Below are positions 1-64,000 of a stretch of 64,000 bases of DNA, one piece after another. The translations under genes were made by a program, and so were the position numbers. This stretch comes from Myxococcales bacterium (lineage in GTDB: Bacteria > Myxococcota_A > Polyangia > Polyangiales > Polyangiaceae), in assembly GCA_016191785.1 (NCBI GenBank), contig JACPVJ010000023.1, positions 1 through 64,000 on the forward strand, written 5' to 3'. The notes below the pieces were generated by a model that saw only the letters and a program-made list of their open reading frames with translations, was not told the origin of the DNA and made no database searches. Each line of letters opens with the position of its first letter. Positions within the stretch are counted from its first letter, which is position 1.

Positions 1-483
1 CGCCTCCGCCTCACGCTTCGCTTCCGCCTCGCGCCGCGCTTCCGCCTCGCGCCGCGCTTCCGCCTCACGCTTCGCTTCCGCCTCGCGCTGCGCTTCTTGT
101 GCGCGGCGGATCGCCTCTGCGCGCATTCGCTCTCCGGCCTCGCGCCCTGCCTGCTCCGCCTCTGCGCGCCGCAACGCTTCGGCACGCCTGGCCTCTGCGG
201 CACGTAGGGCTTCGTCCTCGCGCAGCTGCGCTGCGGCCTCGCGCTGCTCCTGCGCGCGCTGCTCAGCTTCGACGCGGGAGCTGTCTTGTTCCGCCCAGTG
301 GTCGTCCACGTCTGACGCGCCAGGGTCGACCACCGGCGCCACGCGCGCGGCCGCGGTGGCCGTGGCCCCGGCAAGCTCGGCCGACGGGCTCGGGCTGCTA
401 CGCGCCGGGCGCGGCTCCGCCGCCCGCGTGAGGACGCGGGTCAGCAAGGCTTGAAGCTTCTTCACCTGTTCGTCGTTCGGCAC
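1..483 (-). CDS. N-terminal part of an Ala/Glu/Arg-repeat coiled-coil protein (runs off the window)
   Basis: The reverse strand is open from a GTG at 483 to the window edge (161 codons, no stop). The protein starts VPNDEQVKKLQALLTRV, has a Pro/Ala/Ser-rich stretch (about residues 25-60), and from about residue 70 is almost only Ala, Glu, Arg and Gln. Near the edge it becomes a heptad-like array of KREAEA/RREAEA units, encoded by near-identical 12-24 bp DNA repeats. A long single alpha-helix or coiled coil is expected. There is no Shine-Dalgarno sequence; TAGGCT lies 9 nt before the GTG, so the mRNA may be leaderless. Similar repetitive helices occur in the gene at 19962-20972. The function is unknown and the C-terminal domain lies outside the window. 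Confidence 0.7.
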   Translation of the reverse strand, partial: MPNDEQVKKLQALLTRVLTRAAEPRPARSSPSPSAELAGATATAAARVAPVVDPGASDVDDHWAEQDSSRVEAEQRAQEQREAAAQLREDEALRAAEARRAEALRRAEAEQAGREAGERMRAEAIRRAQEAQREAEAKREAEARREAEARREAEAKREAEA

Positions 484-649
484 CGCGGGCACAGCCTACA
501 GCGGACAGCCCGGGTCGGACGCCTTTTGCGCCTGCGAATCCACCGACGCTGCCCTCGGCCTACGGTCGCGATACCCCCGCCGCCCGCGAAGCGAGCCGCG
601 TACCGCCTGCGCGCCCGGCTGCTATGCTCCTCCGACACGGAGGCCTTCG

Positions 650-1378
650 ATGCGACGCTTGACTTCGGCTCTGCTGGTTCTGGGTTTGTTCGCGGCGTGC
701 GGCGGGGAGAGTGACACTGATGGGTCCGGCGGCTCGGGCACGGGCGGCAGCTCGACCGGCGGCTCGAGCGGCTCCGGCGGTGCCACCGGCGGCTCGAGCG
801 GCTCCGGCGGTGCGAGCGGCTCCGGCGGCGCGACAGGCGGCGCGAGCGGCTCCGGTGGCTCGGGCGGTGCGACCGGCGGTTCCGGCGGTGCGACCGGCGG
901 CTCCGGGGGTGCGGGCGGGTCCGGCGGCTCGACCGGCGGGTCCGGCGGCGGGTCGAGTTGCAGCGCCGAGAGCGACTGCGTCGCGAGCGCCTATACCAAG
1001 CTCGTGAAGACAGAGGCCGACTGCTACTGCGTGATGTGCCCGAGCGTGGCGCTCTCGAAGACCGAGGCCGAAGCGCGCGCCAAGGCCTGGACCCAGGTCT
1101 GCTCGGCCTGGGCGCAGAAGAACCCGTGCCCGGTTCCGTCGTGCATGAAGCCGCCGCCGGTCACCTGTAGCGGCGGGCAGTGCGCGTTCGGCGGGTCCGA
1201 GGCGAGCTGCACCACCTCCGGCGGAACGGTCAGCAAGGCCCTGTGCTGCGCGAGCACCGGCGACTTCCCCAACATGTGCACCACCGGACCGTGCGGCTGC
1301 GCGCCCTCGAGCAGCCACGACGTGAAGATCTGTCAGTGCCCCAGTGGCCAGTGCTTCGACGGTACCAAATGCAAGTGA
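650..1378 (+). CDS. Cys-rich lipoprotein with long Gly/Ser linker
   Basis: The 242-residue protein has a lipoprotein signal ending LFAACGG with Cys17 as the likely lipidated residue. Residues about 20-103 are a linker built from SGGSG, GGATGG and GGAS units in imperfect DNA repeats. The rest is a compact domain with about 20 cysteines, including CYC, CC and CGC pairs, so it is probably disulfide-bonded outside the cytoplasm. GGAG at 639-642 is the ribosome binding site for this ATG. No family is recognised. The architecture (lipobox, flexible spacer, small Cys-rich head) recurs at 47727-48275. Confidence 0.85.
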   Translation: MRRLTSALLVLGLFAACGGESDTDGSGGSGTGGSSTGGSSGSGGATGGSSGSGGASGSGGATGGASGSGGSGGATGGSGGATGGSGGAGGSGGSTGGSGGGSSCSAESDCVASAYTKLVKTEADCYCVMCPSVALSKTEAEARAKAWTQVCSAWAQKNPCPVPSCMKPPPVTCSGGQCAFGGSEASCTTSGGTVSKALCCASTGDFPNMCTTGPCGCAPSSSHDVKICQCPSGQCFDGTKCK

Positions 1379-1388
1379 GGCGCGGCTT

Positions 1389-1727
1389 TCACGCCTTCTG
1401 AAACACGAAGAAGCCACCGAGCGCGATGAACGCGAAACCCACGAGCTGCCGCCAGCCGAGGGGCTCGCGGAGATAGAGCGCGCTGAACGCGGCAAAGACC
1501 ACCAGCGTGATGATCTCCTGGATGGTCTTGAGCTGCGCGGCGCTGTAGGTGCCGTGCCCGATGCGGTTGGCCGGGACGGCGAAGCAGTATTCGATGAACG
1601 CGATCCCCCAGCTGACCGCGATGACCGCGAGCAGCGAGGCCGACTTGAACTTCAGGTGCCCGTACCAGGCGAAGGTCATGAACACGTTCGAGATGCAGAG
1701 CAGGATGATGGGCAAGAGGGCGGGCAC
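1389..1727 (-). CDS. DMT-superfamily small membrane protein (DUF486-like)
   Basis: This 112-residue protein is almost entirely hydrophobic with four predicted membrane segments. It matches the DUF486/COG3169 family in length and in recognisable stretches: FMTFAWYGHLKFK near the start, FIEYCFAVPANRIGH in the middle, and LGWRQLVGFAFIALGGFFVF at the end. The family belongs to the drug/metabolite transporter superfamily, but its substrate is not established. The start is a GTG at 1727 preceded by GAGGAG at about 7 nt. It converges with the lipoprotein at 650-1378; only 10 bp separate the stops. Confidence 0.85.
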   Translation of the reverse strand: MPALLPIILLCISNVFMTFAWYGHLKFKSASLLAVIAVSWGIAFIEYCFAVPANRIGHGTYSAAQLKTIQEIITLVVFAAFSALYLREPLGWRQLVGFAFIALGGFFVFQKA

Positions 1728-1913
1728 GTGGGAGCTCCTCGCGGGGCGCGCCCGCGGCGCCGGAGGCTAGCCCAGCGCTCTGCCGGGTGGCGTCCGCCCG
1801 GCGCGGGAGTCGGCCCCCGCGGGCGGCGCGCCGTCGGGTGATTTTCCCGGGTTCCGTGGGGCTTCCCAGCTCGTGCGCCGGTCGCCTATGCTGCAGGGTG
1901 GTCATTTTTTTCG

Positions 1914-3128
1914 GTGACCGAGCAGAGGATGGGCGAGGTGGTGGAGTTCGAAGAGCGCGCATGGTCCGGAGACGCGCGGTCGTTGGGCGAGGGTCAGGGG
2001 CGCGCGTTCCGCGGTCGCACCCGAGAAATCCTGGACGCCGTCTCGGCGCTGCCCCTGTTCCCCGCCTGGTCTCCTGCGCTCGTGCGACGCGGGCTGACAC
2101 TCGCCGCGGCCCGCGCGGCGGGCAGCTGGTACCTCCGCGCCCACCGGACCCTGCTCGAACGCCACCGCGCCGGCCACTACGCCGAGCTCTTCGAGGGACT
2201 CGCCGCCGCCCTCGGGCTACCGCTGAGCACGGTCTACGGGCTCAACGCGTTCGAGATCGAGAGCGCGCTCCCGACCGTGCGCCTGGGTTGCACGGCGCTC
2301 GCGCTCTCCCCCGATCTGACCGACCACGGTCGGCCGCTGATCGCGTACAACCACGACTTTCCACCGTCGTTCGAGCCGTTTCTTTTCCTCCGTCGGACCC
2401 GACCGCAGAACGGCATCGAGAGTCTGGCCGTCACCTATCCGGTGATGGCCGGGGCAGTTGCAGGCGTGAACGCCGCGGGCCTGGCGGTCACGGTGAACCA
2501 AGCGTTCGCGACCGATGCTTCGCGCCGAGCCCCCGCGCTGCTCACCACGCTCTTGGTTTCCGACCTGCTCGACCAATGCCGTGACGTGGCCGACGCTCGA
2601 GTGGCTTGTCTGGGACGCACGCTGGCGTGCGGCGCCATTCTGACACTGGTGGATGCCTCCGGGGCGCGGGCGGTGGTCGAGCTCTCGGCGCATCAGAGCG
2701 CGGTGCGAACCGCTCCGCGAGAGCGCATCTTGCACGCCTTCAACCAGTACCTGGACCCGGGCATGCAAGCGGTCGAAGTACCGATCGGCGCCGTCACCAC
2801 CGGCATCGGCGCGGGCTACGACATTCATCGCTGCAACCTCGAGCGCCAGGCGCGTTTCGATCGCATCGCCCAGCACGGCGCGCGCCACGATCACGCGCGG
2901 CTGCAGGCGTTGCTCGGCGATCACGACGGGACTCGGGGAACCATGGACACCATCTGCGTGCACGGCGACGCGATGAACGCGACCATCCTGTCGGCGCTGC
3001 TCGATCCCGCCGAGCGGAGCATCCACGTCGCGCGCGGCCGAGCGTGTCAGGCGCGCTACGAGCGCCACACGCTCGGGCCCGTGACTTCGGGGCGAGTCGA
3101 CGCAGACGCTGCACCGGGAGTGGCCTGA
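1914..3128 (+). CDS. C45-type Ntn acyltransferase/hydrolase (acyl-CoA:6-APA acyltransferase-like)
   Basis: The 404-residue protein resembles the C45 family (isopenicillin N acyltransferase and relatives). These precursors cleave themselves to expose an N-terminal Cys that then transfers or hydrolyses acyl groups on amines. The family signature is visible: RLGCTALALSPD with Cys126 as candidate nucleophile, followed by LIAYNHDF and later GVNAAGLAVTVN. About 120 residues precede the Cys, which fits a cleaved alpha chain. The GTG at 1914 is used here; an ATG at 1929 is also possible. The stop is 3 nt before the next start, so the gene is almost certainly co-translated with the oxidase-aminotransferase fusion. 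The substrate is unknown. Confidence 0.8.
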   Translation: MTEQRMGEVVEFEERAWSGDARSLGEGQGRAFRGRTREILDAVSALPLFPAWSPALVRRGLTLAAARAAGSWYLRAHRTLLERHRAGHYAELFEGLAAALGLPLSTVYGLNAFEIESALPTVRLGCTALALSPDLTDHGRPLIAYNHDFPPSFEPFLFLRRTRPQNGIESLAVTYPVMAGAVAGVNAAGLAVTVNQAFATDASRRAPALLTTLLVSDLLDQCRDVADARVACLGRTLACGAILTLVDASGARAVVELSAHQSAVRTAPRERILHAFNQYLDPGMQAVEVPIGAVTTGIGAGYDIHRCNLERQARFDRIAQHGARHDHARLQALLGDHDGTRGTMDTICVHGDAMNATILSALLDPAERSIHVARGRACQARYERHTLGPVTSGRVDADAAPGVA

Positions 3129-3131
3129 GTC

Positions 3132-6100
3132 ATGGCCGGCGGCTTCGTGTCGGGCAAGGTCTCGGGGCTGACCGGAACCGAGCTGTCGTTCTTCGAGAGC
3201 GTCACCGACGCGCTGGTGCCGACCACCAATCGGCTACCGGTGGACGCGCGTGACTCGGGTGCAGCCCGCCGCCTGGACGAGCTGATGCGCGAGCTCGAGC
3301 CCGGCAAGCGCCTGCAGCTTCGCGGGCTGCTCGCGCTCTTCTACGCGGATCTCACCGCCCGCCGCGTGTTGCCGAACGGGGCGCGCAACGGCGAGGGGGT
3401 GCGCGAGCGGCTGGCGACCTGGGCCGACAGCCCCGACTACCGGCAGCGCTCGATGTTCGAGGCGCTGCGCTCGCTGGTCCTCTTGACCCACGTGGGCAGT
3501 CCGCGGGTTCGCGAAGCGCTGGGCATCGAAAGGGGCGACGTCGTCCTGTCGCGCGCCGGAGTCGAGCATCCGCCGGACTCTCGGCCGGCGACGAGCGACC
3601 GACTCGGCGACGGGCCCCCGGACGCTGCCGAGTCGAGCTTCATTCGAGAAGAGCTGCTCTCGGCCAATCACCTCGCGAAGAAGCACGTTCACCCTCGCCT
3701 GGCGAAGATGCTGGAGCTCGCGGGCATGAACACGGTCTTCGAGCGCGCGAGCGGCGCATACCTCTGGGACCTGGGAGGGCGACGCTATCTCGACTTCGTC
3801 ACCGGCGGCGGCGTGCACTTCATCGGTCGCAATCACCCGCGGGTGCTCGATTCGATGCGCCAAGCGCTGCACCCGGATTTGCCGAACCTGTGCCTCGTGA
3901 ACGCTTCGGCGCTCGGCGGCAAGGTGGCCGAGCGGCTGCTGCGCATCGCCGGGCCCGGGTTCGGCAAGGTGTTCTTCGCAAACTCGGGCTCCGAGGCCGT
4001 CGACCTGGCCCTGCGCTTCGCCCGCTACGTCACGGGCCGGCGACGCTTCTTGCACCTGTCGGGCGCGTTTCACGGTCGCACCTGGGGCGCGATCTCGGTC
4101 AACGGCTGGGCCGAGATGAAGGCAGGAATGGACCCGATGTTGCCGGAGTGCACGCCGCTCCGGCGCGACGACCTGTCGCAGCTGGCACGCGAGCTCGCCA
4201 AGGGCGACGTCGCGGCCTTCGTGGTCGAGCCGGTGCAAGGCATGACCGTGGAGGCGCTGGATGCGGGCTACCTGCGGCAGGCCGCGGAGCTGTGTCGGAA
4301 GCACGGCACCCTGCTGGTAGCCGACGAGATCCAGACCGGGCTCGGCCGGTGCGGGTCGTGGTTCGTTTCGTCAGCGCTCGGGCTTCGACCCGACTTGATG
4401 ACGATCTCCAAGACGCTGTCGGGCGGCTTGGTGCCGGTCAGCGCCCTCGCCGTCTCCGAAGCGGTCTACGCCAAGGTGTACGAACGTTTCCAGTCCGGGC
4501 CGTTTTACTTCTCGACGTTCGGCGAGAACAACCTGGCAATGGCTGCGTCGCTCGCAGTCCTCGACGTGCTCGAAGAGCTGGACGCGCCGTCACTGGCGCA
4601 GCAGCTGAGCGGCAAGCTGCGCTCGGGGCTGGCCGAGCTGGCCGCGCGCCACGACTGCATCGAGCGCGTCACCGGCGCGGGCTTGATGGTCGGAGTGTAC
4701 TTCCGCGCCTCGAAGCAGCTGGCGCTGGGCTTGCAGCAGCGCCTGCTCGGTGCGTTCGACCCGGCGGCGTTCTCCGCGGCGATCAACGTCGCGCTGTATG
4801 CCGAGCACCGGGTGCTGGTGCAGGTCCCAGGGCCAGGGCTCTGCGCCATCAAGCTCTTGCCTCCGGTCACGGCCTCGGACAGCGACCTGAACGAGTTTCT
4901 GAACGCGCTCGACGCCACCCTCACGAGCTACGAGACCAGTCGCGGGCCTGCGGTGTCGATGGCGGTCAGCACTGCCAAGAACCTGGTGCGCAGCGTGCCA
5001 CCCGCCGGGCGCCCGCTGCCGCGCCGCACCGCGCGAGACGGTCGACTGTTCGAGCTCGGCGACTACGACGGGCCGATCTCGGTGGAAGCCGACGTGGCAG
5101 TGGTGGGCTCGGGGCCGGGTGGCGCGCTATTGGCCGAGCGACTCGCAGCCCGAGGCAAGCGGGTGGCGCTGCTCGAGGCGGGGCCAGCGGTCCGTCTGCA
5201 CGAGCTCGAAGAAGAGGCGGGGCCCACCCTGGCCAAGCATTTCTTCGAGAACGGCCTGCGTGTCGCCCGCGGTAACCTCTACATGCCGACGCTTCAGGCC
5301 CGGGTGCTCGGCGGCGGCTCGGTGTTCAATTGCGCGATCTGCACGCGCATGACCCACAAGACCCTGAGCGAGTGGCGCGTCGAGCACGGGCTCGAGTGGC
5401 TCACGACCGATGAGGCCGAGCGCCACTATCACGCTGCGGAAGAGCTGATGGGGCTCCGCCCGACCGACGCGGCCATCATGGGCGAGCGCAACCAGCTGTT
5501 TCGCAAGGGGTGCGAAGCGCTGGGGTGGAAGGCCGAACCCGTCGTGCGCAACACCTCGGGCTGCCGCGGCTCGGCGCAGTGCTTCACGGGCTGCCCCAAC
5601 GGCGCCAAGGCGTCGATGGACCGCCGCAGCATCCCGGAGCTCCTCGATGCGGGCGGCACGGTCTACACGTCGGTCCACGTCGGGCGCTTGCGCTGGCGCG
5701 GACGCAAGGTCGTCGGGGTCGCGGGCTCGGTCGCGGGTCGCCCCTCGTGCAGCGTGGAGGTGCACGCACCGATCACGGTGCTGGCCGCCGGCGCCCTCGG
5801 GTCGCCGGCGATCGCTCGCGCCAGCGGCGTGGAGCACGCCGGCGTCGGCGCCGGGCTCCGCTTTCACCCGGGCGCTTCGGTGCTGGCGCTGTTCGATCAC
5901 CAGGTCGACCCCTGGGTGGGCGCGTCGCAGGGCTACCACTGCATGGACTTCTGCGACGACGGGATCAAGCTCGAGACGCTCTGGGCCACGCCCGAGCTGA
6001 TGAGCTTCCGAATCCCGAGCTCCGGTCCCGAGCTCTCGGCGTTGCTCGGCGAGTACCCGCGCTCTGCGGTCTGGGACGTGTTCGTCTCGGGAGAGGACTC

Positions 6101-6524
6101 GGTGGGCCACATCGATCGCGTCGGCCGAGCCCGCTACGACGTCGCGGCGGGCGACGTGCGGCGCATGCGCGAGGGCATGGCGAAGCTGGCCGAGATCGCG
6201 CGCGCCGCCGGGGCTCGCGAGGTCGTCTCGGGGCTGCGCGGCGTCCCCACCCGCTTGCCTGCCAGCTCTGCTGCCGACGCCATTCGCCAGGTGCCGCTCG
6301 AGGTCACGCGCTTCCCGATGGCGTCGAACCACGTCTTTGGCACGATGGCGATGGGAGCCGACCCCGAGCGCTACCCGGTCGACCCCGACTTCGCGGTCCG
6401 GGGCGCGGAGGGCCTCTTCGCTTGCGACACCGGCGTCATGCCCTCGAGCCCGCGCGTGAACCCGATGCTCACCATGTGGGCGCTCTCCCATCGGCTGGCC
6501 GAGGTGCTCTCGGCCCGCTCGTGA
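3132..6524 (+). CDS. Class III aminotransferase nested within a FAO-like GMC oxidoreductase
   Basis: This 1130-residue protein has three parts. Residues about 1-150 match the helical N-terminal region of bacterial long-chain alcohol oxidases (SVTDALVPTTNRLP, TWADSPDYRQRSMFEALRSL). Residues about 171-600 are a complete class III PLP aminotransferase: DEIQTGLGRCG, then the Schiff-base Lys427 in TISKTLSGGLVPVS. Residues about 640-1130 are a GMC flavoprotein with FAD motif GSGPGG (659-664), the FAO-type cluster SAQCFTGCPNGAK, and catalytic His1067/Asn1110. All key residues are intact. Inference: an alcohol is oxidised to a carbonyl and transaminated to an amine within one polypeptide. GGGAG at 3115-3119 precedes the ATG. 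The gene is coupled to the C45 enzyme upstream. Confidence 0.88.
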   Translation: MAGGFVSGKVSGLTGTELSFFESVTDALVPTTNRLPVDARDSGAARRLDELMRELEPGKRLQLRGLLALFYADLTARRVLPNGARNGEGVRERLATWADSPDYRQRSMFEALRSLVLLTHVGSPRVREALGIERGDVVLSRAGVEHPPDSRPATSDRLGDGPPDAAESSFIREELLSANHLAKKHVHPRLAKMLELAGMNTVFERASGAYLWDLGGRRYLDFVTGGGVHFIGRNHPRVLDSMRQALHPDLPNLCLVNASALGGKVAERLLRIAGPGFGKVFFANSGSEAVDLALRFARYVTGRRRFLHLSGAFHGRTWGAISVNGWAEMKAGMDPMLPECTPLRRDDLSQLARELAKGDVAAFVVEPVQGMTVEALDAGYLRQAAELCRKHGTLLVADEIQTGLGRCGSWFVSSALGLRPDLMTISKTLSGGLVPVSALAVSEAVYAKVYERFQSGPFYFSTFGENNLAMAASLAVLDVLEELDAPSLAQQLSGKLRSGLAELAARHDCIERVTGAGLMVGVYFRASKQLALGLQQRLLGAFDPAAFSAAINVALYAEHRVLVQVPGPGLCAIKLLPPVTASDSDLNEFLNALDATLTSYETSRGPAVSMAVSTAKNLVRSVPPAGRPLPRRTARDGRLFELGDYDGPISVEADVAVVGSGPGGALLAERLAARGKRVALLEAGPAVRLHELEEEAGPTLAKHFFENGLRVARGNLYMPTLQARVLGGGSVFNCAICTRMTHKTLSEWRVEHGLEWLTTDEAERHYHAAEELMGLRPTDAAIMGERNQLFRKGCEALGWKAEPVVRNTSGCRGSAQCFTGCPNGAKASMDRRSIPELLDAGGTVYTSVHVGRLRWRGRKVVGVAGSVAGRPSCSVEVHAPITVLAAGALGSPAIARASGVEHAGVGAGLRFHPGASVLALFDHQVDPWVGASQGYHCMDFCDDGIKLETLWATPELMSFRIPSSGPELSALLGEYPRSAVWDVFVSGEDSVGHIDRVGRARYDVAAGDVRRMREGMAKLAEIARAAGAREVVSGLRGVPTRLPASSAADAIRQVPLEVTRFPMASNHVFGTMAMGADPERYPVDPDFAVRGAEGLFACDTGVMPSSPRVNPMLTMWALSHRLAEVLSARS

Positions 6525-6550
6525 GGGTCCACCGCCCGCTTCCCTCTCGC

Positions 6551-6769
6551 CTAGCCGCGCGTGCGAAGCAGCTTGCCTGGCGCGAGCAGCGCGCCCAAGA
6601 GCGCTCCGTAGGGCCCGGCGACCGCCGGGTTACAGAGGATGGTTCAGGTGCCGCCGGCCCGCGCGTAGAGCGCGCCCGCTCCCACCATCAGCGCCGCGCT
6701 TCCCAGCGCTGCAAGCGCCTTGGTCGCAAGCACCCGCCAGTCGGGGACTCGTTCGCTCGAATCAGTCAC
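6551..6769 (-). pseudogene. Small membrane-protein gene interrupted by an in-frame TGA
   Basis: In the 407-bp gap 6525-6931 the reverse strand has a GTG at 6769 and 41 codons (TDSSERVPDWRVLATK, then a hydrophobic helix ALGSAALMVGAGALYARAGG). A TGA follows at 6646-6644, then 30 further in-frame codons (ILCNPAVAGPYGALLGALLA) to a TAG at 6553-6551. Both halves are about 80-87% G/C at third positions, as real genes here are. One ancestral membrane protein of about 71 residues with a nonsense mutation, or a translated 41-residue peptide, are the simplest readings; a recoded TGA is possible but unsupported. No family is recognised. I see nothing else in the gap except a GATAAT box near 6853. Confidence 0.45.
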
Positions 6770-6931
6770 GCGAAAGAGGGTAGCAGAGGGCTCGGGCGGC
6801 GCGGCTCCGAGGCGGCCTGCACCGGGATCGCGAGTTTTTCGTAGCTCCAGCTAGATAATTCGCAACTCGCGCTCCTGTTCGCCCGATGAGGGCCGCGCCG
6901 CCCGCCGCGGTGCCCCCCAAGGAGCCGGGAA

Positions 6932-7363
6932 ATGAGCAAGATTCGCTTCGATGCGCTGGGCCTGGTCGCCTGTGTGGCGGCCCTCTTGGCCTGCGGGAAC
7001 GAGACCCGAGCGGCCCGGCCCGCGGGCTTTCCGACCCGGGTCCTGTCGGTCGACGAGGCGCAGCTGTTCCCGGAACCGGGGGTCTGCTCCCCTACCCTGC
7101 ACGTCAGCCTGACCGAGGGCTGCCGGCGCGCGAACACGCCCGTCGAGATCTCGGCGAGCGGCGCCAAGCTCGCCACCCTCCGCGGCACGCTTCGAGCCGT
7201 CGACTTGCCGCTCGAGCCGCGGTTCGAGCTGAAGGGGGCGGGCCACCCGGCGTTCGTTCGCCCGAGCTCCCCCGAGCTGAAGATCCAGGGCTCGACCCTG
7301 AGCTCCGGAAACGAGCTGGCGGCGCGATGCGAAACCTTCCGCGTGGAGATCGAGTGCCGATGA
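6932..7363 (+). CDS. Predicted lipoprotein, unknown function
   Basis: The 143-residue protein has an N-terminal hydrophobic segment ending LLACGN, so Cys21 is the likely lipidation site. The mature part is mostly beta-strand-like with four later cysteines (VCSPT, GCRRA, ARCETF, IECR) that could form two disulfides. AAGGAG at about 6919 is a good ribosome binding site. The stop overlaps the next start as ATGA (7360-7363), so both are translated from one mRNA. A GATAAT box at 6853-6858 may belong to their promoter. No family is recognised. Confidence 0.8.
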   Translation: MSKIRFDALGLVACVAALLACGNETRAARPAGFPTRVLSVDEAQLFPEPGVCSPTLHVSLTEGCRRANTPVEISASGAKLATLRGTLRAVDLPLEPRFELKGAGHPAFVRPSSPELKIQGSTLSSGNELAARCETFRVEIECR

Positions 7364-8745
7364 ACACCATGATCAAGTTGGGCGTCGTGCTGCTTTGCCT
7401 GGTCTTCGGCTCGGGCTGTGGCGCATTCAAAGAGACCTGGGCCTACGAGACCTCGACGGCCGCGCGGGTGCAGCAGCACCAGCAGAAGCGGCAGGCAGAG
7501 AAACGGAAGCCCAGCGCAAGCTGCGCCACACCGCTGCGGGTGGCGGTTCGTCCGTTCGCCGACGAGCGGCGGTCCGACCTGCGCGGCACCGAGGGGATGA
7601 TCGCGGCGCGGCTGATGGGGATCGTGATGGGGGTGCCCTGGGACGCCGAATGGGACTACGGCCCGGGCGGGCTGGCCGAGGCGAAGGCGCAGTGGGTTCA
7701 CGACGAGCGCCGGGTCTTCGCCATGGCCCTCTGGTCCGAGCTCTCCGATTCCGGCTGCTTCGCCGAGGTCGCCTTCGACCCGCTCGACGAGACCCAGTAC
7801 GACCTGGTGTTCGACGGCTCGATCCGTCGCCTGGCTCAGGCGAAGAAGACCTGGTTCGTCCCGGTGCCGCTGTACGTCGGGATGGTCATCTCGGAGGCAG
7901 CCCCGATGCGCACGGTGGTGGAGATCGACGTGAGCGCGCGCCGCCCGGGCGCGAAGCAGCCCATGATCAAGTACGGGCTTCGCGGGGGCTGCAGCGACTG
8001 CAGCGAGAACCGCTTCGTCGACGGAGTGCTCGAGTCGCTGCGGAACGGGCACGCCGACTTCGTGACCAAACTGTCGGAGTACCTGGCCAGCCGGAGCAAG
8101 AGCTACTGGAAGGCGGTGCAATCCCGCCGCGCCGACCAGCGCCGCGCCGCGCTGGACCCCGAGCACGCACGGCTGGCTCGCGCCGTGCCGAGCTTGCCCG
8201 CAGCCGCCGCCGAGATCGTGCGGGCCAAAGTCGAGACGAAGGCCGAGCGGCTCGACGCCATCGACGCCGTCGACGCGCGCCGAGAGCGGGCGTGGGCCAG
8301 CACCAGCCGCGCCCGCGTGCGGGCCGAGATCATGGCGTCGAACACGCGCATGGAGGACGCCCACGCCTCCCGGGTCCGGGCTGCTATCTTCGCGGGGTTG
8401 ATGGCGGCGGGGCAGAGCGCAGCCACCGGCCGCTCGCTCTCGCCTCGAGCACAGGCCACGGTACAAGAGCGAGCCAAGGCGTTGAGCGCGCTGTTCGACG
8501 AAGGCGGTGCGATGGGCACTTTCCTCGAGCCCGCCGTCCACCAGAAGGTGGCCCGCCTGGTGAAAGAGCACGCGCAAGCGGCGGAGCGTCGCGGGCGCGA
8601 GCTCGAGCGCTACCGGCGCGAGACCGGCAGCACCGACGAGGTCGTCGCGCGGGCGAAGCAGGACGCCGACGTTGCGGCCGAGCGCGCCCGTTTGGCCGAG
8701 GCACCCCCCCCCGTCAGCCGCCCCAAGCGGACGGCACGCCGCTGA
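7360..8745 (+). CDS. Lipoprotein with helical/coiled-coil C-terminus, unknown function
   Basis: The 461-residue protein starts at an ATG that overlaps the previous stop by 4 bp. The signal ends VFGSGCGAF (Cys20). Residues about 45-250 form a mixed domain (TPLRVAVRPFADERR, VFDGSIRRLAQ, ISEAAPMRTVVEIDVSARR) reminiscent of outer-membrane lipoproteins that assemble around a predicted beta-barrel, but no family can be named. Residues about 270-461 are Arg/Ala/Glu-rich and strongly helical, ending in a basic tail. The upstream lipoprotein is its translational partner, and the barrel gene 8749-9807 converges 3 bp away. A cell-envelope role is inferred. Confidence 0.78.
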   Translation: MNTMIKLGVVLLCLVFGSGCGAFKETWAYETSTAARVQQHQQKRQAEKRKPSASCATPLRVAVRPFADERRSDLRGTEGMIAARLMGIVMGVPWDAEWDYGPGGLAEAKAQWVHDERRVFAMALWSELSDSGCFAEVAFDPLDETQYDLVFDGSIRRLAQAKKTWFVPVPLYVGMVISEAAPMRTVVEIDVSARRPGAKQPMIKYGLRGGCSDCSENRFVDGVLESLRNGHADFVTKLSEYLASRSKSYWKAVQSRRADQRRAALDPEHARLARAVPSLPAAAAEIVRAKVETKAERLDAIDAVDARRERAWASTSRARVRAEIMASNTRMEDAHASRVRAAIFAGLMAAGQSAATGRSLSPRAQATVQERAKALSALFDEGGAMGTFLEPAVHQKVARLVKEHAQAAERRGRELERYRRETGSTDEVVARAKQDADVAAERARLAEAPPPVSRPKRTARR

Positions 8746-8748
8746 AGC

Positions 8749-9807
8749 TCACCAGGTGTAGCCGCCGCCGGCCGTCACGAGCACGAAATCCGAGACGTAC
8801 AGGGCCATGGCGCTGATGGTCCAGCGCCTGAGCTTGGCGGTGCCGGCGTTGTACTTGGGGAAGCTGAGCGTGAGGGTCGGGCCGTGGGCGACTCCGGTGG
8901 TGGTGTCCTCGTTTTCCATGTCGCCCACGGTCGACTTGGTGGTCGTGACCGCGCCGCCGACGCGATACCCGAGGAACACCCCGAATCCGCCCTGCTCGAG
9001 CGTCTTCGGGTCCATCGAGCCGAAGCTCAGGTACTGGTAGCCGGCGGTCGCCGATCCAGAGATGCCGGCTTGTTCGTACTCGACCTCGGAGCCCCCGGCA
9101 TCGGCCTTTCCGAACCCGCCCTGGAAGGTCCCGATCACGTCGAGGCCGAGCCCGCTCCAGCCACCGCCCTCGGGGCCGGGGAACTGCCCACCCACCATCA
9201 AGCGCATGCCGCCCTGAAGCGAATAGCCAGTGAGCGTGACGTCGATGTCACCCGTTCCCGTTCCGTAGAGCCCCGAGACCTCGAAGGCGCCACCGATGTC
9301 GTAGGACGGCGGCGTCTTGACCCGCTGGACGCTCTGCCCCTGAAGCGCGAAGCGCACACCCTTGCCGTCGACCTGGGTCGAGGTCTGCTCGCGGCAGATC
9401 TCACCGGGCTGCCCGCTGCAGTCGCGGGTGGTCGAGTGCTGCGCGCCCGCCGGGCCGACCTGCGTCGTCCCTGCTGCGCCGAAGAGCGCGTTTCGATCGG
9501 GGACCAGCGCCACCACCTTGACCTGCGCCCAGGCCCAGGTCTCCTCGCGTTTGTCGGCGTGCTGAAAGGTGACGAACGAGCCGGGCTCTTGTTTCACCAC
9601 TCGCACGTAGAGCACTCGGTTGTCGGAAGTGACGATCACGTCCCAGTTGTTGGTGGCCGCGCCGGGCGCCGGGTAGGTCGGGGTGCCGGTGGCGGGCGCC
9701 GGGGGGGCGGGCGGAGGCGGCGGGGGGGCATCGGTCTGTCCGAACGCCGCCGACGGGCAAGCCAGAAGCAGTGCGGCAGTGAGCAGGAAGCGCGGGGAGT
9801 AGCTCAT
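8749..9807 (-). CDS. Putative outer-membrane beta-barrel protein
   Basis: With the ATG at 9807 the protein has 352 residues and a clean signal peptide (RFLLTAALLLACPSAAFGQ). A Pro/Ala spacer follows, then a small domain (NNWDVIVTSDNRVLYVRVVK) and a C-terminal half of alternating hydrophobic strands rich in Gly, Tyr and Ser that ends in aromatic YTW, as barrels do. A longer start 12 nt upstream is possible but adds only MADS before the signal. TACGGT lies 10 nt upstream of the ATG. The function is unknown; its position beside two envelope lipoproteins is consistent with an outer-membrane role. Confidence 0.75.
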   Translation of the reverse strand: MSYSPRFLLTAALLLACPSAAFGQTDAPPPPPPAPPAPATGTPTYPAPGAATNNWDVIVTSDNRVLYVRVVKQEPGSFVTFQHADKREETWAWAQVKVVALVPDRNALFGAAGTTQVGPAGAQHSTTRDCSGQPGEICREQTSTQVDGKGVRFALQGQSVQRVKTPPSYDIGGAFEVSGLYGTGTGDIDVTLTGYSLQGGMRLMVGGQFPGPEGGGWSGLGLDVIGTFQGGFGKADAGGSEVEYEQAGISGSATAGYQYLSFGSMDPKTLEQGGFGVFLGYRVGGAVTTTKSTVGDMENEDTTTGVAHGPTLTLSFPKYNAGTAKLRRWTISAMALYVSDFVLVTAGGGYTW

Positions 9808-9902
9808 GGAATCTGCCACCGTAGCCGATCGGCAGCGGCTGCCGGAGTCAGCAGATGCTGACTGTCCTGGACGCTCCGTTTCCCTGCCGCTAAGTAACGG
9901 GC

Positions 9903-10532
9903 GTGTTGAGGGTCCTGGTCGCTGACGACCATGCGATGCTCCGTCGGGGGGTGAGGTCGCTGCTCGAAGAGCAGATTGAGGGCGTGTCCGTCGGCGAAGC
10001 CGCGTCCGGACCGGAAGCGCTGGCGTGCCTCGAAGAGGCCGCGTGGGACGTGGTGCTGCTCGATCTGCACATGCCCGGCAGCACGGGCCTCGACCTGCTC
10101 AAAGCGATCAAGCACCGCTGGGAGCACGTGGCGGTGCTGGTGGTCAGCATGAGCCCCGAAGAGCAATACGCGCTCCGAGCGGTCAGAGCCGGAGCCTCAG
10201 GCTACGTGCGCAAGGACGTCGGGCTCGACAATCTGGTCCAAGCGGTGCGGCGGGTCGCCGCGGGTGAGCGCTGGATCGACGACAAGGTCGCCGGGCTGCT
10301 CGCCGACGGGGTGGCACACCGTGACCCGGAGGGCGCCCTGGCCAGCTTGAGCGATCGCGAGCTCGAGGTGCTGAGGGCCATCGGCCGGGGGCAGGCCGTC
10401 GGCCAGATTGCCAGCGCCCTGGGCCTCAGCGTCAAGACCGTGAGCACCTATCGCACCCGCCTGCTCTCGAAGCTGGGGCTCGAGAACAACGCGGAGCTGA
10501 TGCGCTTCGCCATCGACCAAGGCCTCGGCTAG
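9903..10532 (+). CDS. NarL/FixJ-family response regulator
   Basis: The 209-residue protein has a receiver domain (residues 1-120) with acidic pocket D8/D9, phospho-acceptor Asp54 (VVLLDLHMPG) and Lys104. A C-terminal LuxR-type helix-turn-helix follows (about 145-209; LSDRELEVLRAIGRGQ, KTVSTYRTRLLSKL). It should bind DNA when phosphorylated. The start is the GTG at 9903; TAAGTA lies 6 nt before it and there is no Shine-Dalgarno sequence. Its natural partner is a HisKA_3 kinase, and one lies nearby at 12476-14188. Confidence 0.93.
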   Translation: MLRVLVADDHAMLRRGVRSLLEEQIEGVSVGEAASGPEALACLEEAAWDVVLLDLHMPGSTGLDLLKAIKHRWEHVAVLVVSMSPEEQYALRAVRAGASGYVRKDVGLDNLVQAVRRVAAGERWIDDKVAGLLADGVAHRDPEGALASLSDRELEVLRAIGRGQAVGQIASALGLSVKTVSTYRTRLLSKLGLENNAELMRFAIDQGLG

Positions 10533-10610
10533 GCACGTAGGACGAACAACGACAGCCCGGGGGCGCTCGACCCTGCCGACAACCCGTGGTCCGGCCGGCA
10601 TGCTGTCGAC

Positions 10611-10952
10611 GTGCACGTCCTGATCGTCGACGACAGCGCGGCCGTTCGCGACCGCTTGGCCCGAGAGCTCGGCGAGCTGCCGAACGTCTCGAGCGTGACT
10701 CAGGTCGGCGACCTGGCGGGGGCGCGGCGCACGCTGGCCACGAGCACCCCGGATCTGATCGTGCTCGACCTCCACTTGCCCGACGGGCTGGGCCTCGAGC
10801 TCCTTCCGACGGCCTCGGGCGTGGCGGTGATCAGCGCGGACGGGAGCGTGGAGCACCGCGTGGGGGCACGGAGACGGGGCGCGCAGTGGTTCTTCGAGAA
10901 GCCCGGCGGGCTGGTGGCGTTGATCGAGCTGGTTCGCGTTTGGCCGGGGTGA
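10611..10952 (+). CDS. Stand-alone receiver-domain protein
   Basis: The 113-residue protein is a single receiver domain. The acidic pair is D7/D8 (LIVDDSAAVRDRL), the phospho-acceptor is Asp53 (LIVLDLHLPDG) and the conserved Lys is Lys97 (FFEKPGG). There is no output domain, so it may be a phosphate shuttle or a CheY-like effector. The GTG start at 10611 has no Shine-Dalgarno sequence. The gene converges tail-to-tail with the PAS histidine kinase at 10958-12382, 5 bp apart, and that kinase lacks a receiver, so the two are plausible partners. Confidence 0.88.
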   Translation: MHVLIVDDSAAVRDRLARELGELPNVSSVTQVGDLAGARRTLATSTPDLIVLDLHLPDGLGLELLPTASGVAVISADGSVEHRVGARRRGAQWFFEKPGGLVALIELVRVWPG

Positions 10953-10957
10953 ACCGC

Positions 10958-12382
10958 TCAGGCCAGCGGGAACCCCACGCGAACCTCGCAGCCCGCTCCC
11001 GGCTGGCTGACGACCTCGACGCCTCCGCCAAGGCGCTGCGCGATGGCGAACACCGTCGAGAGCCCGAGCCCGTTGCCGCCGGGCTTGGTGGTGAAGAACG
11101 GCTCGAACACCCGCTGGCGCACCTCTTCGGTCATCCCCGGCCCGTCGTCGCGAACGACCAGCAGCGCGCGCTGCTGTCGCACGTCACACTCGACGCTGAG
11201 CACGACGTGCCCGCCCTCTGCGACGGCGTCGCGGGCGTTGACCACCAGGTTGAGCAGCACCTGCTCGAGCTCGCTTCCGTCGGCCAACACCCATACGGGG
11301 TCGCTCGCGGGGGCGAAGGTCAGCGACCGCCGGCCGGTCATGGCTCGCGACAGAAACCGGCTGCTTTGCCGAGCTAGCTCGCACAGATCGACGCGCTCGG
11401 GCTGCTTGGGCTGGTGGCGGCTGAACTCGAGCAACTGCCGCGCGAGCGCGCCGCCACGCTCCGCGGCCGCGAGCACGTCGCTCAGATCCCCGCGGCGGGG
11501 ATCGTGCGGCGACATTTCGTCGTAGAGCTCGCGGGACAGGCCGAGCACCACGGCGAGCACGTTGTTGAAGTCGTGGGCGATGCCCGCCGCCATGCGGCCG
11601 ACCGCCTCCATCTTCTGGGACTGCGCGTGATCGGCGCGCATCCGCTCGCGCTCCGTGACGTCTTCCTTCACCGCGCAGAAGCTGACCATCTTCCCCTCGT
11701 CGTCCAGCACGGGAAAGATCGCTGCTTCTTCGTGGAAGAGGCTGCCGTCCTTTCGGCGGTTGATCAGCTGGCCCTGCCACACGTCCCCGGACGTGATGGT
11801 GCCCCAGAGCTCGCGGTAGGTCTCCGCGGGGACCTCTCCCGACTGGAGGAAGCGCGGGTTCCGGCCGATGGCCTCGCCGGCGCTGTACCCGGTGGTCTTG
11901 GTGAAGGCCGGGTTCACGTACTCGATGGCGCCGCTCGGGTCGGTCAGCATGACAGACACCGGCGCCTGATCCAGCGCCGAACGCAGGGTGTGGATCAGGC
12001 GCTCGGACAGGCGCGCCGCGGTGACGTCGCGTCCCACACCGTGCACCGCGACGGGCTGGCCGCTGTCGTCGCGCTGCGTCGCCAAGCGCTGCTCGACCCA
12101 GATCACCTGCCCGTCCTTGCGGCGCCAGCGCAGCAAGAACGTGCCGTCGGCCCCGCTGGCCAAGATGCGCTCGAGCGCGACGCGATCTTCGTCCAAGACG
12201 AGCTTCTTGCCGAGGTCCGGATCCGCGTAGTGCTCGTCGGGGGTGTACCCGGTGATCTCGGTCACCGCCGGGTTCACGTAATCGAAGCCGCGCGGCTCGG
12301 CCAGGCGATAGCGGAAGACGAGGTCGGGCACCGTGTCCAATAGCGGCCGGTGCCACGACGCGGATTCGACGCGGGTCTCCAT
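10958..12382 (-). CDS. PAS-PAS sensor histidine kinase (HisKA type)
   Basis: The 474-residue protein has two PAS domains (about 10-125 and 135-245; FDYVNPAVTEITGY and IEYVNPAFTKTTGY). A dimerisation/phospho-acceptor domain follows with His270 in AAGIAHDFNN, then an HATPase_c domain with the N box LLNLVVNARDAV, DDGPGM and a GNGLGLS lid. No membrane segment or receiver is present, so it is a soluble kinase that probably senses a small ligand or redox signal through PAS. Its likely phospho-target is the lone receiver just downstream or another regulator in this cluster. Confidence 0.93.
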   Translation of the reverse strand: METRVESASWHRPLLDTVPDLVFRYRLAEPRGFDYVNPAVTEITGYTPDEHYADPDLGKKLVLDEDRVALERILASGADGTFLLRWRRKDGQVIWVEQRLATQRDDSGQPVAVHGVGRDVTAARLSERLIHTLRSALDQAPVSVMLTDPSGAIEYVNPAFTKTTGYSAGEAIGRNPRFLQSGEVPAETYRELWGTITSGDVWQGQLINRRKDGSLFHEEAAIFPVLDDEGKMVSFCAVKEDVTERERMRADHAQSQKMEAVGRMAAGIAHDFNNVLAVVLGLSRELYDEMSPHDPRRGDLSDVLAAAERGGALARQLLEFSRHQPKQPERVDLCELARQSSRFLSRAMTGRRSLTFAPASDPVWVLADGSELEQVLLNLVVNARDAVAEGGHVVLSVECDVRQQRALLVVRDDGPGMTEEVRQRVFEPFFTTKPGGNGLGLSTVFAIAQRLGGGVEVVSQPGAGCEVRVGFPLA

Positions 12383-12435
12383 GCATGCATATGTGCGGTC
12401 GCGAGCGCCCCCTGGTCGCAGGAAGACCGGCAGAT

Positions 12436-12484
12436 CCGGCGTAGGAGCGACGCAGGCGCCGCGTCGGTGTTGGTCCTACGCCGG
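12436..12484 (-). terminator. Perfect 11-bp inverted repeat at the end of the kinase gene
   Basis: CCGGCGTAGGA (12436-12446) and TCCTACGCCGG (12474-12484) are exact inverted copies. The 27-nt loop contains a second, 6-bp stem (CGACGC/GCGTCG). The structure overlaps the stop codon of the kinase gene that ends at 12476 and lies before the kinase gene that starts at 12382. No T-run follows, so it is either a factor-dependent terminator or RNA-processing hairpin, or a regulatory structure separating two sensor genes. Confidence 0.5.
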
Positions 12485-14187
12485 GAGCCGCGCGCGCACC
12501 GCGGTGCCGCCGCCCGGGCGGCGCTCGACCTCGAGCTCGCCGCCCACGGCGCGCAGTCGCTCCTGCATTCCGAGCATGCCCAAGCCGCGCGGGGAGCCCT
12601 CCGGGATGCCCACACCATCGTCGTGCACGCCGAGCACGGCGCCGCCGGGGCCGAGGTCGAGGCGAACCTCGACCTGCTCGGCTCGCGCGTGGCGAGCGAC
12701 GTTGGTCAGCGCCTCTTGCAAGACCCGGAAGAGCGCGGTGCGCTGCGGCTCGGTCAACGCGCCCGGGCCCTCGGGGACGTGGAGCGTGCACCGGATCGCG
12801 GTTCGGCCCTCGAACTCGCGGCACAACCACCCCATGGCGGCGGGCAGGCCCAGGTCGTCGAGCAGCGCGGGGCGAAGCTCACTCGACAGCCGGCGCGCGA
12901 GCTGCAGATTCTCGTCGATCAGGGCGCGCGCGGCCGCGAGGCGCTGGTGCAGCTCGCTGGCTCCCGTCGGCAGGTGGCGTTCGAGCCAGCCCAGATCGAG
13001 CTGGAGCGCCGTCATGGCCTGACCCAGCTCGTCGTGCAGCTCCCGCGCGATGCGCTTGCCCTCTTCCTCGCGGACGTTCTGCAGCGCCACGGCCAGCTCG
13101 CGCAACTTGGTCTCGTCACGCTTGCGCCGCGAGATGTCCCGCCAGATGCTGCGGCTGCGCACGATGGCGCCGCTGGCGTCGCGGATCGCGGTCACGTGCA
13201 GGCTCACGTCGACCGCGCTGCCGTCCTTTCGCAACACCTCGAGCTCGAGGTCGTCGATCTTGCCGGTTCGCTGGAACTCGGCGAACGCCGCCCGGCCGGC
13301 GGCCAGCGAGCTCGGGTGGTAGAGCTCGAACACCGGCCGACCGATCACCTCGGAGGCGGAGAAGCCCGTCAGGCGCTCGAGCCCTCGGTTGCACTCGATG
13401 AGCGTGCCGGTCTGGCCGTCCACCGAGAGGTAGGCGTCGGGCGCGTTCTCGAACAAGTCTTGGTAGCGTGCCCGCGCTTCCGAGAGCGCGGTCACGTCGG
13501 TGAGCCGGACCACGACCCCTCGCACCGCGCGCTCCACGGACAGAACCGGACGCGCGAAGAGGTCCACCCGGCGCGGCGGCTTTCCGGGCGGAGTGATCTC
13601 GAGCCCCGGAGCGTCGATGGTTTCACCGGCAAGCGCTCGGGCGACCCGCTGGCCCAACCCCGGCGCCGGGTTGGTCAGCACTTCCCACGGGTGGCGGCCC
13701 AGCGCGCGCTCGGCCGGGCAGCCCGAGAGCTCTTCCATCTTCGGGCTGAAGAGCAGGTAGCGCGCGTCCGCGTCGAGCACCGCCACGGCCTCGTCGAGCG
13801 CGCCGAGCACCAGCGCGCTCAGGTCTTGGGAGTGACCGAGCGCGAGCTCGGCCCGGCGCTGCTCGGTGATGTCTTCGGCGGTGACCAGCAAGAGGTCGCT
13901 GCCCACCGGGTCGAGCGAGAGTAGGACCGAGCGTTTCTCGCCGCTCGGGCGCGTGAGCTCGACCGGGACCTCGCGGACCGCCTCGCCGCCCAGGACCCGC
14001 GCGCGGAGCTCTTCGCGCTTGGCCGGCTCGAACAAGCCGGTGTTGGTGAGACCGAGAAGCTCGGCCTCGCTGCGCTCGGCCAGCGCGGCGAACGCGGGGT
14101 TCACCGCGACGAGGACCGAGGTGGAGAGTTGCACCAGGGCCTGCGGCACGGGGCTGGCCCGAAAGACGGCGTCGAACGGGAGGGTCA

Positions 14188-14188
<1 letters not shown>
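12476..14188 (-). CDS. PAS-containing sensor histidine kinase (HisKA_3/NarX-like output)
   Basis: The 570-residue protein has three PAS domains (about 10-115, 125-235 and 245-365; FENAPDAYLSVDGQTG in the third). A HisKA_3 dimerisation domain follows with His385 in ARELHDELGQAM, then a HATPase domain (EALTNVARHARA, HDDGVGIPEG, GLGMLGMQERL). This kinase type phosphorylates NarL-family regulators, so the GTG-started regulator at 9903 is its best local partner. Its ATG (14188-14186) overlaps the stop of the acyl-CoA carboxylase beta gene as TGATG, so it is translated from that mRNA. It has no membrane segment. Confidence 0.92.
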
Positions 14189-15804
<1,616 letters not shown>

Positions 15805-15813
15805 GGCTCGCGC

Positions 15814-15841
15814 ACGCTACCGCGGGGGGGCAAGGTGTCAA
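15814..15841 (-). promoter_or_regulatory. Promoter of the carboxyltransferase gene
   Basis: On the reverse strand TTGACA (15841-15836) is followed after 16 nt by TAGCGT (15819-15814), which lies 9 nt before the ATG at 15804. The -35 is a perfect sigma-70 match and the -10 fits TAnnnT. The transcription start would fall within about 3 nt of the ATG, so the message is predicted to be leaderless. No Shine-Dalgarno sequence is present. Confidence 0.55.
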
Positions 15842-15862
15842 CGCGCGCGGAGTCGAGGGTGG

Positions 15863-16258
15863 CTAGCGCCGACGCACGCCCCACGCCAGCGCTCCGACGA
15901 GGGCCAGCCCCAGGGCCAGGAGCGACGTGGAACGATCGTCGCTGCCGACGGAGCACGCGCCGCAGCCGCGCTTCTGCTCGGGTGCCGATGCGCTTCGACA
16001 CCAGACCTCGTTCCACACCGACGCGCCTGGCGCACGGCACGCCTGGCGGTAGCCCTGCGCGCCCAGCTCTTGGCACTTGTTCGGTTGCTCGTAGGAAGCC
16101 GCGCAGTCGGTGCACTGGTCGCGCGGCCCCGCGATGCGCTGGGCCGTACACTCGGGCGGCGGCGGCGCGGGACCGGGGCCGGGACCGGGGGCAACGTCGG
16201 CCCAGGCAGACGCGGCCAAGAGCAGCACGAAAGTCACGGTGCGGAGCTTCACGGTCAT
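15863..16258 (-). CDS. Secreted Cys-rich protein with MYXO-CTERM-type sorting tail
   Basis: The 131-residue protein has a signal peptide (TFVLLLAASAWADV), a Pro/Gly spacer and a Cys-rich middle (CTDCAASYEQPNKCQ, YRQACRAPG). Its tail has the layout of the myxobacterial MYXO-CTERM signal: short Cys motif GCGACS, a hydrophobic helix (LLALGLALVGALAWG) and terminal VRRR. In the known system the tail anchors the protein for processing and surface display. This is the best single taxonomic marker in the window. The reverse-strand start has TAATCT 3 nt upstream and faces the lipoprotein gene at 16310. Confidence 0.8.
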   Translation of the reverse strand: MTVKLRTVTFVLLLAASAWADVAPGPGPGPAPPPPECTAQRIAGPRDQCTDCAASYEQPNKCQELGAQGYRQACRAPGASVWNEVWCRSASAPEQKRGCGACSVGSDDRSTSLLALGLALVGALAWGVRRR

Positions 16259-16270
16259 TCGAGATTACTC

Positions 16271-16282
16271 TCTCCCGGGAGA
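16271..16282. promoter_or_regulatory. 12-bp perfect palindrome in a divergent promoter region
   Basis: TCTCCCGGGAGA lies in the 51-bp gap between the divergent starts at 16258 and 16310. A CATAAT box lies just to its right, for the rightward gene, and TAATCT just to its left on the reverse strand. Its symmetry and position fit a dimeric repressor site that controls both genes. The regulator is unknown. Confidence 0.35.
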
Positions 16283-16309
16283 TTGAGGCATAATTCGGGT
16301 GGGTGCGTG

Positions 16310-16696
16310 ATGTCAGACGGTGAATCGAAGCGAGTGATTCTCGCGCGGCGCGCGCGCTTCGTCGCCGCCGCGCTCGCCAGCGCGGGGATCGCGGCGGGCG
16401 CCCTGGCCTGCGGCGAGACCGAGTCGGATGGGTCGGGCGGAACCGGCGGCGTCTCGACGGGCGGAGCCGGCGGTGCGGGCGGCAGCGCGGGCACGGGGGG
16501 CGTCGCGGGCGGAGGCGGCAGCGCGGGTTCGGCGACTGGGGGCTCGGCGGGCGCACAGCCCTGTCTCGAGCCGCCGTACGACGCCGGGGCCGATGCCGAC
16601 GCGGATCCACAGCCGTGCCTCTCACCGCAACTCGACGCGGACTTCGATGCGCCGCAACCTTGTCTGAAGATCTCGCCGGACGCCGGCACGGATTGA
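16310..16696 (+). CDS. Lipoprotein with Gly-rich linker and three PCL repeats
   Basis: The 128-residue protein has an Arg-rich N-terminus (KRVILARRARFVAAA) and a lipobox at ALACGE (Cys34). A linker of about 45 residues of Gly/Ser/Ala/Thr follows. The tail contains three copies of PQPCL or a close variant (AQPCLEPPYDAG, PQPCLSPQLDAD, PQPCLKISPDAG), each followed by an Asp-rich segment. The tail is too short to fold alone and may bind metal or be a modification substrate. The stop is 22 nt before the kinase gene at 16719, so the pair may be co-expressed. Confidence 0.75.
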   Translation: MSDGESKRVILARRARFVAAALASAGIAAGALACGETESDGSGGTGGVSTGGAGGAGGSAGTGGVAGGGGSAGSATGGSAGAQPCLEPPYDAGADADADPQPCLSPQLDADFDAPQPCLKISPDAGTD

Positions 16697-16718
16697 TCGC
16701 GAGCGGTACACTCATCCG

Positions 16719-18593
16719 GTGGCCTTCGAGATTCGCGCTGGCGCCCTGCTCGCGGGCAAGCTGCGCCTCGTGCGCCCGCTGGGCCAGGGCGGCATGGGGG
16801 TGGTCTGGGTCGCTCGACACGAAACGCTCGACACCGACGTCGCCGTCAAGCTGATCCGCCCCGAGCGAGTCGCCGCCGACCCCGCCCTGGTGGCACGCTT
16901 CGAGCTGGAGGCGAAGGCCACGGCACGCATCGCTCACCCGAACGTGGTGCAGGTGATGGACTTCGGAACGGTGGACGGAACGGTCCCGTTCATCGTGATG
17001 GAGCTGCTCGAGGGCTTCTCACTCGCCGAGCTGCTGGCGAGCGGCGGCCGACTCAGCTTCGCGACTACGCGCCTCTTGGTCGAGCAGGTGGGGGGCGCGC
17101 TGGCGGTGGCCCACGAGCGCGGCGTCGTGCACCGCGACATCAAGCCGCACAACGTGTTCATCGTCCAGAAGGGCGCCGACGACCCGCTGCGGGTGAAGGT
17201 GCTGGACTTCGGCATCGCCAAGCTGCTGGGTGACGCCCAGGTGCCCGGGTTTAGCCCTGCCCTGACCGAGACCGGCACGATCGTGGGCTCGCCGCCCTAT
17301 ATGAGCCCGGAGCAGATCGAGGGCAGCCGGCACATCGATCTGCGCTCCGATTTGTGGTCGCTCGGGGTGATCGTCTACGAAGCGCTGACCGGCAAGCTGC
17401 CGTTCCAGGGCGGCTCGTTCGTCGCGGTGGGCGCGCGGGTGCTCGAGGGCAAGTACACCCCCGCGATCGACCTGCGCGGGGGCCTGCCGCGGGCGATCGA
17501 CGACTGGCTGGCGAAGGCGCTGTGTGTCGGACCCGAGGGGCGCTTTCAGTCCGCGCGCGAGCTGGTCGCGGCGTTCCGCGAGCTGGGCCAACCCACCGAA
17601 GACGCCGCGCCGAGCGCGCGGGGCTCTCCGCCAGCGGCGTTCGCGACCACGGTCGAAGCGCCAATGCCCGCCGGCCCCACCGCGAGCCACGCGCCCGCGG
17701 CCGACCAGGCTCGACGCTTCACCCGCCGCCGGGTGGTGACGGCGGGAGTGGTCGCCAGCGTGGCGCTGGCCGGCGGGATCGCGGCGTCGGCTTCGGCGCT
17801 GCGCGGCCCCGGCGCTTGCCCCGCCGGCATGAAGCGGATCGACGGCGGCTCGTTTCGCATGGGGTCACTGGCCGAGGGCGAGACCCCGAGCGACGAGACG
17901 CCCGCGCACGCCGAGAGCCCGAAGGCGTTCTGCCTCGACGCCACCGAAGTGACGGTGGGCGCCTACGCAGACTGCAGGTCGTGCGACCCGCTCTTGGGCA
18001 GCGTGCAGGGCGAGGGACTCACGCCCAACGGCGTGACCTTCTGGAGCCAGTTCTGCAACCGCGCCGACCAGCGCGACCAGCCGGTGAACTGCGTGGACTG
18101 GGAGCACGCGAGCGCGTATTGCGAGGCGCGGGGCTTGCGCTTGCCGACGGAAGCCGAGTGGGAGCTCGCCGCGCGGGGTCCGGCCGCCAGCACCTACCCT
18201 TGGGGCGAGGCCCCGCCCACCGGCGAGCGCGTCAACGCCTGTGGCGCCGAGTGCAGCCGCATGCTGACCGAGCGCCTGGCGAAGAGCGGGCGCGCGCCGT
18301 GGCCGCGGATGTACGCCGACGACGACTCCGCCCCGGCAACGGCGGCGGTGGGCTCGCGACCCACTGGCGCCACGCCCGCAGGCATCCTGGATCTGTCGGG
18401 CAACGTCTGGGAGTGGACCAGCAGCCACTATTGCCGCTACGACTCCCCCGAGTGCGGCGATTCGCGCCGGGTGATCCGCGGCGGGGGCTGGGACACGGTC
18501 GAGAGCCAAGACGTGCGCGCGGCGCGCCGCCTGCCCAGCGCGCCCACCGCCCGCAGCTGGAGCGTGGGCTTCCGCTGCGCGAAGTCACTGTGA
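16719..18593 (+). CDS. Ser/Thr protein kinase fused to a formylglycine-generating-enzyme-like domain
   Basis: The 624-residue protein has a Hanks-type kinase domain (about 10-285): GQGGMGVV loop, Lys44, HRDIKPHN with Asp140, DFG Asp163 and a GSPPYMSPEQ activation segment. A Pro/Ala spacer and one membrane helix follow (about 340-365). The outer C-terminal domain (about 370-624) is of the sulfatase-modifying-factor/EgtB/PvdO fold (FRMGSLAEGE, LPTEAEWELAARG, DLSGNVWEWTSSHYC, VIRGGGWD). The catalytic Cys pair of true formylglycine enzymes is not evident, so this part may be a sensor or binding domain. The GTG start has TACACT 6 nt before it and no Shine-Dalgarno sequence. Confidence 0.92.
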   Translation: MAFEIRAGALLAGKLRLVRPLGQGGMGVVWVARHETLDTDVAVKLIRPERVAADPALVARFELEAKATARIAHPNVVQVMDFGTVDGTVPFIVMELLEGFSLAELLASGGRLSFATTRLLVEQVGGALAVAHERGVVHRDIKPHNVFIVQKGADDPLRVKVLDFGIAKLLGDAQVPGFSPALTETGTIVGSPPYMSPEQIEGSRHIDLRSDLWSLGVIVYEALTGKLPFQGGSFVAVGARVLEGKYTPAIDLRGGLPRAIDDWLAKALCVGPEGRFQSARELVAAFRELGQPTEDAAPSARGSPPAAFATTVEAPMPAGPTASHAPAADQARRFTRRRVVTAGVVASVALAGGIAASASALRGPGACPAGMKRIDGGSFRMGSLAEGETPSDETPAHAESPKAFCLDATEVTVGAYADCRSCDPLLGSVQGEGLTPNGVTFWSQFCNRADQRDQPVNCVDWEHASAYCEARGLRLPTEAEWELAARGPAASTYPWGEAPPTGERVNACGAECSRMLTERLAKSGRAPWPRMYADDDSAPATAAVGSRPTGATPAGILDLSGNVWEWTSSHYCRYDSPECGDSRRVIRGGGWDTVESQDVRAARRLPSAPTARSWSVGFRCAKSL

Positions 18594-18597
18594 GCAA

Positions 18598-19893
18598 TCA
18601 GCTGCGTTTCAGCAGCCGCAGCAACTTGCCGCGCGAGACCCCCAGCTTCTCGGCGGCCGCGGTCACGTTCCCCTCGTGGGCCGCGACCGCGGCGTCCACC
18701 ACTTCCCGGGTCAGGGCGAGCCGGCCGTCATTGGCCTTGCCCAAGACCTCGCAAAGCGCCCAGAGCCGCAGCCCGGGATCGGGATCGACGCGGCGCACCG
18801 CCGCGAGCACCGCGTCGAGCTCGCGCACGTTGCTGGGCCAGGGCTCGAGCAGCAGGCGCTCGACCGCTTCGATCTCGATCTGATCCGGCGGCGGCGGGCT
18901 CGCCCCGGCGCGTGCCCAGAGCGTCTGGATGATGCTGAACAGGTCCTCGTTCCGATCCCGCAGCGCTGGCACCTCGACCCGCGCCAGCGCCAGCCGCGCC
19001 AAGAGGTCGCGCCGGAACTCGTCGCGCTCGACCATCACGTCGAGGTCGCGGTTGGTGGCAGCCACGAAGAGCACGTCCACTTTCACTGCGCGCTGCGCGC
19101 CCACCGGAAGCACCTCGCGGTTCTCGAGCAGCCGCAAGAGCTTGGCCTGCAAGTCCAGATCGAGCTCCCCGATTTCGTCGAGGAAGATCGCGCCCCCGTC
19201 GTGCGCCACCACGATGCCGGGCGACGCCGTCTTGGCATCGGAGAAAGCCCCGGCAACGTGGCCGAAGATCTGCGACTCGAACACCCCGCGAGCCACGCTG
19301 GCCACGTTGACGGCAGCGAGATTTCGATCACGCCCGAAGGCCGCGGCGACCGCCCGCGCCACCAGCTCTTTGCCGGTACCCGTCTCGCCCTGGACCAGCA
19401 CGTTGCTGGGCCGCGCGCGCTCGAAGCCGGCGATGGCTTCGGCGACTTTTCGCAACCCGAACGGGCCGACCAGGCCGCCCACGGGAGGCGCGGGCTCGAA
19501 CGAGCCCAAGAGCTTGTCGCGGTAGACCAAGAGCGTGCGGCCGATGCGCAGCGTGGCACCGGTGTCGAGGGGCACGCGCTCGCCGGGCGTCAGGCGCTGA
19601 CCGTTGATCCAGGTGCCGTTGCGCGAGCCCGCGTCGGCCACGCGCAGCACGCCGCCGGCACGATCGACCCGAAGGTGCGCGCCAGAGACCTCGCTGTCCG
19701 CGAGCCCGTGCCGCTCGAGCCAGTCGCGCCCCACCACGCTGCCCGAGTCCGGCACCGGCAGCGCTGCCGGCGTGGGGTACGCGCAAATCAACGCCGCGCG
19801 CCGGGGGCCCGCCTTGGGCTGCGCTGGGCCGCGATGCTCGATGGTGCTCGCGGCGTCGCCGGTCATCTTCGCCCGAAGGGTGCCACGAGCCAC
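18598..19893 (-). CDS. FHA-domain AAA+ (sigma-54 activator-like) regulator with altered GAFTGA loop
   Basis: The 431-residue protein has an N-terminal FHA domain (about 50-125; SRNGTWINGQRL) that should bind phosphothreonine, an AAA+ domain (Walker A GETGTGKE with Lys175, Walker B IFLDE 236-240) and a C-terminal Fis-type helix-turn-helix. The loop that contacts sigma-54 is GAFSDA (215-220) instead of GAFTGA. The adjacent kinase, whose gene converges 4 bp away, is a natural source of the phospho-signal. The GTG at 19893 or the ATG at 19866 could be the start. Confidence 0.88.
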   Translation of the reverse strand: MARGTLRAKMTGDAASTIEHRGPAQPKAGPRRAALICAYPTPAALPVPDSGSVVGRDWLERHGLADSEVSGAHLRVDRAGGVLRVADAGSRNGTWINGQRLTPGERVPLDTGATLRIGRTLLVYRDKLLGSFEPAPPVGGLVGPFGLRKVAEAIAGFERARPSNVLVQGETGTGKELVARAVAAAFGRDRNLAAVNVASVARGVFESQIFGHVAGAFSDAKTASPGIVVAHDGGAIFLDEIGELDLDLQAKLLRLLENREVLPVGAQRAVKVDVLFVAATNRDLDVMVERDEFRRDLLARLALARVEVPALRDRNEDLFSIIQTLWARAGASPPPPDQIEIEAVERLLLEPWPSNVRELDAVLAAVRRVDPDPGLRLWALCEVLGKANDGRLALTREVVDAAVAAHEGNVTAAAEKLGVSRGKLLRLLKRS

Positions 19894-19961
19894 GCGCCCG
19901 AGGGAACACCGCGCCTGCTGCGGAGCGTCGCGAGCCCCGACGGCCCGCGCCGCCGATCCGC

Positions 19962-20972
19962 TCAGAACAACGGCCTTCCGTCGAGCCCGCAGCCGGGGTC
20001 GCCCTCGGTGCAGGTGCGGGTGCTGCCCGCCACCGCCTCGCCGGTCGCGCCGGCCGGGCCGCCCCCGGTCTTTTCGGCCAGCTCGTGGCTCAGGGTGTCG
20101 AGCGCGCGCTCGTAGGCGACCACCGCGTCACTGCCGGCCGTCTCGGCCTTCGCGGCCCGCGCCGCGACCCGGACCGCCTCGAGCCGCCGGGCGCGCTTGG
20201 CAGAAACCGACCAGGCCGTCAGGTCGCTGGCACGTCGATCGAGCCGCGCGACCACGTCCAACGTGTCGAGCCGCGCCTCGAGCCCGTCCAGCGCTTCGGC
20301 GAAGGCCCGCAGCCGATCGTGACTCGGCGCCCGGGGGTCGACCGCGCCCCGCGCCGACTCGGCGGTCTGCCGGGCGGTCTGGGCGTCGGCCGCGCGCGAA
20401 CGCGCGAGGAGCGTGGCGTGGCGGCGCTCGAGGCTCTGAAGCTCGGCGCGCTTGGACTCATCGCGCTCGCGCACCAGTGAGTGCTCACGCTCGCGGAGCT
20501 CTGCGGTGACGCGCTCGTGCTGGGCGGTGCGCCCGGCCGCGTGCCACGCGCCGACCCCGCCGAGCCCCACGACCAGGGTGAGCGCCGCGCCCATCAGCCA
20601 TTCGCGACGGCGCCGGCCCGTCTCGCGACGCACCCGCAGCTGCGTGAGCTCGTGGGCGCGCACGGCGTTGTCCGCGTCGAGCCGCACCTTGGCTTCGGCT
20701 TCGATCCGGGCGACCTCGGCGGCCACGCGCTCGCGGGCCTCGATCCGCGCCCGCTCGGCGGCCTGGTCCGTCGCCTGACGCGCACGCGCGTCGGCCTCGG
20801 CCTGGGCCTGGGCCGCCAGGGCGGCCTGGGCCCGCTCGCGCTCGGCCTGTTCAGCGCGCGCGCGCTCGGCGCGATCGCGGGCTCGCTCGAAGCGTTCGCG
20901 CTCGATGCGGGCCTCCTCGATCTGGGTGAGCTCGGCGAGGGACAGGGCAACGGAGGTCTCGGTGGTGGGCAT
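19962..20972 (-). CDS. Coiled-coil membrane protein, unknown function
   Basis: The 336-residue protein is helical throughout. Residues 1-120 are Arg/Glu/Ala-rich coiled coil, one membrane helix follows at about 127-147 (WLMGAALTLVVGLGGVGAW), then a second long Arg/Glu/Ala-rich helix. The extreme C-terminus has two cysteines (TRTCTEGDPGCG). A scaffold role at the membrane is plausible; no enzyme motif is visible. The start ATG at 20972 has AAGGAGA about 7 nt upstream. It resembles the repeat protein at 1-483 in composition. Confidence 0.75.
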   Translation of the reverse strand: MPTTETSVALSLAELTQIEEARIERERFERARDRAERARAEQAERERAQAALAAQAQAEADARARQATDQAAERARIEARERVAAEVARIEAEAKVRLDADNAVRAHELTQLRVRRETGRRRREWLMGAALTLVVGLGGVGAWHAAGRTAQHERVTAELREREHSLVRERDESKRAELQSLERRHATLLARSRAADAQTARQTAESARGAVDPRAPSHDRLRAFAEALDGLEARLDTLDVVARLDRRASDLTAWSVSAKRARRLEAVRVAARAAKAETAGSDAVVAYERALDTLSHELAEKTGGGPAGATGEAVAGSTRTCTEGDPGCGLDGRPLF

Positions 20973-21047
20973 GCGGGTCTCCTTCTCGAAGACCCCCCAT
21001 TGCAGCCGGCATGCCGGGTCGATTTCCCGAGAAAAGCCCTGACTTTC

Positions 21048-21092
21048 ATCGATCGCGATCGCGATCGACGGACGGGATCACGATCGCGATCA
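21048..21092. repeat. GATCGCGATC palindromic array after mutM
   Basis: Two blocks, each containing the self-complementary GATCGCGATC, are separated by about 10 nt, and the right block overlaps the mutM stop codon. On the mutM strand they can pair with each other into a stem of 10 bp or more, so a terminator or 3'-end hairpin is likely. The core GCGATCGC is also a frequent palindrome in some genomes, so chance enrichment in GC-rich DNA must be considered. Confidence 0.45.
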
Positions 21093-21902
21093 GCGCTGGC
21101 AACGGGGACAGAAGCACGACGACCGCTGGCCAATCAGGACCCGACGGATCGGCTGGCCGCAGGCAGGGCACGGCTCGCCGCCGCGACCGTAAACTTGATG
21201 CTGGTCTTGATAGCTCCCGCTGCCCCCGTCGGGTCGGACGAAGTCGTCGATACTGGAGCCACCGGCGGCCATTCCGGCTTCGAGCACCCGGACGATGCCC
21301 CGCGCCAAGCGGTCGCACTCGATCCGCGTGAGCGAGCGCGCGCGACGCGTGGGCTTCACGGCGGCGAGGAACAGCGCCTCGTCGGCGTAGATGTTGCCGA
21401 CGCCCGCCAGCACCTTCTGATCGAGCAACACGGTCTTGATCGCTGCGGTGCGCCGGCGGGCGCTCTGGAACAGATGCTCGCCGGTGATCGAGAGCGCGTC
21501 GGGGCCCAGCTTGTCCAGGCGCGGGTCGCTCTTGCCGGGCGCGAGCCAGCGCACCTTGCCGAACTTGCGCGCGTCTCGGAACAAGAGATCGGGCCCCCGG
21601 TCGGCGAACGAGAGCACCAGGTGGGTGTGCGCGTCGGGGGCGCGGGCGGCGGACGACCAGAGCTGCCCGGTCATCCCCAGGTGGAGCAGCAGCCGCGAGC
21701 CGTCGTCGAGAGTGGCCACAAGGTACTTGCCCAGACGCTCGAGCCGCTGGACCACTCGCCCTTCGAGTCGCATTCGCAAGGTCTTCGGCGGGGTGAGAAA
21801 GAAGGCGCTGGGGCGGGTCGTCGCGACCGCCGTCACCCTGCGACCCACCAAGAGCCCTGTCACGGCGCGGCGGGTGACCTCGACCTCGGGAAGCTCGGGC
21901 AT
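21090..21902 (-). CDS. mutM: Formamidopyrimidine-DNA glycosylase (Fpg)
   Basis: The protein removes oxidised purines such as 8-oxoguanine from DNA. The start is fixed by the family: mature Fpg begins PELPEVE, with Pro2 as the catalytic amine. The ATG at 21902 gives exactly MPELPEVEVTRR, so a TTG one codon upstream is rejected. Other landmarks are LGKYLVATL, HLGMTGQL, GVGNIYADEALF and a C-terminal zinc finger (CPACGQPIRR ... CFCPRC). At 270 residues it has normal length. The ATG overlaps the stop of the upstream gene as TGATG, so the two are translationally coupled. Confidence 0.97.
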   Translation of the reverse strand: MPELPEVEVTRRAVTGLLVGRRVTAVATTRPSAFFLTPPKTLRMRLEGRVVQRLERLGKYLVATLDDGSRLLLHLGMTGQLWSSAARAPDAHTHLVLSFADRGPDLLFRDARKFGKVRWLAPGKSDPRLDKLGPDALSITGEHLFQSARRRTAAIKTVLLDQKVLAGVGNIYADEALFLAAVKPTRRARSLTRIECDRLARGIVRVLEAGMAAGGSSIDDFVRPDGGSGSYQDQHQVYGRGGEPCPACGQPIRRVLIGQRSSCFCPRCQR

Positions 21903-23110
21903 CAATTCTGGGCGGTAACCACCCGCGGCTTGCGCACCAGATAGAAGAAGTCACGGAGCGAGCGCTTGCGGATGTACTCGTCCTCGTCGAACTCGAACCC
22001 GGAGGCCAGCGGCACCGCCTTGCGGGGGCCGCCCGGCTCTTTCGGCTCGAACAGCACGAACTTGGGATAGCTCCAGTTCACGTCGAGCTGACCGACGGTG
22101 ACCGCGCCGGCGTGGCGCATGCCGTCGGCAATGGCCTTGGCGGTGGTGTGGTTGCTGATGCCCACGTAGAGCACCTTGCGAGTCGCATCGACCCCGATCG
22201 CCGAGCGGCGGATCACGGTCTCGCCGTCCAGCGTGGCGCCCCACAGCCGCGTCTCGGGGTCGGCCAGGCCCGGGTGGATCTTCTGGTCTTCGTACATGCA
22301 GCCGGGCATCTGACGGAACCAGGTGATCTTGGGCTCGGAGACCGCGATCTTCTTCCAGGTGGCGAGGGTGACGGTGCCGTCGTCGAGCTGGGCCATGGTG
22401 CAGGCGGTCTCCCGAGGCTTCACCAGGGTGGTGCCGTCGTACTTCATGCCGAAGTAACCGTGCTCCGTCATGAAGCCACCGTTGAACGCACCGAGCAGCT
22501 CTTCGTGGTCTTCGTCGGGCACGCGCGCCTTGCGCGCCAGGGCCTTCGACTCTTTCTCCAGGCTGAAGGGCTCGCGGTAGCCGGGCATGGCCTGCAGCCG
22601 CGTGCGCTCGAGATCTACGGCGACCACGAACACCTCGGCCCACGAGCGGTTCTTGTCGGGGTGAAGCAGCGTCTTGTACATGAACGCGGGCTCGTCGGGC
22701 CGGCGCGGGTCCTTGATCTTGACCCACTTGCCGTCACCCGGCGCCGACCACTTCTCGTGGATGGGACCGACGTCGGTCAGCTGCCACTCGGGGGCGGCGC
22801 TGTCCCCGGCTCCGGCGTCCGCGGGCTTGGCCTCTTCGGCCGGCACGTCCCAATAGGCCTTGGGCTTGTCGTCCTTGCGGTACCAGCGATTGAAGCGGTC
22901 CTCGACGCCGTAGACGAAGTCCTCGAGCTTGGCGACGTTGTCGGTGCCGACCACCGCGCGCAGCGTGTTGGCGATCAGGGGGCCGAGCCAGGGGATGTGG
23001 TGCACCGCGAGCCACAGCCCGACGACCACCACCGGCACCGCCACCAGCAGGGTGGTGAGAACCCGGCGTCGCCGGCCTTTGCGCTTGGCCTTGGGGGGGG
23101 TCGAGCCCAT
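21902..23110 (-). CDS. Membrane-anchored phosphodiester-glycosidase-like (NAGPA family) protein
   Basis: The 402-residue protein has a basic N-terminus and one membrane helix (about 17-37), so the rest is probably periplasmic. The C-terminal domain has the GAFNGGF motif, a later QLDVNWS segment and RSAIGVD, typical of the NAGPA/phosphodiester glycosidase family. That family includes an enzyme that uncovers mannose-6-phosphate in animals and bacterial exopolysaccharide-associated proteins. The bacterial substrate is unknown. TACGAT is 9 nt before the ATG. Co-translation with mutM has no obvious functional logic. Confidence 0.78.
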   Translation of the reverse strand: MGSTPPKAKRKGRRRRVLTTLLVAVPVVVVGLWLAVHHIPWLGPLIANTLRAVVGTDNVAKLEDFVYGVEDRFNRWYRKDDKPKAYWDVPAEEAKPADAGAGDSAAPEWQLTDVGPIHEKWSAPGDGKWVKIKDPRRPDEPAFMYKTLLHPDKNRSWAEVFVVAVDLERTRLQAMPGYREPFSLEKESKALARKARVPDEDHEELLGAFNGGFMTEHGYFGMKYDGTTLVKPRETACTMAQLDDGTVTLATWKKIAVSEPKITWFRQMPGCMYEDQKIHPGLADPETRLWGATLDGETVIRRSAIGVDATRKVLYVGISNHTTAKAIADGMRHAGAVTVGQLDVNWSYPKFVLFEPKEPGGPRKAVPLASGFEFDEDEYIRKRSLRDFFYLVRKPRVVTAQN

Positions 23111-23189
23111 GCGGGCGCGATCGTAGCCATGAACGCCAAGACACGCCCGTTTGTGGCGAAACGCCCCCCCGGGTTAAGAACGGGGCTGA

Positions 23190-26100
23190 ATGCTCCGAGG
23201 GTCCACTCGCCACGCCCCGGCCTTGGCCGTGGCCCTCGCGGCAGCCGCGCTCGCGGTGCCGTCGGGCGCGGACGAGCCGAAGCCGGCTGGCACTCCTCGA
23301 GCCACCGCCGACCCGGAAGAGTCGGAGGTCGGGCGCGTCCCCGAGCTTTCGCCCGCGCCAGGGCTGAGCGCGCTCTTCGGGAGAACCATCACGCGGGTCG
23401 AGGTGCTGCCAGTGGGCGGCCGCTGGGAAGAGCGCCCCACCTTGCGCTTCGTGCGCGCCGGCGACACGCTGACCAGCGAGCTGGCCCGGCGCGCGATGCT
23501 CGAGCTGACGGACACCGGCCGCTTCGCCAACGTGAGCGCGGACGCCGAAGCCGACGGCAGCGGCGTCGCCCTGAGGCTGAAGGTGGTTCCTCGCCGGATC
23601 GTGGCCAGCATCCGCGTCGCCGGAGGCGTGCTCGACACCGACGAGACGCTGCGGACGGCACGGGTCCAGAGCGGCTCGGAGGTGACGGCAGCCGAGCTGG
23701 CGAGCATCGCGCGCCGGGTCCAGGCGAAGTACGTTCTGCGGGGGCACCCCGCCGCTGCGGTGCGGATCGACGCCATCGACACCGACGACCCGCTGCGGGT
23801 GGTGTTGCTCTTGGACATCGTGCCGGGGGAGCCCCGACGGGTGGCGAAGCGACGGTTCTTGGTCTGGCCGAGCCCGACGGTCGAAGGCCTGTCCGAGGTG
23901 CTGTCGAGCTACGCCGTCGGAGTGCGGGACCGCGCGGACGACGACGAGCTGACCATTGCCAATCGCGAGCTCGAGAAGACGCTCCGGACGCGCGGCTGGC
24001 ACCGGGCCGTCGTCAGCCACTCGCTGGCCCCCACGGCCACGGGCACCGAGCTACGGGTCGACGTGAAGGCGGGCCCGCTGGTTCGGCTCAAGTTCGAGGG
24101 CATCCAGCGCTTCGACTCGAGCCAGATCGAGCGCACGCTGGAGCTCGAAAAGGGCGACGACCGAAGCCCGACCGCCCTGGCCGAGCGGATCGCGAAGTTC
24201 TACGTCGAGCGCGGGTTCTTGGACGTCGAGGTGAAGAGCGAAGAGCGCGGAGCGGCGGACGCCCCCATCCACGATCTGGTCTTCAAGGTGCGCGAGCACG
24301 CGCAGATCCGGGTCGTGGGTCGCGAGTATCCGTGCCTCACCGGCTCGCGCAGCGCCCGCGAGGTCGGCAGCGAGGTGGACAGCTTCTTGTCGGAAGAGCT
24401 GCCCGGCAGCGGCATCTTGTCCAGCGTGGACCCGCGGGTGATGGATCAGACCTTCGGACCCTTGGGCACCACCGGCGCCCGCCCCGTGCCCTTCGAGCCG
24501 AACCCGTGGATGACCTACGTGCCCGAGGTCTACGAGCGGGCGATGAAGCACCTGCAGGACTTGTATCGCTCCGAGGGCTACCTCTCGGCCACGGTGGGCC
24601 CGGCTCAGCTCTTGCGCCGGCGCTGCGATCCGCACTCCCCCGCTGGGCGATGCGTGCCGATCGGCCCGCGCAAACGGCCGAAGACCGCCTGCACCCACGA
24701 CGAGGTGGGCTTGCCTCAGGAAGAGCCGCCCCCCGACGCGGCCCTGCTCTGCGTGCCCGATCCCAAGAAGGGCGTGACCTGCGAACCGGACGCCGTGCTG
24801 CACCTGCCGATCAAGCTCGGGCCGCGCACTTACCTGTACGACGTCGCGTTCGAGGGCAACAAGCTGATCGTCGAGAAAGAGCTCGAGGAGCTGGCCGAGC
24901 TGTCACTCGGAAAGCCCGCCTCGCAGGTCGAGCTCGACAAGGCACGACGACGCCTGCTCGATGCCTACGCGGAAGAGGGCTTCGCCTTCGCCGAGGTCGA
25001 CGCGGCGATGGAGCTGTCCCCCGATCGAACCCGCGCGCGGGCCGTGTTCACCATCAGCGAGCGCGAGCGCGTCAAGGTGTCGCGGATCGTGATCGTGGGT
25101 GCGCGGGTCACCAACGAGAGCCTGATCCGCAGCCGCGTGGCCCTCGAGGTCGGGAACTACTTTCGGCGCAGCGACGTGCGCAAGACGGAAGAGCGGCTGG
25201 CTTCGCTCGGAGTGTTCGGCACCGTCACGGTGGGGCTCGAAGACCCGTACGTGCCGGCGAAGGAAAAGGCCGTGGTGATCACGGTGCAAGAGCGGATGCC
25301 ACAGTACTTGGACATCCGGCCCGGGTTCTCGACCGGCGAGGGGTTCCGCATCGCCTTCGAGTACGGCCACCGCAACCTGGGCGGCGAGGCCATTCCGCTC
25401 ACCCTGCGTGTGCAGCTCGGCTACCTGCCGAACGAGCTGATCTTGGAAGAGGACGTTCGCAAGAAGTACGACGAGCTGGACGTCGGGCAGCGGCTCGAGC
25501 GGCGCAACAGCGCTTTGATTGAGTTCCCCGACGTCGGGCTCGGCCCGCTCTTTCGCCTCTCGGTCGAGGGGCTCGACGTTCGGGACAACGCGCGAGACTT
25601 CGGGCTGACCAAGGACGCCGGCATCGTCACCCTGACCTACCGCCCGGTGCGGCAGTTCTCGGCGTTCGTCGGCGGCTCACTCGAGCTGAACGACGCCAGC
25701 ATCTTCGGCAGCGAGCAGAAGGGCGCGCTCGAGCAGTACGTGCAGTCCAACCCGCGTCGCGCGGGTCTGTTCCGGGTCCCGGAAGGCACGACACTGGCGG
25801 TGGCCGAGCGCATCGGCTTCTCGTGGGATCGCCGCGACAACCCGCTGGGCGCCACCCAAGGCACGTTGCTCACGTCGAGCATCGAGCACGTCCGCGCCAC
25901 GCCGTTCGGGGGCGAAGAGGCCGGCGAGGGCGTGTTCGACGCGACCACCAGCCAGTTCTTGCGACTCACGCAGCGCGTGGCCGGCTACGTGCGACTCGGC
26001 AAGAAGGGGCTGGCGCTGGCCGGAAGCGTACGCTGGGGCATGAACAAGCAGCTGATCGACCGCTCTCGCACCTATCCCGACCGGCTGTTCTTCCTGGGCG

Positions 26101-26507
26101 GCGTCGACTCGGTTCGCGGCTTCACCCAAGACTCGATGATCCCCGAGGACATCGCGCAGCAGCTGCTCGACCCGAGCAGCGGCCTTCAGCTGAACCAGGT
26201 CGTGATCCGCGGCGGCGATGCCTTCGTGAACCCGAGGCTCGAGCTGCGCATCCCGCTCTCGGGGAACGTGCAGACCGGACTCTTCCTGGACTCTGGCAAC
26301 CTCTGGCGCGACCCGCAGAAGGTCAACCCGCTGAGCCTGCGCTACGCGGTCGGCAGCGGGCTTCGCATCAGCACGCCGATCGGTCCGCTGGTGTTCGACT
26401 ACGGGTTCAACGTCGACCGGATGCTCGATCAGCTCTACCCCGAGCGCACGCGGCAGCGGTTCTGGGAACCGCTCGGGGCGTTCCACTTCAGCATCGGCCT
26501 GTTCTGA
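23190..26507 (+). CDS. Omp85-family outer-membrane assembly protein (BamA/TamA-like)
   Basis: The 1105-residue protein has a signal peptide (ALAVALAAAALAVPSGA), at least four POTRA-like repeats (about 50-380 and 540-700; for example LVRLKFEGIQRFDSSQIERT, YLYDVAFEGNKLIVEKELEE) and a C-terminal 16-strand-type barrel with the lid-lock motif VRGF (975-978). It should insert or translocate proteins or other cargo at the outer membrane. It is about 300 residues longer than E. coli BamA. The excess includes a Cys-rich insert (about 375-540) between POTRA domains. It is divergent from the glycosidase-like gene. Confidence 0.9.
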   Translation: MLRGSTRHAPALAVALAAAALAVPSGADEPKPAGTPRATADPEESEVGRVPELSPAPGLSALFGRTITRVEVLPVGGRWEERPTLRFVRAGDTLTSELARRAMLELTDTGRFANVSADAEADGSGVALRLKVVPRRIVASIRVAGGVLDTDETLRTARVQSGSEVTAAELASIARRVQAKYVLRGHPAAAVRIDAIDTDDPLRVVLLLDIVPGEPRRVAKRRFLVWPSPTVEGLSEVLSSYAVGVRDRADDDELTIANRELEKTLRTRGWHRAVVSHSLAPTATGTELRVDVKAGPLVRLKFEGIQRFDSSQIERTLELEKGDDRSPTALAERIAKFYVERGFLDVEVKSEERGAADAPIHDLVFKVREHAQIRVVGREYPCLTGSRSAREVGSEVDSFLSEELPGSGILSSVDPRVMDQTFGPLGTTGARPVPFEPNPWMTYVPEVYERAMKHLQDLYRSEGYLSATVGPAQLLRRRCDPHSPAGRCVPIGPRKRPKTACTHDEVGLPQEEPPPDAALLCVPDPKKGVTCEPDAVLHLPIKLGPRTYLYDVAFEGNKLIVEKELEELAELSLGKPASQVELDKARRRLLDAYAEEGFAFAEVDAAMELSPDRTRARAVFTISERERVKVSRIVIVGARVTNESLIRSRVALEVGNYFRRSDVRKTEERLASLGVFGTVTVGLEDPYVPAKEKAVVITVQERMPQYLDIRPGFSTGEGFRIAFEYGHRNLGGEAIPLTLRVQLGYLPNELILEEDVRKKYDELDVGQRLERRNSALIEFPDVGLGPLFRLSVEGLDVRDNARDFGLTKDAGIVTLTYRPVRQFSAFVGGSLELNDASIFGSEQKGALEQYVQSNPRRAGLFRVPEGTTLAVAERIGFSWDRRDNPLGATQGTLLTSSIEHVRATPFGGEEAGEGVFDATTSQFLRLTQRVAGYVRLGKKGLALAGSVRWGMNKQLIDRSRTYPDRLFFLGGVDSVRGFTQDSMIPEDIAQQLLDPSSGLQLNQVVIRGGDAFVNPRLELRIPLSGNVQTGLFLDSGNLWRDPQKVNPLSLRYAVGSGLRISTPIGPLVFDYGFNVDRMLDQLYPERTRQRFWEPLGAFHFSIGLF

Positions 26508-26510
26508 CGC

Positions 26511-26526
26511 TGGCACGGTCGATGCA
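26511..26526 (+). promoter_or_regulatory. Sigma-54-type -24/-12 promoter
   Basis: TGGCACGGTCGATGCA matches the sigma-54 consensus TGGCACGnnnnTTGCW at every defined base but one, with correct GG-GC spacing. The predicted transcription start (about 26537) falls just before the AGGGAGG ribosome site and the ATG at 26554, so its placement fits the small gene exactly. It lies 3 bp after the stop of the Omp85 gene. Confidence 0.6.
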
Positions 26527-26553
26527 GCGATACCGGCCCGAGGGAGGTCGCGT

Positions 26554-26706
26554 ATGACCCAGGGAACCGACGTCGTCGATCAAGAAATCCGTCACTCACT
26601 CCGGGTGATCAAGACCGAGCGCAACTTGAAGCTGGTGGCGTTCGTCATCGTGGCCGTCGGCGCCGTGGCGATGCTCTTCGTGGGGGCGTACCTGGGTCTG
26701 GTGTGA
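26554..26706 (+). CDS. 50-residue single-span membrane protein
   Basis: The ATG at 26554 has a strong ribosome site, AGGGAGG, 7 nt upstream. The product has a charged N-terminal half (DVVDQEIRHSLRVIKTERN) and one membrane helix (LVAFVIVAVGAVAMLFVGAYLG, residues 27-48), and ends at a TGA at 26706. Charges suggest an N-in orientation. Third positions are GC-rich as in real genes here. It lies behind a sigma-54-like promoter and between the Omp85 gene and a convergent lipoprotein gene. No family is recognised; stress-induced small membrane proteins are a possible analogy only. Confidence 0.7.
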   Translation: MTQGTDVVDQEIRHSLRVIKTERNLKLVAFVIVAVGAVAMLFVGAYLGLV

Positions 26707-26731
26707 TCCGCGCCACCCGTCGCAGAATGCC

Positions 26732-27763
26732 TCACTCGAAGACGGTGCCGGCGTAGCGCTTGCCCAGGTCGCCGGCGGTGTCGTCCAGGAACTTGGCGTA
26801 GTCGGCCTTGGCCTGGGCGAGCGGAACCCCAAGGTCGGCCGCGAAGGTCGCGTCGAAGCCGTCGCCGTCGCTCACCTTGCGCATCACGCCGAGCAGACGC
26901 TTCTGGACGTCGGCGATGCCGATCTTCACCCGCAAGAACTCGATGAAGAAGCCGCTCATCGCCTGGTCGTGGCCCACCTCGCCCAGGTTCTGGGTCTGAT
27001 CTTCCAGCCCGTAGCGCTGGAAGGTGAGCTCGGCGTCGGACCCGTCGGCGATGTCGAGCCAGTCCATCACGAAGCTCGTGGGCTGATCGTGGAGCTTCTT
27101 CCCGAGCTGCGAGCCGCTCAGGACGGCGATGCCCTCGATCAGCCACCACGGGAGCCAGGCATCATACGGCGCGGCTCGCCCGCTGATCACGTGGGTGAGC
27201 TCGTGAGCCAGGGTGTCGTCCAGCTCGACCAGGTTCTCGAGCCCGTCTGCCGGCAAGATGACGGCGTCGGTGGTGGACTTGGTCGCCGAAAAAGCGACGC
27301 CGTAGGCGCCGGGCGCGCCGGTGGCCAGATCGAAGGTGGGGCCGTCGACCACCACGATGCGCACCCGCGTGGAGAGGTCGGCTTCGGGGACCTGGTGCAC
27401 GTCGAGATCGAAGAGCAGGGCCTGACACGACCCCTTGCCGAAGTCGGTCACCTCGCTGTCGAGCAGCGGCGAGTCCACCGGCGCCCACACCTCGATGCGC
27501 CGCGAGGTGGCTGCCAGCTCCAGGTTCGGCGCCGCGGCGGTCACGTCTTTGGGCAGCGGGCGGTCGTCGGCGACGGGCTCGCCGGTGCCACACTCGAAGC
27601 CCAGGCCCGCGAAGCCGCCGACCGCGCTGCCGGCTGCGCCCGCGGCGCCACCGGTGCCCGAGAGCCCGCCGCTGCCGGCCGCGCCGCCCGTCCCGCCTGC
27701 GGGTTCACCCGACGAGCAGCCGACGGCCAGAGCCAGGGCGACCCCTGCGAACGCACGCACCAC
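26732..27763 (-). CDS. Lipoprotein with gluzincin-type metallopeptidase motif
   Basis: From the GTG at 27763 the protein has 343 residues, a lipobox LAVGCSSG (Cys16), a Gly/Ala linker and a catalytic-like domain. HELTH at 187-191 (LAHELTHVISG) followed by WWLIEGIAVL gives the zinc-ligand pattern of gluzincin peptidases. The active site looks intact. TATCGT lies 6 nt before the GTG, which supports this start over an ATG at 27808 that would prepend a charged tail. It is divergent from 27807-28442. The substrate is unknown; a surface-exposed protease is likely. Confidence 0.8.
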   Translation of the reverse strand: MVRAFAGVALALAVGCSSGEPAGGTGGAAGSGGLSGTGGAAGAAGSAVGGFAGLGFECGTGEPVADDRPLPKDVTAAAPNLELAATSRRIEVWAPVDSPLLDSEVTDFGKGSCQALLFDLDVHQVPEADLSTRVRIVVVDGPTFDLATGAPGAYGVAFSATKSTTDAVILPADGLENLVELDDTLAHELTHVISGRAAPYDAWLPWWLIEGIAVLSGSQLGKKLHDQPTSFVMDWLDIADGSDAELTFQRYGLEDQTQNLGEVGHDQAMSGFFIEFLRVKIGIADVQKRLLGVMRKVSDGDGFDATFAADLGVPLAQAKADYAKFLDDTAGDLGKRYAGTVFE

Positions 27764-27806
27764 CGGTCGACGATAGCACCGCTTTGGGCGATGATCCGCG
27801 GGCCCC

Positions 27807-28442
27807 ATGAAGATCGATTTCGCGCGCTTCGTTCGGCTCACGTTCGCCCTCGCTGCAGCCTCGTGCGATCGGCCCCCGCCGGCAGTTCCGTCCCACGTCG
27901 CGACCGCACCCAGCGACACGGCCGCGAGCCAAGAGCCCGAGCCGGCGGGCCCCGGCGATCCGAGCCCCGCGGCCGCTCCCCGCACCGAAGACTCCCCCGC
28001 CGATCTGTCGCGCTGCGCCAGCTTGAGCCCCAGCTGTGAAGGGCTGATCCAAGAGTGCCAGTCCCTGGCCGGCACGGGAGATCCGGGCGTCGAGGGCCAC
28101 TACCCGGGCTACCGGCCGCGCATCGCCGAAGAGATCGCGACCTGTTGGTCGGCGAACCTGGCACCCCCGCAGTGCCGGACGCCAGCCATGGGCAAGTGCG
28201 TGCGCGAGGCAGTCCTGCGCGGCCCAGTCGACCCGCAGACCTCTGCCCAGTGCGACGAGCTGATGGCTGGGTGCACACGGATGGGCGTCAAGCCGGTCTA
28301 CTCGAAGGCCGACTGCCAGAAGGCGCTCTCGTCCGTCACCGGCCGCGCTCGAGAAGACGCCGCGCGCGCCATGGGTCCGTCCGGCGAGGGCTGCTCGCTC
28401 GAGTACGCGTTGCCGTACTACCCGTTCGGCAACGTCTGGTAA
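27807..28442 (+). CDS. Predicted lipoprotein, Cys-containing, unknown function
   Basis: The 211-residue protein has a signal ending LAAASCDRP (Cys20). A Pro/Ala/Glu-rich spacer precedes a C-terminal domain with about nine cysteines (CASLSPSCEGLIQECQ, CVREAV, CDELMAGC). Asp at +2 after the lipid-Cys would favour inner-membrane retention in enterobacteria; whether this applies here is unknown. The stop is 17 nt before the giant kinase gene, so the two may be co-transcribed. No family is recognised. Confidence 0.75.
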   Translation: MKIDFARFVRLTFALAAASCDRPPPAVPSHVATAPSDTAASQEPEPAGPGDPSPAAAPRTEDSPADLSRCASLSPSCEGLIQECQSLAGTGDPGVEGHYPGYRPRIAEEIATCWSANLAPPQCRTPAMGKCVREAVLRGPVDPQTSAQCDELMAGCTRMGVKPVYSKADCQKALSSVTGRAREDAARAMGPSGEGCSLEYALPYYPFGNVW

Positions 28443-28459
28443 CGTAGCGGTGGACTCGA

Positions 28460-31400
28460 GTGACCGCCGCCCGCGACAAGACCAACCTGAGCGCGCCGGC
28501 GACGCCGTTCGTGGGACGCGACGACGAGCTCGGCGAGCTGCACGACCAGCTGAAACGCTCGCGGCTGGTCAGCGTGCTCGGTCCGCCCGGGGCGGGCAAG
28601 ACCCGGCTGGCCATGGAATACGCGCTGCGCTACGGGAGCTCGTTCTGCTCCGAGGGTGCGGGTGGGCTCTGGTTCTGCGACCTCTCCGAGGCGCGGGACC
28701 TGGACGACGTGTTCCGTGCGCTGGCGCTGGCGCTGGACCTGACCCTGACCGACGCGCACACCGAGAAGAAGGCGACCGAGCGCATCGCTCAGGCCCTGTC
28801 GGCTCGGGGCCCGACGTTGCTCTTGCTCGACAACTTCGAGCAGCTGGTCCCGCTGGCGGTACCGGCCCTCGAGAAATTGCTCCGCCGTGCGCCCGAGCTC
28901 AGCGCGATCGTCACGTCGCGCGTTCGCGTGGACGTGGCGGGGGAGCAGGTGCACGAGGTCAGCGGGCTCGACCTGCCGAGCGGCGAGCGCGGGTACGAGT
29001 GCGACGCGGTCCGCTTGTTCTTGGATCGCGCGCGCCGAGCGCGCAGTGACTTCGATCCGTCGCCCGACGAGCGCGCGATCGTCGCCGAGCTGGTCACCCG
29101 CCTCGACGGCCTGCCCCTCGCCATCGAGCTGGCCGGTGCGCGCATGGGGGTGCTGGGACCGGGGCAGCTGCTCGACCGCCTGGGTCAGAGCCTGGACTCG
29201 TTGCGTGGCGGGCGCGGACGCTCCCAAACGCTGCGCGCGACCCTCGACTGGTCGTGGAACCTGCTCGCCGCCCACGAACAACGGGCGCTCGCCCAGGCGT
29301 CGACCTTCCACTCGGGCTTTTCCCTCGAAGCCGCCGAGGCCGTCCTCGACCTCGGAGGCGCAGGGGACGTGCTCGACGTGCTCGAGTCGCTGCGCGACAG
29401 CTCGCTGGTTCGCACCGCGGCCACCCGCGAGCTGCCGGGTGAAGTGCGGTTCGGGTTGCTCGACATCGTCCGGGCGTACGCGGAAGAGAAGCTTCGTGCC
29501 TCGGGCGAGGCCGCGGCGACCGAGGCACGACACGCCGAACATTTCGTCGAAGCCAGCGCGCGCTGGGCGAGTCGCGTCGAGCGCGCCGACGGCCCGGAGC
29601 ACCTCCGGCGCTTGGTGGTCGAGTTGCCGAACCTGATGGCCGTGCACCGCCGGGCTCTGGCGTCCGAGGTGCACAGCCCCACGTCGCTCTCGCACGCTCT
29701 CTCGGTGACCCTGGCGCTCGAGCATGTCTTCTACATGCGCGGCCCCACTGCTCCGTGCCTGGCGATGCTCGACCAGGTCTTCGAAGAGGTGCTCGACGGC
29801 GTCGAACCCCGCCTGGTGGCGCTGGCGCTCAAGGCGCGGGGGCGAGCGCTCAGGGATCTGGGCCACGCCGAAGAGAGCCTCGAGGCCTTCGAGCGGGCGC
29901 TCGAGATCGCGCGGCGGATCTCGGACCGTTCGACCGAAGCCCGGGTGCTGGGGCACGTGGCGTTCACGCGCATGCAACTGGGGGATGACCCGGCCGCCCT
30001 CGCGCTGCTCGACCAGGCGACGCGGGCCGCGCACGAGGCGGGCGATCGGCGGAGTGAAGGCATGCTGCTCGCGTCGGTGGGCACGGTGCTCGTGCGGCTG
30101 GGGCGGCTGGACGACGCTGCCCGAGCCTTCGACGAGGCGCTGGCCATCGACGAAGAGGTCGGCAACCGCTACGCGCGCGCGGCGGCGCTCGCGGCGCGTG
30201 GCGAGCTGCATCGGGCGTGCGGTCGTTCGGAGGCGGCGCGCGCCGATCTGGAGGCGGCGCTCGAGGGGTACCGCGAGTTCGGCGAGCGCCGACACGAGGG
30301 CATCGCGCTGAACGAGCTCGGGGTTCTGTACCAAGAGCAGCAACGCTTCTCGGACGCGCGGGTCTGCTTGGAGCGGGCCCAAGAGCAGCATCGCGAGATG
30401 GGCAGCCGCATGTTCCAGGCCGTCGCCCTCTTGACCCTGGGGGACCTGGAGCGCGAAGAGGGTCGCTTGCCCGAGGCGCGCGCGCGCTTCGACCGCGCGC
30501 TCCGCATCAGCCGAGAGCTCGGCGATCGCGTGCTTCAGGCCCGCGGCCTTTCCAGCCTGGGGGGCACCCACGCGGCCCTCGACCGGGTCGACGCGGCGCG
30601 CGAGTCCCTGGACGACGCCGACCGTCTGGCTCGCGCGCTGGGCGATCCGAGCTCGATCCGCGTGGTCGAGCTGGAGCGCGCTCACCTGGACCTGCGCGAG
30701 GCCTCCCGGGCGGCGGGGCGCGGGCAGCGCGAGGTCGCGGCGAGCTTCGAGGCGTCGGCCCGCCAGCGGCTCGAGCGCGGGCGCGGCGCGGGCCCCTTGT
30801 CGGCGCGACCGGCCCCCGAGCGGCTCGCCTTCCGCCTGCTCGAGCACGTGTTGACCGACGGCCCTCCTCCGCCGAGCCGCGAGCTCACGCCCTCGGGCGT
30901 GACGCCGCACGGCGACGTGGGCCGCTACGAGCTACTCACGGAGGTCGCGTCGGGCGGCATGGCCACGGTCTACGTCGGGCGCCAGCGCGGCGCCGGCGGC
31001 TTCGATCGCCTGGTGGCGGTCAAGCGCATGCACCGGCACCTGGCAGAGGTCCCGAACCTGGCGGCCGCGTTCATGGACGAGGCGCGCATCGCCTCGCTGA
31101 TCCACCACCCCAACGTGGTCGGCGTCCAAGACGTGCACGAGCTCGGCGGCGAGCACCTCTTGGTGATGGACTACGTGGACGGCACCAGCTTGGCGACGCT
31201 GATGACGCGCGCGGCGGAGGCCCAGCAGCCGATCTCCCACGCCGTGGCTGCGTACGTGGTGGCACAGGCGCTGCGCGGGCTGCACGCGGCGCACGAGCAG
31301 GCCGACGTCGACGGCTCGCTCCTCGGCATCGTTCACCGTGACGCCACGCCGCACAACATCTTGCTGGGTGCCGACGGCTCGGTGCACATCACCGACTTCG

Positions 31401-32275
31401 GCGTCGCCAAGCTGCACCAGCAGCGCACGGCCACCGAGGACGGCACGGCCAAGGGGAAGTTCCGGTACATGGCCCCCGAGCAGGTGCGCGGCGAGGCGCT
31501 GGACCGGCGCGTGGACGTGTTCGCGCTGGGCGTGGTGGCCTGGGAGCTGGTCACCGGGCGACGGCTGTTCGAGGGCGAGAGCGACGTGGTGGTCGTGGCG
31601 CGACTGAGTCAGGGTGAGGTGCCGCGAGCCATCGGCGTCACTTCCAAGCTCGACCCCGAGCTGGCTGCGATCGTCGAGCGCGCTCTCTCGAGCGATCGCG
31701 AGCAGCGCTTTTCCACGGCCCTCGCCTTCGCCGAAGCACTGGAGGCCTGGGCCCAGAAGTCCGGGCCCCCCGCCCGCGAGCCCGAGGTGGCACGGGTGGT
31801 CGAAGCGCTGTGCGGCCCCGAGCTGGCCCGACGAAGGCGCGCGGTGAGCGAGGCCCTGGCCAGCGCGCGGAGCACCGGTCGAAGCCTGCCCCCGGCGCCG
31901 AGCTCGCCCTCCGCGACCGACTCGGCGACCCGCCCGCTGGCCGCCATTCGGGTGGGCGACAGCGGGCGCTGGTTCGAGGTGCCCGGCGCGGCGCGAGTGA
32001 GCCTGCAACGGCGCCGCGCGCTGCGGCTGATCTTGAAGGCCTTGCTCGAGCGGCGCCTGGCGTCGCCCAACGTGGCGCTGGACCAGCAGGCGCTGCTCGA
32101 AGCCGGCTGGCCCGGTGAGCGGGTCAAGCACGAGGCCGGCACACTGCGCGTCTACAACGCGCTCTCGACTCTGAGAAAGCTCGGTCTGCGCTCGGTGTTG
32201 CTCAGCCGAGACGACGGTTATCTGCTCGACCCGAAAGTGGAATTTTTGGCGATCGGCGAGCTTTCCTCGTCCTGA
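28460..32275 (+). CDS. STAND ATPase-TPR-Ser/Thr kinase-winged helix fusion protein
   Basis: The 1271-residue protein joins four signalling modules. Residues about 10-330 are a STAND/NB-ARC ATPase (P-loop GPPGAGKT, 41-48; Walker B LLLLDNFEQL; winged helix LDWSWNLLAAHEQRAL). Residues about 380-770 are TPR-like repeats. Residues about 820-1085 are a Hanks kinase with Lys855 and Asp961 (HRDATPHN) and DFGVAK. Residues about 1165-1271 are a C-terminal winged helix of the OmpR/SARP kind (LLEAGWPGE, STLRKLGL, DDGYLLDP). Catalytic residues look intact. The GTG start is used. The ligand and DNA target are unknown. Confidence 0.93.
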   Translation: MTAARDKTNLSAPATPFVGRDDELGELHDQLKRSRLVSVLGPPGAGKTRLAMEYALRYGSSFCSEGAGGLWFCDLSEARDLDDVFRALALALDLTLTDAHTEKKATERIAQALSARGPTLLLLDNFEQLVPLAVPALEKLLRRAPELSAIVTSRVRVDVAGEQVHEVSGLDLPSGERGYECDAVRLFLDRARRARSDFDPSPDERAIVAELVTRLDGLPLAIELAGARMGVLGPGQLLDRLGQSLDSLRGGRGRSQTLRATLDWSWNLLAAHEQRALAQASTFHSGFSLEAAEAVLDLGGAGDVLDVLESLRDSSLVRTAATRELPGEVRFGLLDIVRAYAEEKLRASGEAAATEARHAEHFVEASARWASRVERADGPEHLRRLVVELPNLMAVHRRALASEVHSPTSLSHALSVTLALEHVFYMRGPTAPCLAMLDQVFEEVLDGVEPRLVALALKARGRALRDLGHAEESLEAFERALEIARRISDRSTEARVLGHVAFTRMQLGDDPAALALLDQATRAAHEAGDRRSEGMLLASVGTVLVRLGRLDDAARAFDEALAIDEEVGNRYARAAALAARGELHRACGRSEAARADLEAALEGYREFGERRHEGIALNELGVLYQEQQRFSDARVCLERAQEQHREMGSRMFQAVALLTLGDLEREEGRLPEARARFDRALRISRELGDRVLQARGLSSLGGTHAALDRVDAARESLDDADRLARALGDPSSIRVVELERAHLDLREASRAAGRGQREVAASFEASARQRLERGRGAGPLSARPAPERLAFRLLEHVLTDGPPPPSRELTPSGVTPHGDVGRYELLTEVASGGMATVYVGRQRGAGGFDRLVAVKRMHRHLAEVPNLAAAFMDEARIASLIHHPNVVGVQDVHELGGEHLLVMDYVDGTSLATLMTRAAEAQQPISHAVAAYVVAQALRGLHAAHEQADVDGSLLGIVHRDATPHNILLGADGSVHITDFGVAKLHQQRTATEDGTAKGKFRYMAPEQVRGEALDRRVDVFALGVVAWELVTGRRLFEGESDVVVVARLSQGEVPRAIGVTSKLDPELAAIVERALSSDREQRFSTALAFAEALEAWAQKSGPPAREPEVARVVEALCGPELARRRRAVSEALASARSTGRSLPPAPSSPSATDSATRPLAAIRVGDSGRWFEVPGAARVSLQRRRALRLILKALLERRLASPNVALDQQALLEAGWPGERVKHEAGTLRVYNALSTLRKLGLRSVLLSRDDGYLLDPKVEFLAIGELSSS

Positions 32276-32326
32276 TTTCATTTTCTTTCACGGGCCAAGG
32301 CCGGCACCTGGGCGTACCCCAGGGCT

Positions 32327-34243
32327 GTGACGCAGCGACTCTCCTGGCTGGTGGCCCTGTCTTCGACCCTGTCCGCGCTCGGGTGCTCCAGTGGCCCGGA
32401 CGACGCCACTGGCAACGACCCGCCGCCGACCGACGTCCCCGAGGTGTGCGACGCGCACGCGCTGACCGGGACGGCGCGGTTCATCGAGCGCTCCGCCGAC
32501 TGGGGTCTCTCGGCGAAGACCGCACAGGCCTGGGTGCTGACCTCGGTGGACCTGAACGGCGACGGCTACCTCGATCTGATCGGACACGTGCCCGCGGGCA
32601 GCGTGCGCGGCAAGGCCGACGGCGATCGCTACTACACGGTGCTGCTCAACCTGCCCAAACCGGGTGGCGGCCGTCACTTCGTCGATCGCACCGTCGAGAG
32701 CGGCTACGGCGCGACCCGCGATGGCGCCGTGGGCGAGCTGCGTGTCGCGTCTGGCGCCGTGTTCGGCGACGTGGACAACGACGGCGATCTGGACGTGCTC
32801 AGCTTGAGCGGCGGCGGCAGCCCCAAGAGCCCACCCACGCCCGCCGATCTCGATCGCACCGAGCTCTTGTTGAACGACGGCAATGGCACGTTGAGCCTCG
32901 CGCCCGACGCCGGCGTGCGCACCGAAGACGCCAAGCCGGTGTGGAGCGCGACCCTCACCGACTTCGACCTGGACGGCTCGCTGGATGCGTTCTTCGCGAA
33001 TTGGCTGACCCCCAGCGGCTTCCTCAGCGAGCAGCAGCTGCTCCGGGGCAACGGCAAGGGCGCGTTCTCGGACGTGAGCGGGACGGCGGGCTTGATGGAC
33101 TCGAGCACCATGCGGGGCGCCTGCGGCGTGACGGCCTGCGATCTGGACGACGACGGCGCGCCCGAGATCGCGGTCAGCGCCTACGGCAGAATGCCGAACA
33201 TGCTACTGAAGAGCGACGGCAAGGGCGGGTACTTCGACACCGCCGTCAGCGCCGGCTTCGCCTACGACCAGAACGTCGACTACCACGACGACCAGGCGTT
33301 CCTCTGCTACTGCGCGTCGAACCCGACCGAGCCGGACTGCGCGGGCGCTGCCTCGCCGATGGTACAGTGCGCGGGGGTGCCCAAGTGGTCACCGGGCTAC
33401 AGCGATCAGCCCGAGCACCTGGGGGGGAACACTTTCACCACCGTGTGCTCGGACATCACCGGGGACGGCAAGCTCGACCTCTTCAACGCCGAGATCAAGC
33501 ACTGGTGGGCGGGGCAGGCCTCGGACCCGTCGGCGCTCTTGGTCAACCAGGGGAACCTCGCCTTCGATCGCCCCAGCCGCGATCAGACCGGGATGCACTG
33601 GGAGCACGTGGGCGTGTCGTGGGACGAGGGCGGCATCGACGCGACGACGGGGGATCTGGACAACGACGGGCGCGAAGAGGTGGTGGTCGGCCGCAGCGAC
33701 TATAGCGACCAGTACGCGATGATCTTCCACCAGCTCGCGGCCGGGAGCTTCCTGGAGTCAGCCAAGAGCCTGGGCATCGATCACCCCTGCGCGGCCTCGC
33801 CAATCGTGGCGGACTTCGATCGCGACGGCGATCTGGACGTGGTCATGGCGTCGAGCCGGATGCGACAGTGGTGCGCCGATGCCTGGGAGCGGAACGAGAT
33901 CCGCTTCTACGAGAACGACGCCAGCAAGTACGGCGGCTGGCTGGCCGTGCGCTTGGTCGGCGACGGCATCACCGCCAACCGCTCGGCGATCGGCGCCAAG
34001 GTGGTGGTGGACGCCGGCGGCACGAAAATCACCAAGGTGGTGCAAGGCGCCTACGGCCACGGCGCCTCGCAGCAAGACACGATCGTCTTCTTCGGACTGG
34101 GCGCGTGCACCACCGCTGCCTCGATCGAGGTGCGCTGGCCCAATCAGGCACGCAGCGTCGAGCGCTGGGAGAAGGTCACGGCGGGGCGCGTGATCGAGCT
34201 CGCGATGGGCGACCCGAAGGTGCGCGAGCCGCTCGCGCCGTGA
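32327..34243 (+). CDS. FG-GAP/VCBS beta-propeller lipoprotein with ASPIC/UnbV C-terminus
   Basis: The 638-residue protein has a lipobox SALGCSSG (Cys20) and repeated calcium-loop motifs of the integrin-like propeller (DLNGDGYLDL, DVDNDGDLDVL, DFDLDGSLDAF, DFDRDGDLDVV). A terminal domain resembles ASPIC/UnbV (ASIEVRWPNQARSVERW). It is probably a surface, calcium-binding adhesion or scaffold protein. The GTG start has TACCCC 6 nt upstream and no Shine-Dalgarno sequence. It follows the giant kinase by 51 bp, but that promoter-like hexamer suggests independent transcription. Confidence 0.87.
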   Translation: MTQRLSWLVALSSTLSALGCSSGPDDATGNDPPPTDVPEVCDAHALTGTARFIERSADWGLSAKTAQAWVLTSVDLNGDGYLDLIGHVPAGSVRGKADGDRYYTVLLNLPKPGGGRHFVDRTVESGYGATRDGAVGELRVASGAVFGDVDNDGDLDVLSLSGGGSPKSPPTPADLDRTELLLNDGNGTLSLAPDAGVRTEDAKPVWSATLTDFDLDGSLDAFFANWLTPSGFLSEQQLLRGNGKGAFSDVSGTAGLMDSSTMRGACGVTACDLDDDGAPEIAVSAYGRMPNMLLKSDGKGGYFDTAVSAGFAYDQNVDYHDDQAFLCYCASNPTEPDCAGAASPMVQCAGVPKWSPGYSDQPEHLGGNTFTTVCSDITGDGKLDLFNAEIKHWWAGQASDPSALLVNQGNLAFDRPSRDQTGMHWEHVGVSWDEGGIDATTGDLDNDGREEVVVGRSDYSDQYAMIFHQLAAGSFLESAKSLGIDHPCAASPIVADFDRDGDLDVVMASSRMRQWCADAWERNEIRFYENDASKYGGWLAVRLVGDGITANRSAIGAKVVVDAGGTKITKVVQGAYGHGASQQDTIVFFGLGACTTAASIEVRWPNQARSVERWEKVTAGRVIELAMGDPKVREPLAP

Positions 34244-34294
34244 GCTCGGGGCGTCACCCGACCTCGAGGCCTCGGGCCGGGGAGCAATGGCGCA

Positions 34295-34684
34295 TCAGCG
34301 AAGACGCCGCACGCCCTCCAGCGCCGCCTGCTTTCGCTCGAAGGTCAGCGTCACCGCGCCGCGGCTCCGGTACCGGGCGTTGATCAAGCGGTCGACGAGC
34401 CCGGCGCCCGAGCGCCGCTCGAGAGCGCGGACAGCCTCGGGCGGATCTGCCTGGACGACACCGGACCGTACGAAGTCCTCGAGCAGTTGTCGTGCCTCGT
34501 CCTTGGGCAGACCGTAGTGGTGCTGAAGAGCGAAGTACGCTTCCGCCAGGACCAAGTCCGAAACCAGCACGGCCTCGCCGTCCTCGATGGCGCGTTCGAG
34601 ACGCGCGCGGGCTGCGCGCGCTTGGGCGGGCGGCTGTCCGACCAACAGCCGTATCACCACCGAAGTATCAACCCCGAGGCTCAC
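34295..34684 (-). CDS. vapC: PIN-domain toxin (VapC-like)
   Basis: The 129-residue protein is a PIN-domain endoribonuclease of toxin-antitoxin type. Visible acidic residues are Asp6 (GVDTSVVIRLL), Glu in LVLAEAYFAL and a C-terminal GAGLVDRLINA Asp. These sites bind Mg2+ for RNA cleavage in the family. Its start lies inside the end of the antitoxin gene (17-bp overlap), so translation is coupled with antitoxin made first. The length is normal and no disruption is seen. Confidence 0.88.
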   Translation of the reverse strand: MSLGVDTSVVIRLLVGQPPAQARAARARLERAIEDGEAVLVSDLVLAEAYFALQHHYGLPKDEARQLLEDFVRSGVVQADPPEAVRALERRSGAGLVDRLINARYRSRGAVTLTFERKQAALEGVRRLR

Positions 34685-34925
34685 GCCAGCCCCGCTCGAT
34701 ACTGCGCTCGATGTCCGGCCAGCGGTGGCTCTTGCCCTTGGCGAAGCGACCCGCGCGACCGAACCAAGACCAATCCGGCTTCTTCCCGGTGATGACCCAC
34801 ACGGACTGACCGGCGACTCGTCGCCGTTCGACGCGAAGCCGGTCTCCCGGACCCACCCCGAGCTCTTCGCACAAGTCGACGGGCAGCGTGGCCTGCCGCT
34901 TGGCGGTGATCGTCAAGTCTGACAT
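34668..34925 (-). CDS. AbrB/MazE-type antitoxin partner of the PIN toxin
   Basis: The 85-residue protein has an N-terminal swapped-hairpin AbrB-like domain (LTITAKRQATLPVDLCEELG, VGPGDRLRVERR), which binds DNA as a dimer. A basic C-terminal tail with tryptophans (DWSWFGRAGRF) is the likely toxin-binding segment. Antitoxins of this class repress their own operon. A TTGACA -35 and a symmetric GACTAGTC site lie directly upstream of its ATG. Confidence 0.85.
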   Translation of the reverse strand: MSDLTITAKRQATLPVDLCEELGVGPGDRLRVERRRVAGQSVWVITGKKPDWSWFGRAGRFAKGKSHRWPDIERSIERGWREPRG

Positions 34926-34963
34926 GGGCCGACTAGTCTGGGCCCGCCCGCCTTACTTGTCAA
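34926..34963 (-). promoter_or_regulatory. Toxin-antitoxin promoter and candidate operator
   Basis: On the reverse strand TTGACA (34963-34958) is a perfect -35. A weak -10 (CAGACT) follows 17 nt later. Just before the antitoxin ATG is the palindrome GACTAGTC (34931-34938), flanked by GGCC on both sides. This arrangement is typical of an autorepressed TA operon, with the antitoxin covering the promoter. No binding data are available. Confidence 0.5.
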
Positions 34964-34991
34964 ACCTCGAGTAAGGCGCGCCACGCGCGGC

Positions 34992-37900
34992 TCACTCCGC
35001 CGGCTTCGGCTCCGGCGCCACACTCGGCCCGATCCGGAACCACTTCCGGAGCTTGACCGACAGGTCGTCGAACAGCGAGTAGGCCACGGGCGTGGCGAGC
35101 AGCGTGAGCAAGAGCGCCAGCGTCTGCCCGCCGATGATCACGAAGCCGGTGGCGCGGTTGGTGCCGGCGCCGGCGCCGGTCGACACCACCAGGGGCAGCA
35201 TGCCGGCCACGAACGCGGCCGTGGTCATCAAGATCGGCCGCAGGCGATCGCGGTTGGCGGCCATGATGGCCTCGAGCTTGGGCAGCCCGGCGGCGCGCAG
35301 CTTGATGGTGTGATCGATCTGCAAGATGGAGTTCTTCTTCACGATCCCGAAGAGCACCAGGATCCCCAGCATGCTGAAGATGTTCAGCGACTGCCCGAAG
35401 ATGATCACGCTGATCAGCGCGAAGGGCACGGTCAGCGGCAGCGAGAGCAAGATGGTGATGGGGTGCAGCCACGACTCGAACTGGGCCGCCAGCACCAGGT
35501 ACATGAAGATGAACGAGAGCACGAACGCGAGCATGAAGTTCTTGAAGGTGCGCCCCAGCTCTTTGCTCCGCCCCGACGGGCCGCCGCTGTAGGCCGGGTC
35601 CATCTTCAGCTCGTCCACGCCGGTCGCCAGATCCGCCAGGACCGCGCCCTCGGAGAAGCCGGGGGCCAGGTTCGCCATGACCGTGACCGTCTTTCGCCGG
35701 TTGAAGCGGTCGATGCGGCTCGGGCCCGCGGCCTCGTCGAAGGTGACCACGTTGTCCAGCGTCACCGTGCCCAGCTTGGCGCTCGGCACGCTCAGGCGCT
35801 TGAGCCGCCCGATGTCGTTGCGGGCCTCGCTCAGCGAGCGGACCTTCACGTCGTACTGCTCGCCCTTGTCGTTGAACGTGCTCACCTCGTAGCCGCCGAC
35901 CAGCAGGCGCAGCGCGCCGGCCACGTCGGCCACGTTCACACCCAGGTCTGCGGCCTTCTTGCGATCGATGTGCGCGCGGACCTCGGGCTTGCCGGTGATC
36001 ATCGAGGTGTCCGCGTCGCGCACGCCGGGCTGCCGCGAGAGCCGAGCCATCAGCGCGGTCGAGTATGCCTCGAGCTTCGACAGCTCGGGCCCCTGCAGCT
36101 GGAACACCACCGGGTAGTTGGGCATGCCGCCGGAGAAGGTGGGCACCATCCCCACCGAGACGCGGTACTTGTCGGAGCCGGGCTGCTTGGCGATCACGTC
36201 GCGCGCCACCGCTATCAGCTCGGCCTGCGACTGCTTACGGTCCGAGACCGGGCGCAGCTTCACGTAGATGCTGGCCAGGTTCGGGGTCTTCTGGGGGTCG
36301 TCGCCGACGGTGGTGACCGCGTACTTCACGCCGTCGATCTTCTCGAGCTCGCCGGCCACGCGGGTCGCGACGATGCGGGTGGCGTCCAGGCTGGCGCCCT
36401 CGGGCAGGCGAAGGGTCGCCAGGAACTGCGACTCGTCGTCCTCGGGCAAGAAGTTCTTGTTGGCCAGGCCTCCCAGGACCGGCATGGACAGGAGCGTGGC
36501 CAGCATGACCAGCACGATCACCCAGCGGCGCCGCATCGAGAAGCCGAGCATCCGCATGTAGAGCTTCTCGATCACCAGGTAGAAGCCCGAGGCCTTCGAG
36601 CCGTGCCCGTGGTGAACCGCATCCGGGTCGTTGGGCTTGACCGCGGGCGGCCTGAGCCACCGCGAGCACATCATGGGCGTGAGCACGAAGCTCACCAGCA
36701 GAGACACCATGATCGAGAAGGCCATGGTGAGCCCGAACGAGTTCATGAAGCGGCCCACGATGCCGCCCATGAACGCCACGGGCAGGAACACCGCCACCAG
36801 CGAGAGCGTGGTCGCCAGGACGGCGAGACCGATCTCTTTGGTGCCCTCGATCGCCGCCTGGAACGGGGTGGACCCCTTCTCTTCCATGTGGCGATAGATG
36901 TTCTCGAGCACCACGATGGCGTCGTCGATCACGATGCCCACGGCCAAGGTCAGGCCGAGCATGGTGATCACGTTCAGGTTGAAGCCCGCGTAGCGCATCA
37001 GGGCGAAGGTGCTGATGATGCTTACGGGAATGGCGACGGCGGCGATCAGCGTCGAGCGCCAGTTGCGCAAGAACAGGAACACGACCACGGCGGCCAAGAG
37101 CGCCCCGATCACCAGGTGCTCTTTCACCGTGGCGATGGCGTTGCCGATGAACTCGCTCTGATCGCGGGCCACGTCGATCACCGTGCCCTTGGGCAATCGG
37201 GGCCCGAGCTCGCCCATGCGCTCCTTGACGCGACCCACGACCTCGACGGTGTTCGTGCCGCTCTGCTTGCGGACGTTGAGCAACACCGTGGGGCTGGTGC
37301 CACGGAAGCCGGCGCTCACGGCCTCGGCGGTGCCGTCCTCGACCTGGGCCACGTCACGCAGCCGGATGGGCTGCCCGGCGCGGGTGCCCACGGTCACGTC
37401 GGCCAGCTGCTCGATGCTCTGCACGCGACCCAGGGTGCGCAGCGTGAGCTGGGTCTCGCCACGCTCGACGCGCCCGCTCGGCAGCTCGATGTTCTGGGTG
37501 CGCAGCGCGCGCTCGAGCTCAGCGCCGGACATGTCGTATTTCTCGAGCTTGGCCGGGTCGACCCAGACGTTGATCTGCCGCGCGCGGCCGCCCACCACCG
37601 TGACCTGGCCCACCCCGCTGAGCGACTCGATCTCGCGGCGGATCACCTTGTCGGCGAGCTCGGTGATGTCCCGCGCCGAGCCCACGCCGGTGACCGCCAA
37701 GGTCAAGATGGGCGTGGCGTCAGGGTCGAGCTTGGCCACCACCGGCGGGTCGATGCCCGTGGGCAGGTCCGCCAGCACCTCGTTGATCTTCTCGCGCACC
37801 TCTTGAGCGCCGACGTTGATGTCCTTCTCGAGCACGAAGCTGACGATCACCTGGCTCACGCCCTCGACCGACACGCTGCGCAGCTCGTCGATGCCGCTGA

Positions 37901-38123
37901 TGGTGTTGACCGCCGACTCGATCTTGTCGGTCACCTCGGTCTCGACCTGCTCGGGTGAGGCCCCGGGCACCACGGTCACCGCCATCACCACCGGGAACTC
38001 GACCTTGGGGAAGCGGTCGACGCCCAGCTCGGCGTAGGCGAAGGTGCCGAGCACGGTCAGCACCAGCGCGATCACCGTCGCGAAGACCGGTCGGCGGACG
38101 CAGATGGCCGCGAGCCACTGCAT
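34992..38123 (-). CDS. RND-family efflux pump, inner-membrane transporter (HAE-1/AcrB-like)
   Basis: The 1043-residue protein is a proton-driven tripartite pump subunit. It has the usual N-terminal helix ([22 protein letters not shown]), a large periplasmic porter domain, and the transmembrane proton-relay region [21 protein letters not shown] second porter repeat and a C-terminal helix bundle follow ([19 protein letters not shown]). Length is normal for hydrophobe/amphiphile exporters. It lies 16 bp after the adaptor gene. No outer-membrane factor gene is present here, so a TolC-type partner must be encoded elsewhere. The drug or lipid substrate is unknown. Confidence 0.95.
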
Positions 38124-38139
38124 GGCGGGTCGACGCGCC

Positions 38140-39345
38140 TCAGCGAGGCGCGACCTCCCGGGAGTCCGCGAGCTCGGACAGGTTGTCGGCGGCGATCTCG
38201 TCGCCCGCCTTCAGCTGGCCGCGAACCTCGACCAGATCGCCCACGTGGCGGCCGACCGACACCAGCTTCTCGAGCACCCGGTTGCCGTCGCGCAAGAACA
38301 CGCGGGCGTTCGAGCCGGTGGAGCCGACGGCGCTCTCGGGCACCAAGAGCACGTCGCTGGCGGCGCCCGCGAGCGAGACCTGGGCCCGCACGAAGAACCC
38401 GGGCTTGAGCTGACCGTCGTCGTTGGGCACCTCGGCCTCGACGGGCATGGTGCGCGAGTACGCGTTGACGGAGGCACCCATGCGCTTCACGGTGCCGGCG
38501 AAATCTCGACCCGGGTAGGCCGAGACCCGCAGCGCCACCAGGCTGCCGACGGCGACCCCGGCGATCTCGCTCTCGGGGACGTCGATCTTCAAGCGCAGCG
38601 GGTTGTCCTTGACCACCACGGCCACCACGCGACCCACGCCGGCGAACTCGCCCGCGTTGATCCGCCGCTCTTGCACGGCGCCGTCGAACGGCGCGATCAC
38701 CTTGGTGTCCTTCAGGTTCTTCCCGGAGAGCCGCGACTGCGCCTCGGCGGTCTTGAGCGCCGCGAAGCCCTGTTTCGCGCCGTTCTTGGCCGATTGGTAC
38801 TGGGACTCGGCGCGCTCGGCGGCGTTCTTGGCTTGGTCTGCGGCAGAGACCGACACCGCGCCCTGCTTCGCCAGCTTCTCGGTGCGCTGCGCCTCGAGCA
38901 CGGCCAGATCTCGCGCGTCCTTCGCGGCCTTCACATCGGGCACGCTCTCGGCGTCGAAGCCGTTGCCGTTGTCCAGGCCCAGACGCGCGCGCTGCTGGTC
39001 CGCCGTCGACTTGGCCGCAGAGAGCCTGAGCGCAGCCTCGCTCGAATCGAGCACCACCAGCACGTCGCCCTTCTTCACGCGGGTGCCGACGTCGACGTTG
39101 ACGGACTTCACCGCGCCACCGAACTGCGCCGCGACCTCGCTCTTCTCGTCCGGGTCGAGGGTGCCGCTGATCTCGAGCACGGGCGCGAGCTTGCGACTCT
39201 CGACCTTGACGAAGCGCACCGAGACCGGCTGGGCGCCGCCGCCCGTGGCAGCGGGCTCGGGCCCGGTCGTGGTGGGGGTGCTCTTCTTGCACGCCACGGC
39301 GCCGAGCGCGCCGATGGCGATCCAGATTGCCAGTGGCCATCGCAT
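38140..39345 (-). CDS. RND efflux periplasmic adaptor (membrane-fusion) lipoprotein
   Basis: The 401-residue protein from the ATG at 39345 has a lipobox GALGAVACKK (Cys19). It then shows the adaptor layout: a lipoyl-like half (GTRVKKGDVLVVLDSSEA), a long coiled-coil hairpin (about 110-190), the second lipoyl half (APFDGAVQERRINAGEF) and a beta-barrel (LKPGFFVRAQVSL). It should link the RND pump to an outer-membrane channel. It sits 14 bp after the tetR stop and 16 bp before the pump gene, so the three form an operon. Confidence 0.93.
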   Translation of the reverse strand: MRWPLAIWIAIGALGAVACKKSTPTTTGPEPAATGGGAQPVSVRFVKVESRKLAPVLEISGTLDPDEKSEVAAQFGGAVKSVNVDVGTRVKKGDVLVVLDSSEAALRLSAAKSTADQQRARLGLDNGNGFDAESVPDVKAAKDARDLAVLEAQRTEKLAKQGAVSVSAADQAKNAAERAESQYQSAKNGAKQGFAALKTAEAQSRLSGKNLKDTKVIAPFDGAVQERRINAGEFAGVGRVVAVVVKDNPLRLKIDVPESEIAGVAVGSLVALRVSAYPGRDFAGTVKRMGASVNAYSRTMPVEAEVPNDDGQLKPGFFVRAQVSLAGAASDVLLVPESAVGSTGSNARVFLRDGNRVLEKLVSVGRHVGDLVEVRGQLKAGDEIAADNLSELADSREVAPR

Positions 39346-39359
39346 GGGGACTCTCCAGC

Positions 39360-39968
39360 TCACTTTCGACCCCCAAGGTCCATCCCCCGCAAGAGCAAGT
39401 CGATCAGGCCGCGCAGGAAGGTCTCTTCGGCCATCGGCATGGTGTCCTGCGCGCGGAACAGCAAGTCGACGACCACGAAGTTGTGCACCGCGCCGATGAA
39501 GGTGCGCGCAACGACCTCCGGATCTCGGCGGGCCAGGCGCCCGGCCCGCATCTCGGCCGCGAAGTAACCCGCCAAGATCTTCATGACCGCGAGGGGCCCG
39601 CCGTCCTGGTGGTCGTACATCTGAGGCGCGCCGTCGGGTCCGGGGTTCGACCACGCCATCAGGTGCAACGGCACGACGCGCCGCAGGTGCTCCGCCAGGC
39701 TCTGGCCGAGGTCGAAGAGCCTCTGGGGCAGATCCCCGGAGCCGGCGCTCTCGATCAAGCCGCTAGTGAAAGGCGGCAGCTCGTCCAGCGAGCCCATGGC
39801 GGCCTGAAAAAGCTCGAATTTGCTGCGGAAGCGCTTGAAGAGGGATCCCTCGGAAACCCCCGCTCGGGCGGCCACCTCGGCGGTGGTCGCCCGGAAGCCG
39901 CGGCTCAAAAACACGTCGCGGGCAGCATCGAGAATTGCCGAGTCCTGGATGACCGCGGGGCGCGCCAT
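39360..39968 (-). CDS. TetR-family repressor of the RND operon
   Basis: From the ATG at 39968 the protein has 202 residues. Its N-terminal helix-turn-helix (about 10-55; RGFRATTAEVAARAGVSEG, LFKRFRSKFELFQAAM) is clearly TetR-type, with a ligand-binding C-terminal domain. An alternative ATG at 39986 would add MSEHSQ, but codons 1-5 would then lie in a palindrome that looks like an operator, so the shorter start is preferred. The gene heads the operon with the adaptor and pump, the usual arrangement for autorepressed efflux. Confidence 0.92.
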   Translation of the reverse strand: MARPAVIQDSAILDAARDVFLSRGFRATTAEVAARAGVSEGSLFKRFRSKFELFQAAMGSLDELPPFTSGLIESAGSGDLPQRLFDLGQSLAEHLRRVVPLHLMAWSNPGPDGAPQMYDHQDGGPLAVMKILAGYFAAEMRAGRLARRDPEVVARTFIGAVHNFVVVDLLFRAQDTMPMAEETFLRGLIDLLLRGMDLGGRK

Positions 39969-39971
39969 TTG

Positions 39972-39985
39972 TGAGTGCTCACTCA
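39972..39985. promoter_or_regulatory. Candidate TetR operator
   Basis: TGAGTGCTCACTCA is an inverted repeat of TGAGTG with a 2-bp centre. It lies 3 bp upstream of the preferred repressor ATG and 71 bp before the divergent MFS start at 40057. Short symmetric sites next to their own gene are typical for TetR repressors, so this likely controls the efflux operon and perhaps the MFS gene. It is a prediction from symmetry and position. Confidence 0.6.
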
Positions 39986-40056
39986 TTTAGCTGATCCAGC
40001 GAGGCCGTCAACCACGCCCGTCCGTTCAGGCACGACCCGGCGTACCCTCCGCGCCC

Positions 40057-41280
40057 ATGCTTTCCGGCGAAAAGCGGCCCCCGGTGGTGCTCACCGTGCT
40101 GGTGGCGGCGCTCGGCTACTTCGTCGACATCTACGATCTCATCCTGTTCAGCATCGTCCGGGTCAAGAGCCTCGGCTCGATCGGCGTGCCGAAGGAGCAG
40201 ATCCTCGAGCAAGGCGTGCTGCTGCTCGACATGCAGATGGGCGGGATGCTGATCGGCGGAGTCATCTGGGGGATCCTCGGCGACAAGCGCGGGCGGCTGT
40301 CGGTGCTGTTCGGCTCGATCGCGCTGTACTCGGCGGCGAACATCGCCAACGGGTTCGTGCAGACCGTCCCCCAGTACGCCGTGCTGCGCCTGATCGCCGG
40401 CATCGGGCTGGCCGGCGAGCTCGGCGCGGGCATCACGCTGGTCAGCGAGATCATGCACAAGGAGTCGCGCGGCTACGGCACGACCATCGTCGCGACCATC
40501 GGCATCTGCGGCGCGGTGGTCGCTGCCCTGGTCGGCGACCTGTTTCACTGGCGCACGGCCTACTTCGTCGGCGGCGGCATGGGCCTGGCGCTCTTGCTCT
40601 TGCGCGTGGGCCTCTACGAGTCGGGCATGTTCGCGGGCGTGAAGGCCGCCGGCGTGAAGCTGGGCAACTTCTCGAGCCTGCTCTCCACCAAGCTGCGCGC
40701 CAAGAAATACCTGGCGGTGATCTTGGTGGGCGTTCCCATCTGGTACGCCGTCGGCATCTTGGTCACGTTCTCACCCGAGATCGGCAAGGCCATGGGCATG
40801 AGCGAGGCCCCGGCCCCGGGCCGCGCGGTGATGATGACGTACATCGGCCTGGCTGCCGGCGACTTCGCCAGCGGCGCGCTCTCTCAGATCCTGCGCAGCC
40901 GGCGCCGAGTCCTGGCCGGCTTCATCGCCCTGACCGGCGTGAGCATCGTGGCCTACTTCACCATCGGCAAGAGCTCGCTCACGGCCTTCTACGGCGTGTG
41001 CCTGCTCTTGGGCTTCGCCACCGGGTACTGGGCGGTGTTCGTGACCATGGCCTCCGAGCTGTTCGGCACCAACATCCGCGCCACCGTCACCACCACGGCG
41101 CCGAACTTCGTCCGTGGCTCGGTGGTGCTGCTCACCTTCTCGTTCCGTCACCTGAAAGACGCGCTGGGTGTGGTCGGCAGCGCGGTCGCGGTGGGCGCCG
41201 TCACGATGGTGATCGCGGTGCTCGCGCTCTTGGCGCTGGAAGAGACGTTCGGGAAGAACCTGGACTACGTGGAGGAGTGA
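40057..41280 (+). CDS. Major facilitator superfamily transporter
   Basis: The 407-residue protein has about 12 membrane helices and MFS signatures: GGVIWGILGDKRGR between helices 2 and 3, and a second-half equivalent in SQILRSRRRVLAGF. The class resembles metabolite:proton symporters, but the substrate cannot be named. TACCCT lies 8 nt upstream of the ATG with no Shine-Dalgarno sequence. It is divergent from the tetR-efflux operon. Its last 22 codons are repeated in the DNA 1394 bp downstream, as given in the repeat entries. Confidence 0.9.
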   Translation: MLSGEKRPPVVLTVLVAALGYFVDIYDLILFSIVRVKSLGSIGVPKEQILEQGVLLLDMQMGGMLIGGVIWGILGDKRGRLSVLFGSIALYSAANIANGFVQTVPQYAVLRLIAGIGLAGELGAGITLVSEIMHKESRGYGTTIVATIGICGAVVAALVGDLFHWRTAYFVGGGMGLALLLLRVGLYESGMFAGVKAAGVKLGNFSSLLSTKLRAKKYLAVILVGVPIWYAVGILVTFSPEIGKAMGMSEAPAPGRAVMMTYIGLAAGDFASGALSQILRSRRRVLAGFIALTGVSIVAYFTIGKSSLTAFYGVCLLLGFATGYWAVFVTMASELFGTNIRATVTTTAPNFVRGSVVLLTFSFRHLKDALGVVGSAVAVGAVTMVIAVLALLALEETFGKNLDYVEE

Positions 41281-41281
41281 G
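41215..41281 (+). repeat. 67-bp direct repeat, copy A (3' end of the MFS gene)
   Basis: This stretch, including the MFS stop codon, recurs at 42609-42675 in the same orientation. The copies differ only at 41230 (T) versus 42624 (C) and diverge immediately outside. The interval carries a toxin-antitoxin-like pair and decayed DNA. The pattern looks like the left end of a small acquired cassette inserted at a gene 3' end, or of an old tandem duplication. Confidence 0.85.
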
Positions 41282-41373
41282 AGGGGGCCCGGGTCGCGGG
41301 CGCCAACGACGCTCAGCGCGCGCGGCGCGCGGCAGGCCACCACTTTCCATGGCGTCTGAACGGGCGGTGCGTT

Positions 41374-41563
41374 TCAGTCGCCTGAGCACTCCGACTTGCA
41401 GCGCTCGAAACCGGCTCGGCAGTCCGTCTTGCAGTCGCGGTCGCCATCGCATTTGCGTTAGCAAGACTTGCCTGACGCCGTGCACTCGCGAACGCAGGAC
41501 TTCTGTACTGCCTGCTGGCGCTTGCGCTCGCGGTCTTCCTCGATTTGGTCGCGGCGCCGCAGA
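41374..41563 (-). pseudogene. Decayed Cys-rich protein gene with in-frame TAA
   Basis: The reverse strand reads RRRDQIEEDRERKRQQAVQK, then a Cys-patterned tail (CVRECTASGKSC). A TAA follows at 41460-41458, then 27 in-frame codons (RKCDGDRDCKTDCRAGFERC and CKSECSGD) to a TGA at 41374. The Cys spacing C-x5-C-x3-C-x6-C-x3-C continues the theme across the stop, so one ancestral secreted Cys-rich protein is likely. No start or signal peptide is found in frame upstream. It fills part of the 461-bp gap 41281-41741; the rest holds only the BrnT promoter region. Confidence 0.4.
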
Positions 41564-41706
41564 GCGGCCCGGATCCCAGGCAGGAGGCGAGACGGAAGGG
41601 CAACGGGCGCCGCGGCGCGTTGGGGTGCAGTGTTCGGTGGCCGAGAACTGACCGAGCAGGAGGCGCGCCGCTCGCTACTTTGGCTCCGGCTCGAGAGTCG
41701 GTGACC

Positions 41707-41734
41707 TTGACGTTCATGGGATACGGCCCATACT
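41707..41734 (+). promoter_or_regulatory. Promoter and candidate operator of the BrnT-XRE pair
   Basis: TTGACG (41707-41712) and CATACT (41729-41734) are spaced by 16 bp. Between them ATGGG (41716-41720) and CCCAT (41727-41731) form an inverted repeat that overlaps the -10. A GGAG ribosome site follows just before the GTG at 41742. The layout fits autorepression by the antitoxin, as known for TA operons. Confidence 0.5.
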
Positions 41735-41741
41735 GGAGCAG

Positions 41742-42023
41742 GTGCCGACGGTCATTCGCGGTGACTTCGAATGGGACAGCGACAAGGCCCAAGAGAACGA
41801 AGACAAGCACGGCGTCAGCTTCGAGGAGGCGGTGACGGTGTTTCGCGATCCGCACGCGCTCGACCTCGGCGACGGCGGGCACGCCGACCGGATCGACACC
41901 ATCGGCTTCAGTCTCGCCGCGCGGCTGCTCTTCGTGGTCTCGACCGAGCGCGGAGCGAGGCTCCGGCTGATCAGCGCGCGGCACGCCTCCGCTGCAGAGC
42001 GACGGCGCTACGAAGAAGGATGA
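41742..42023 (+). CDS. brnT: BrnT-family toxin (DUF497)
   Basis: The 93-residue protein matches the BrnT ribonuclease-toxin family in length and motifs: FEWDSDKAQENEDKHGVSFE at the start, AVTVFRDP in the middle and RLRLISARHASAAERRRYEE at the end. BrnT toxins fold like RelE and inhibit translation. The GTG start is preceded by GGAG. The next gene is an XRE regulator, not the ribbon-helix-helix BrnA expected for this family. The pair lies between the 67-bp direct repeats. Confidence 0.85.
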   Translation: MPTVIRGDFEWDSDKAQENEDKHGVSFEEAVTVFRDPHALDLGDGGHADRIDTIGFSLAARLLFVVSTERGARLRLISARHASAAERRRYEEG

Positions 42024-42027
42024 ACCC

Positions 42028-42333
42028 ATGGCGATGAAGGAACCGTCAGCTCTGACCACCCGCCGCGCCGAGCGTGGAAAGCACCTCGCGCGGCGGCTGG
42101 AGATGCCGCTCGCGGCGCTGCGCACGGCGTCCGCACGGACCCAAGCTGAAGTGGCGGACGCTTCAGGGATCGACCAAGGCGACGTGTCTCGTCTCGAAGC
42201 GAGAACGAGCTTCGACGACGCAATGGTCTCGACGCTTCGGCGCTACGTCGAAGCACTCGGCGGAAGCCTCGAGCTCGTGGCGGTGTTCCCGAAGGGGCAT
42301 CGGGTGACACTGACGCCGTCGGACGAACGGTGA
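42028..42333 (+). CDS. XRE-family HTH protein, probable antitoxin
   Basis: The 101-residue protein has a helix-turn-helix (ARTQAEVADASGIDQGDVSR, residues about 35-58) and a C-terminal segment (YVEALGGSLELVAVFPKGH) typical of XRE antitoxins such as those next to HigB-like toxins. It starts 4 bp after the brnT stop, so it is co-translated. Its likely roles are neutralising BrnT and repressing the shared promoter. An Arg-rich N-terminal arm precedes the HTH. Confidence 0.83.
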   Translation: MAMKEPSALTTRRAERGKHLARRLEMPLAALRTASARTQAEVADASGIDQGDVSRLEARTSFDDAMVSTLRRYVEALGGSLELVAVFPKGHRVTLTPSDER

Positions 42334-42334
42334 G

Positions 42335-42470
42335 TCGAAACCCGCCGCGCGTCGGCGCCGGCGGCGTGCAATGACGTGCGACGGCGCTGGCGGTCCTGTG
42401 CTGCGGCGGCGTCCCAGGTGTCGGGAGGACGCGCCCCCTCCATCGGCGCGCAGCGCCGGCCCCGGGCTGG
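42335..42470 (+). repeat. Dispersed intergenic repeat, copy 1
   Basis: About 135 bp beginning TCGAAACCCGCC recur at 43615-43748 in the same orientation at roughly 80% identity. The best-conserved blocks are TGACGTGCGACGG and GGACGCGCCCCCTCCATCGG. It follows directly on the XRE gene stop. With the hairpin at 42564 and repeat copy B it fills the 405-bp gap 42334-42738; I see no gene there. Function is unknown; a non-autonomous repeat family is possible. Confidence 0.7.
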
Positions 42471-42563
42471 TCTCACTCCACCCGTCGCGCATCGACGTGA
42501 GCTACTGCTCGCGGCCTTCGAAGCCGGCGCGAGCACCGATCGGGAGGGGGCAGGCGGCGCGCA

Positions 42564-42581
42564 GCGGCGCGATAGCGCCGC
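42564..42581 (+). terminator. GC-rich hairpin near the right end of the cassette
   Basis: GCGGCGC (42564-42570) and GCGCCGC (42575-42581) form a perfect 7-bp stem with a GATA loop, 27 bp before direct-repeat copy B. It could end transcription from the toxin-antitoxin pair, but no T-run follows. A chance GC hairpin is also possible. Confidence 0.3.
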
Positions 42582-42608
42582 GAGCAACGACCGGGGGAGG
42601 CAGCAAGA

Positions 42609-42675
42609 GCGGTGCTCGCGCTCCTGGCGCTGGAAGAGACGTTCGGGAAGAACCTGGACTACGTGGAGGAGTGAG
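42609..42675 (+). repeat. 67-bp direct repeat, copy B
   Basis: The sequence is 66/67 identical to the end of the MFS gene at 41215-41281, but here it is not in an open frame with any gene. It marks the right border of the 1.4-kb segment with the BrnT-XRE pair. Near identity means the event is recent compared with the decay of the pseudogene inside. Confidence 0.85.
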
Positions 42676-42738
42676 CGGGCAGTCGTAGGTTGACCACCAG
42701 GTGCGGGGCACCCGCAAGCAACTCGTCACCCCCGTGGC

Positions 42739-43557
42739 TCAGTCCACACCTTGGAACCACCAGGCATAAGGCGCGGGGTAGTCCGCGGCGTTGGCGTTGT
42801 ACGAGCGCACGACCGACGCCTTCCACTTCTGCCCCGCGAGAGCCACGCTGGCGATCGGGCCGTACGGAACCGTGACGGGAGGCTCGCCGGGCGCGGTGAA
42901 GCTCAGCGCGTAGAGCTTGCCACCGTTGTCGCCCGGGCACGGGACGAGCGTGGTCGTCACCTCGAAGGGCGCGTCCGGGTGCTTCAGCTCTCCGTCGGCC
43001 GCGAGCAGATGAAAGTGGTCGTGGCTGGCAACGGGATTGGGCTGCCCATTCCAGCTCGGTACGTTCCGGATGGCGAGGGTTCGTGCGGGGATCCACCCGC
43101 CGTGTTGCACGACGTGGACGCTGACGAATGCCCCCACCGGCGCGACGAAATCGAGCAGGGGCGCGTCCAGCTTCACGTGGTGTGGACTCGCGCTGCACCC
43201 GCCGTTCGCGGGGCAGTCGTCGACTGTGAGCTCGTTCTTGGCAGAGGCCGTCACCTTGCCGGTGGTCGACCAGTCGTACGAAACGATGCCCGCGTCACCG
43301 GGATGGGGAGTCACGGTGACCCAGACGTTCTTCACGGGATGGTAGCAAGTCGCTCCGCCGCTGCCGGCGTTGCCTCCGCTCCCCGCAGTGCCTCCGCTCC
43401 CCGCAGTGCCTCCGCTCCCCGCAGTGCCTCCGCCACCCGCAGTGCCTCCGCTCCCCGCGCTACCTCCGCTGCCTCCGCTCCCGTCGCTGCGTGTCTCTGC
43501 GCCGCAGGCGGCGACCAGGCAGACCACGGCCAAGATCCCCAACACCCGCAAAGCCAT
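42739..43557 (-). CDS. Lipoprotein with tandem-repeat Gly linker
   Basis: The 272-residue protein has a lipobox VCLVAACGAE (Cys18), a linker of SGGSGG and GTAGSG units (about 25-68), and a beta-rich C-terminal domain with four cysteines (CYHPVKNVWVTV, DDCPANGGCSASPHH) and a Trp/Tyr-rich end (YAWWFQGVD). It resembles small Ig-like surface domains, but no family is recognised. TAGACC lies 6 nt before the ATG. The linker is encoded by 18-bp tandem repeats. Confidence 0.75.
   Translation of the reverse strand: MALRVLGILAVVCLVAACGAETRSDGSGGSGGSAGSGGTAGGGGTAGSGGTAGSGGTAGSGGNAGSGGATCYHPVKNVWVTVTPHPGDAGIVSYDWSTTGKVTASAKNELTVDDCPANGGCSASPHHVKLDAPLLDFVAPVGAFVSVHVVQHGGWIPARTLAIRNVPSWNGQPNPVASHDHFHLLAADGELKHPDAPFEVTTTLVPCPGDNGGKLYALSFTAPGEPPVTVPYGPIASVALAGQKWKASVVRSYNANAADYPAPYAWWFQGVD
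43367..43457 (-). repeat. 18-bp tandem repeat within a lipoprotein linker
   Basis: The unit containing GCAGTGCCTCCG begins at 43385, 43403, 43421 and 43439, exactly 18 bp apart, with partial copies on each side. It encodes GTAGSG-type hexapeptides in the gene 42739-43557. Because the unit is a multiple of 3, slippage would change linker length without shifting the frame. Confidence 0.8.
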
Positions 43558-43614
43558 GGCGTGGGTCTAGCAGTCCGAGCCTTTCGTCGCCACCACGGGC
43601 AATCACGGGCCAGA

Positions 43615-43748
43615 TCGAAACCCGCCAGCCGTCTGCGCCGGCGTCGTGCGATGACGTGCGACGGCCCTGATGGTCCTGTGCCGTTGCGGCGCACCCGCCC
43701 TCGGCAGGACGCGCCCCCTCCATCGGCCCGCAGCCCGGTGTCGGCCCT
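43615..43748 (+). repeat. Dispersed intergenic repeat, copy 2
   Basis: This is the second copy of the element at 42335-42470, in the same orientation, again placed in a gap between genes. Its right end abuts the stop of the papain-like gene at 43748. Both copies lie within 1.5 kb in the variable part of the window. Confidence 0.7.
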
Positions 43749-44728
43749 CAGTTGCCGCCAAGGATCAGCTGGCCCAGCTTCTCGAACATGGTGCACGGGC
43801 ACACGTAGTCGATCCAGACCTCCGCGGACGCGGCTGGCCACAGCGGTGAGCCGTCGCTCTCGGTCATCTGCGGGCCCTTCACGACCTGATGCGAGAAGCC
43901 GTTGCCCGTGCCCCCGTTGACGATGGCTTCGGAGCCCCAGGAATTGGTGATGACCCCGCCGAGGGTCGCGCCGGTCACGGTCTCGACATGACCGTTCACG
44001 GCTTCGTCGCCGACGATCTTGTAGAAGCGCATCTTGACGTCGCACTTGCCTTCGTTGAACCGCTCGGTCACTTCGGCCAGCTCTTCTGCGGTTCCGGTCC
44101 AGAGCTTGTGCTCGGTGCAGTAGCCCTTGTCGCGGTAGTACTGAGCGCGATCCACCCAGGAGCTTCCCCCGGTGCTCGGGTCGAGCTTGATCTTGGTGGC
44201 GATGGCGCTCCACTCGGGTTGCGTCACCGCGGACGACGCGTCGGTGAGCCCGAGAATGCGGTCGCACATGGCCACGGACCAAACGCCGCAGCCGCCCCCG
44301 GCCGCGACCCCGACCCAGCTCTCTGCCGCGACGGGGAACGGGTTCTTCCCAGAGGAGCCAGTCCAGGGCTGCGACCCGGGATCGGGGGCTGGTGGCGGCG
44401 ACGGGGGCGGAGGCGCCGGCGCGCACGGCTCCGCGAGGGGCGCGTCGACCTCGATGGCCTTGGCGACGGTCCCCGGGTCGTCGTGCTGGCAGAGGTACTT
44501 GGGGCTCTCGGGGTCCGCGTTGTCGAACATGTACGCCCAGCCGTCGAGCGCGTCCTGAAACGTGCCGACCGGCGGACCATTGGTGACGGGATCGCCGATG
44601 GTCAGAAAGAGCATCTTGCTGGGCTCCCGCGGCGGCTCCGAGTCCTTCTGCAGCCCCTCGCAACCGGCACAGGCGAAGAGCAGCAGCATCCCCAGCTGCG
44701 CCAGCGGAGTAGTCGCGTGCGTCGACAT
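43748..44728 (-). CDS. Lipoprotein with papain-like Cys-His-Asn motif
   Basis: From the ATG at 44728 the protein has 326 residues and a lipobox LLLFACAGCEG (Cys23 likely). A Pro-rich spacer (about 100-120) precedes a domain with Cys147 (GGGCGVWSVAM), His247 (GHVETV) and Asn262 in TNSWGS. The order Cys-His-Asn and the NSWG motif are those of papain-fold cysteine peptidases. Activity is inferred from motifs only; overall similarity to a named family is not evident. TAGGTT lies 7 nt before the ATG. Confidence 0.75.
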   Translation of the reverse strand: MSTHATTPLAQLGMLLLFACAGCEGLQKDSEPPREPSKMLFLTIGDPVTNGPPVGTFQDALDGWAYMFDNADPESPKYLCQHDDPGTVAKAIEVDAPLAEPCAPAPPPPSPPPAPDPGSQPWTGSSGKNPFPVAAESWVGVAAGGGCGVWSVAMCDRILGLTDASSAVTQPEWSAIATKIKLDPSTGGSSWVDRAQYYRDKGYCTEHKLWTGTAEELAEVTERFNEGKCDVKMRFYKIVGDEAVNGHVETVTGATLGGVITNSWGSEAIVNGGTGNGFSHQVVKGPQMTESDGSPLWPAASAEVWIDYVCPCTMFEKLGQLILGGN

Positions 44729-44822
44729 GCTGGCCAACCTATCAGCGGGCGCCGAGCGACGCCAGGTTGTCGCGAGCACCGCGTGACGCGGGGCCGGCCA
44801 CGACCCGCCAGCGTCCGCCGGC

Positions 44823-46277
44823 TCACTTCACCAGGAGCTCGCTCACCGGATACCAACCCTCGGCGTCACGTCCGTCGATGGCGAGGCGCAGCAACGGAAC
44901 GCCGGGCGTCCCGGTGACTCCGACCGCGAGCGTCCACTCTCCGGGCGTCACCGTCGGCGGCAGCGCGAAGCTGTCAGTGACCTGATGCGAGCCCGGGAGG
45001 AAGGCGCGCACGTCGGCGCTGGACTTCAGCACCACGGGGCTGCCGCCCGTGGCGGGTGACAGGCGAAGCTGGAGCTCGAAGAGAGGGTACGGCGGCGCGA
45101 CGCCGACGTTGTCCCAGGTGGAAGCCACCTTCAGCGTGCCGCCGGCACTCGCCGTCGCGTCGTGAGTGAGCGATCGCAACACCAGGCGATAGCCGAGCTT
45201 CCGCAGCACGGCCTCGATCTGGCTTCGGTGCTGCGCGCCCGCCGGGATCTTCGCGCTCTTGTTGTTGATGAACGAGCCGTGAAGATCGAGGCCGTACTGG
45301 AAGACCTTCGGCACGTCGAAGCCCTTGTCGACCCAATCTTGCATGGTGCCGCAGCTCTCCCAGGCGACAGGCGCCTTTTGCCAGGCGCTCTGGGCGCCGG
45401 CCTGCTGCACGTGCTGCTGGTACATGTCGTCCATGTGGTTCCAGGTCGCCGAGAACATGCCGTAGTCGCCGAAGCAGTCCGCGCGCCAGCCCGCGCCCTT
45501 CGACACGGAGTAGGTCAGCGTCTCGACGTCACCGATGAGCCCCATGCTGGGGCTGTTCGGGAAGAGCTTCAGGTGCAGATCGATCACCTTCTTCCGCGTG
45601 GCCAGGCTCGGCAGCGGAACCTCGGGCGTGGTTCCCGAGAAATGGCCCTCTCCCCACAGGCCGATCCCACCAAGATCCACCTCCACGTCCGGCTCGGTGC
45701 CCACGGCCTTGCCGACCGCGCTCATCAGCGCCTCGAAGCGCGCCCAACAGGTGGCGTCGTCGAGATCCGGTGCGGTCAGCGTGGCGCCGCCGGTGCTGAA
45801 CTTGAACACCTTGCAGCCTGCAGCCTCGAGCCAGGTCGGGGCGTAGCTCGCGTCGTCACCCGCGGTCATCACTCGGAACATGAAGCTCTGCCCCGCCGCG
45901 CGCGCCTTCTTCAACGTGTCGGAGACGATGCTGGCCTTGATGGTCCCGTCCGTCGGCTCGAGCGTCTGCCACGTGAAGCGGAAGTACGCCGAGCCCGAGG
46001 GGAGCCCGGCGAGGTTCGGATCCTGATCGGCGTAGGTGTGGAACGTCTGCCAACCCATGCCCGGGTTGGCGAGCAGGTCCGAGATCTCCTTGGGGGTGAC
46101 GCTGGTGCTGTTGCCGCTGCCACCGCCGCCGCCCGTCGCACCGCCGCCGCCCGTCGCGCCGCTGCCGCCCGAGCCGCCGCTCCCCCCGGTCGGCGCACCG
46201 CCCGAGCCCGAGCCCTGGCCGGATTCTTCGGAGCAAGCCAGCGCGAGCAGTGCCACCAGAATCGAGACCCGCCGCAT
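44823..46277 (-). CDS. DUF4832-like lipoprotein (glycosidase-fold)
   Basis: The 484-residue protein has a lipobox LLALACSEE (Cys15) and a Gly/Ser/Ala linker (about 20-52). A large domain begins LLANPGMGWQTFHTY, and FRFTWQTLEPTDG follows. This beginning and the later VDLGGIGLWGEGHF segment resemble TIM-barrel DUF4832/DUF4874 proteins related to beta-galactosidase-type hydrolases. The C-terminus is a beta-sandwich. A role in polysaccharide binding or cleavage at the cell surface is inferred. The true start is set by the signal peptide. Confidence 0.75.
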   Translation of the reverse strand: MRRVSILVALLALACSEESGQGSGSGGAPTGGSGGSGGSGATGGGGATGGGGGSGNSTSVTPKEISDLLANPGMGWQTFHTYADQDPNLAGLPSGSAYFRFTWQTLEPTDGTIKASIVSDTLKKARAAGQSFMFRVMTAGDDASYAPTWLEAAGCKVFKFSTGGATLTAPDLDDATCWARFEALMSAVGKAVGTEPDVEVDLGGIGLWGEGHFSGTTPEVPLPSLATRKKVIDLHLKLFPNSPSMGLIGDVETLTYSVSKGAGWRADCFGDYGMFSATWNHMDDMYQQHVQQAGAQSAWQKAPVAWESCGTMQDWVDKGFDVPKVFQYGLDLHGSFINNKSAKIPAGAQHRSQIEAVLRKLGYRLVLRSLTHDATASAGGTLKVASTWDNVGVAPPYPLFELQLRLSPATGGSPVVLKSSADVRAFLPGSHQVTDSFALPPTVTPGEWTLAVGVTGTPGVPLLRLAIDGRDAEGWYPVSELLVK

Positions 46278-46441
46278 GAACGGAGGATGCCACGAAGCGC
46301 GCCGACCGGTCACCGTCGCCCAGCACGAAGGACCTGCCCGCGGGAAGGTCTGAGAACGCGGTATCCTGGGTCGGTGGGCTCCGAATCGAGATCTGAGATC
46401 GCATTCGCGGTGACGCTCGCCGCATGCACAGCGGTGCCGAA

Positions 46442-47671
46442 ATGAGCAACAAGCGTCAGATCGAGATGACGTGGCGCTGCTCGAGTTGCGGGCACCGGAA
46501 TCTCGGCCGTCACATGGCATGCCAAGGCTGCGGAGGTCCCAAGGACGAGAGCGAGCAGTACGAGATGCCGTCAGACACCGCGAGCGCGGCGACGGTCACC
46601 GACCCAGCGCTCGTCGCCATGGCGCGGGCCGGTGCCAACTGGCGCTGCCGCTACTGCGCGAGCGACCAGCGCACGCTGGCGGGCACGTGCGCCCAGTGTG
46701 GCGCGGCGCAGGGCGAAGGGCGCTCGACGGCGGTGGTGCAACCGGCGGCGATGCAGGCGGCGCCACGACCGGCGCGCGCGTCGCCGCTTCGGTTCGGGAC
46801 GATGGTCCTTGCTGGTGCCGTCGTCGCGTTCGTGGTCGCCGTCTTCGGGTTCCTCGTGGCGTCGTCCCCGGGCGGCGTGGCGCGGCGTGTGGAGCGAGGC
46901 AGCGCGGCGCTGTCCCTTCCCTTTCAGCTCGAAGAGGCCACCGTCACGGGAGTGCGCTGGAAGCAGACCCTCTTGGTCGAGCGCTGGCAGATCGTCCCCG
47001 GCGAGGGCTTCGAGGAGGCCAAGCCTGCCGACGCCTTCGACGTGCAGCCCGTCGGTCGGCGCTTCCACCACAAAGAGCGCGTCGTCGTCGGTCACGAGAC
47101 GCAGAGCTACGCCGAGACCGAGCCCGACGGCTTCCGCACCGAAAGCTACAGCGAGCGCGAGGCGTGCGGGCAAGAGTGCTCGCCGCGCCCCCAGAGCTGC
47201 TCCGAGAAGTGCACCCCGAATCAGAATGGCTTCGCTTCCTGCAAGACGGTGTGCACGGGCGGCGGGCAGGACTGCCGCACGAAGTACTGCGACGTCACCA
47301 AGACGCGCCAGGTCCCGAAGACGAAGACGGTGACGAAGACGCGACAGGTGCCGCGCTGGGGCGACGTCGATCGCGACGCGCCCTGGCACACCTGGAAGGT
47401 CTGGGCATGGAAGGTGGCACGCACGGCCGAGAAGACCGGGACCAGCGCGACGACGGAGTGGCCGGACGAAAGCGCCCTTGCCGTCGGCAAGGGCCTCGGG
47501 CCCGGGCAGAAGGAGCGCGTGAGCCGCAAGGGCGAATACGTCGTGGAGCTTCGGGCGCCGAGCGGCGTGCGCAAGCTCGAGCTCGCGACCGGCGACGCGC
47601 TCGGTGCCTACCCCGCGGGCAGCAAGCGTCGAGTCCGGGTGTGGAGGAGCGGGCGCGTAGAGGTGCTGTAG
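46442..47671 (+). CDS. Membrane protein with two N-terminal zinc ribbons
   Basis: The 409-residue protein starts with two CxxC-x(10)-CxxC modules (MTWRCSSCGHRNLGRHMACQ and WRCRYCASDQRTLAGTCAQC), like RanBP2-type zinc fingers. One membrane helix (about 117-140) follows. The outer part has a Cys-rich segment (CGQECSPRPQSCSEKC) and a TKTRQVP repeat, then Trp-rich HTWKVWAWKVAR. The zinc fingers would be cytoplasmic. No full-length family is recognised. The ATG at 46442 is preferred over an ATG 18 nt earlier, as it begins directly before the basic zinc-ribbon segment. Confidence 0.75.
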   Translation: MSNKRQIEMTWRCSSCGHRNLGRHMACQGCGGPKDESEQYEMPSDTASAATVTDPALVAMARAGANWRCRYCASDQRTLAGTCAQCGAAQGEGRSTAVVQPAAMQAAPRPARASPLRFGTMVLAGAVVAFVVAVFGFLVASSPGGVARRVERGSAALSLPFQLEEATVTGVRWKQTLLVERWQIVPGEGFEEAKPADAFDVQPVGRRFHHKERVVVGHETQSYAETEPDGFRTESYSEREACGQECSPRPQSCSEKCTPNQNGFASCKTVCTGGGQDCRTKYCDVTKTRQVPKTKTVTKTRQVPRWGDVDRDAPWHTWKVWAWKVARTAEKTGTSATTEWPDESALAVGKGLGPGQKERVSRKGEYVVELRAPSGVRKLELATGDALGAYPAGSKRRVRVWRSGRVEVL

Positions 47672-47726
47672 CGGACTCCCGCGGGGGTGGTGGACGCACC
47701 TTCGCGCGATCGCTAGCATCAAGCCG

Positions 47727-48275
47727 ATGAAGGCACGCTCATGGGTTGGGTGTGCGGTGCCGCTCGCGGTCGTGCTCGCTTGCAGCTCGACCAGCGTCAA
47801 CGAAGGGGCGAGTGGAACGGGCGCGACCGGTGGCGCGGACTCCGGCACGGGCGGCAGCTCCGGAGCAGGTGGGGCGAATACCGGCGGGGCCGGCGGCGGT
47901 GGCGCCGTGGCGGGCGGGGGAGGTACCCCGGATGGCGGTGGCGCCGCTCCCGGTGGCGGAGCTGCCGGTGCGGGCGGCGGCGGGCAGAGCGATGCAAGCT
48001 GCTTCGGAACCCAATGCTCCGAAATGGTCACGTGCTGCGTCGCGCCGGTGGGCACGGCACTGCAGGTGCAGGGGGCCATCCAGTCGAGCGGGGCATGTAC
48101 GCCTGGCAACCCCTGCTACAACGACTGCTCGCTGCTCTGCCAGACATCGCCCGACGTCGGGCTCGCTTCTTGTCTGGCTTGCATGAAGACCAACAAGTTC
48201 GGGCTCCCGTGTTCGACCGGATCTTCGTGCGCCGCGTTCAAAGCCTGTCTGGGCGGAACCTGCGCGCCGCCTTGA
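47727..48275 (+). CDS. Cys-rich lipoprotein with Gly linker
   Basis: The 182-residue protein has a lipobox VVLACSST (Cys19), a linker of about 65 residues almost only Gly, Ala, Ser and Thr, and a head domain with about 14 cysteines (CFGTQCSEMVTCC, CYNDCSLLCQ, CLACMKTNKFG). It is the same layout as 650-1378 but a different head. TAGCAT lies 7 nt before the ATG and TGGACG 17 bp further up. No Shine-Dalgarno sequence. Function unknown. Confidence 0.78.
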   Translation: MKARSWVGCAVPLAVVLACSSTSVNEGASGTGATGGADSGTGGSSGAGGANTGGAGGGGAVAGGGGTPDGGGAAPGGGAAGAGGGGQSDASCFGTQCSEMVTCCVAPVGTALQVQGAIQSSGACTPGNPCYNDCSLLCQTSPDVGLASCLACMKTNKFGLPCSTGSSCAAFKACLGGTCAPP

Positions 48276-48341
48276 CTTCAGTCCGCGCTCATCCGCCGCG
48301 CGCGCCCGCCTCGTTGCCGACTCCCCGATGCCCCGGCCGCC

Positions 48342-48599
48342 TCAGGGCGCCGTCAGGATCATCGCGGCGAGCTCCGCGCGTGACCGAACGAGAAGCGCCC
48401 CGACCCAGCGCGGCGCGTCGCGCGCGATGACGACGTACTCGTCCCCTGCCAGGATACGCGCCGCCGAACGGATTTCGCAGGTGAGCCGCGTGCCGAGGCC
48501 TACGAGCGGGCCGCCGAAGGTCACGAGCGGCGCGCGCCCCGGCGCGTCGCCGAAATGCGAAACGGAGCGGCGCCGCGGCCTTGATACGGCCGGTCCCAT
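48342..48599 (-). CDS. Hypothetical 85-residue protein
   Basis: The reverse strand has a GC3-rich frame from the ATG at 48599 to 48342. The C-terminal part reads like a folded domain (RILAGDEYVVIARDAPRWVG, LLVRSRAELAAMI). The N-terminal 15 residues are Arg-rich and unconvincing, so a GTG about 27 codons in may be the real start. It is divergent from the broken lipoprotein gene; the two ATGs share the bases CATG. No family is recognised. Confidence 0.45.
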   Translation of the reverse strand: MGPAVSRPRRRSVSHFGDAPGRAPLVTFGGPLVGLGTRLTCEIRSAARILAGDEYVVIARDAPRWVGALLVRSRAELAAMILTAP

Positions 48600-49062
48600 G
48601 CGCACTCGGTCCTTCATGGTGTTCCCGGTTGTGTCGGCTGCTTGCTTGGGTGCTTGTTCTTCGGAATCCCAGAACGAGTGCGCCGACACGGGAGGTTCGG
48701 GGGGCTCGACCGGTGGCTGCCTGGCACCTGGGCTGCCGGTTGGACGCACTGGGAGCCGCTCACCGGCGGCTGAGACGCCCTCGTCCCCTGTGAGCCGGCC
48801 AACAACGCCTTGCCCGACACGTTTCGGCCGCCACGCGGTCGTTCCTTGCAGGGCAACGCTTTGCCCGACACGTTTCGGCCGCCACGCGGTCGTTCCTTGC
48901 AGGGCAACGCTTTGCCCGACACGTTTCGGCCGCGCACGCGACGCTCCGTTCGCCGCGCGCCTCGGGCGCCGGGCGAAGGCGCAGGCCGCTCGTGCGCCCA
49001 TCGAATTGGCGCCGCGCGCCGGACCGCGTGGTGATACAAGGCGCGGCCATGAAGCTCTTTAG
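48598..49062 (+). pseudogene. Truncated lipoprotein gene running into a tandem repeat
   Basis: The frame starts with a convincing lipoprotein signal (MVFPVVSAACLGACSSE, Cys20) and a short Gly/Ser linker. After about 50 residues the sequence loses protein-like character and continues into the 51-bp repeats, which read as 17-residue CPTRFGRHAVV units. It ends inside the next gene's start. The mature domain appears to have been lost or frameshifted. A short surface peptide could still be made. Confidence 0.35.
48810..48932 (+). repeat. 51-bp tandem repeat with internal hairpin, 2.4 copies
   Basis: Units beginning TTGCCCGACACGTTTCGGCC start at 48810, 48861 and 48912, exactly 51 bp apart; the third is cut after 21 bp. 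Each junction holds GGGCAA-CGCT-TTGCCC, a perfect 6-bp stem with a 4-nt loop. Both strands stay open through the array because 51 is a multiple of 3. It separates the broken lipoprotein from the gene at 49049. Confidence 0.85.
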
Positions 49063-50173
49063 CGCCCTGGTCCTGCTGCCGCTCTCTCTGGGCGCCTGCG
49101 CCATCGACACCGCGCCTGGGGACGACGACGTCGGCTCGGTGGGACGCGCGCTGGTCTACGTTCCTGGGCAGTGGCCGTCGCTTCAAGCCGCCATCGATGC
49201 AGCACCGGACGGCGCGACCATCGAGCTCGGGGCCGGCACGCTGTACGAACCCATCACCGTCGCGGGCAAGCGCCTGACCCTGGTCGGTGCCGGCAAGAAC
49301 GCGACCGCGCTCGACGGCGCCAACGTACCGGGCCCGCTGGTCACGCTCGGCAGCGGCGGTAAGTTGCGCCTCCAGGACCTGTCGCTCACCTCGCACACGC
49401 AGGCCATCACCAGCGTCGCGCCGAACGGCGATCCCGGAGCGCTGCGACTGGTCAACGTCGCCGCACACGGCGACAGCATGGCCGCGGGGGGCCGCTTCGC
49501 GTCGTTCCGGGCGAAAGGCGTGGAATTCACCGGCCCTGTGGCGCTGACCGATACCGCGACGCTGGTCTTCGACAAGGTCACGGCGAACGCGCCGGACCCG
49601 GCGGGCGGCCCGGCGGTCCGCATCGACAACCGCGGGCTCTCGAGCACTCCCTGCATCGTCTCGCTGAACCGGGTCACCGCCCTGGCGGGGGCCGCCGGCG
49701 GGATCGCGGTCTTGGGGGGCGCGTGCCCGGTCTACGCATCGCACGTCGGCGTGGCTGGCGCCCGCGTGTTCGGCATCGGCTTCTTCCAGACGAACTTCGC
49801 GCGGGTGTTCGACGCCCACGTGGTGAACACCTTCGCGGATTCGGCTGGCAATCTGGGCGACGGCGTGTACGTCTGGGCCAGCAACGTGCAGCTCGTCGAC
49901 TCGAAGGTCGAGAACAGCGCCCGCGCAGGCGTGTCGGTCTTCGGCTGCGACGCCGACGGCACGACCGCCAAGGTGGACCTCACCGCGGTCGAGCTTCGGT
50001 GCAACGCCTTCGACATGGACTACGAGAACGTGAGCCTGCTCGCGCCCTCGACGAGCTGCAGCGGCTCGTCGGCGAAGCTTGCCGACGGAGGGCTGAACGA
50101 GTGCAGCGCGTGTGACGGCGCGCCCATCGCCTGCAAGGCGTCGACCAGCAGTCTGACGCCGATCTCGCTGTGA
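49049..50173 (+). CDS. Parallel beta-helix surface lipoprotein
   Basis: From the ATG at 49049 the protein has 374 residues and a lipobox SLGACAID (Cys17). The start of the mature part (WPSLQAAIDAAPDGATIELG and GTLYEPITVAGKRLTLVGAG) is the classic entry into a right-handed parallel beta-helix of the pectate-lyase/DUF1565 kind, followed by repeated short strands. No catalytic residues can be assigned. Earlier starts lack a signal peptide. TACAAG lies 8 nt upstream with no Shine-Dalgarno sequence. A polysaccharide- or surface-binding role is inferred. Confidence 0.82.
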   Translation: MKLFSALVLLPLSLGACAIDTAPGDDDVGSVGRALVYVPGQWPSLQAAIDAAPDGATIELGAGTLYEPITVAGKRLTLVGAGKNATALDGANVPGPLVTLGSGGKLRLQDLSLTSHTQAITSVAPNGDPGALRLVNVAAHGDSMAAGGRFASFRAKGVEFTGPVALTDTATLVFDKVTANAPDPAGGPAVRIDNRGLSSTPCIVSLNRVTALAGAAGGIAVLGGACPVYASHVGVAGARVFGIGFFQTNFARVFDAHVVNTFADSAGNLGDGVYVWASNVQLVDSKVENSARAGVSVFGCDADGTTAKVDLTAVELRCNAFDMDYENVSLLAPSTSCSGSSAKLADGGLNECSACDGAPIACKASTSSLTPISL

Positions 50174-50203
50174 GGGCGGCCCGCTCGGCAGCGGCCGCCG
50201 ACT

Positions 50204-50566
50204 TCAGCGCGACACCAGCATCCACAGCACCATCCCGCCACCGATCGCCAAGAGCAGCACGATCGGCACCAGGATGCTCACTGCGGTGATCCAGCCGGCG
50301 CGCTTCATCGCGCCCTGGAACTGCTGCTCTTGAAACTGCTGGAACCCCGGGTTCATCGGGGCGCCGAAGCCGTAGCCGATCTGGGGCATCTGCCCGGGCG
50401 GCATGCCCGGGTACTGCGCGCCGATGCGGTCGCTCAGCACTTTGTTGACCAGCGCGGCGTGCTCGGCCGCGCGGGCGTGGTGCTTGAGCACGTTCTGGCA
50501 ATACGGGCAGTTCGGCCGCGTCATGTCCTCGAGCGACAGCGTGGCGCCACAGGTCTCGCAGTTCAT
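50204..50566 (-). CDS. Zinc-ribbon protein with C-terminal membrane anchor
   Basis: The 120-residue protein starts with a CxxC zinc ribbon (MNCETCGATLSLEDMTRPNC and CPYC), then a helical stretch, a Gly/Pro/Gln-rich segment (YGFGAPMNPGFQQFQEQQFQ) and a C-terminal membrane helix (about 95-117). The ribbon would face the cytoplasm. It starts 4 bp after the stop of 50571-51398, so the two are co-translated and probably act together. No enzymatic motif is visible. Confidence 0.78.
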   Translation of the reverse strand: MNCETCGATLSLEDMTRPNCPYCQNVLKHHARAAEHAALVNKVLSDRIGAQYPGMPPGQMPQIGYGFGAPMNPGFQQFQEQQFQGAMKRAGWITAVSILVPIVLLLAIGGGMVLWMLVSR

Positions 50567-50570
50567 CGGG

Positions 50571-51398
50571 CTAGGCCTTGCTGACCGCGTTCGACGGCAC
50601 CCACTGCTGCGAGCCGTTGTCGAACTGCACCAGGTACTGGTTCGGCGCGGCCTGCATCACGCTGGCCGGATACTGGTTTCCGTCGGACCACGCCACCTTG
50701 ACCTTCGAGCCGGCGATGATGCCGCCGGACACGAACGCCGCGGCCTGGCCGAAGCCGAAGCCGATGGGGTTCTGCATGATCGACGCGGCCGCGGCCTGGG
50801 ACTGCTGATACGCCGGGTTCATCATCGCGGCCTGGACCGGGTCCATCATCGCCTGCTGCTGCAGCGCCTGCGCGTTCGGCGCGGCCATGGCACCGGCGCT
50901 TGTGTCGCGAGTCACCGGCACCTGACGCGGACCCGCGCCGCCGCGAATCTTCGCCTCTTCCTGCGAGACGAAATTGTGGTGCCCGGCGTACTGCATCATG
51001 TTCGCGGCCATGGTGTTGTTCCAGTAGCCGCCCGCTTCGGTCCAGTCGCTCATCGACACGCCGGCGGCCTGAATGGCCGCCTCGAAGCCGTAGATCTTAA
51101 TCAGCGCGCTGACGTGGACGTAGTCCTCGTAGCTGACGCGAGCGGCGCCGCCTTTGCGCCGCGCCAGGGCCGCCTGGTACATGGGCATGAAGGCCGTGGC
51201 CACCTTGCCCATCAGCGACATGTCTTGCATGCGCGCCGTCCAGCCCGCCACCGCCGCGTCGTAGTCGGCGACGGTGACCCCTTCGGCCGCCAAGATCTCT
51301 TGCTTCCTCGCAGGGTTCTTGTCGTGGCCATCGAGCGCGGCACCGAGATCGGCGTAACGTTCCAGCGAGATGCCGTTGATGGGGGCAAACGGATCCAT
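50571..51398 (-). CDS. DUF6620-like protein with C-terminal Tudor/Agenet-like domain
   Basis: The 275-residue protein has an N-terminal helical domain (about 1-140; INGISLERYADLGAAL, YDAAVAGWTARMQD) resembling DUF6620-type proteins, which is a tentative match. A Met/Ala/Gln-rich linker follows, then a small C-terminal beta-barrel (about 225-275; GSKVKVAWSDGNQYPASV, YLVQFDNGSQQWVP) similar to Tudor/Agenet modules. AGAGGGA precedes the ATG. The gene is the first of a two-gene operon with the zinc-ribbon protein. Function unknown. Confidence 0.7.
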   Translation of the reverse strand: MDPFAPINGISLERYADLGAALDGHDKNPARKQEILAAEGVTVADYDAAVAGWTARMQDMSLMGKVATAFMPMYQAALARRKGGAARVSYEDYVHVSALIKIYGFEAAIQAAGVSMSDWTEAGGYWNNTMAANMMQYAGHHNFVSQEEAKIRGGAGPRQVPVTRDTSAGAMAAPNAQALQQQAMMDPVQAAMMNPAYQQSQAAAASIMQNPIGFGFGQAAAFVSGGIIAGSKVKVAWSDGNQYPASVMQAAPNQYLVQFDNGSQQWVPSNAVSKA

Positions 51399-51457
51399 GG
51401 TCCCTCTCTTTCAGCGCGGAGGGGGCCAGATCCGCGGGCGGGCGTAAAGCGAAACCG

Positions 51458-51964
51458 TTACAGGCACTCGGGCTTCGGGACGCGCCTGCCCTGGGGGTCG
51501 ATGGCGTAGGGCGGGTCGCACGGCGTGGCCTTGGCGCATTCGGGTTTGATGGCACGAACGCCCCTCTTGTCGACGGTGAACGGCGGGTCGCACGCCGGCA
51601 CTTTCAAGCACTCCGGTTTGATGCTGCGGATCCCTTTGAGATCGACGGTGAACGGCGGATCGCATGGGTCCTCGACGGGGCGCGGCGGGGGCGGATCGAC
51701 GCTGACTGTGCCGTCGGGCGCGATCCGAACCCGCGCGCCGTTCGCGACCAGCTGATAAGCCCCGCCGGCATCCCGCGTGATTGCGACCTTCTCCAGCGCC
51801 TTCGAGCGCTGCTCGAGCGCGTGCAATTTTTGCTCGAGGAGCGCGACTCGCGCTGCCAACGCCACGGGCTGCTCGACCGGAAAGCGGACGGGACTGGGCT
51901 CGGAGCTAGCCGCCCCGGAGAACGAGAGCGCGGCGAGGCCGACCAGCTTGGCGTGGATCTTCAT
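51458..51964 (-). CDS. Secreted coiled-coil protein with three CDPP...KPEC repeats
   Basis: The 168-residue protein has a signal peptide (LVGLAALSFSGAASSEP), a coiled-coil stretch (about 33-60; VALLEQKLHALEQRSKALEK) and a short beta segment. The C-terminus has three tandem motifs of the form CDPP-[FY]-x-[VI]-D-x2-G-x-R-x2-KPEC, about 24 residues apart. Each has two cysteines, so three small disulfide loops are likely. No named family is recognised; a trimeric surface fibre is one possible reading. Confidence 0.75.
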   Translation of the reverse strand: MKIHAKLVGLAALSFSGAASSEPSPVRFPVEQPVALAARVALLEQKLHALEQRSKALEKVAITRDAGGAYQLVANGARVRIAPDGTVSVDPPPPRPVEDPCDPPFTVDLKGIRSIKPECLKVPACDPPFTVDKRGVRAIKPECAKATPCDPPYAIDPQGRRVPKPECL

Positions 51965-52044
51965 GCGAGCGATGATGACGCTACGCCGCGAGCTGCCGCA
52001 AGCGTCCGCCGCGGGCGAAGCTCGAGGCGGTCCTGGCGAAGTGA

Positions 52045-52992
52045 TCAGCAAGCGCTCGAGTAGTCCGCGCAGCAGTCGCCATAGCCCTCGCAGGCCGCAT
52101 CGCAGTAGCAGGCCGGGCTCGAGCCCGGCACAGCGTCCGGGCTGCCGCACAGCCCCTGACACGACGCGCCCGCAGGCGCCGGCGGCGCGCCGGCGCTGCC
52201 GCCACTCGACGGCGGTGCTTCGCCTCCGGAGCCGCCCGAGCCGCCGGCACCCCCGGAGGGCTGGGGCGTTGGCTCGCTGCCGGTGGGCGACGAGCACGAG
52301 CCTGGCGCAGTGACGACTCCGATGTCGTCGCCGTAGTAGAATTGCAAGATGCCCACGGCGTCGCGTCCGGCCTGCTCGAGGCAGCGAGCGCCCCACTGGC
52401 TCATGCAGCCGCGGTTCTGTCCGAAGCCGGGCGGCCCGACGTAGCCGAGCTTGGTCTGCTTCACGCCGGTGCCGCTCTTGCCGTCGTTGAACGTGACGTA
52501 CTTCGTGGTGGCGCCGCCGACGTCGTGGCAGCTCGGTCCCGACACTTTCGAATCACCCGCAACGTAAAACCCGTAGGTGAGCGTGGTACCGTGGCTCAGG
52601 TACTGCTGCGCCGTCTCGGCCACGGCCTGATAGTGGATGGCCTCGGGCTGGGTGCCGCAGCTGTAGACCTGACAGCCCTGGCCGTTGCAGATCGAGCCGG
52701 TGGTCGCCATGGCGTAGTAAGCGACCGATCGCGCGGCGATCGCCTGGGCCTTCAGCGCCTCGAGACCGGCGGAGTGGTTCTCGCAGGCCAGCACGTGGGG
52801 CAAGTAGTCGCTCTCGGTGTCCCGCGTACCGATGCCCTGGATCTTGATCGCGCAGTAGGCCTTGGCCAGCTTGGTCACGCCCTCGCCGACGCGGCCCGTG
52901 TCGTCTTCGGCCTCGTCGGGCACCGAGCCGGTGGTGGAGGAGCAGCCAGTGGCGATCAAGAGCGCGGGCACGAGCAGGCGACGCAGGCTCAT
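52045..52992 (-). CDS. Lipoprotein with SpoIID-like domain and C-terminal somatomedin-B-like domain
   Basis: The 315-residue protein has a lipobox LIATGCSST (Cys17). Residues about 40-235 resemble the SpoIID/LytB domain (LKAQAIAARSVAYYAM, GGATTKYVTFNDG, MSQWGARCLEQAGRD); members bind or cut peptidoglycan strands. After a Gly/Ser/Pro linker, the last 40 residues have the somatomedin-B cysteine pattern (CQGLCG ... CYCDAACEGYGDCCADYSSAC without its early part). That module mediates protein binding in animals. The catalytic Glu of SpoIID has not been verified. Confidence 0.82.
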   Translation of the reverse strand: MSLRRLLVPALLIATGCSSTTGSVPDEAEDDTGRVGEGVTKLAKAYCAIKIQGIGTRDTESDYLPHVLACENHSAGLEALKAQAIAARSVAYYAMATTGSICNGQGCQVYSCGTQPEAIHYQAVAETAQQYLSHGTTLTYGFYVAGDSKVSGPSCHDVGGATTKYVTFNDGKSGTGVKQTKLGYVGPPGFGQNRGCMSQWGARCLEQAGRDAVGILQFYYGDDIGVVTAPGSCSSPTGSEPTPQPSGGAGGSGGSGGEAPPSSGGSAGAPPAPAGASCQGLCGSPDAVPGSSPACYCDAACEGYGDCCADYSSAC

Positions 52993-53111
52993 CCGAAGCG
53001 AGAAAGCAGCCGGCGTGCCAGGGGCCAGAAGCTGGAAAATATTCGGTTCTTTCCGCTTTCGACCCGAGATTTCCGGACTTCGCCCGGACCGATTCCGGAC
53101 CCCCGTCAGCC

Positions 53112-53140
53112 TTGAACCGGCCGGCCGACCCGTGTACCCT
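53112..53140 (+). promoter_or_regulatory. Promoter of the SGNH lipoprotein gene
   Basis: TTGAAC (53112-53117) and TACCCT (53135-53140) are 17 bp apart, the ideal sigma-70 spacing. The GTG start at 53149 is only 8 nt after the -10. The transcription start would fall at or within 1-2 nt of the GTG, giving a leaderless message. Confidence 0.55.
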
Positions 53141-53148
53141 CCCCCGCC

Positions 53149-54363
53149 GTGACTCGGGGAATCCTGCTCTTTGCACTGGGCGCAGCGGCACTCTTCAGCG
53201 CATGCGGCTCGGACGACGGTGACGACGGCTCGAGCTCCGGGGGCTCGGGGACGGGCGCCGCTTCGAGCGGAGGGAGCGCAGGGAGCGGCGGCTCGGCGGG
53301 CTCAGGCGGCGCGAGCAGCGGCGGAACGAGCAGCGGCGGCGGTGCCGGCGGTGCCGACGGCTCGGCGGGAAGCGACGGGTCGAGCAGCGACGCGGGCTCC
53401 GACACCACCAGCAAAGACGCGGGCCCCGCGGCGCTGTGCTTTCAAAACCAGTTCGTCAACCCGCCGAAGCTGTCGCTCGACTACGACCAGTTCGGCCCCA
53501 CCGTGGGCACGCACTGCAAGGGCACCAACCACCAGAAGATCGAGAACATCCAGCGGGTGGTGTTCCTGGGCGACTCGGTGACGGTGGGCACGCCGCCCAG
53601 CAACCTCAACCCGAGCAACGTCTACCGCGCCATCTTGTCGAGCATGTTGGCGGCGCACTTGAAGATCGCCGCCCCGGGTCTGGGCTGGGGCGGAGCGGAT
53701 CCGGTGAACGGGGTGGCGCTTCCCTCGGAGTCTGGCGCGTTCGTGAGTTGCTCCAAGTGGGGTGCGCGCACCGACGACCTGATGAAGGACAAGAAGCAGG
53801 TCGAGACCTGCATCCCGCCGGACAAGCGGAACCTGAAGCACCTGGTGATCATGACGATCGGCGGCAACGACATCAGCGCCATCACCCAGGACGGCGGCGG
53901 CACCTCACCCAAGAAGACGATCCCAGAGCTCTGGCAGGACACCAAGGACTTCGTGGCGCTGCTCCGCCAGACGGTGGAGTGGCTGAAGAACCCGGTCAAC
54001 GTGCCGGGCGGCGTGGACGTGGTGTTCGGCAACAACTACGAGTTCACCGACGGCACCGGCGAGGTCACCTCCTGCCCCGGAGTGCAGCTGGGCGGCATCC
54101 AACCGTGGCAGGACAAGAAGGCCCAGGCCGACATGGTGATCTGGGCCAACGAGCAGTACATGAAGATCGCGGTCGACACGAAGTCGGACATGATCTTCAT
54201 GCTCGAGAGCTTCTGCGGGCACGGTTACAAGCGGAACGATCCGACCTCGCCCTGCTACCGCGGGCCGAACCAGCCGCTGTGGTTCGATCTGACCTGCATC
54301 CACCCCAGCAACGAAGGCCACGTCGCGCTGGCCGAGCTGTTCTACAAGACCATCGCCGAGTGA
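53149..54363 (+). CDS. SGNH/GDSL-type hydrolase lipoprotein
   Basis: The 404-residue protein has a lipobox LFSACGSD (Cys19) and a Ser/Gly linker (about 22-80), then a hydrolase domain. Block I is VVFLGDSVTVG with Ser143, block III is TIGGNDIS, and block V carries His385 in CIHPSNEGH. The Asp usual three residues before that His is Thr here, so the triad is altered or completed elsewhere. Family members remove acyl groups from polysaccharides or lipids. A secreted esterase is the best guess. Confidence 0.8.
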   Translation: MTRGILLFALGAAALFSACGSDDGDDGSSSGGSGTGAASSGGSAGSGGSAGSGGASSGGTSSGGGAGGADGSAGSDGSSSDAGSDTTSKDAGPAALCFQNQFVNPPKLSLDYDQFGPTVGTHCKGTNHQKIENIQRVVFLGDSVTVGTPPSNLNPSNVYRAILSSMLAAHLKIAAPGLGWGGADPVNGVALPSESGAFVSCSKWGARTDDLMKDKKQVETCIPPDKRNLKHLVIMTIGGNDISAITQDGGGTSPKKTIPELWQDTKDFVALLRQTVEWLKNPVNVPGGVDVVFGNNYEFTDGTGEVTSCPGVQLGGIQPWQDKKAQADMVIWANEQYMKIAVDTKSDMIFMLESFCGHGYKRNDPTSPCYRGPNQPLWFDLTCIHPSNEGHVALAELFYKTIAE

Positions 54364-54403
54364 CCGCGGTGACTCGCGCCGGCGCCCGGGTTAGGCGGGG
54401 CGC

Positions 54404-56632
54404 ATGTCGAGGCGGAGGAAGGTCGGGGCGGTGGTCCTGGTGCTGGCAGCAGCGCTTTTCGCGTCAGCGTGGGTGACGTACGGCGGCGGGAAGCTCGAGC
54501 GCGCAGGGACGCCGAACCCGGCCCGACCGCCCCCCGAGAGCGCCCGGGCGCGGCACGAGGCCGATTCGCAGATCTTGTTCGGCGACCTGCACGTGCACAC
54601 CACGTTTTCAGCGGATGCGTTCATGCGCAGCTTGCCGTTGCTCGGGGGCGAGGGCGCGCACCCGCCGGCCGACGCCTGCGACTTCGCTCGGTTCTGCTCG
54701 CAGCTGGACTTCTTCGCCATCACCGATCACGCCGAGGGGTTGACACCGAGGCAGTGGTCGGAAACGAAAGAGTCGGTGCGGCAGTGCAACGCGGTGGCCG
54801 GTGACCCAGCGAGCCCCGACGTGGTGGCGTTCACCGGCTGGGAGTGGTCGCAGGTCGGTCTGACCCCGGAGCAGCACTACGGCCACAAGAACGTGGTCTT
54901 CCGCGACACCGCCGAGGACAAGCTGCCTGCTCGGCCGATCGGGGCCGGGGGCACCGTGGCGCGCGCGATGAGGAACGCGGCGCGCATGGGCGGTGGCTCG
55001 GAAGTCGACCGACTGCTGGTACCGATTCGAGACTTCGGGCGCCGCCAGCGCTACGTCGACCTGCAAGAGCTCCAGCGCGAGTCGGCCAAGGTCGGCGACT
55101 GCCCCGAGGGCGTGGACACCCGCACGCTCTCCCCCGACTGCCGCGAGCTCGCCGCCACGCCGCGGGAGCTGTTCGACAAGCTCGGGCAGTGGGGCTTCGA
55201 GTCGCTGGTCATCCCCCACGGCACCACCTGGGGCTTCTACACTCCGCCGGGCTACCGCTGGGACAAGCAGCTGAGACCGAGCCAGGACGACCCCCAGCGG
55301 CAACGCCTGATCGAGATCTACTCGGGGCACGGCAACTCGGAGGAGTACCGCGCTTGGCAGGACGTCGACGGCGAGTTCGACAAACCCGGCGCGACTTGCC
55401 CGAGCCCGTCTGCCGACTACGAGCCGTGTTGCTGGCGCGCGGGCGAGCTCATCCGCGCGCGCTGCGCGGGCGCGCCGGCGGTCGAGTGCGAGCGGCGCGT
55501 CGCGAAGGCTCGGGCGGACTACGTCGCAGCCGGGGCGTCGGGCCACCTCACCGTGCCCGGCGCGAGCGTCGAGGACTGGAAAGACTGCGGCCAGTGCCGA
55601 GACTGCTTCAACCCGGCATTCAACTACCGGGCGGGCGGCTCGGCCCAGTACGTGATCGCCAAAGGCGACTTCGGTGATCCGAGGGCGCCACGCCACGCGC
55701 GCTTCGGCTTCATCGCGTCGAGCGACAACCACAGCGCACGCCCCGGGACGGGCTACAAAGAGTACGGACGACGCAAGATGGGCGAGGCGACCGGGCCGGA
55801 GAGCGAGGCCTGGCGCGCGCGCTTCTTCCCCAAGCAGAAGCCGCCGCTGCCCGAGAGCGAGCCCCTCTCTGCCGACGCGCTCACCAAGATGGCGCCGTTC
55901 CAGCTGGTCCACGTCGAGCGGCAGGCGAGCTTCTTCATGACCGGCGGGCTGGTGGCGGTGCACAGCCAGGGTCGCTCGCGCGAAGCGATCTGGGCCGCGC
56001 TGGGCCGGCGGGAGGTCTACGGCACCAGCGGCGAGCGCATCTTGCTCTGGTTCGATCTCGACAATGGTCCGGGCGGGCGGGCCCCCATGGGCTCGGAGGT
56101 GAAGCTGTCGACGGCGCCGAAGTGGACGATCCGCGCCGCCGGCGCGTTCGCGCAGAAGCCCGGGTGCCCCGATTGGGTGGGCGAGCGACTCGGCGCGAAG
56201 GACCTCGAGCGCTTGTGCCTGAACGAGTGCTACCACGCCGGCGATGCCCGGCGGCGCATCACCCGCATCGAGGTGGTCCGCATCCGGCCGCAGAAGACAC
56301 CGGACGAGAAGCTGGCGACGCTGATCGACGACCCGTGGAAGCGGGTGGACTGTCCGCCGGGTCGAGAGGTCTGCGAGGTGAAGGTCGAGGATCCCGAATT
56401 CGCCGCGGGTGGGCGCGACGTGGTGTACTACGCGCGGGCTATCCAGGAGCCAACGCCCGCCGTGAACGCCGGCGGCCTCCGCTGCGAGCGCGACGCCGCG
56501 GGCAACTGCGTGAAGGTGAGGCCGTGTTACGGCGACTATCGCACGTCGTTCGACGACGACTGCCTGAGCCAGAACGAAGAGCGCGCGTGGTCGTCGCCGA
56601 TCTATCTGCGCTGGCAGGAGGCCAAACCATGA
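54404..56632 (+). CDS. DUF3604 family protein (PHP-like metal site)
   Basis: The 742-residue protein has an N-terminal membrane helix or signal (VGAVVLVLAAALFASAWVTY). It then has the DUF3604 opening ILFGDLHVHTTFSADAF, with FFAITDHAEGL and a FIASSDNHSARPGTG stretch further on. These His/Asp motifs are like those of PHP phosphoesterases, so a metal-dependent hydrolase is plausible; no substrate is established for the family. It is the first gene of a three-gene operon, overlapping the next by ATGA. Confidence 0.88.
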   Translation: MSRRRKVGAVVLVLAAALFASAWVTYGGGKLERAGTPNPARPPPESARARHEADSQILFGDLHVHTTFSADAFMRSLPLLGGEGAHPPADACDFARFCSQLDFFAITDHAEGLTPRQWSETKESVRQCNAVAGDPASPDVVAFTGWEWSQVGLTPEQHYGHKNVVFRDTAEDKLPARPIGAGGTVARAMRNAARMGGGSEVDRLLVPIRDFGRRQRYVDLQELQRESAKVGDCPEGVDTRTLSPDCRELAATPRELFDKLGQWGFESLVIPHGTTWGFYTPPGYRWDKQLRPSQDDPQRQRLIEIYSGHGNSEEYRAWQDVDGEFDKPGATCPSPSADYEPCCWRAGELIRARCAGAPAVECERRVAKARADYVAAGASGHLTVPGASVEDWKDCGQCRDCFNPAFNYRAGGSAQYVIAKGDFGDPRAPRHARFGFIASSDNHSARPGTGYKEYGRRKMGEATGPESEAWRARFFPKQKPPLPESEPLSADALTKMAPFQLVHVERQASFFMTGGLVAVHSQGRSREAIWAALGRREVYGTSGERILLWFDLDNGPGGRAPMGSEVKLSTAPKWTIRAAGAFAQKPGCPDWVGERLGAKDLERLCLNECYHAGDARRRITRIEVVRIRPQKTPDEKLATLIDDPWKRVDCPPGREVCEVKVEDPEFAAGGRDVVYYARAIQEPTPAVNAGGLRCERDAAGNCVKVRPCYGDYRTSFDDDCLSQNEERAWSSPIYLRWQEAKP

Positions 56633-57465
56633 GGCCCCGCGGCAGCTGGCTCCTTTTGCTGAGCGCGCTGGCGGGTGCGGCGATCGCGACGGCGGGGATC
56701 GTGCGTGCGCCGCACCCGGTGCTGGCGGACGACGCGGTGGCGATGGTCAACGGCTCGCCGATTCGCCGCGCGGACTTCGAGACCGCGCTGGCGGCGGTCG
56801 CCGCCGACGGCAAGCGCAAAGACCTGGACGCGCCGACCAAGCGCCGCGTGCTCGAGCGCTTGATCGAGGAAGAGCTGCTGATCCAGGCCGCGCTGGAGCT
56901 CGGCCTGGCCCAGCGCGATCGTCGCGTGCGCGCCGATCTCTCGTCGGCGACCCTGGCCTTCATCAAAGAGGCACCCGCGCCCGAACCCACTGACGCGGAG
57001 CTCCGGGGGCTGTTCGACGAAAGCCCCGGGTTCTTCGGCGGAGACGCGCGCTTCGAGGTCGAAGATCGCTACTTCGCCGGAACCGACGAGCCCACCCGGC
57101 GCCGCGCCGTGGCCGCGCGGGTCGCTTGGTCGAACGGGCAGAGCGTGGTCGCCGATCGGCCAGCGCTGGCCGTCCCCGCCGGGCCGCTGCCGCTCGCCAA
57201 GCTCGAGCAGTACCTCGGCCCTGGGGTCGCGCGCGCCGTCGTCGAGCTGCCCGTGGGTGGCATCACCGATCCACGGCCGAGCGGTGACGGTCTCAGGCTC
57301 GTGCGGTTGACCGCCAAACGCCAGGCCGCTCCACGCTTCGAAGACGTGCGCGACCTGGTGCGGGCCGAGTGGCGCCGCCGCCGTACCGAGGGCGAGCTCG
57401 AGCGCTTCTTGTCGGACCGGCGTGCTCGCGCCAAGGTCGCCGTCTCGTCGGAGCTGGGCTCGTGA
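56629..57465 (+). CDS. Peptidyl-prolyl isomerase-like (parvulin/SurA-type) protein
   Basis: The 278-residue protein starts at an ATG inside the previous stop (ATGA). A signal or anchor (LLLLSALAGAAIATAGIV) precedes a SurA-N-like helical chaperone part (VAMVNGSPIRRADFETAL, RRVLERLIEEELLIQAAL). A parvulin-like region follows (about 170-245; VVELPVGGITDPRPSGDG, LRLVRLTAKR). It may help fold envelope partners of this operon. The parvulin domain is divergent, so isomerase activity is uncertain. Confidence 0.83.
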   Translation: MRPRGSWLLLLSALAGAAIATAGIVRAPHPVLADDAVAMVNGSPIRRADFETALAAVAADGKRKDLDAPTKRRVLERLIEEELLIQAALELGLAQRDRRVRADLSSATLAFIKEAPAPEPTDAELRGLFDESPGFFGGDARFEVEDRYFAGTDEPTRRRAVAARVAWSNGQSVVADRPALAVPAGPLPLAKLEQYLGPGVARAVVELPVGGITDPRPSGDGLRLVRLTAKRQAAPRFEDVRDLVRAEWRRRRTEGELERFLSDRRARAKVAVSSELGS

Positions 57466-58637
57466 CGCGGGTCCTCTTCGTCGCGCTCTTGGTGTGGCTC
57501 TGGCCCAGTGCCAGCAGCGCACACACCCGCAGCGTGTCCTATTCGGCCTGGCAGCTCGATGCGGCCCGGGCATCGGTCGTGGTCCGGGTGAGCGCCCTGG
57601 ACGCGAGCGCGCTCGAGCGGGCCGGCCACGAGCGACGCTCGGGTGCGCTGGCAAAGCGCGTGCGCGACTCGATTCGACTCTCGGCCGCGGGGGCCCCGTG
57701 CGCACCCGGCGAGCCCCGCGAGCGGCTCGGCGATCCAGAGTGGCTCGAGGTCGAGTGGAGCGTGAGCTGCGCGCGGGCCGACGAGCTCGCGATCGACAGC
57801 ACGCTGCTGTTCGTCGAGAACCCGAGCCACCTGCACCTGGCGCGGGTGCGCACTGGCGACGCGAGCGCCACGGAGCACGTGCTCGACGCGAACGCTCGCA
57901 AGGTCACGCTGTCGCCGAGCGCGCCCCACGGCCAGAGCTTCGGCCGGTTCGTCGCGCTCGGCGTCGAGCACATCGCGACCGGGTGGGACCACCTGCTGCT
58001 CCTGGCGATGCTGCTGGTGTTTGCGAAAAGTTTGCGGCGCGCGGCCTGGGTCGTCACGGGCTTCACGATCGGGCACACCGTGAGTCTCTCGCTAGCGTCG
58101 CTCGGGCTCGTGGTCCCCCAAGAGGCCCCGGTCGAGGCTCTGATTGCCGTGAGCATCGGCCTGGTGGCTGTGGAAAACGTGTGGCTGACGGGCGGGCGAC
58201 GTTCGACCGCGCTGCCCGCGGCAGCCGTGGGAACTGTCGCGGTGGCTGGGGTTGCGGCGCTGGCGCTCGGACGGCCCGTGGCACTCGCGCTGCTGGGTTC
58301 CGCGCTCTTCGCTGGCTCGTACTTCGCGTGGATGAACCAGATCCGACGGCCGGACCTCGGCCGCACGGCCGTTGTCGCCCTCTTCGGGCTGGTGCACGGC
58401 TTCGGCTTCGCGCGGGTGCTTTCCAGCATGGACCTCGAGCCGGCCCGCCTGATCCGGGCGCTGATCGGCTTCAATCTCGGCGTCGAGCTCGCCCAGCTCG
58501 CGGCGATGATGGCCGTTTGGCCGGTTCTGGTCGCGCTCCGTCGGCGCGTGAGCCATCCGGCGCTGGTCCCGGTTGCGGCAAGTGGCGCGCTCTGCTTGTC
58601 GTGTTACTGGCTCGTGTGGCGAGCCTTCGGTGGTTGA
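57462..58637 (+). CDS. HupE/UreJ-family membrane protein
   Basis: From the GTG at 57462 (overlapping the previous stop as GTGA) the protein has 391 residues and a signal peptide (LFVALLVWLWPSASSAH). An extracytoplasmic domain (about 20-165) precedes a HupE/UreJ-like bundle of about seven helices. Conserved His motifs are present: HIATGWDHLLLL, FTIGHTVSLSLA and LVHGFGFAR. Some family members transport nickel or cobalt. The partnership with DUF3604 and parvulin genes suggests a metal-linked envelope function. Confidence 0.87.
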   Translation: MTRVLFVALLVWLWPSASSAHTRSVSYSAWQLDAARASVVVRVSALDASALERAGHERRSGALAKRVRDSIRLSAAGAPCAPGEPRERLGDPEWLEVEWSVSCARADELAIDSTLLFVENPSHLHLARVRTGDASATEHVLDANARKVTLSPSAPHGQSFGRFVALGVEHIATGWDHLLLLAMLLVFAKSLRRAAWVVTGFTIGHTVSLSLASLGLVVPQEAPVEALIAVSIGLVAVENVWLTGGRRSTALPAAAVGTVAVAGVAALALGRPVALALLGSALFAGSYFAWMNQIRRPDLGRTAVVALFGLVHGFGFARVLSSMDLEPARLIRALIGFNLGVELAQLAAMMAVWPVLVALRRRVSHPALVPVAASGALCLSCYWLVWRAFGG

Positions 58638-58868
58638 GCCTCCCGCGCTGCGTCACGTTTCGTTCAGGACTCAGCTCGCCGGTTGACCGGGCCAGATTCA
58701 AGGGTCACGCTTGGAGGCCGTAAGTACCCTCGTGACGCACCCGCACCGAGCCCCTCGCACCTCAGACCGCCGTTTCCGTATGAATCCGGATTTCCACGAC
58801 GGATCAGGGGGTCTATCGACCTTAGTTGGGCGCACAGAAGCTCGCGGTGGCTCGCCACCGATCCGTTG
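58638..58868. other. 231-bp gap with a separated inverted repeat
   Basis: TGCGTCACG (58649-58657) and CGTGACGCA (58731-58739) are perfect 9-bp inverted copies 73 bp apart. No gene or Shine-Dalgarno sequence is visible. They may be two half-sites of a looping regulator for the downstream response-regulator gene, or chance. Confidence 0.25.
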
Positions 58869-59537
58869 ATGCACGCCACGCACTCCCCCACCACCCGAGA
58901 CGACCGCCTTCGGGTCATGCTCATCGACGATCACCCGGTGGTGCTCGCGGGCCTGAAGAGCTTCCTGAAAGAGGCTCACGGGGTCGAGGTCATCGCCACC
59001 GCGGGCAACGCCGACGAGGCGGCACGCCGTGCAGCGCACCTGCGACCGGACGTGTTCTTGGTGATGCTGTCGTGTGGGATCCCGAACCCGGAAGAGGTCG
59101 TGCGCGGGCTCAAGGCGAGCTTCCCAGACGTCGCGGTGATGGTGATGGGGCTGGACCCGGGGCACCCTTCGCCAAAGTCGGTGACGGCCGCCGGCGCGAA
59201 CGCCTTCTTGGACAAGAGCGCCGGCCGAGACGAAGTGCTCGCGACGCTGAACCAGCTGCGCGCGGACGAAGACACCGGCGCGCGCCGCGTGCTCGCGCCG
59301 AAAGAGTCGGTCCCCCCGCCCAGCTCGAACCGCGGCTCGCTCTCTCGCCGCGAGCTGCAGGTCTTGACGTTGATCGCCGAGGGCTACACGAACAAGCAGA
59401 TCGCCGACGACCTGGGGATCAGCGTTCGCACGGTCGAGACCCACCGCGAGCGGCTGATGCGCAAGCTGAGTGTCCAGGGCACCGCGGCGCTGACCAAGGC
59501 CGCCATCTCGCTCGGTTTGGTCACCACCAAGTCCTGA
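58869..59537 (+). CDS. NarL-type regulator with a receiver lacking the phospho-Asp
   Basis: The 222-residue protein has a receiver fold with acidic pair D20/D21 (VMLIDDHPVVLAG) and a conserved Lys (AFLDKSAGRDE). Where the phospho-acceptor should be, DVFLVMLSCGIP has Met66 at the Asp position plus a 2-residue insertion. The C-terminal LuxR-type HTH is complete (LSRRELQVLTLIAEGYTNKQ, RTVETHRERLMRKL). It should bind DNA but not be switched by classical phosphorylation. The gene is 73 bp before the ABC operon, which it may control. Confidence 0.9.
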   Translation: MHATHSPTTRDDRLRVMLIDDHPVVLAGLKSFLKEAHGVEVIATAGNADEAARRAAHLRPDVFLVMLSCGIPNPEEVVRGLKASFPDVAVMVMGLDPGHPSPKSVTAAGANAFLDKSAGRDEVLATLNQLRADEDTGARRVLAPKESVPPPSSNRGSLSRRELQVLTLIAEGYTNKQIADDLGISVRTVETHRERLMRKLSVQGTAALTKAAISLGLVTTKS

Positions 59538-59610
59538 TTCGGCCGGCCGGCGACAAACCCGAGAGTCTCGGACGGCCTGACGCCTGGTAGAACAGGCGCT
59601 CCCCGCCCGC

Positions 59611-61422
59611 ATGGCCGCCCCGAGCCCGCCCCCGTCCGAGATCCCGGTCACGCTCGGGGCGCAGTTCCTGCGACAGCTGCCCCGTTACGGCGTCGGGCTG
59701 CTGTTGATCGCGGCCTACCAGGCGGCCCAGTACTGGTTCGACACCCGGCTGATGCGGGCGGTGAACCTGGCGCTCGAGGGCGAGCGCGCGAGCGCCACCT
59801 GGCTGGGTTTCTTGCTGATCGCCGTGGCGCTCGGCTCGTTCGTGATCCGCGTGCTGTCGCGGGTGGCGGTCTTCAACGGCGGCCGCATCGCCGAATACGA
59901 GCTCCGGCGGGCGCTTCTTCACCGGCTGCAGATGCTCGGCCCCGCGTTCTATCGGAAGATGAGCACGGGCGAGATCATGAGTCGGGTCACGAACGACCTG
60001 ACCCAGGTGCGCTTGCTGCTCGGGTTCGGGATCTTGAACGTGATCAACACGCTGTTCGCGCTGGCCAGCGCCCTGGCCGTGACCCTGAGCATGTCGTGGA
60101 AGCTCACGCTGGCGTCCCTGGGCACCCTGCCGTTCTTGCTGATCGTGACGCGGCACTTCTCGCGTCAGATCTTCACGCGTCAGAAGGACTACCAGGACAG
60201 CCTGGGCGAGATGAGCTCGATGGTGCAGTCGAGCATCGCCGGCATGCGCGTGATCAAGTCGTTCTCGCTCGAGGGCAGCGAGCTCGGGCGCTTCGAGCGG
60301 CAAAACCAGAAGTACTACGACAAGACCCTGGCCCTGGCGCGCCTGCGCGGCAGCATGGGCCCGATCATGAGCGCGATCACCACCGTGGGGATCTTGGTGG
60401 TGTTCTGGTACGGCGGGCACCTCATGCTGCGCGGCGAGCTCAGCGCCGGCGGCTTCTTGGCGTTCTACCGGGCGCTGGCTCGGCTCACCTGGCCGCTGAT
60501 CGCATTGGGCTTCCTGGTCGGGCTGGTGCAACGCGGGCGAGCGTCGTACAGCCGCCTGAAAGAGATCTACCAGGCCGAGCCCGAGATCGTCGACGGCCCG
60601 CTGCCGGCCGTCGAGGCGCTCTCGGGCGACCTGATGGTCCGAAATCTGTCGTTTTCTCACGGCGACGATCCGGTGCTGAAGGACGTGAGCTTCGAGCTTC
60701 CGGCCGGCAAGTCCCTGGCCATCGTCGGCCGCACGGGCAGTGGCAAGAGCACCCTCGCCGTGTTGCTCCCGAGGCTGCAGCCTGCGCCACGGGGCGCGAT
60801 CTTCCTCGACGGCAGCGACGTGTGCGACCTGCCGCTGGCCACGGTGCGCAGCGCCGTGGGCTACGCGCAGCAGAACGCGTTTCTGTTCTCGACCACCATC
60901 GGCCGCAACATCGGCTATGCGCTGGACGAGCCCGATGCGGCACCGAGCCTGCTCACGGTTCGCAAGGCGGCCAGCGACGCGCACATCTTGGACGAGGTTC
61001 TGGGCCTGCCCGACGGGTTCGACACGGTGGTGGGCGAGCGCGGCGTGCAGCTTTCGGGCGGGCAGCGGCAGCGCGTGGCGCTGGCCCGAGCTTTCGTCAG
61101 CCAGCCGAAGATCCTGGTCCTCGACGACCCGCTCTCGGCGGTCGACGCCCGCACCGAGAAGGGGATCCTCGAGGCCATCGAGCGCCAGAAGCGCGAGCGC
61201 GGACTGATCTTGATCACCCACCGGGTGGCCGCGGCGGCCCGCTGCGATCGGATCATCGTGCTCGACGGCGGACGAGTGGTCGAGAGCGGAACGCACGACG
61301 AGCTGGTCGCCGCCGGCGGGGTGTACGCGTTGTTCGCCGAAGAGCAGCGCATCGAGCGTGAGCTCGAGCGCCTGGGCGAAGAAGAGCTCGTGCCCTCGGG
61401 CCGCGAGGCGAGCGCGCCATGA
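59611..61422 (+). CDS. ABC exporter half, subunit 1 (degenerate ATP site)
   Basis: The 603-residue protein has a six-helix type IV ABC-exporter domain (about 20-330) and an ATPase domain: Walker A GRTGSGKS (Lys379), signature LSGGQRQRVALA and Walker B ILVLDDPLSAVD. Asp506 stands in place of the catalytic Glu, as in MdlA-type halves of heterodimeric exporters. The next gene overlaps it by ATGA, so the two proteins are made together. The cargo (lipid, peptide or drug) is unknown. Confidence 0.93.
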   Translation: MAAPSPPPSEIPVTLGAQFLRQLPRYGVGLLLIAAYQAAQYWFDTRLMRAVNLALEGERASATWLGFLLIAVALGSFVIRVLSRVAVFNGGRIAEYELRRALLHRLQMLGPAFYRKMSTGEIMSRVTNDLTQVRLLLGFGILNVINTLFALASALAVTLSMSWKLTLASLGTLPFLLIVTRHFSRQIFTRQKDYQDSLGEMSSMVQSSIAGMRVIKSFSLEGSELGRFERQNQKYYDKTLALARLRGSMGPIMSAITTVGILVVFWYGGHLMLRGELSAGGFLAFYRALARLTWPLIALGFLVGLVQRGRASYSRLKEIYQAEPEIVDGPLPAVEALSGDLMVRNLSFSHGDDPVLKDVSFELPAGKSLAIVGRTGSGKSTLAVLLPRLQPAPRGAIFLDGSDVCDLPLATVRSAVGYAQQNAFLFSTTIGRNIGYALDEPDAAPSLLTVRKAASDAHILDEVLGLPDGFDTVVGERGVQLSGGQRQRVALARAFVSQPKILVLDDPLSAVDARTEKGILEAIERQKRERGLILITHRVAAAARCDRIIVLDGGRVVESGTHDELVAAGGVYALFAEEQRIERELERLGEEELVPSGREASAP

Positions 61423-63242
61423 GCAAGGTGAGCGCGACGCGAGAGCGGACCGAAGAGCTGCTCAAGGCCTTTCACGAAGAGGGCGCGCTCGGCAAAGTCT
61501 ACGACCGGCGACTGATCGCGCGGCTGTGGCCGTACATCGTACCCCACCGTAAGCTACTGTTTCTGGCCCTGGGCGGCGTGCTGGTCACGGCGGCCACGTC
61601 GCTGGCCCGGCCGGTGGTGATGCTGCACGCCATCGATCGCGGCGTGCTGGCGGGCGACGCCTCGGTGCTGCTCAGCGGCGGCCTGATGCTCGCGGCGCTG
61701 GTGATCGTGGAGCAGTTCTTGCTCTACGTTCAGGTCTACACCACGCAGGTGCTGGGCGCGCGCGCCACGTCCGACTTGCGGCGCGACGTGTTCGTGTTCC
61801 TGCACCAGCTGCGGATCGGCTTCTTCGATCGGCAGCCGGTGGGCCGCTTGGTCACCCGGGTCACCAACGACGTCGACGCCATCCTCGAGCTGTTCGCCTC
61901 GGGCGCGCTGAGCGCGGTGGGCGACCTGGTTCGGCTCTTGGGCATCGTCGTTCTGATGGTGATCTTGGACTGGCAGCTGTCACTGATCACCTTCGCCGCC
62001 ACTCCCGTGGTCTTGCTCTTGATGGTCGGGGTGCGGGGCCGCATGCGCGAGGCGTTCCGGGAGATCCGCGCCAAGACCGCCCGGATGAACGCCACCATGA
62101 ACGAACAAGTGGCGGGCATGGGTGTGACCCAGGCCTTCCGACGCGAGGCCCGGGCGGCGGGCGAGTTCGACGAGATCAACTGCGCGTACCGCGACGCCAA
62201 CATCGCCAGCATCAAATACGAGGCGATGCAGGACGCCGCCATCGAGATGATCACCGCGGTGTGCCTGGCGTCCATCGTGGTCGCGTTCGGCTACCACCGT
62301 GTGAGCTTCGGCACCGTGGTCGCCTTCAACGCCTACGTCGTTCAGTTCTTCGAACCGATCAGCCAGCTGGCGATGCGGTTCACCTTGCTGCAGAGCGCGA
62401 TGGCGGGCGCCGAGCGGATCTTCGGGCTGATGGACGGGGCGGGAGCGGCCGAGCGGGACGCGCCGCCCCGCCCCGCCGCTCCGGCGGGAGATCGCGAGCT
62501 CGCCCTGGCCTTCGAGGGGGTCACCTTCGCGTACAAGCCGGGCACTGTCGTGCTGAACGACGTGAGCTTCGCGGCGCGGCGCGGCGAGCGGATCGCGCTG
62601 GTCGGACCGACGGGTGCGGGCAAGAGCACGGTCACCCAGCTCTTGCTGCGACTCTACGAGGTCGAGTCCGGCGTGGTCCGCGTCGACGGCGACGACGTCG
62701 CGGGGCTGTCGCGCGCCGAGCTGCGCCGCCGCTTCGCGGTGGTGCCGCAAGACGTCTACCTGTTCCCGGGCACCGTCGCCGCCAACATCGCCGCAGGCGA
62801 AGAGCCCGACCGTGATCGGGTGCGCAGGGCGCTGACGCGCATGGGTGCCCTCGATCTGTTCGAGCGGCGTCCCTTGGGCATCGACACGCCGGTGAGCGAG
62901 CACGGCACCAACTTCAGCGCCGGCGAGCGCCAGCTGATCGCCTTCGCGCGGGCGCTCTATCGCGACGCGCCGATCCTGATCTTGGACGAGGCGACCGCCA
63001 ACATCGACAGCGACACGGAGGCGCGCCTTCAGCGCGCGCTCGACGCGCTCTTGGAGGACCGGACGGCGATCGTGATCGCGCATCGGCTCTCGACCATCCG
63101 GCGCGCCGACCGCATCGTGGTGTTCCACAAGGGTCGCGTGGTCGAGCAGGGCACGCACGAGCAGCTGATCGCGGAAGGCGGTCTGTACGCACGCCTGCAC
63201 GAGCTGCAGTTCGCGCGGGGCGCAGCCGGCTCGGCCGAGTGA
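61419..63242 (+). CDS. ABC exporter half, subunit 2 (canonical ATP site)
   Basis: The 607-residue protein has the same six-helix plus ATPase layout. Walker A is GPTGAGKS (Lys402), the signature is FSAGERQLIAFARA and Walker B ends LILDEATANID with catalytic Glu524. Its signature is non-canonical. Paired with the subunit-1 Asp506, this gives one active and one degenerate ATP site per dimer, as known for MdlAB/TM287-288-type exporters. The genes overlap by 4 bp. Confidence 0.93.
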   Translation: MSKVSATRERTEELLKAFHEEGALGKVYDRRLIARLWPYIVPHRKLLFLALGGVLVTAATSLARPVVMLHAIDRGVLAGDASVLLSGGLMLAALVIVEQFLLYVQVYTTQVLGARATSDLRRDVFVFLHQLRIGFFDRQPVGRLVTRVTNDVDAILELFASGALSAVGDLVRLLGIVVLMVILDWQLSLITFAATPVVLLLMVGVRGRMREAFREIRAKTARMNATMNEQVAGMGVTQAFRREARAAGEFDEINCAYRDANIASIKYEAMQDAAIEMITAVCLASIVVAFGYHRVSFGTVVAFNAYVVQFFEPISQLAMRFTLLQSAMAGAERIFGLMDGAGAAERDAPPRPAAPAGDRELALAFEGVTFAYKPGTVVLNDVSFAARRGERIALVGPTGAGKSTVTQLLLRLYEVESGVVRVDGDDVAGLSRAELRRRFAVVPQDVYLFPGTVAANIAAGEEPDRDRVRRALTRMGALDLFERRPLGIDTPVSEHGTNFSAGERQLIAFARALYRDAPILILDEATANIDSDTEARLQRALDALLEDRTAIVIAHRLSTIRRADRIVVFHKGRVVEQGTHEQLIAEGGLYARLHELQFARGAAGSAE

Positions 63243-63376
63243 TTTCGCGCAAACCGTGCAGCGGTCCAAGCGACCTTTGCGTCCATTGATGGTCCCGGAC
63301 GGCTGGTTTCTCGACGATTTCGAGGTGGCACGCGGCTTGTATGGGGCGCGCGCGGGGGCTTTGGAGGTCAATCATC

Positions 63377-64000
63377 ATGAGAGCTGTTTTCGTTCCCGTC
63401 CTTCTGGTTGGTCTCGCCGCCGCGAGCGTGGCCGGCGCCCAAGACGCCCCGCCCGCAGACGCGCCTCCTGCCGCTGATCCCGCGCCCGCCGCCGATCCGG
63501 CGCCGGCCGCCGACGCCGCGCCCGCCGGCGACGCCGCGCCGGCAGCGCCTGCCGAGGCGGCAGCGCCGGCGGCAAAGCCCAAGAAGCCGCCGTACTCGCT
63601 GCCCTGGCAGCTGCGCCCGGTCGTGCCGGGGAACGTGGCGCGCCTGGACACCTCGGTGCTCCTGACCAAGCCCAAGGGCGCCGACTCGGGCGGCACGGCG
63701 ATCGCGTCGACCCTGCTCTTCTCGTACAAGGTGATGGACAACTTCGCGCCGCTGGTTCGGCTGGGCTACGTGACCTACTCGCCGCCGGAGCTCCCCGCGC
63801 CTGCCCCGGCCGGGAAGAGCGGCTCGGCGTTCTTGAACCCGGTGCTGGGCGGGCTCTACGGCATGGCGCTCAGCCCCGAGATGAAGCTCGGGTTGTTCCT
63901 GGGCGTGGCGCTGCCGCTGGGCTCGAACGGCGGTGACGAGCCTAAGGCCGAGAAGGCTGCCGCCCTCGGCACCGGCATGGCCGCGCGCCGCTACATGGAC
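63377..64000 (+). CDS. Outer-membrane protein, N-terminal part (runs off the window)
   Basis: An ATG at 63377, with GGAGGT about 9 nt upstream, opens a frame that stays open for 208 codons to the window edge. It has a signal peptide (VFVPVLLVGLAAASVAGAQ) and a spacer of about 45 residues of ADPAPAAD repeats. Then come alternating strands typical of barrels (TLLFSYKVMDNFAPLVRLGY, LGLFLGVALPLG). The spacer resembles linkers between a lipid or peptidoglycan contact and an outer-membrane barrel. The function is unknown. Confidence 0.75.
   Translation, partial: MRAVFVPVLLVGLAAASVAGAQDAPPADAPPAADPAPAADPAPAADAAPAGDAAPAAPAEAAAPAAKPKKPPYSLPWQLRPVVPGNVARLDTSVLLTKPKGADSGGTAIASTLLFSYKVMDNFAPLVRLGYVTYSPPELPAPAPAGKSGSAFLNPVLGGLYGMALSPEMKLGLFLGVALPLGSNGGDEPKAEKAAALGTGMAARRYMD

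Follow-up and report, generated by a model that had tools for sequence, protein, structure and literature searches.

A three-part reading frame from a Myxococcales genome as a candidate single-chain alcohol aminase

We found that one reading frame in the window (the whole 64,000-nt stretch of Myxococcales DNA that was analysed) encodes, from N to C terminus, the small subunit of a GMC enzyme (residues 1 to ~141), a class III aminotransferase (AT; ~165–621) and a GMC flavoprotein (~635–1130). In our judgement the product is rather probably a natural single-chain alcohol aminase that was formed by the collapse of an operon and has a predicted Fe-S route for its electrons.

The fused reading frame and its integrity

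3132..6524, forward strand: whole fused frame, 1130 aa, small-subunit domain / class III AT / GMC flavoprotein (frame, Pfam, codon composition)
3168..3554, forward strand: helical small-subunit domain of a GMC enzyme, residues 13–141 (sequence relatives; model pLDDT 85)
3531..3623, forward strand: linker after the small-subunit domain, residues 134–164 (low confidence in the full-length model)
3636..4994, forward strand: class III AT module, residues ~165–621, with these coordinates given for ~169–621 (Pfam; best Foldseek match PigE, 4ppm)
4980..5036, forward strand: linker between AT and GMC modules, residues 617–635 (full-length model)
5034..6521, forward strand: GMC FAD dehydrogenase/oxidase module, residues ~635–1130 (Pfam, alignments, structure matches)

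The sequence-only reading had described a real and intact gene, and this held. All 1130 codons are uninterrupted, the window contains no N, G+C per codon position is protein-like in each 50-codon block, including those at the domain borders, and the Pfam domains score above their cut-offs. The catalytic features it had named (K427, the GSGPGG loop at 659–664, H1067 and N1110) were all found at these positions in the translation. The first border, between small subunit and AT, is supported by a second assembly, in which the closest relative found (L009, that is, G022:C68) carries residues 136–210 in a single frame at 69% identity; more distant AT-GMC fusions at two loci (L050 and L098) support the second. 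In the full-length structure model (pTM 0.52), the relative placement of the domains carries no confidence, and the N-terminal domain is weak because the alignment used for it (A6) omitted the separate small subunits, which MAFFT had misplaced in the full-length alignment.

It is very improbable that the frame is an assembly or sequencing join of three genes, or a gene in decay. What speaks for such a join or decay is L009, which lacks window positions 2348–3585 and 3758–5137, so that the second border is missing there, and in whose GMC stretch the FAD domain is without its beginning; because two stretches are missing, this sister gene in G022 may be dispensable, or may be misassembled. Against it stand the continuous, coding-like and N-free frame, the recurrence of the first border in L009 itself, the AT-GMC fusions in two other assemblies and the retention of the catalytic residues checked. 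The GMC stretches of the window and L009 gave a dN/dS of 0.145.

The aminotransferase module

4410..4412, forward strand: K427, the expected PLP Schiff-base lysine, in ISKTLSGG (alignment)

The AT is complete within the fused chain, as had been proposed. Aminotran_3 (PF00202) matches residues 201–596 with 251 bits against a cut-off of 30.5, and K427 is conserved in 21 of 22 aligned AT rows, the exception being a serine in L100. Among the named AT families PigE comes closest; its NCBIfam model scored 319 bits over the AT part only and did not reach its curated cut-off of 850 bits; an acyl-thioester reductase domain of the PigE N-terminal type is absent from the Pfam matches of the fused protein. 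Kinship does not fix the substrate, because one AT relative (39% identity) lies in a phosphonate cluster.

Streptomyces ATs that are 41–42% identical to the module raised hopanoids as a candidate substrate. They are presumably HpnO-like; one is annotated among hopanoid genes (L111), and the other locus (L110) is unannotated, with ORFs that look similar by eye. The candidate was weakened by a search for squalene-hopene cyclase, which gave no match in 15 of 20 genomes, that of the window included (two of the 20, G021 and G022, are without an intact AT of the window clade).

The AT clade was found in 27 of 377 evenly drawn genomes of the phylum (E <= 1e-95) and in 6 of 317 genomes of the class (E <= 1e-110), the window's own included in both; all the genome searches, these among them, scored few candidates per genome, and their absences are therefore soft. 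Plasmid records yielded 545 partial matches, none covering 80%, and the ten listed were AT-only stretches. The viral contigs searched gave no relative.

The GMC module and its small subunit

5106..5123, forward strand: GSGPGG FAD-binding loop, residues 659–664 (sequence)
5562..5594, forward strand: C811-x5-C817-x3-C821, three cysteines spaced like those that bind the 3Fe-4S cluster of Burkholderia FAD glucose dehydrogenase (comparison of spacing, without alignment)
6330..6332, forward strand: H1067, the GMC catalytic histidine (alignment)
6459..6461, forward strand: N1110, the second GMC catalytic position (alignment)

GMC_oxred_N (PF00732) matches residues 715–913 with 132 bits against a cut-off of 23, and GMC_oxred_C (PF05199) matches residues 999–1118 with 67 bits against 24.6. 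Both H1067 and N1110 are invariant in the 12 aligned GMC rows, window included, and structure matches include 6'''-hydroxyparomomycin C oxidase (7dve) and HMF oxidase structures. The C-x5-C-x3-C pattern is likewise kept in 12 of 12 GMC alignment rows, in 26 of 26 AT-free relatives and in all seven GMC frames examined from the same genome, where nine other GMC genes were found. An O2-dependent oxidase had been proposed; that view is weakened because the cysteines have the spacing seen in a 3Fe-4S electron-transfer dehydrogenase with a small subunit, which makes O2 dependence doubtful. No twin arginine, as in a Tat signal, occurs within the first 45 residues.

The sequence relatives of residues 1 to ~141 are small subunits or N-terminal regions encoded next to GMC genes. 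In all 26 AT-free loci of the same GMC family that we fetched, the small subunit has a gene of its own, immediately 5' of that for the GMC protein; in one Bdellovibrionota relative (L010), the single such case seen, it is fused straight to the GMC. The sequence-only reading was thus right to place this region with the oxidase side and went too far in making it a regular part of the oxidase chain. Assignment of the region to the AT was ruled out, as small subunit and GMC occur together in 15, and are jointly missing in 3, of the 18 AT loci that could be assessed for both. Gluconate_2-dh3 (PF13618) matches 11 of 16 aligned small-subunit members; the window copy is not among the 11 and has no Pfam match of any kind. 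Its model gave no Foldseek match to solved structures at E <= 0.001, nor did the small-subunit profile match PDB sequences up to E 5.

A four-gene operon in relatives

1914..3128, forward strand: upstream gene for a C45-family autoproteolytic acyltransferase/hydrolase (profile matches; stop codon 3 bases before the fusion ATG)

We examined gene order around 22 related ATs with 49–60% identity to that of the window, which was not counted; this sample excludes eight of the 27 phylum genomes with an AT, at 38–43% identity. In other Myxococcota the order is small subunit, sulfotransferase, AT, GMC. In 19 of 21 loci a sulfotransferase gene lies no more than 1.7 kb upstream of the AT and on its strand (the copy of L092 is ~6 kb away and L098 has none). 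A small-subunit gene lies upstream in 16 of 21, and GMC follows the AT in 15 of the 19 loci whose downstream sequence is long enough, two of these 15 GMC copies being degenerate. At the gene level, AT and sulfotransferase do sit between two oxidase-subunit genes. Three loci (L090, L096 and L100) keep the sulfotransferase-AT pair and have no GMC despite ample sequence, so the AT can serve without GMC. The one left-out locus inspected (L102) has no sulfotransferase, GMC or small subunit.

The fused chain is best read as this operon collapsed into one frame, which would account for its nested domain order. The AT does lie between the small-subunit domain and GMC, as the sequence-only reading had it, whereas an AT simply inserted into an already complete oxidase chain falls as the only account: in the 26 AT-free loci fetched the small subunit has its own gene, and the fused order follows from that of the four genes. 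The sulfotransferase was found in none of three genomes of the window's genus and in all five operon-bearing genomes searched alongside. In the window the C45 gene and the fusion gene are probably co-transcribed, because the C45 stop codon lies 3 bases before the fusion ATG. A C45 gene, there shortened, is also found upstream in L009.

Probable repeated fusion

AT and GMC share a frame at three loci, namely the window, L050 and L098. The AT tree joins the window to L083 (96/91), whose genes are separate, and puts L050 into a different group, also supported (100/99), which clearly lies on a branch apart from that of the window. From this we infer that AT-GMC fusions arose separately; alternatively, a fused gene may have split. 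The GMC tree, with GMC rows from the window's own genome as outgroup (frames checked), did not repeat the pairing with L083 and left the window without a settled placement.

Proposed function and alternatives

Operon and repeated fusion together favour one alcohol-carbonyl-amine pathway, and the neighbouring-gene versions in relatives suggest that the parts work together in alcohol-to-amine conversion. The GMC module, with FAD and its own small-subunit domain, would oxidise an alcohol to the aldehyde or ketone; its substrate may be a hydrophobic molecule. Electrons would probably leave through the predicted 3Fe-4S cluster to a carrier and not to O2 alone. The AT module would then convert the carbonyl to a primary amine using an amino donor, and the C45 acyltransferase/hydrolase may act on the new amine. 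In relatives these parts are mostly encoded by separate genes, neighbours of one another and of a sulfotransferase gene, which in the window appears to have been lost, with the C45 gene in front. We infer the reaction direction, the electron route, the substrate class and the role of the upstream gene from sequence and gene context. Of the earlier proposal of a single-chain alcohol-to-amine enzyme, the shared role stands as the best reading, and O2-dependent oxidation is the doubtful part. More tentatively, the Fe-S-wired GMC might pass its carbonyl straight to the AT in a three-part chain, and such chains might have evolved on several independent occasions from an operon that is conserved in Myxococcota and makes sulfated amino compounds, perhaps lipids; this is possible, and we would not lean on it.

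Instead, the fusion might serve only to keep the modules expressed together or in one place, each acting at its own step of one pathway or on its own molecule within it. The loci that keep sulfotransferase and AT without GMC and small subunit fit such an arrangement, as does the full-length model, which gives no sign of a channel; yet AT and GMC are the very pair fused at three loci, and their chemistry suits two successive steps, so we regard this as unlikely. Slightly less likely still is that the chain runs towards amine breakdown, with the AT deaminating an amine to an aldehyde and the GMC module oxidising the aldehyde hydrate to an acid. Transaminases are reversible, some GMC oxidases oxidise aldehyde hydrates and the GMC module matches HMF oxidase structures, among others, but the operon partner is a sulfotransferase in 19 of 21 relatives, and the nearest named ATs include the biosynthetic PigE and the Streptomyces AT annotated in a hopanoid cluster. 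Around the window gene itself, annotation of neighbours covered the C45 gene.

Direct conversion of alcohols to amines is valued in synthesis. If the alcohol aminase reading is correct, ready-made catalysts would be available in a natural chain that combines the two activities and in the associated operon family. Both would also be a lead to myxobacterial metabolites of a family not yet described. Comparison of the fused with the split forms allows tests of what fusion brings, for example carbonyl channelling.

Comparison with known systems

Literature text searches returned no description of such a fusion or operon among the matches listed, and a text search on the small subunit found nothing. 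The closest single-chain parallel is PigE of the prodigiosin pathway, an acyl-thioester reductase fused to a class III AT, for which the cited passages give evidence that one chain makes and aminates an aldehyde (PMC8341465). In the assays described there, no reduction by the purified protein was shown (PMC8341465). The window protein is likewise proposed to form a carbonyl, possibly an aldehyde, and then aminate it, and PigE (4ppm) is the best structure match of its AT. Unlike PigE, which reduces a thioester, it pairs the AT with a GMC alcohol oxidiser placed after it and a small-subunit domain before it. The hopanoid-cluster ATs of Streptomyces differ in standing alone.

A flavin enzyme and a PLP aminotransferase also work together in the pairs GenQ/GenB1 and Neo11/Neo18, of which we take GenQ and Neo11 to be GMC proteins and GenB1 and Neo18 class III ATs; 7dve, noted above, matches the window GMC. 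As described in the cited passages, each pair swaps OH for NH2 on aminoglycosides in two steps, by separate proteins, and a small-subunit domain goes unmentioned in that text (PMC4039129). An artificial five-enzyme cascade with a long-chain alcohol oxidase and a transaminase shares the two-step chemistry and differs, according to the cited passages, in using separate enzymes, an O2-dependent oxidase and an engineered design (PMC4641459).

For the oxidising half, the reference is the FAD glucose dehydrogenase of Burkholderia cepacia, described in the cited passages as a GMC alpha subunit with a small gamma subunit and a 3Fe-4S cluster on Cys212, Cys218 and Cys222 (PMC6719666). The window protein likewise has a GMC catalytic part, C-x5-C-x3-C and a small partner, the likeness at the cluster being one of cysteine spacing only; at the thresholds given above, the small partner showed no match to the gamma subunit. 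The Burkholderia enzyme acts on a sugar, its small subunit is exported by the Tat route and a multihaem c subunit belongs to the complex, whereas the window chain is without a twin arginine and carries an AT. Here an alcohol oxidiser, its small subunit and an amine maker stand in one chain.

Domain organization of the fused frame

The sequence-only reading, a class III aminotransferase (AT) set inside a GMC-type flavin alcohol oxidase, was borne out in its open reading frame, its domains and its key residues. The frame encodes 1130 residues with Pfam matches to both enzymes, and the AT lysine, the FAD loop and the GMC His/Asn pair lie where that reading had placed them.

Features of the fusion (residue numbers refer to the window protein)
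3132-6524, + strand: fused frame
Residues 201-596: Aminotran_3 (Pfam, above cut-off)
K427: AT module
Residues 659-664: GSGPGG, GMC module
Residues 715-913: GMC_oxred_N (Pfam, above cut-off)
Residues 999-1118: GMC_oxred_C (Pfam, above cut-off)
H1067 and N1110: GMC module
1914-3128: C45 autoproteolytic acyltransferase/hydrolase, upstream of the fusion (127 bits vs a cut-off of 85)

The window contains no N bases, and base composition by codon position is protein-like throughout the ORF, both domain borders included. A full-length structural model (31 rows, pTM 0.52) is confident in the cores of the AT and GMC modules but weak in the N-terminal domain, and confidence is low for the linkers at 134-164 and 617-635; it gives nothing reliable on the channelling that had been proposed. 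The 50 best PDB matches listed in a structure search are all AT-type PLP enzymes, with PigE ranked first.

The modules are encoded as an operon in relatives

We searched 108 genomes of the family, 317 of the class and 377 of the phylum (drawn evenly) for the AT clade. Besides the window, 22 loci carry a same-clade AT (49-60% identical), usually in the order small subunit, Sulfotransfer_3, AT, GMC (Pfam names taken from the members scanned). Eight more genomes with AT matches of 38-43% were left out of the operon count; L102, the one inspected, has none of the partner genes. In 19 of the 21 loci with upstream sequence, a sulfotransferase gene of the same orientation lies no more than 1.7 kb upstream (it is ~6 kb off in L092, and L098 has none), and the small subunit is upstream of the AT in 16 of these 21 (~7 kb away in L092); the upstream side of L099 was too short to judge. 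GMC follows the AT in 15/19 loci with enough sequence, the copies in L091 and L092 being degenerate parts of a second AT-like fused frame; it is absent downstream in L090, L096, L099 and L100, and L088, L089 and L101 were too short to judge. Of the 18 loci in which both small subunit and GMC could be assessed, 15 have the two together and 3 (L090, L096 and L100) have neither.

The second fused frames, AT-like plus degenerate GMC-like, stand right behind the AT gene (L091, 6243-8468; L092, 9279-11918); the PLP lysine is replaced in L092 and the FAD loop motif was not found in L091. An AT relative adjoining the sulfotransferase in L100 (8132-9511) has serine at the PLP lysine position and is perhaps a non-catalytic form. 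One gene family lies near the GMC gene in L084, L085 and L087; its scanned member (L084) is a LysE-type exporter, which possibly exports the product. Another family, c2, occurs in 11 operon loci (L086-L093, L096, L097 and L100), and the sole member scanned matches DUF2505 weakly, below cut-off.

The sulfotransferase was found in 0/3 genomes of the window's genus and in 5/5 operon-bearing genomes searched alongside. The C45 gene, which stops 3 bases before the start codon of the fusion, has no match in any of the 23 loci scanned for it; its first 139 residues are kept in L009, the sister copy in genome G022. This copy (1-3050) is without window 2348-3585 and 3758-5137, has no N runs there, and holds broken pieces of the C45 gene and of the fusion alike, reflecting either decay or misassembly. 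What is left of its GMC part shares 87% identity with the window, with a dN/dS of 0.145.

The N-terminal domain and the predicted electron route

The N-terminal region had been read as part of the oxidase. It does go with GMC: its relatives sit beside GMC genes in the fetched loci (phmmer). It is not, however, part of the oxidase chain in the AT-free loci of the same family, since in all 26 fetched (L024-L049; further matches were listed outside this set) a profile search placed it in a frame of its own, immediately upstream of the GMC gene. L010, from an Oligoflexia record within Bdellovibrionota, has the region fused to GMC. The window's region has no Pfam match of its own, and of 16 aligned small-subunit members, a set that includes the window's, 11 match Gluconate_2-dh3, the small subunit of gluconate dehydrogenase. 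Modelled alone, the domain is predicted confidently (mean pLDDT 85) as seven helices and has no match among solved structures at E ≤ 0.001. The window's own genome has a second small-subunit gene (PF13618) beside another GMC gene (G000:C81:14710-16571).

C811-x5-C817-x3-C821 is invariant in 12 aligned GMC rows, and C-x5-C-x3-C recurs in 26/26 AT-free relatives. It is also present in all seven own-genome GMC frames examined (L012-L017 and L019, of nine others found); GMC enzymes of this branch may therefore commonly carry a 3Fe-4S-like motif. In the available text on Burkholderia FAD glucose dehydrogenase, Cys212, Cys218 and Cys222 hold a 3Fe-4S cluster next to a small subunit (PMC6719666); the window's spacing, compared without alignment, is the same. 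Given this shared spacing, a dehydrogenase that passes electrons to a carrier, with a predicted 3Fe-4S cluster, is at least as likely as the O2-dependent oxidase first proposed. The first 45 residues show no twin arginine, consistent with a chain that uses PLP and stays in the cytoplasm.

History of the fusions

AT and GMC also share one frame in L050 (genome G027), where the small subunit and the sulfotransferase have frames of their own, and in L098 (genome G135), which has the small subunit as an adjacent, separate gene and lacks a sulfotransferase. Among the loci found, all three modules are joined only in the window. The window's partner in the AT tree is L083 (96/91), whose genes are separate; L050 falls in another supported group (100/99). 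The GMC tree does not repeat the window-L083 pairing; it unites 14 operon rows and the AT-free L010 (98/99), apart from 16 AT-free same-family rows (100/99), and places L050 with L087 (100/99) and L098 beside L093 and L097 (90/84). Two separate AT-GMC fusion events are likely and three are possible; gene splitting instead of repeated fusion is also possible.

Proposed reaction and comparison with known systems

The best reading of the window protein is conversion of an alcohol through a carbonyl to an amine, because the residues are intact, the gene neighbourhood is conserved, AT and GMC are fused in three loci and two precedents exist. GMC with the small subunit would turn the alcohol into the carbonyl, which the AT would turn into the amine. 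That the substrate is hydrophobic is a guess from the weak DUF2505 match of one c2 member, a domain linked with lipid binding, and from two Streptomyces ATs (L110 and L111; 41-42% identical to the window AT), of which L111 lies within an annotated hopanoid cluster and L110 has similar surroundings by eye. Against it count a Rhizobium plasmid AT (L114; 39% identical) beside the phosphonate genes aepX and aepY, and hopene cyclase searches with no match in 15/20 genomes.

The enzyme families are known; among the matches listed from the open-licence literature searched, none describes their combination and order, whether as a fusion or as an operon. PigE, like the window protein, joins an AT of this kind to its partner in a single chain proposed for both steps, whereas its partner domain is a reductase (PMC8341465). 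GenQ and GenB1, a flavin-linked dehydrogenase and an AT, carry out the same two-step chemistry as that proposed here but as separate proteins (PMC4039129).
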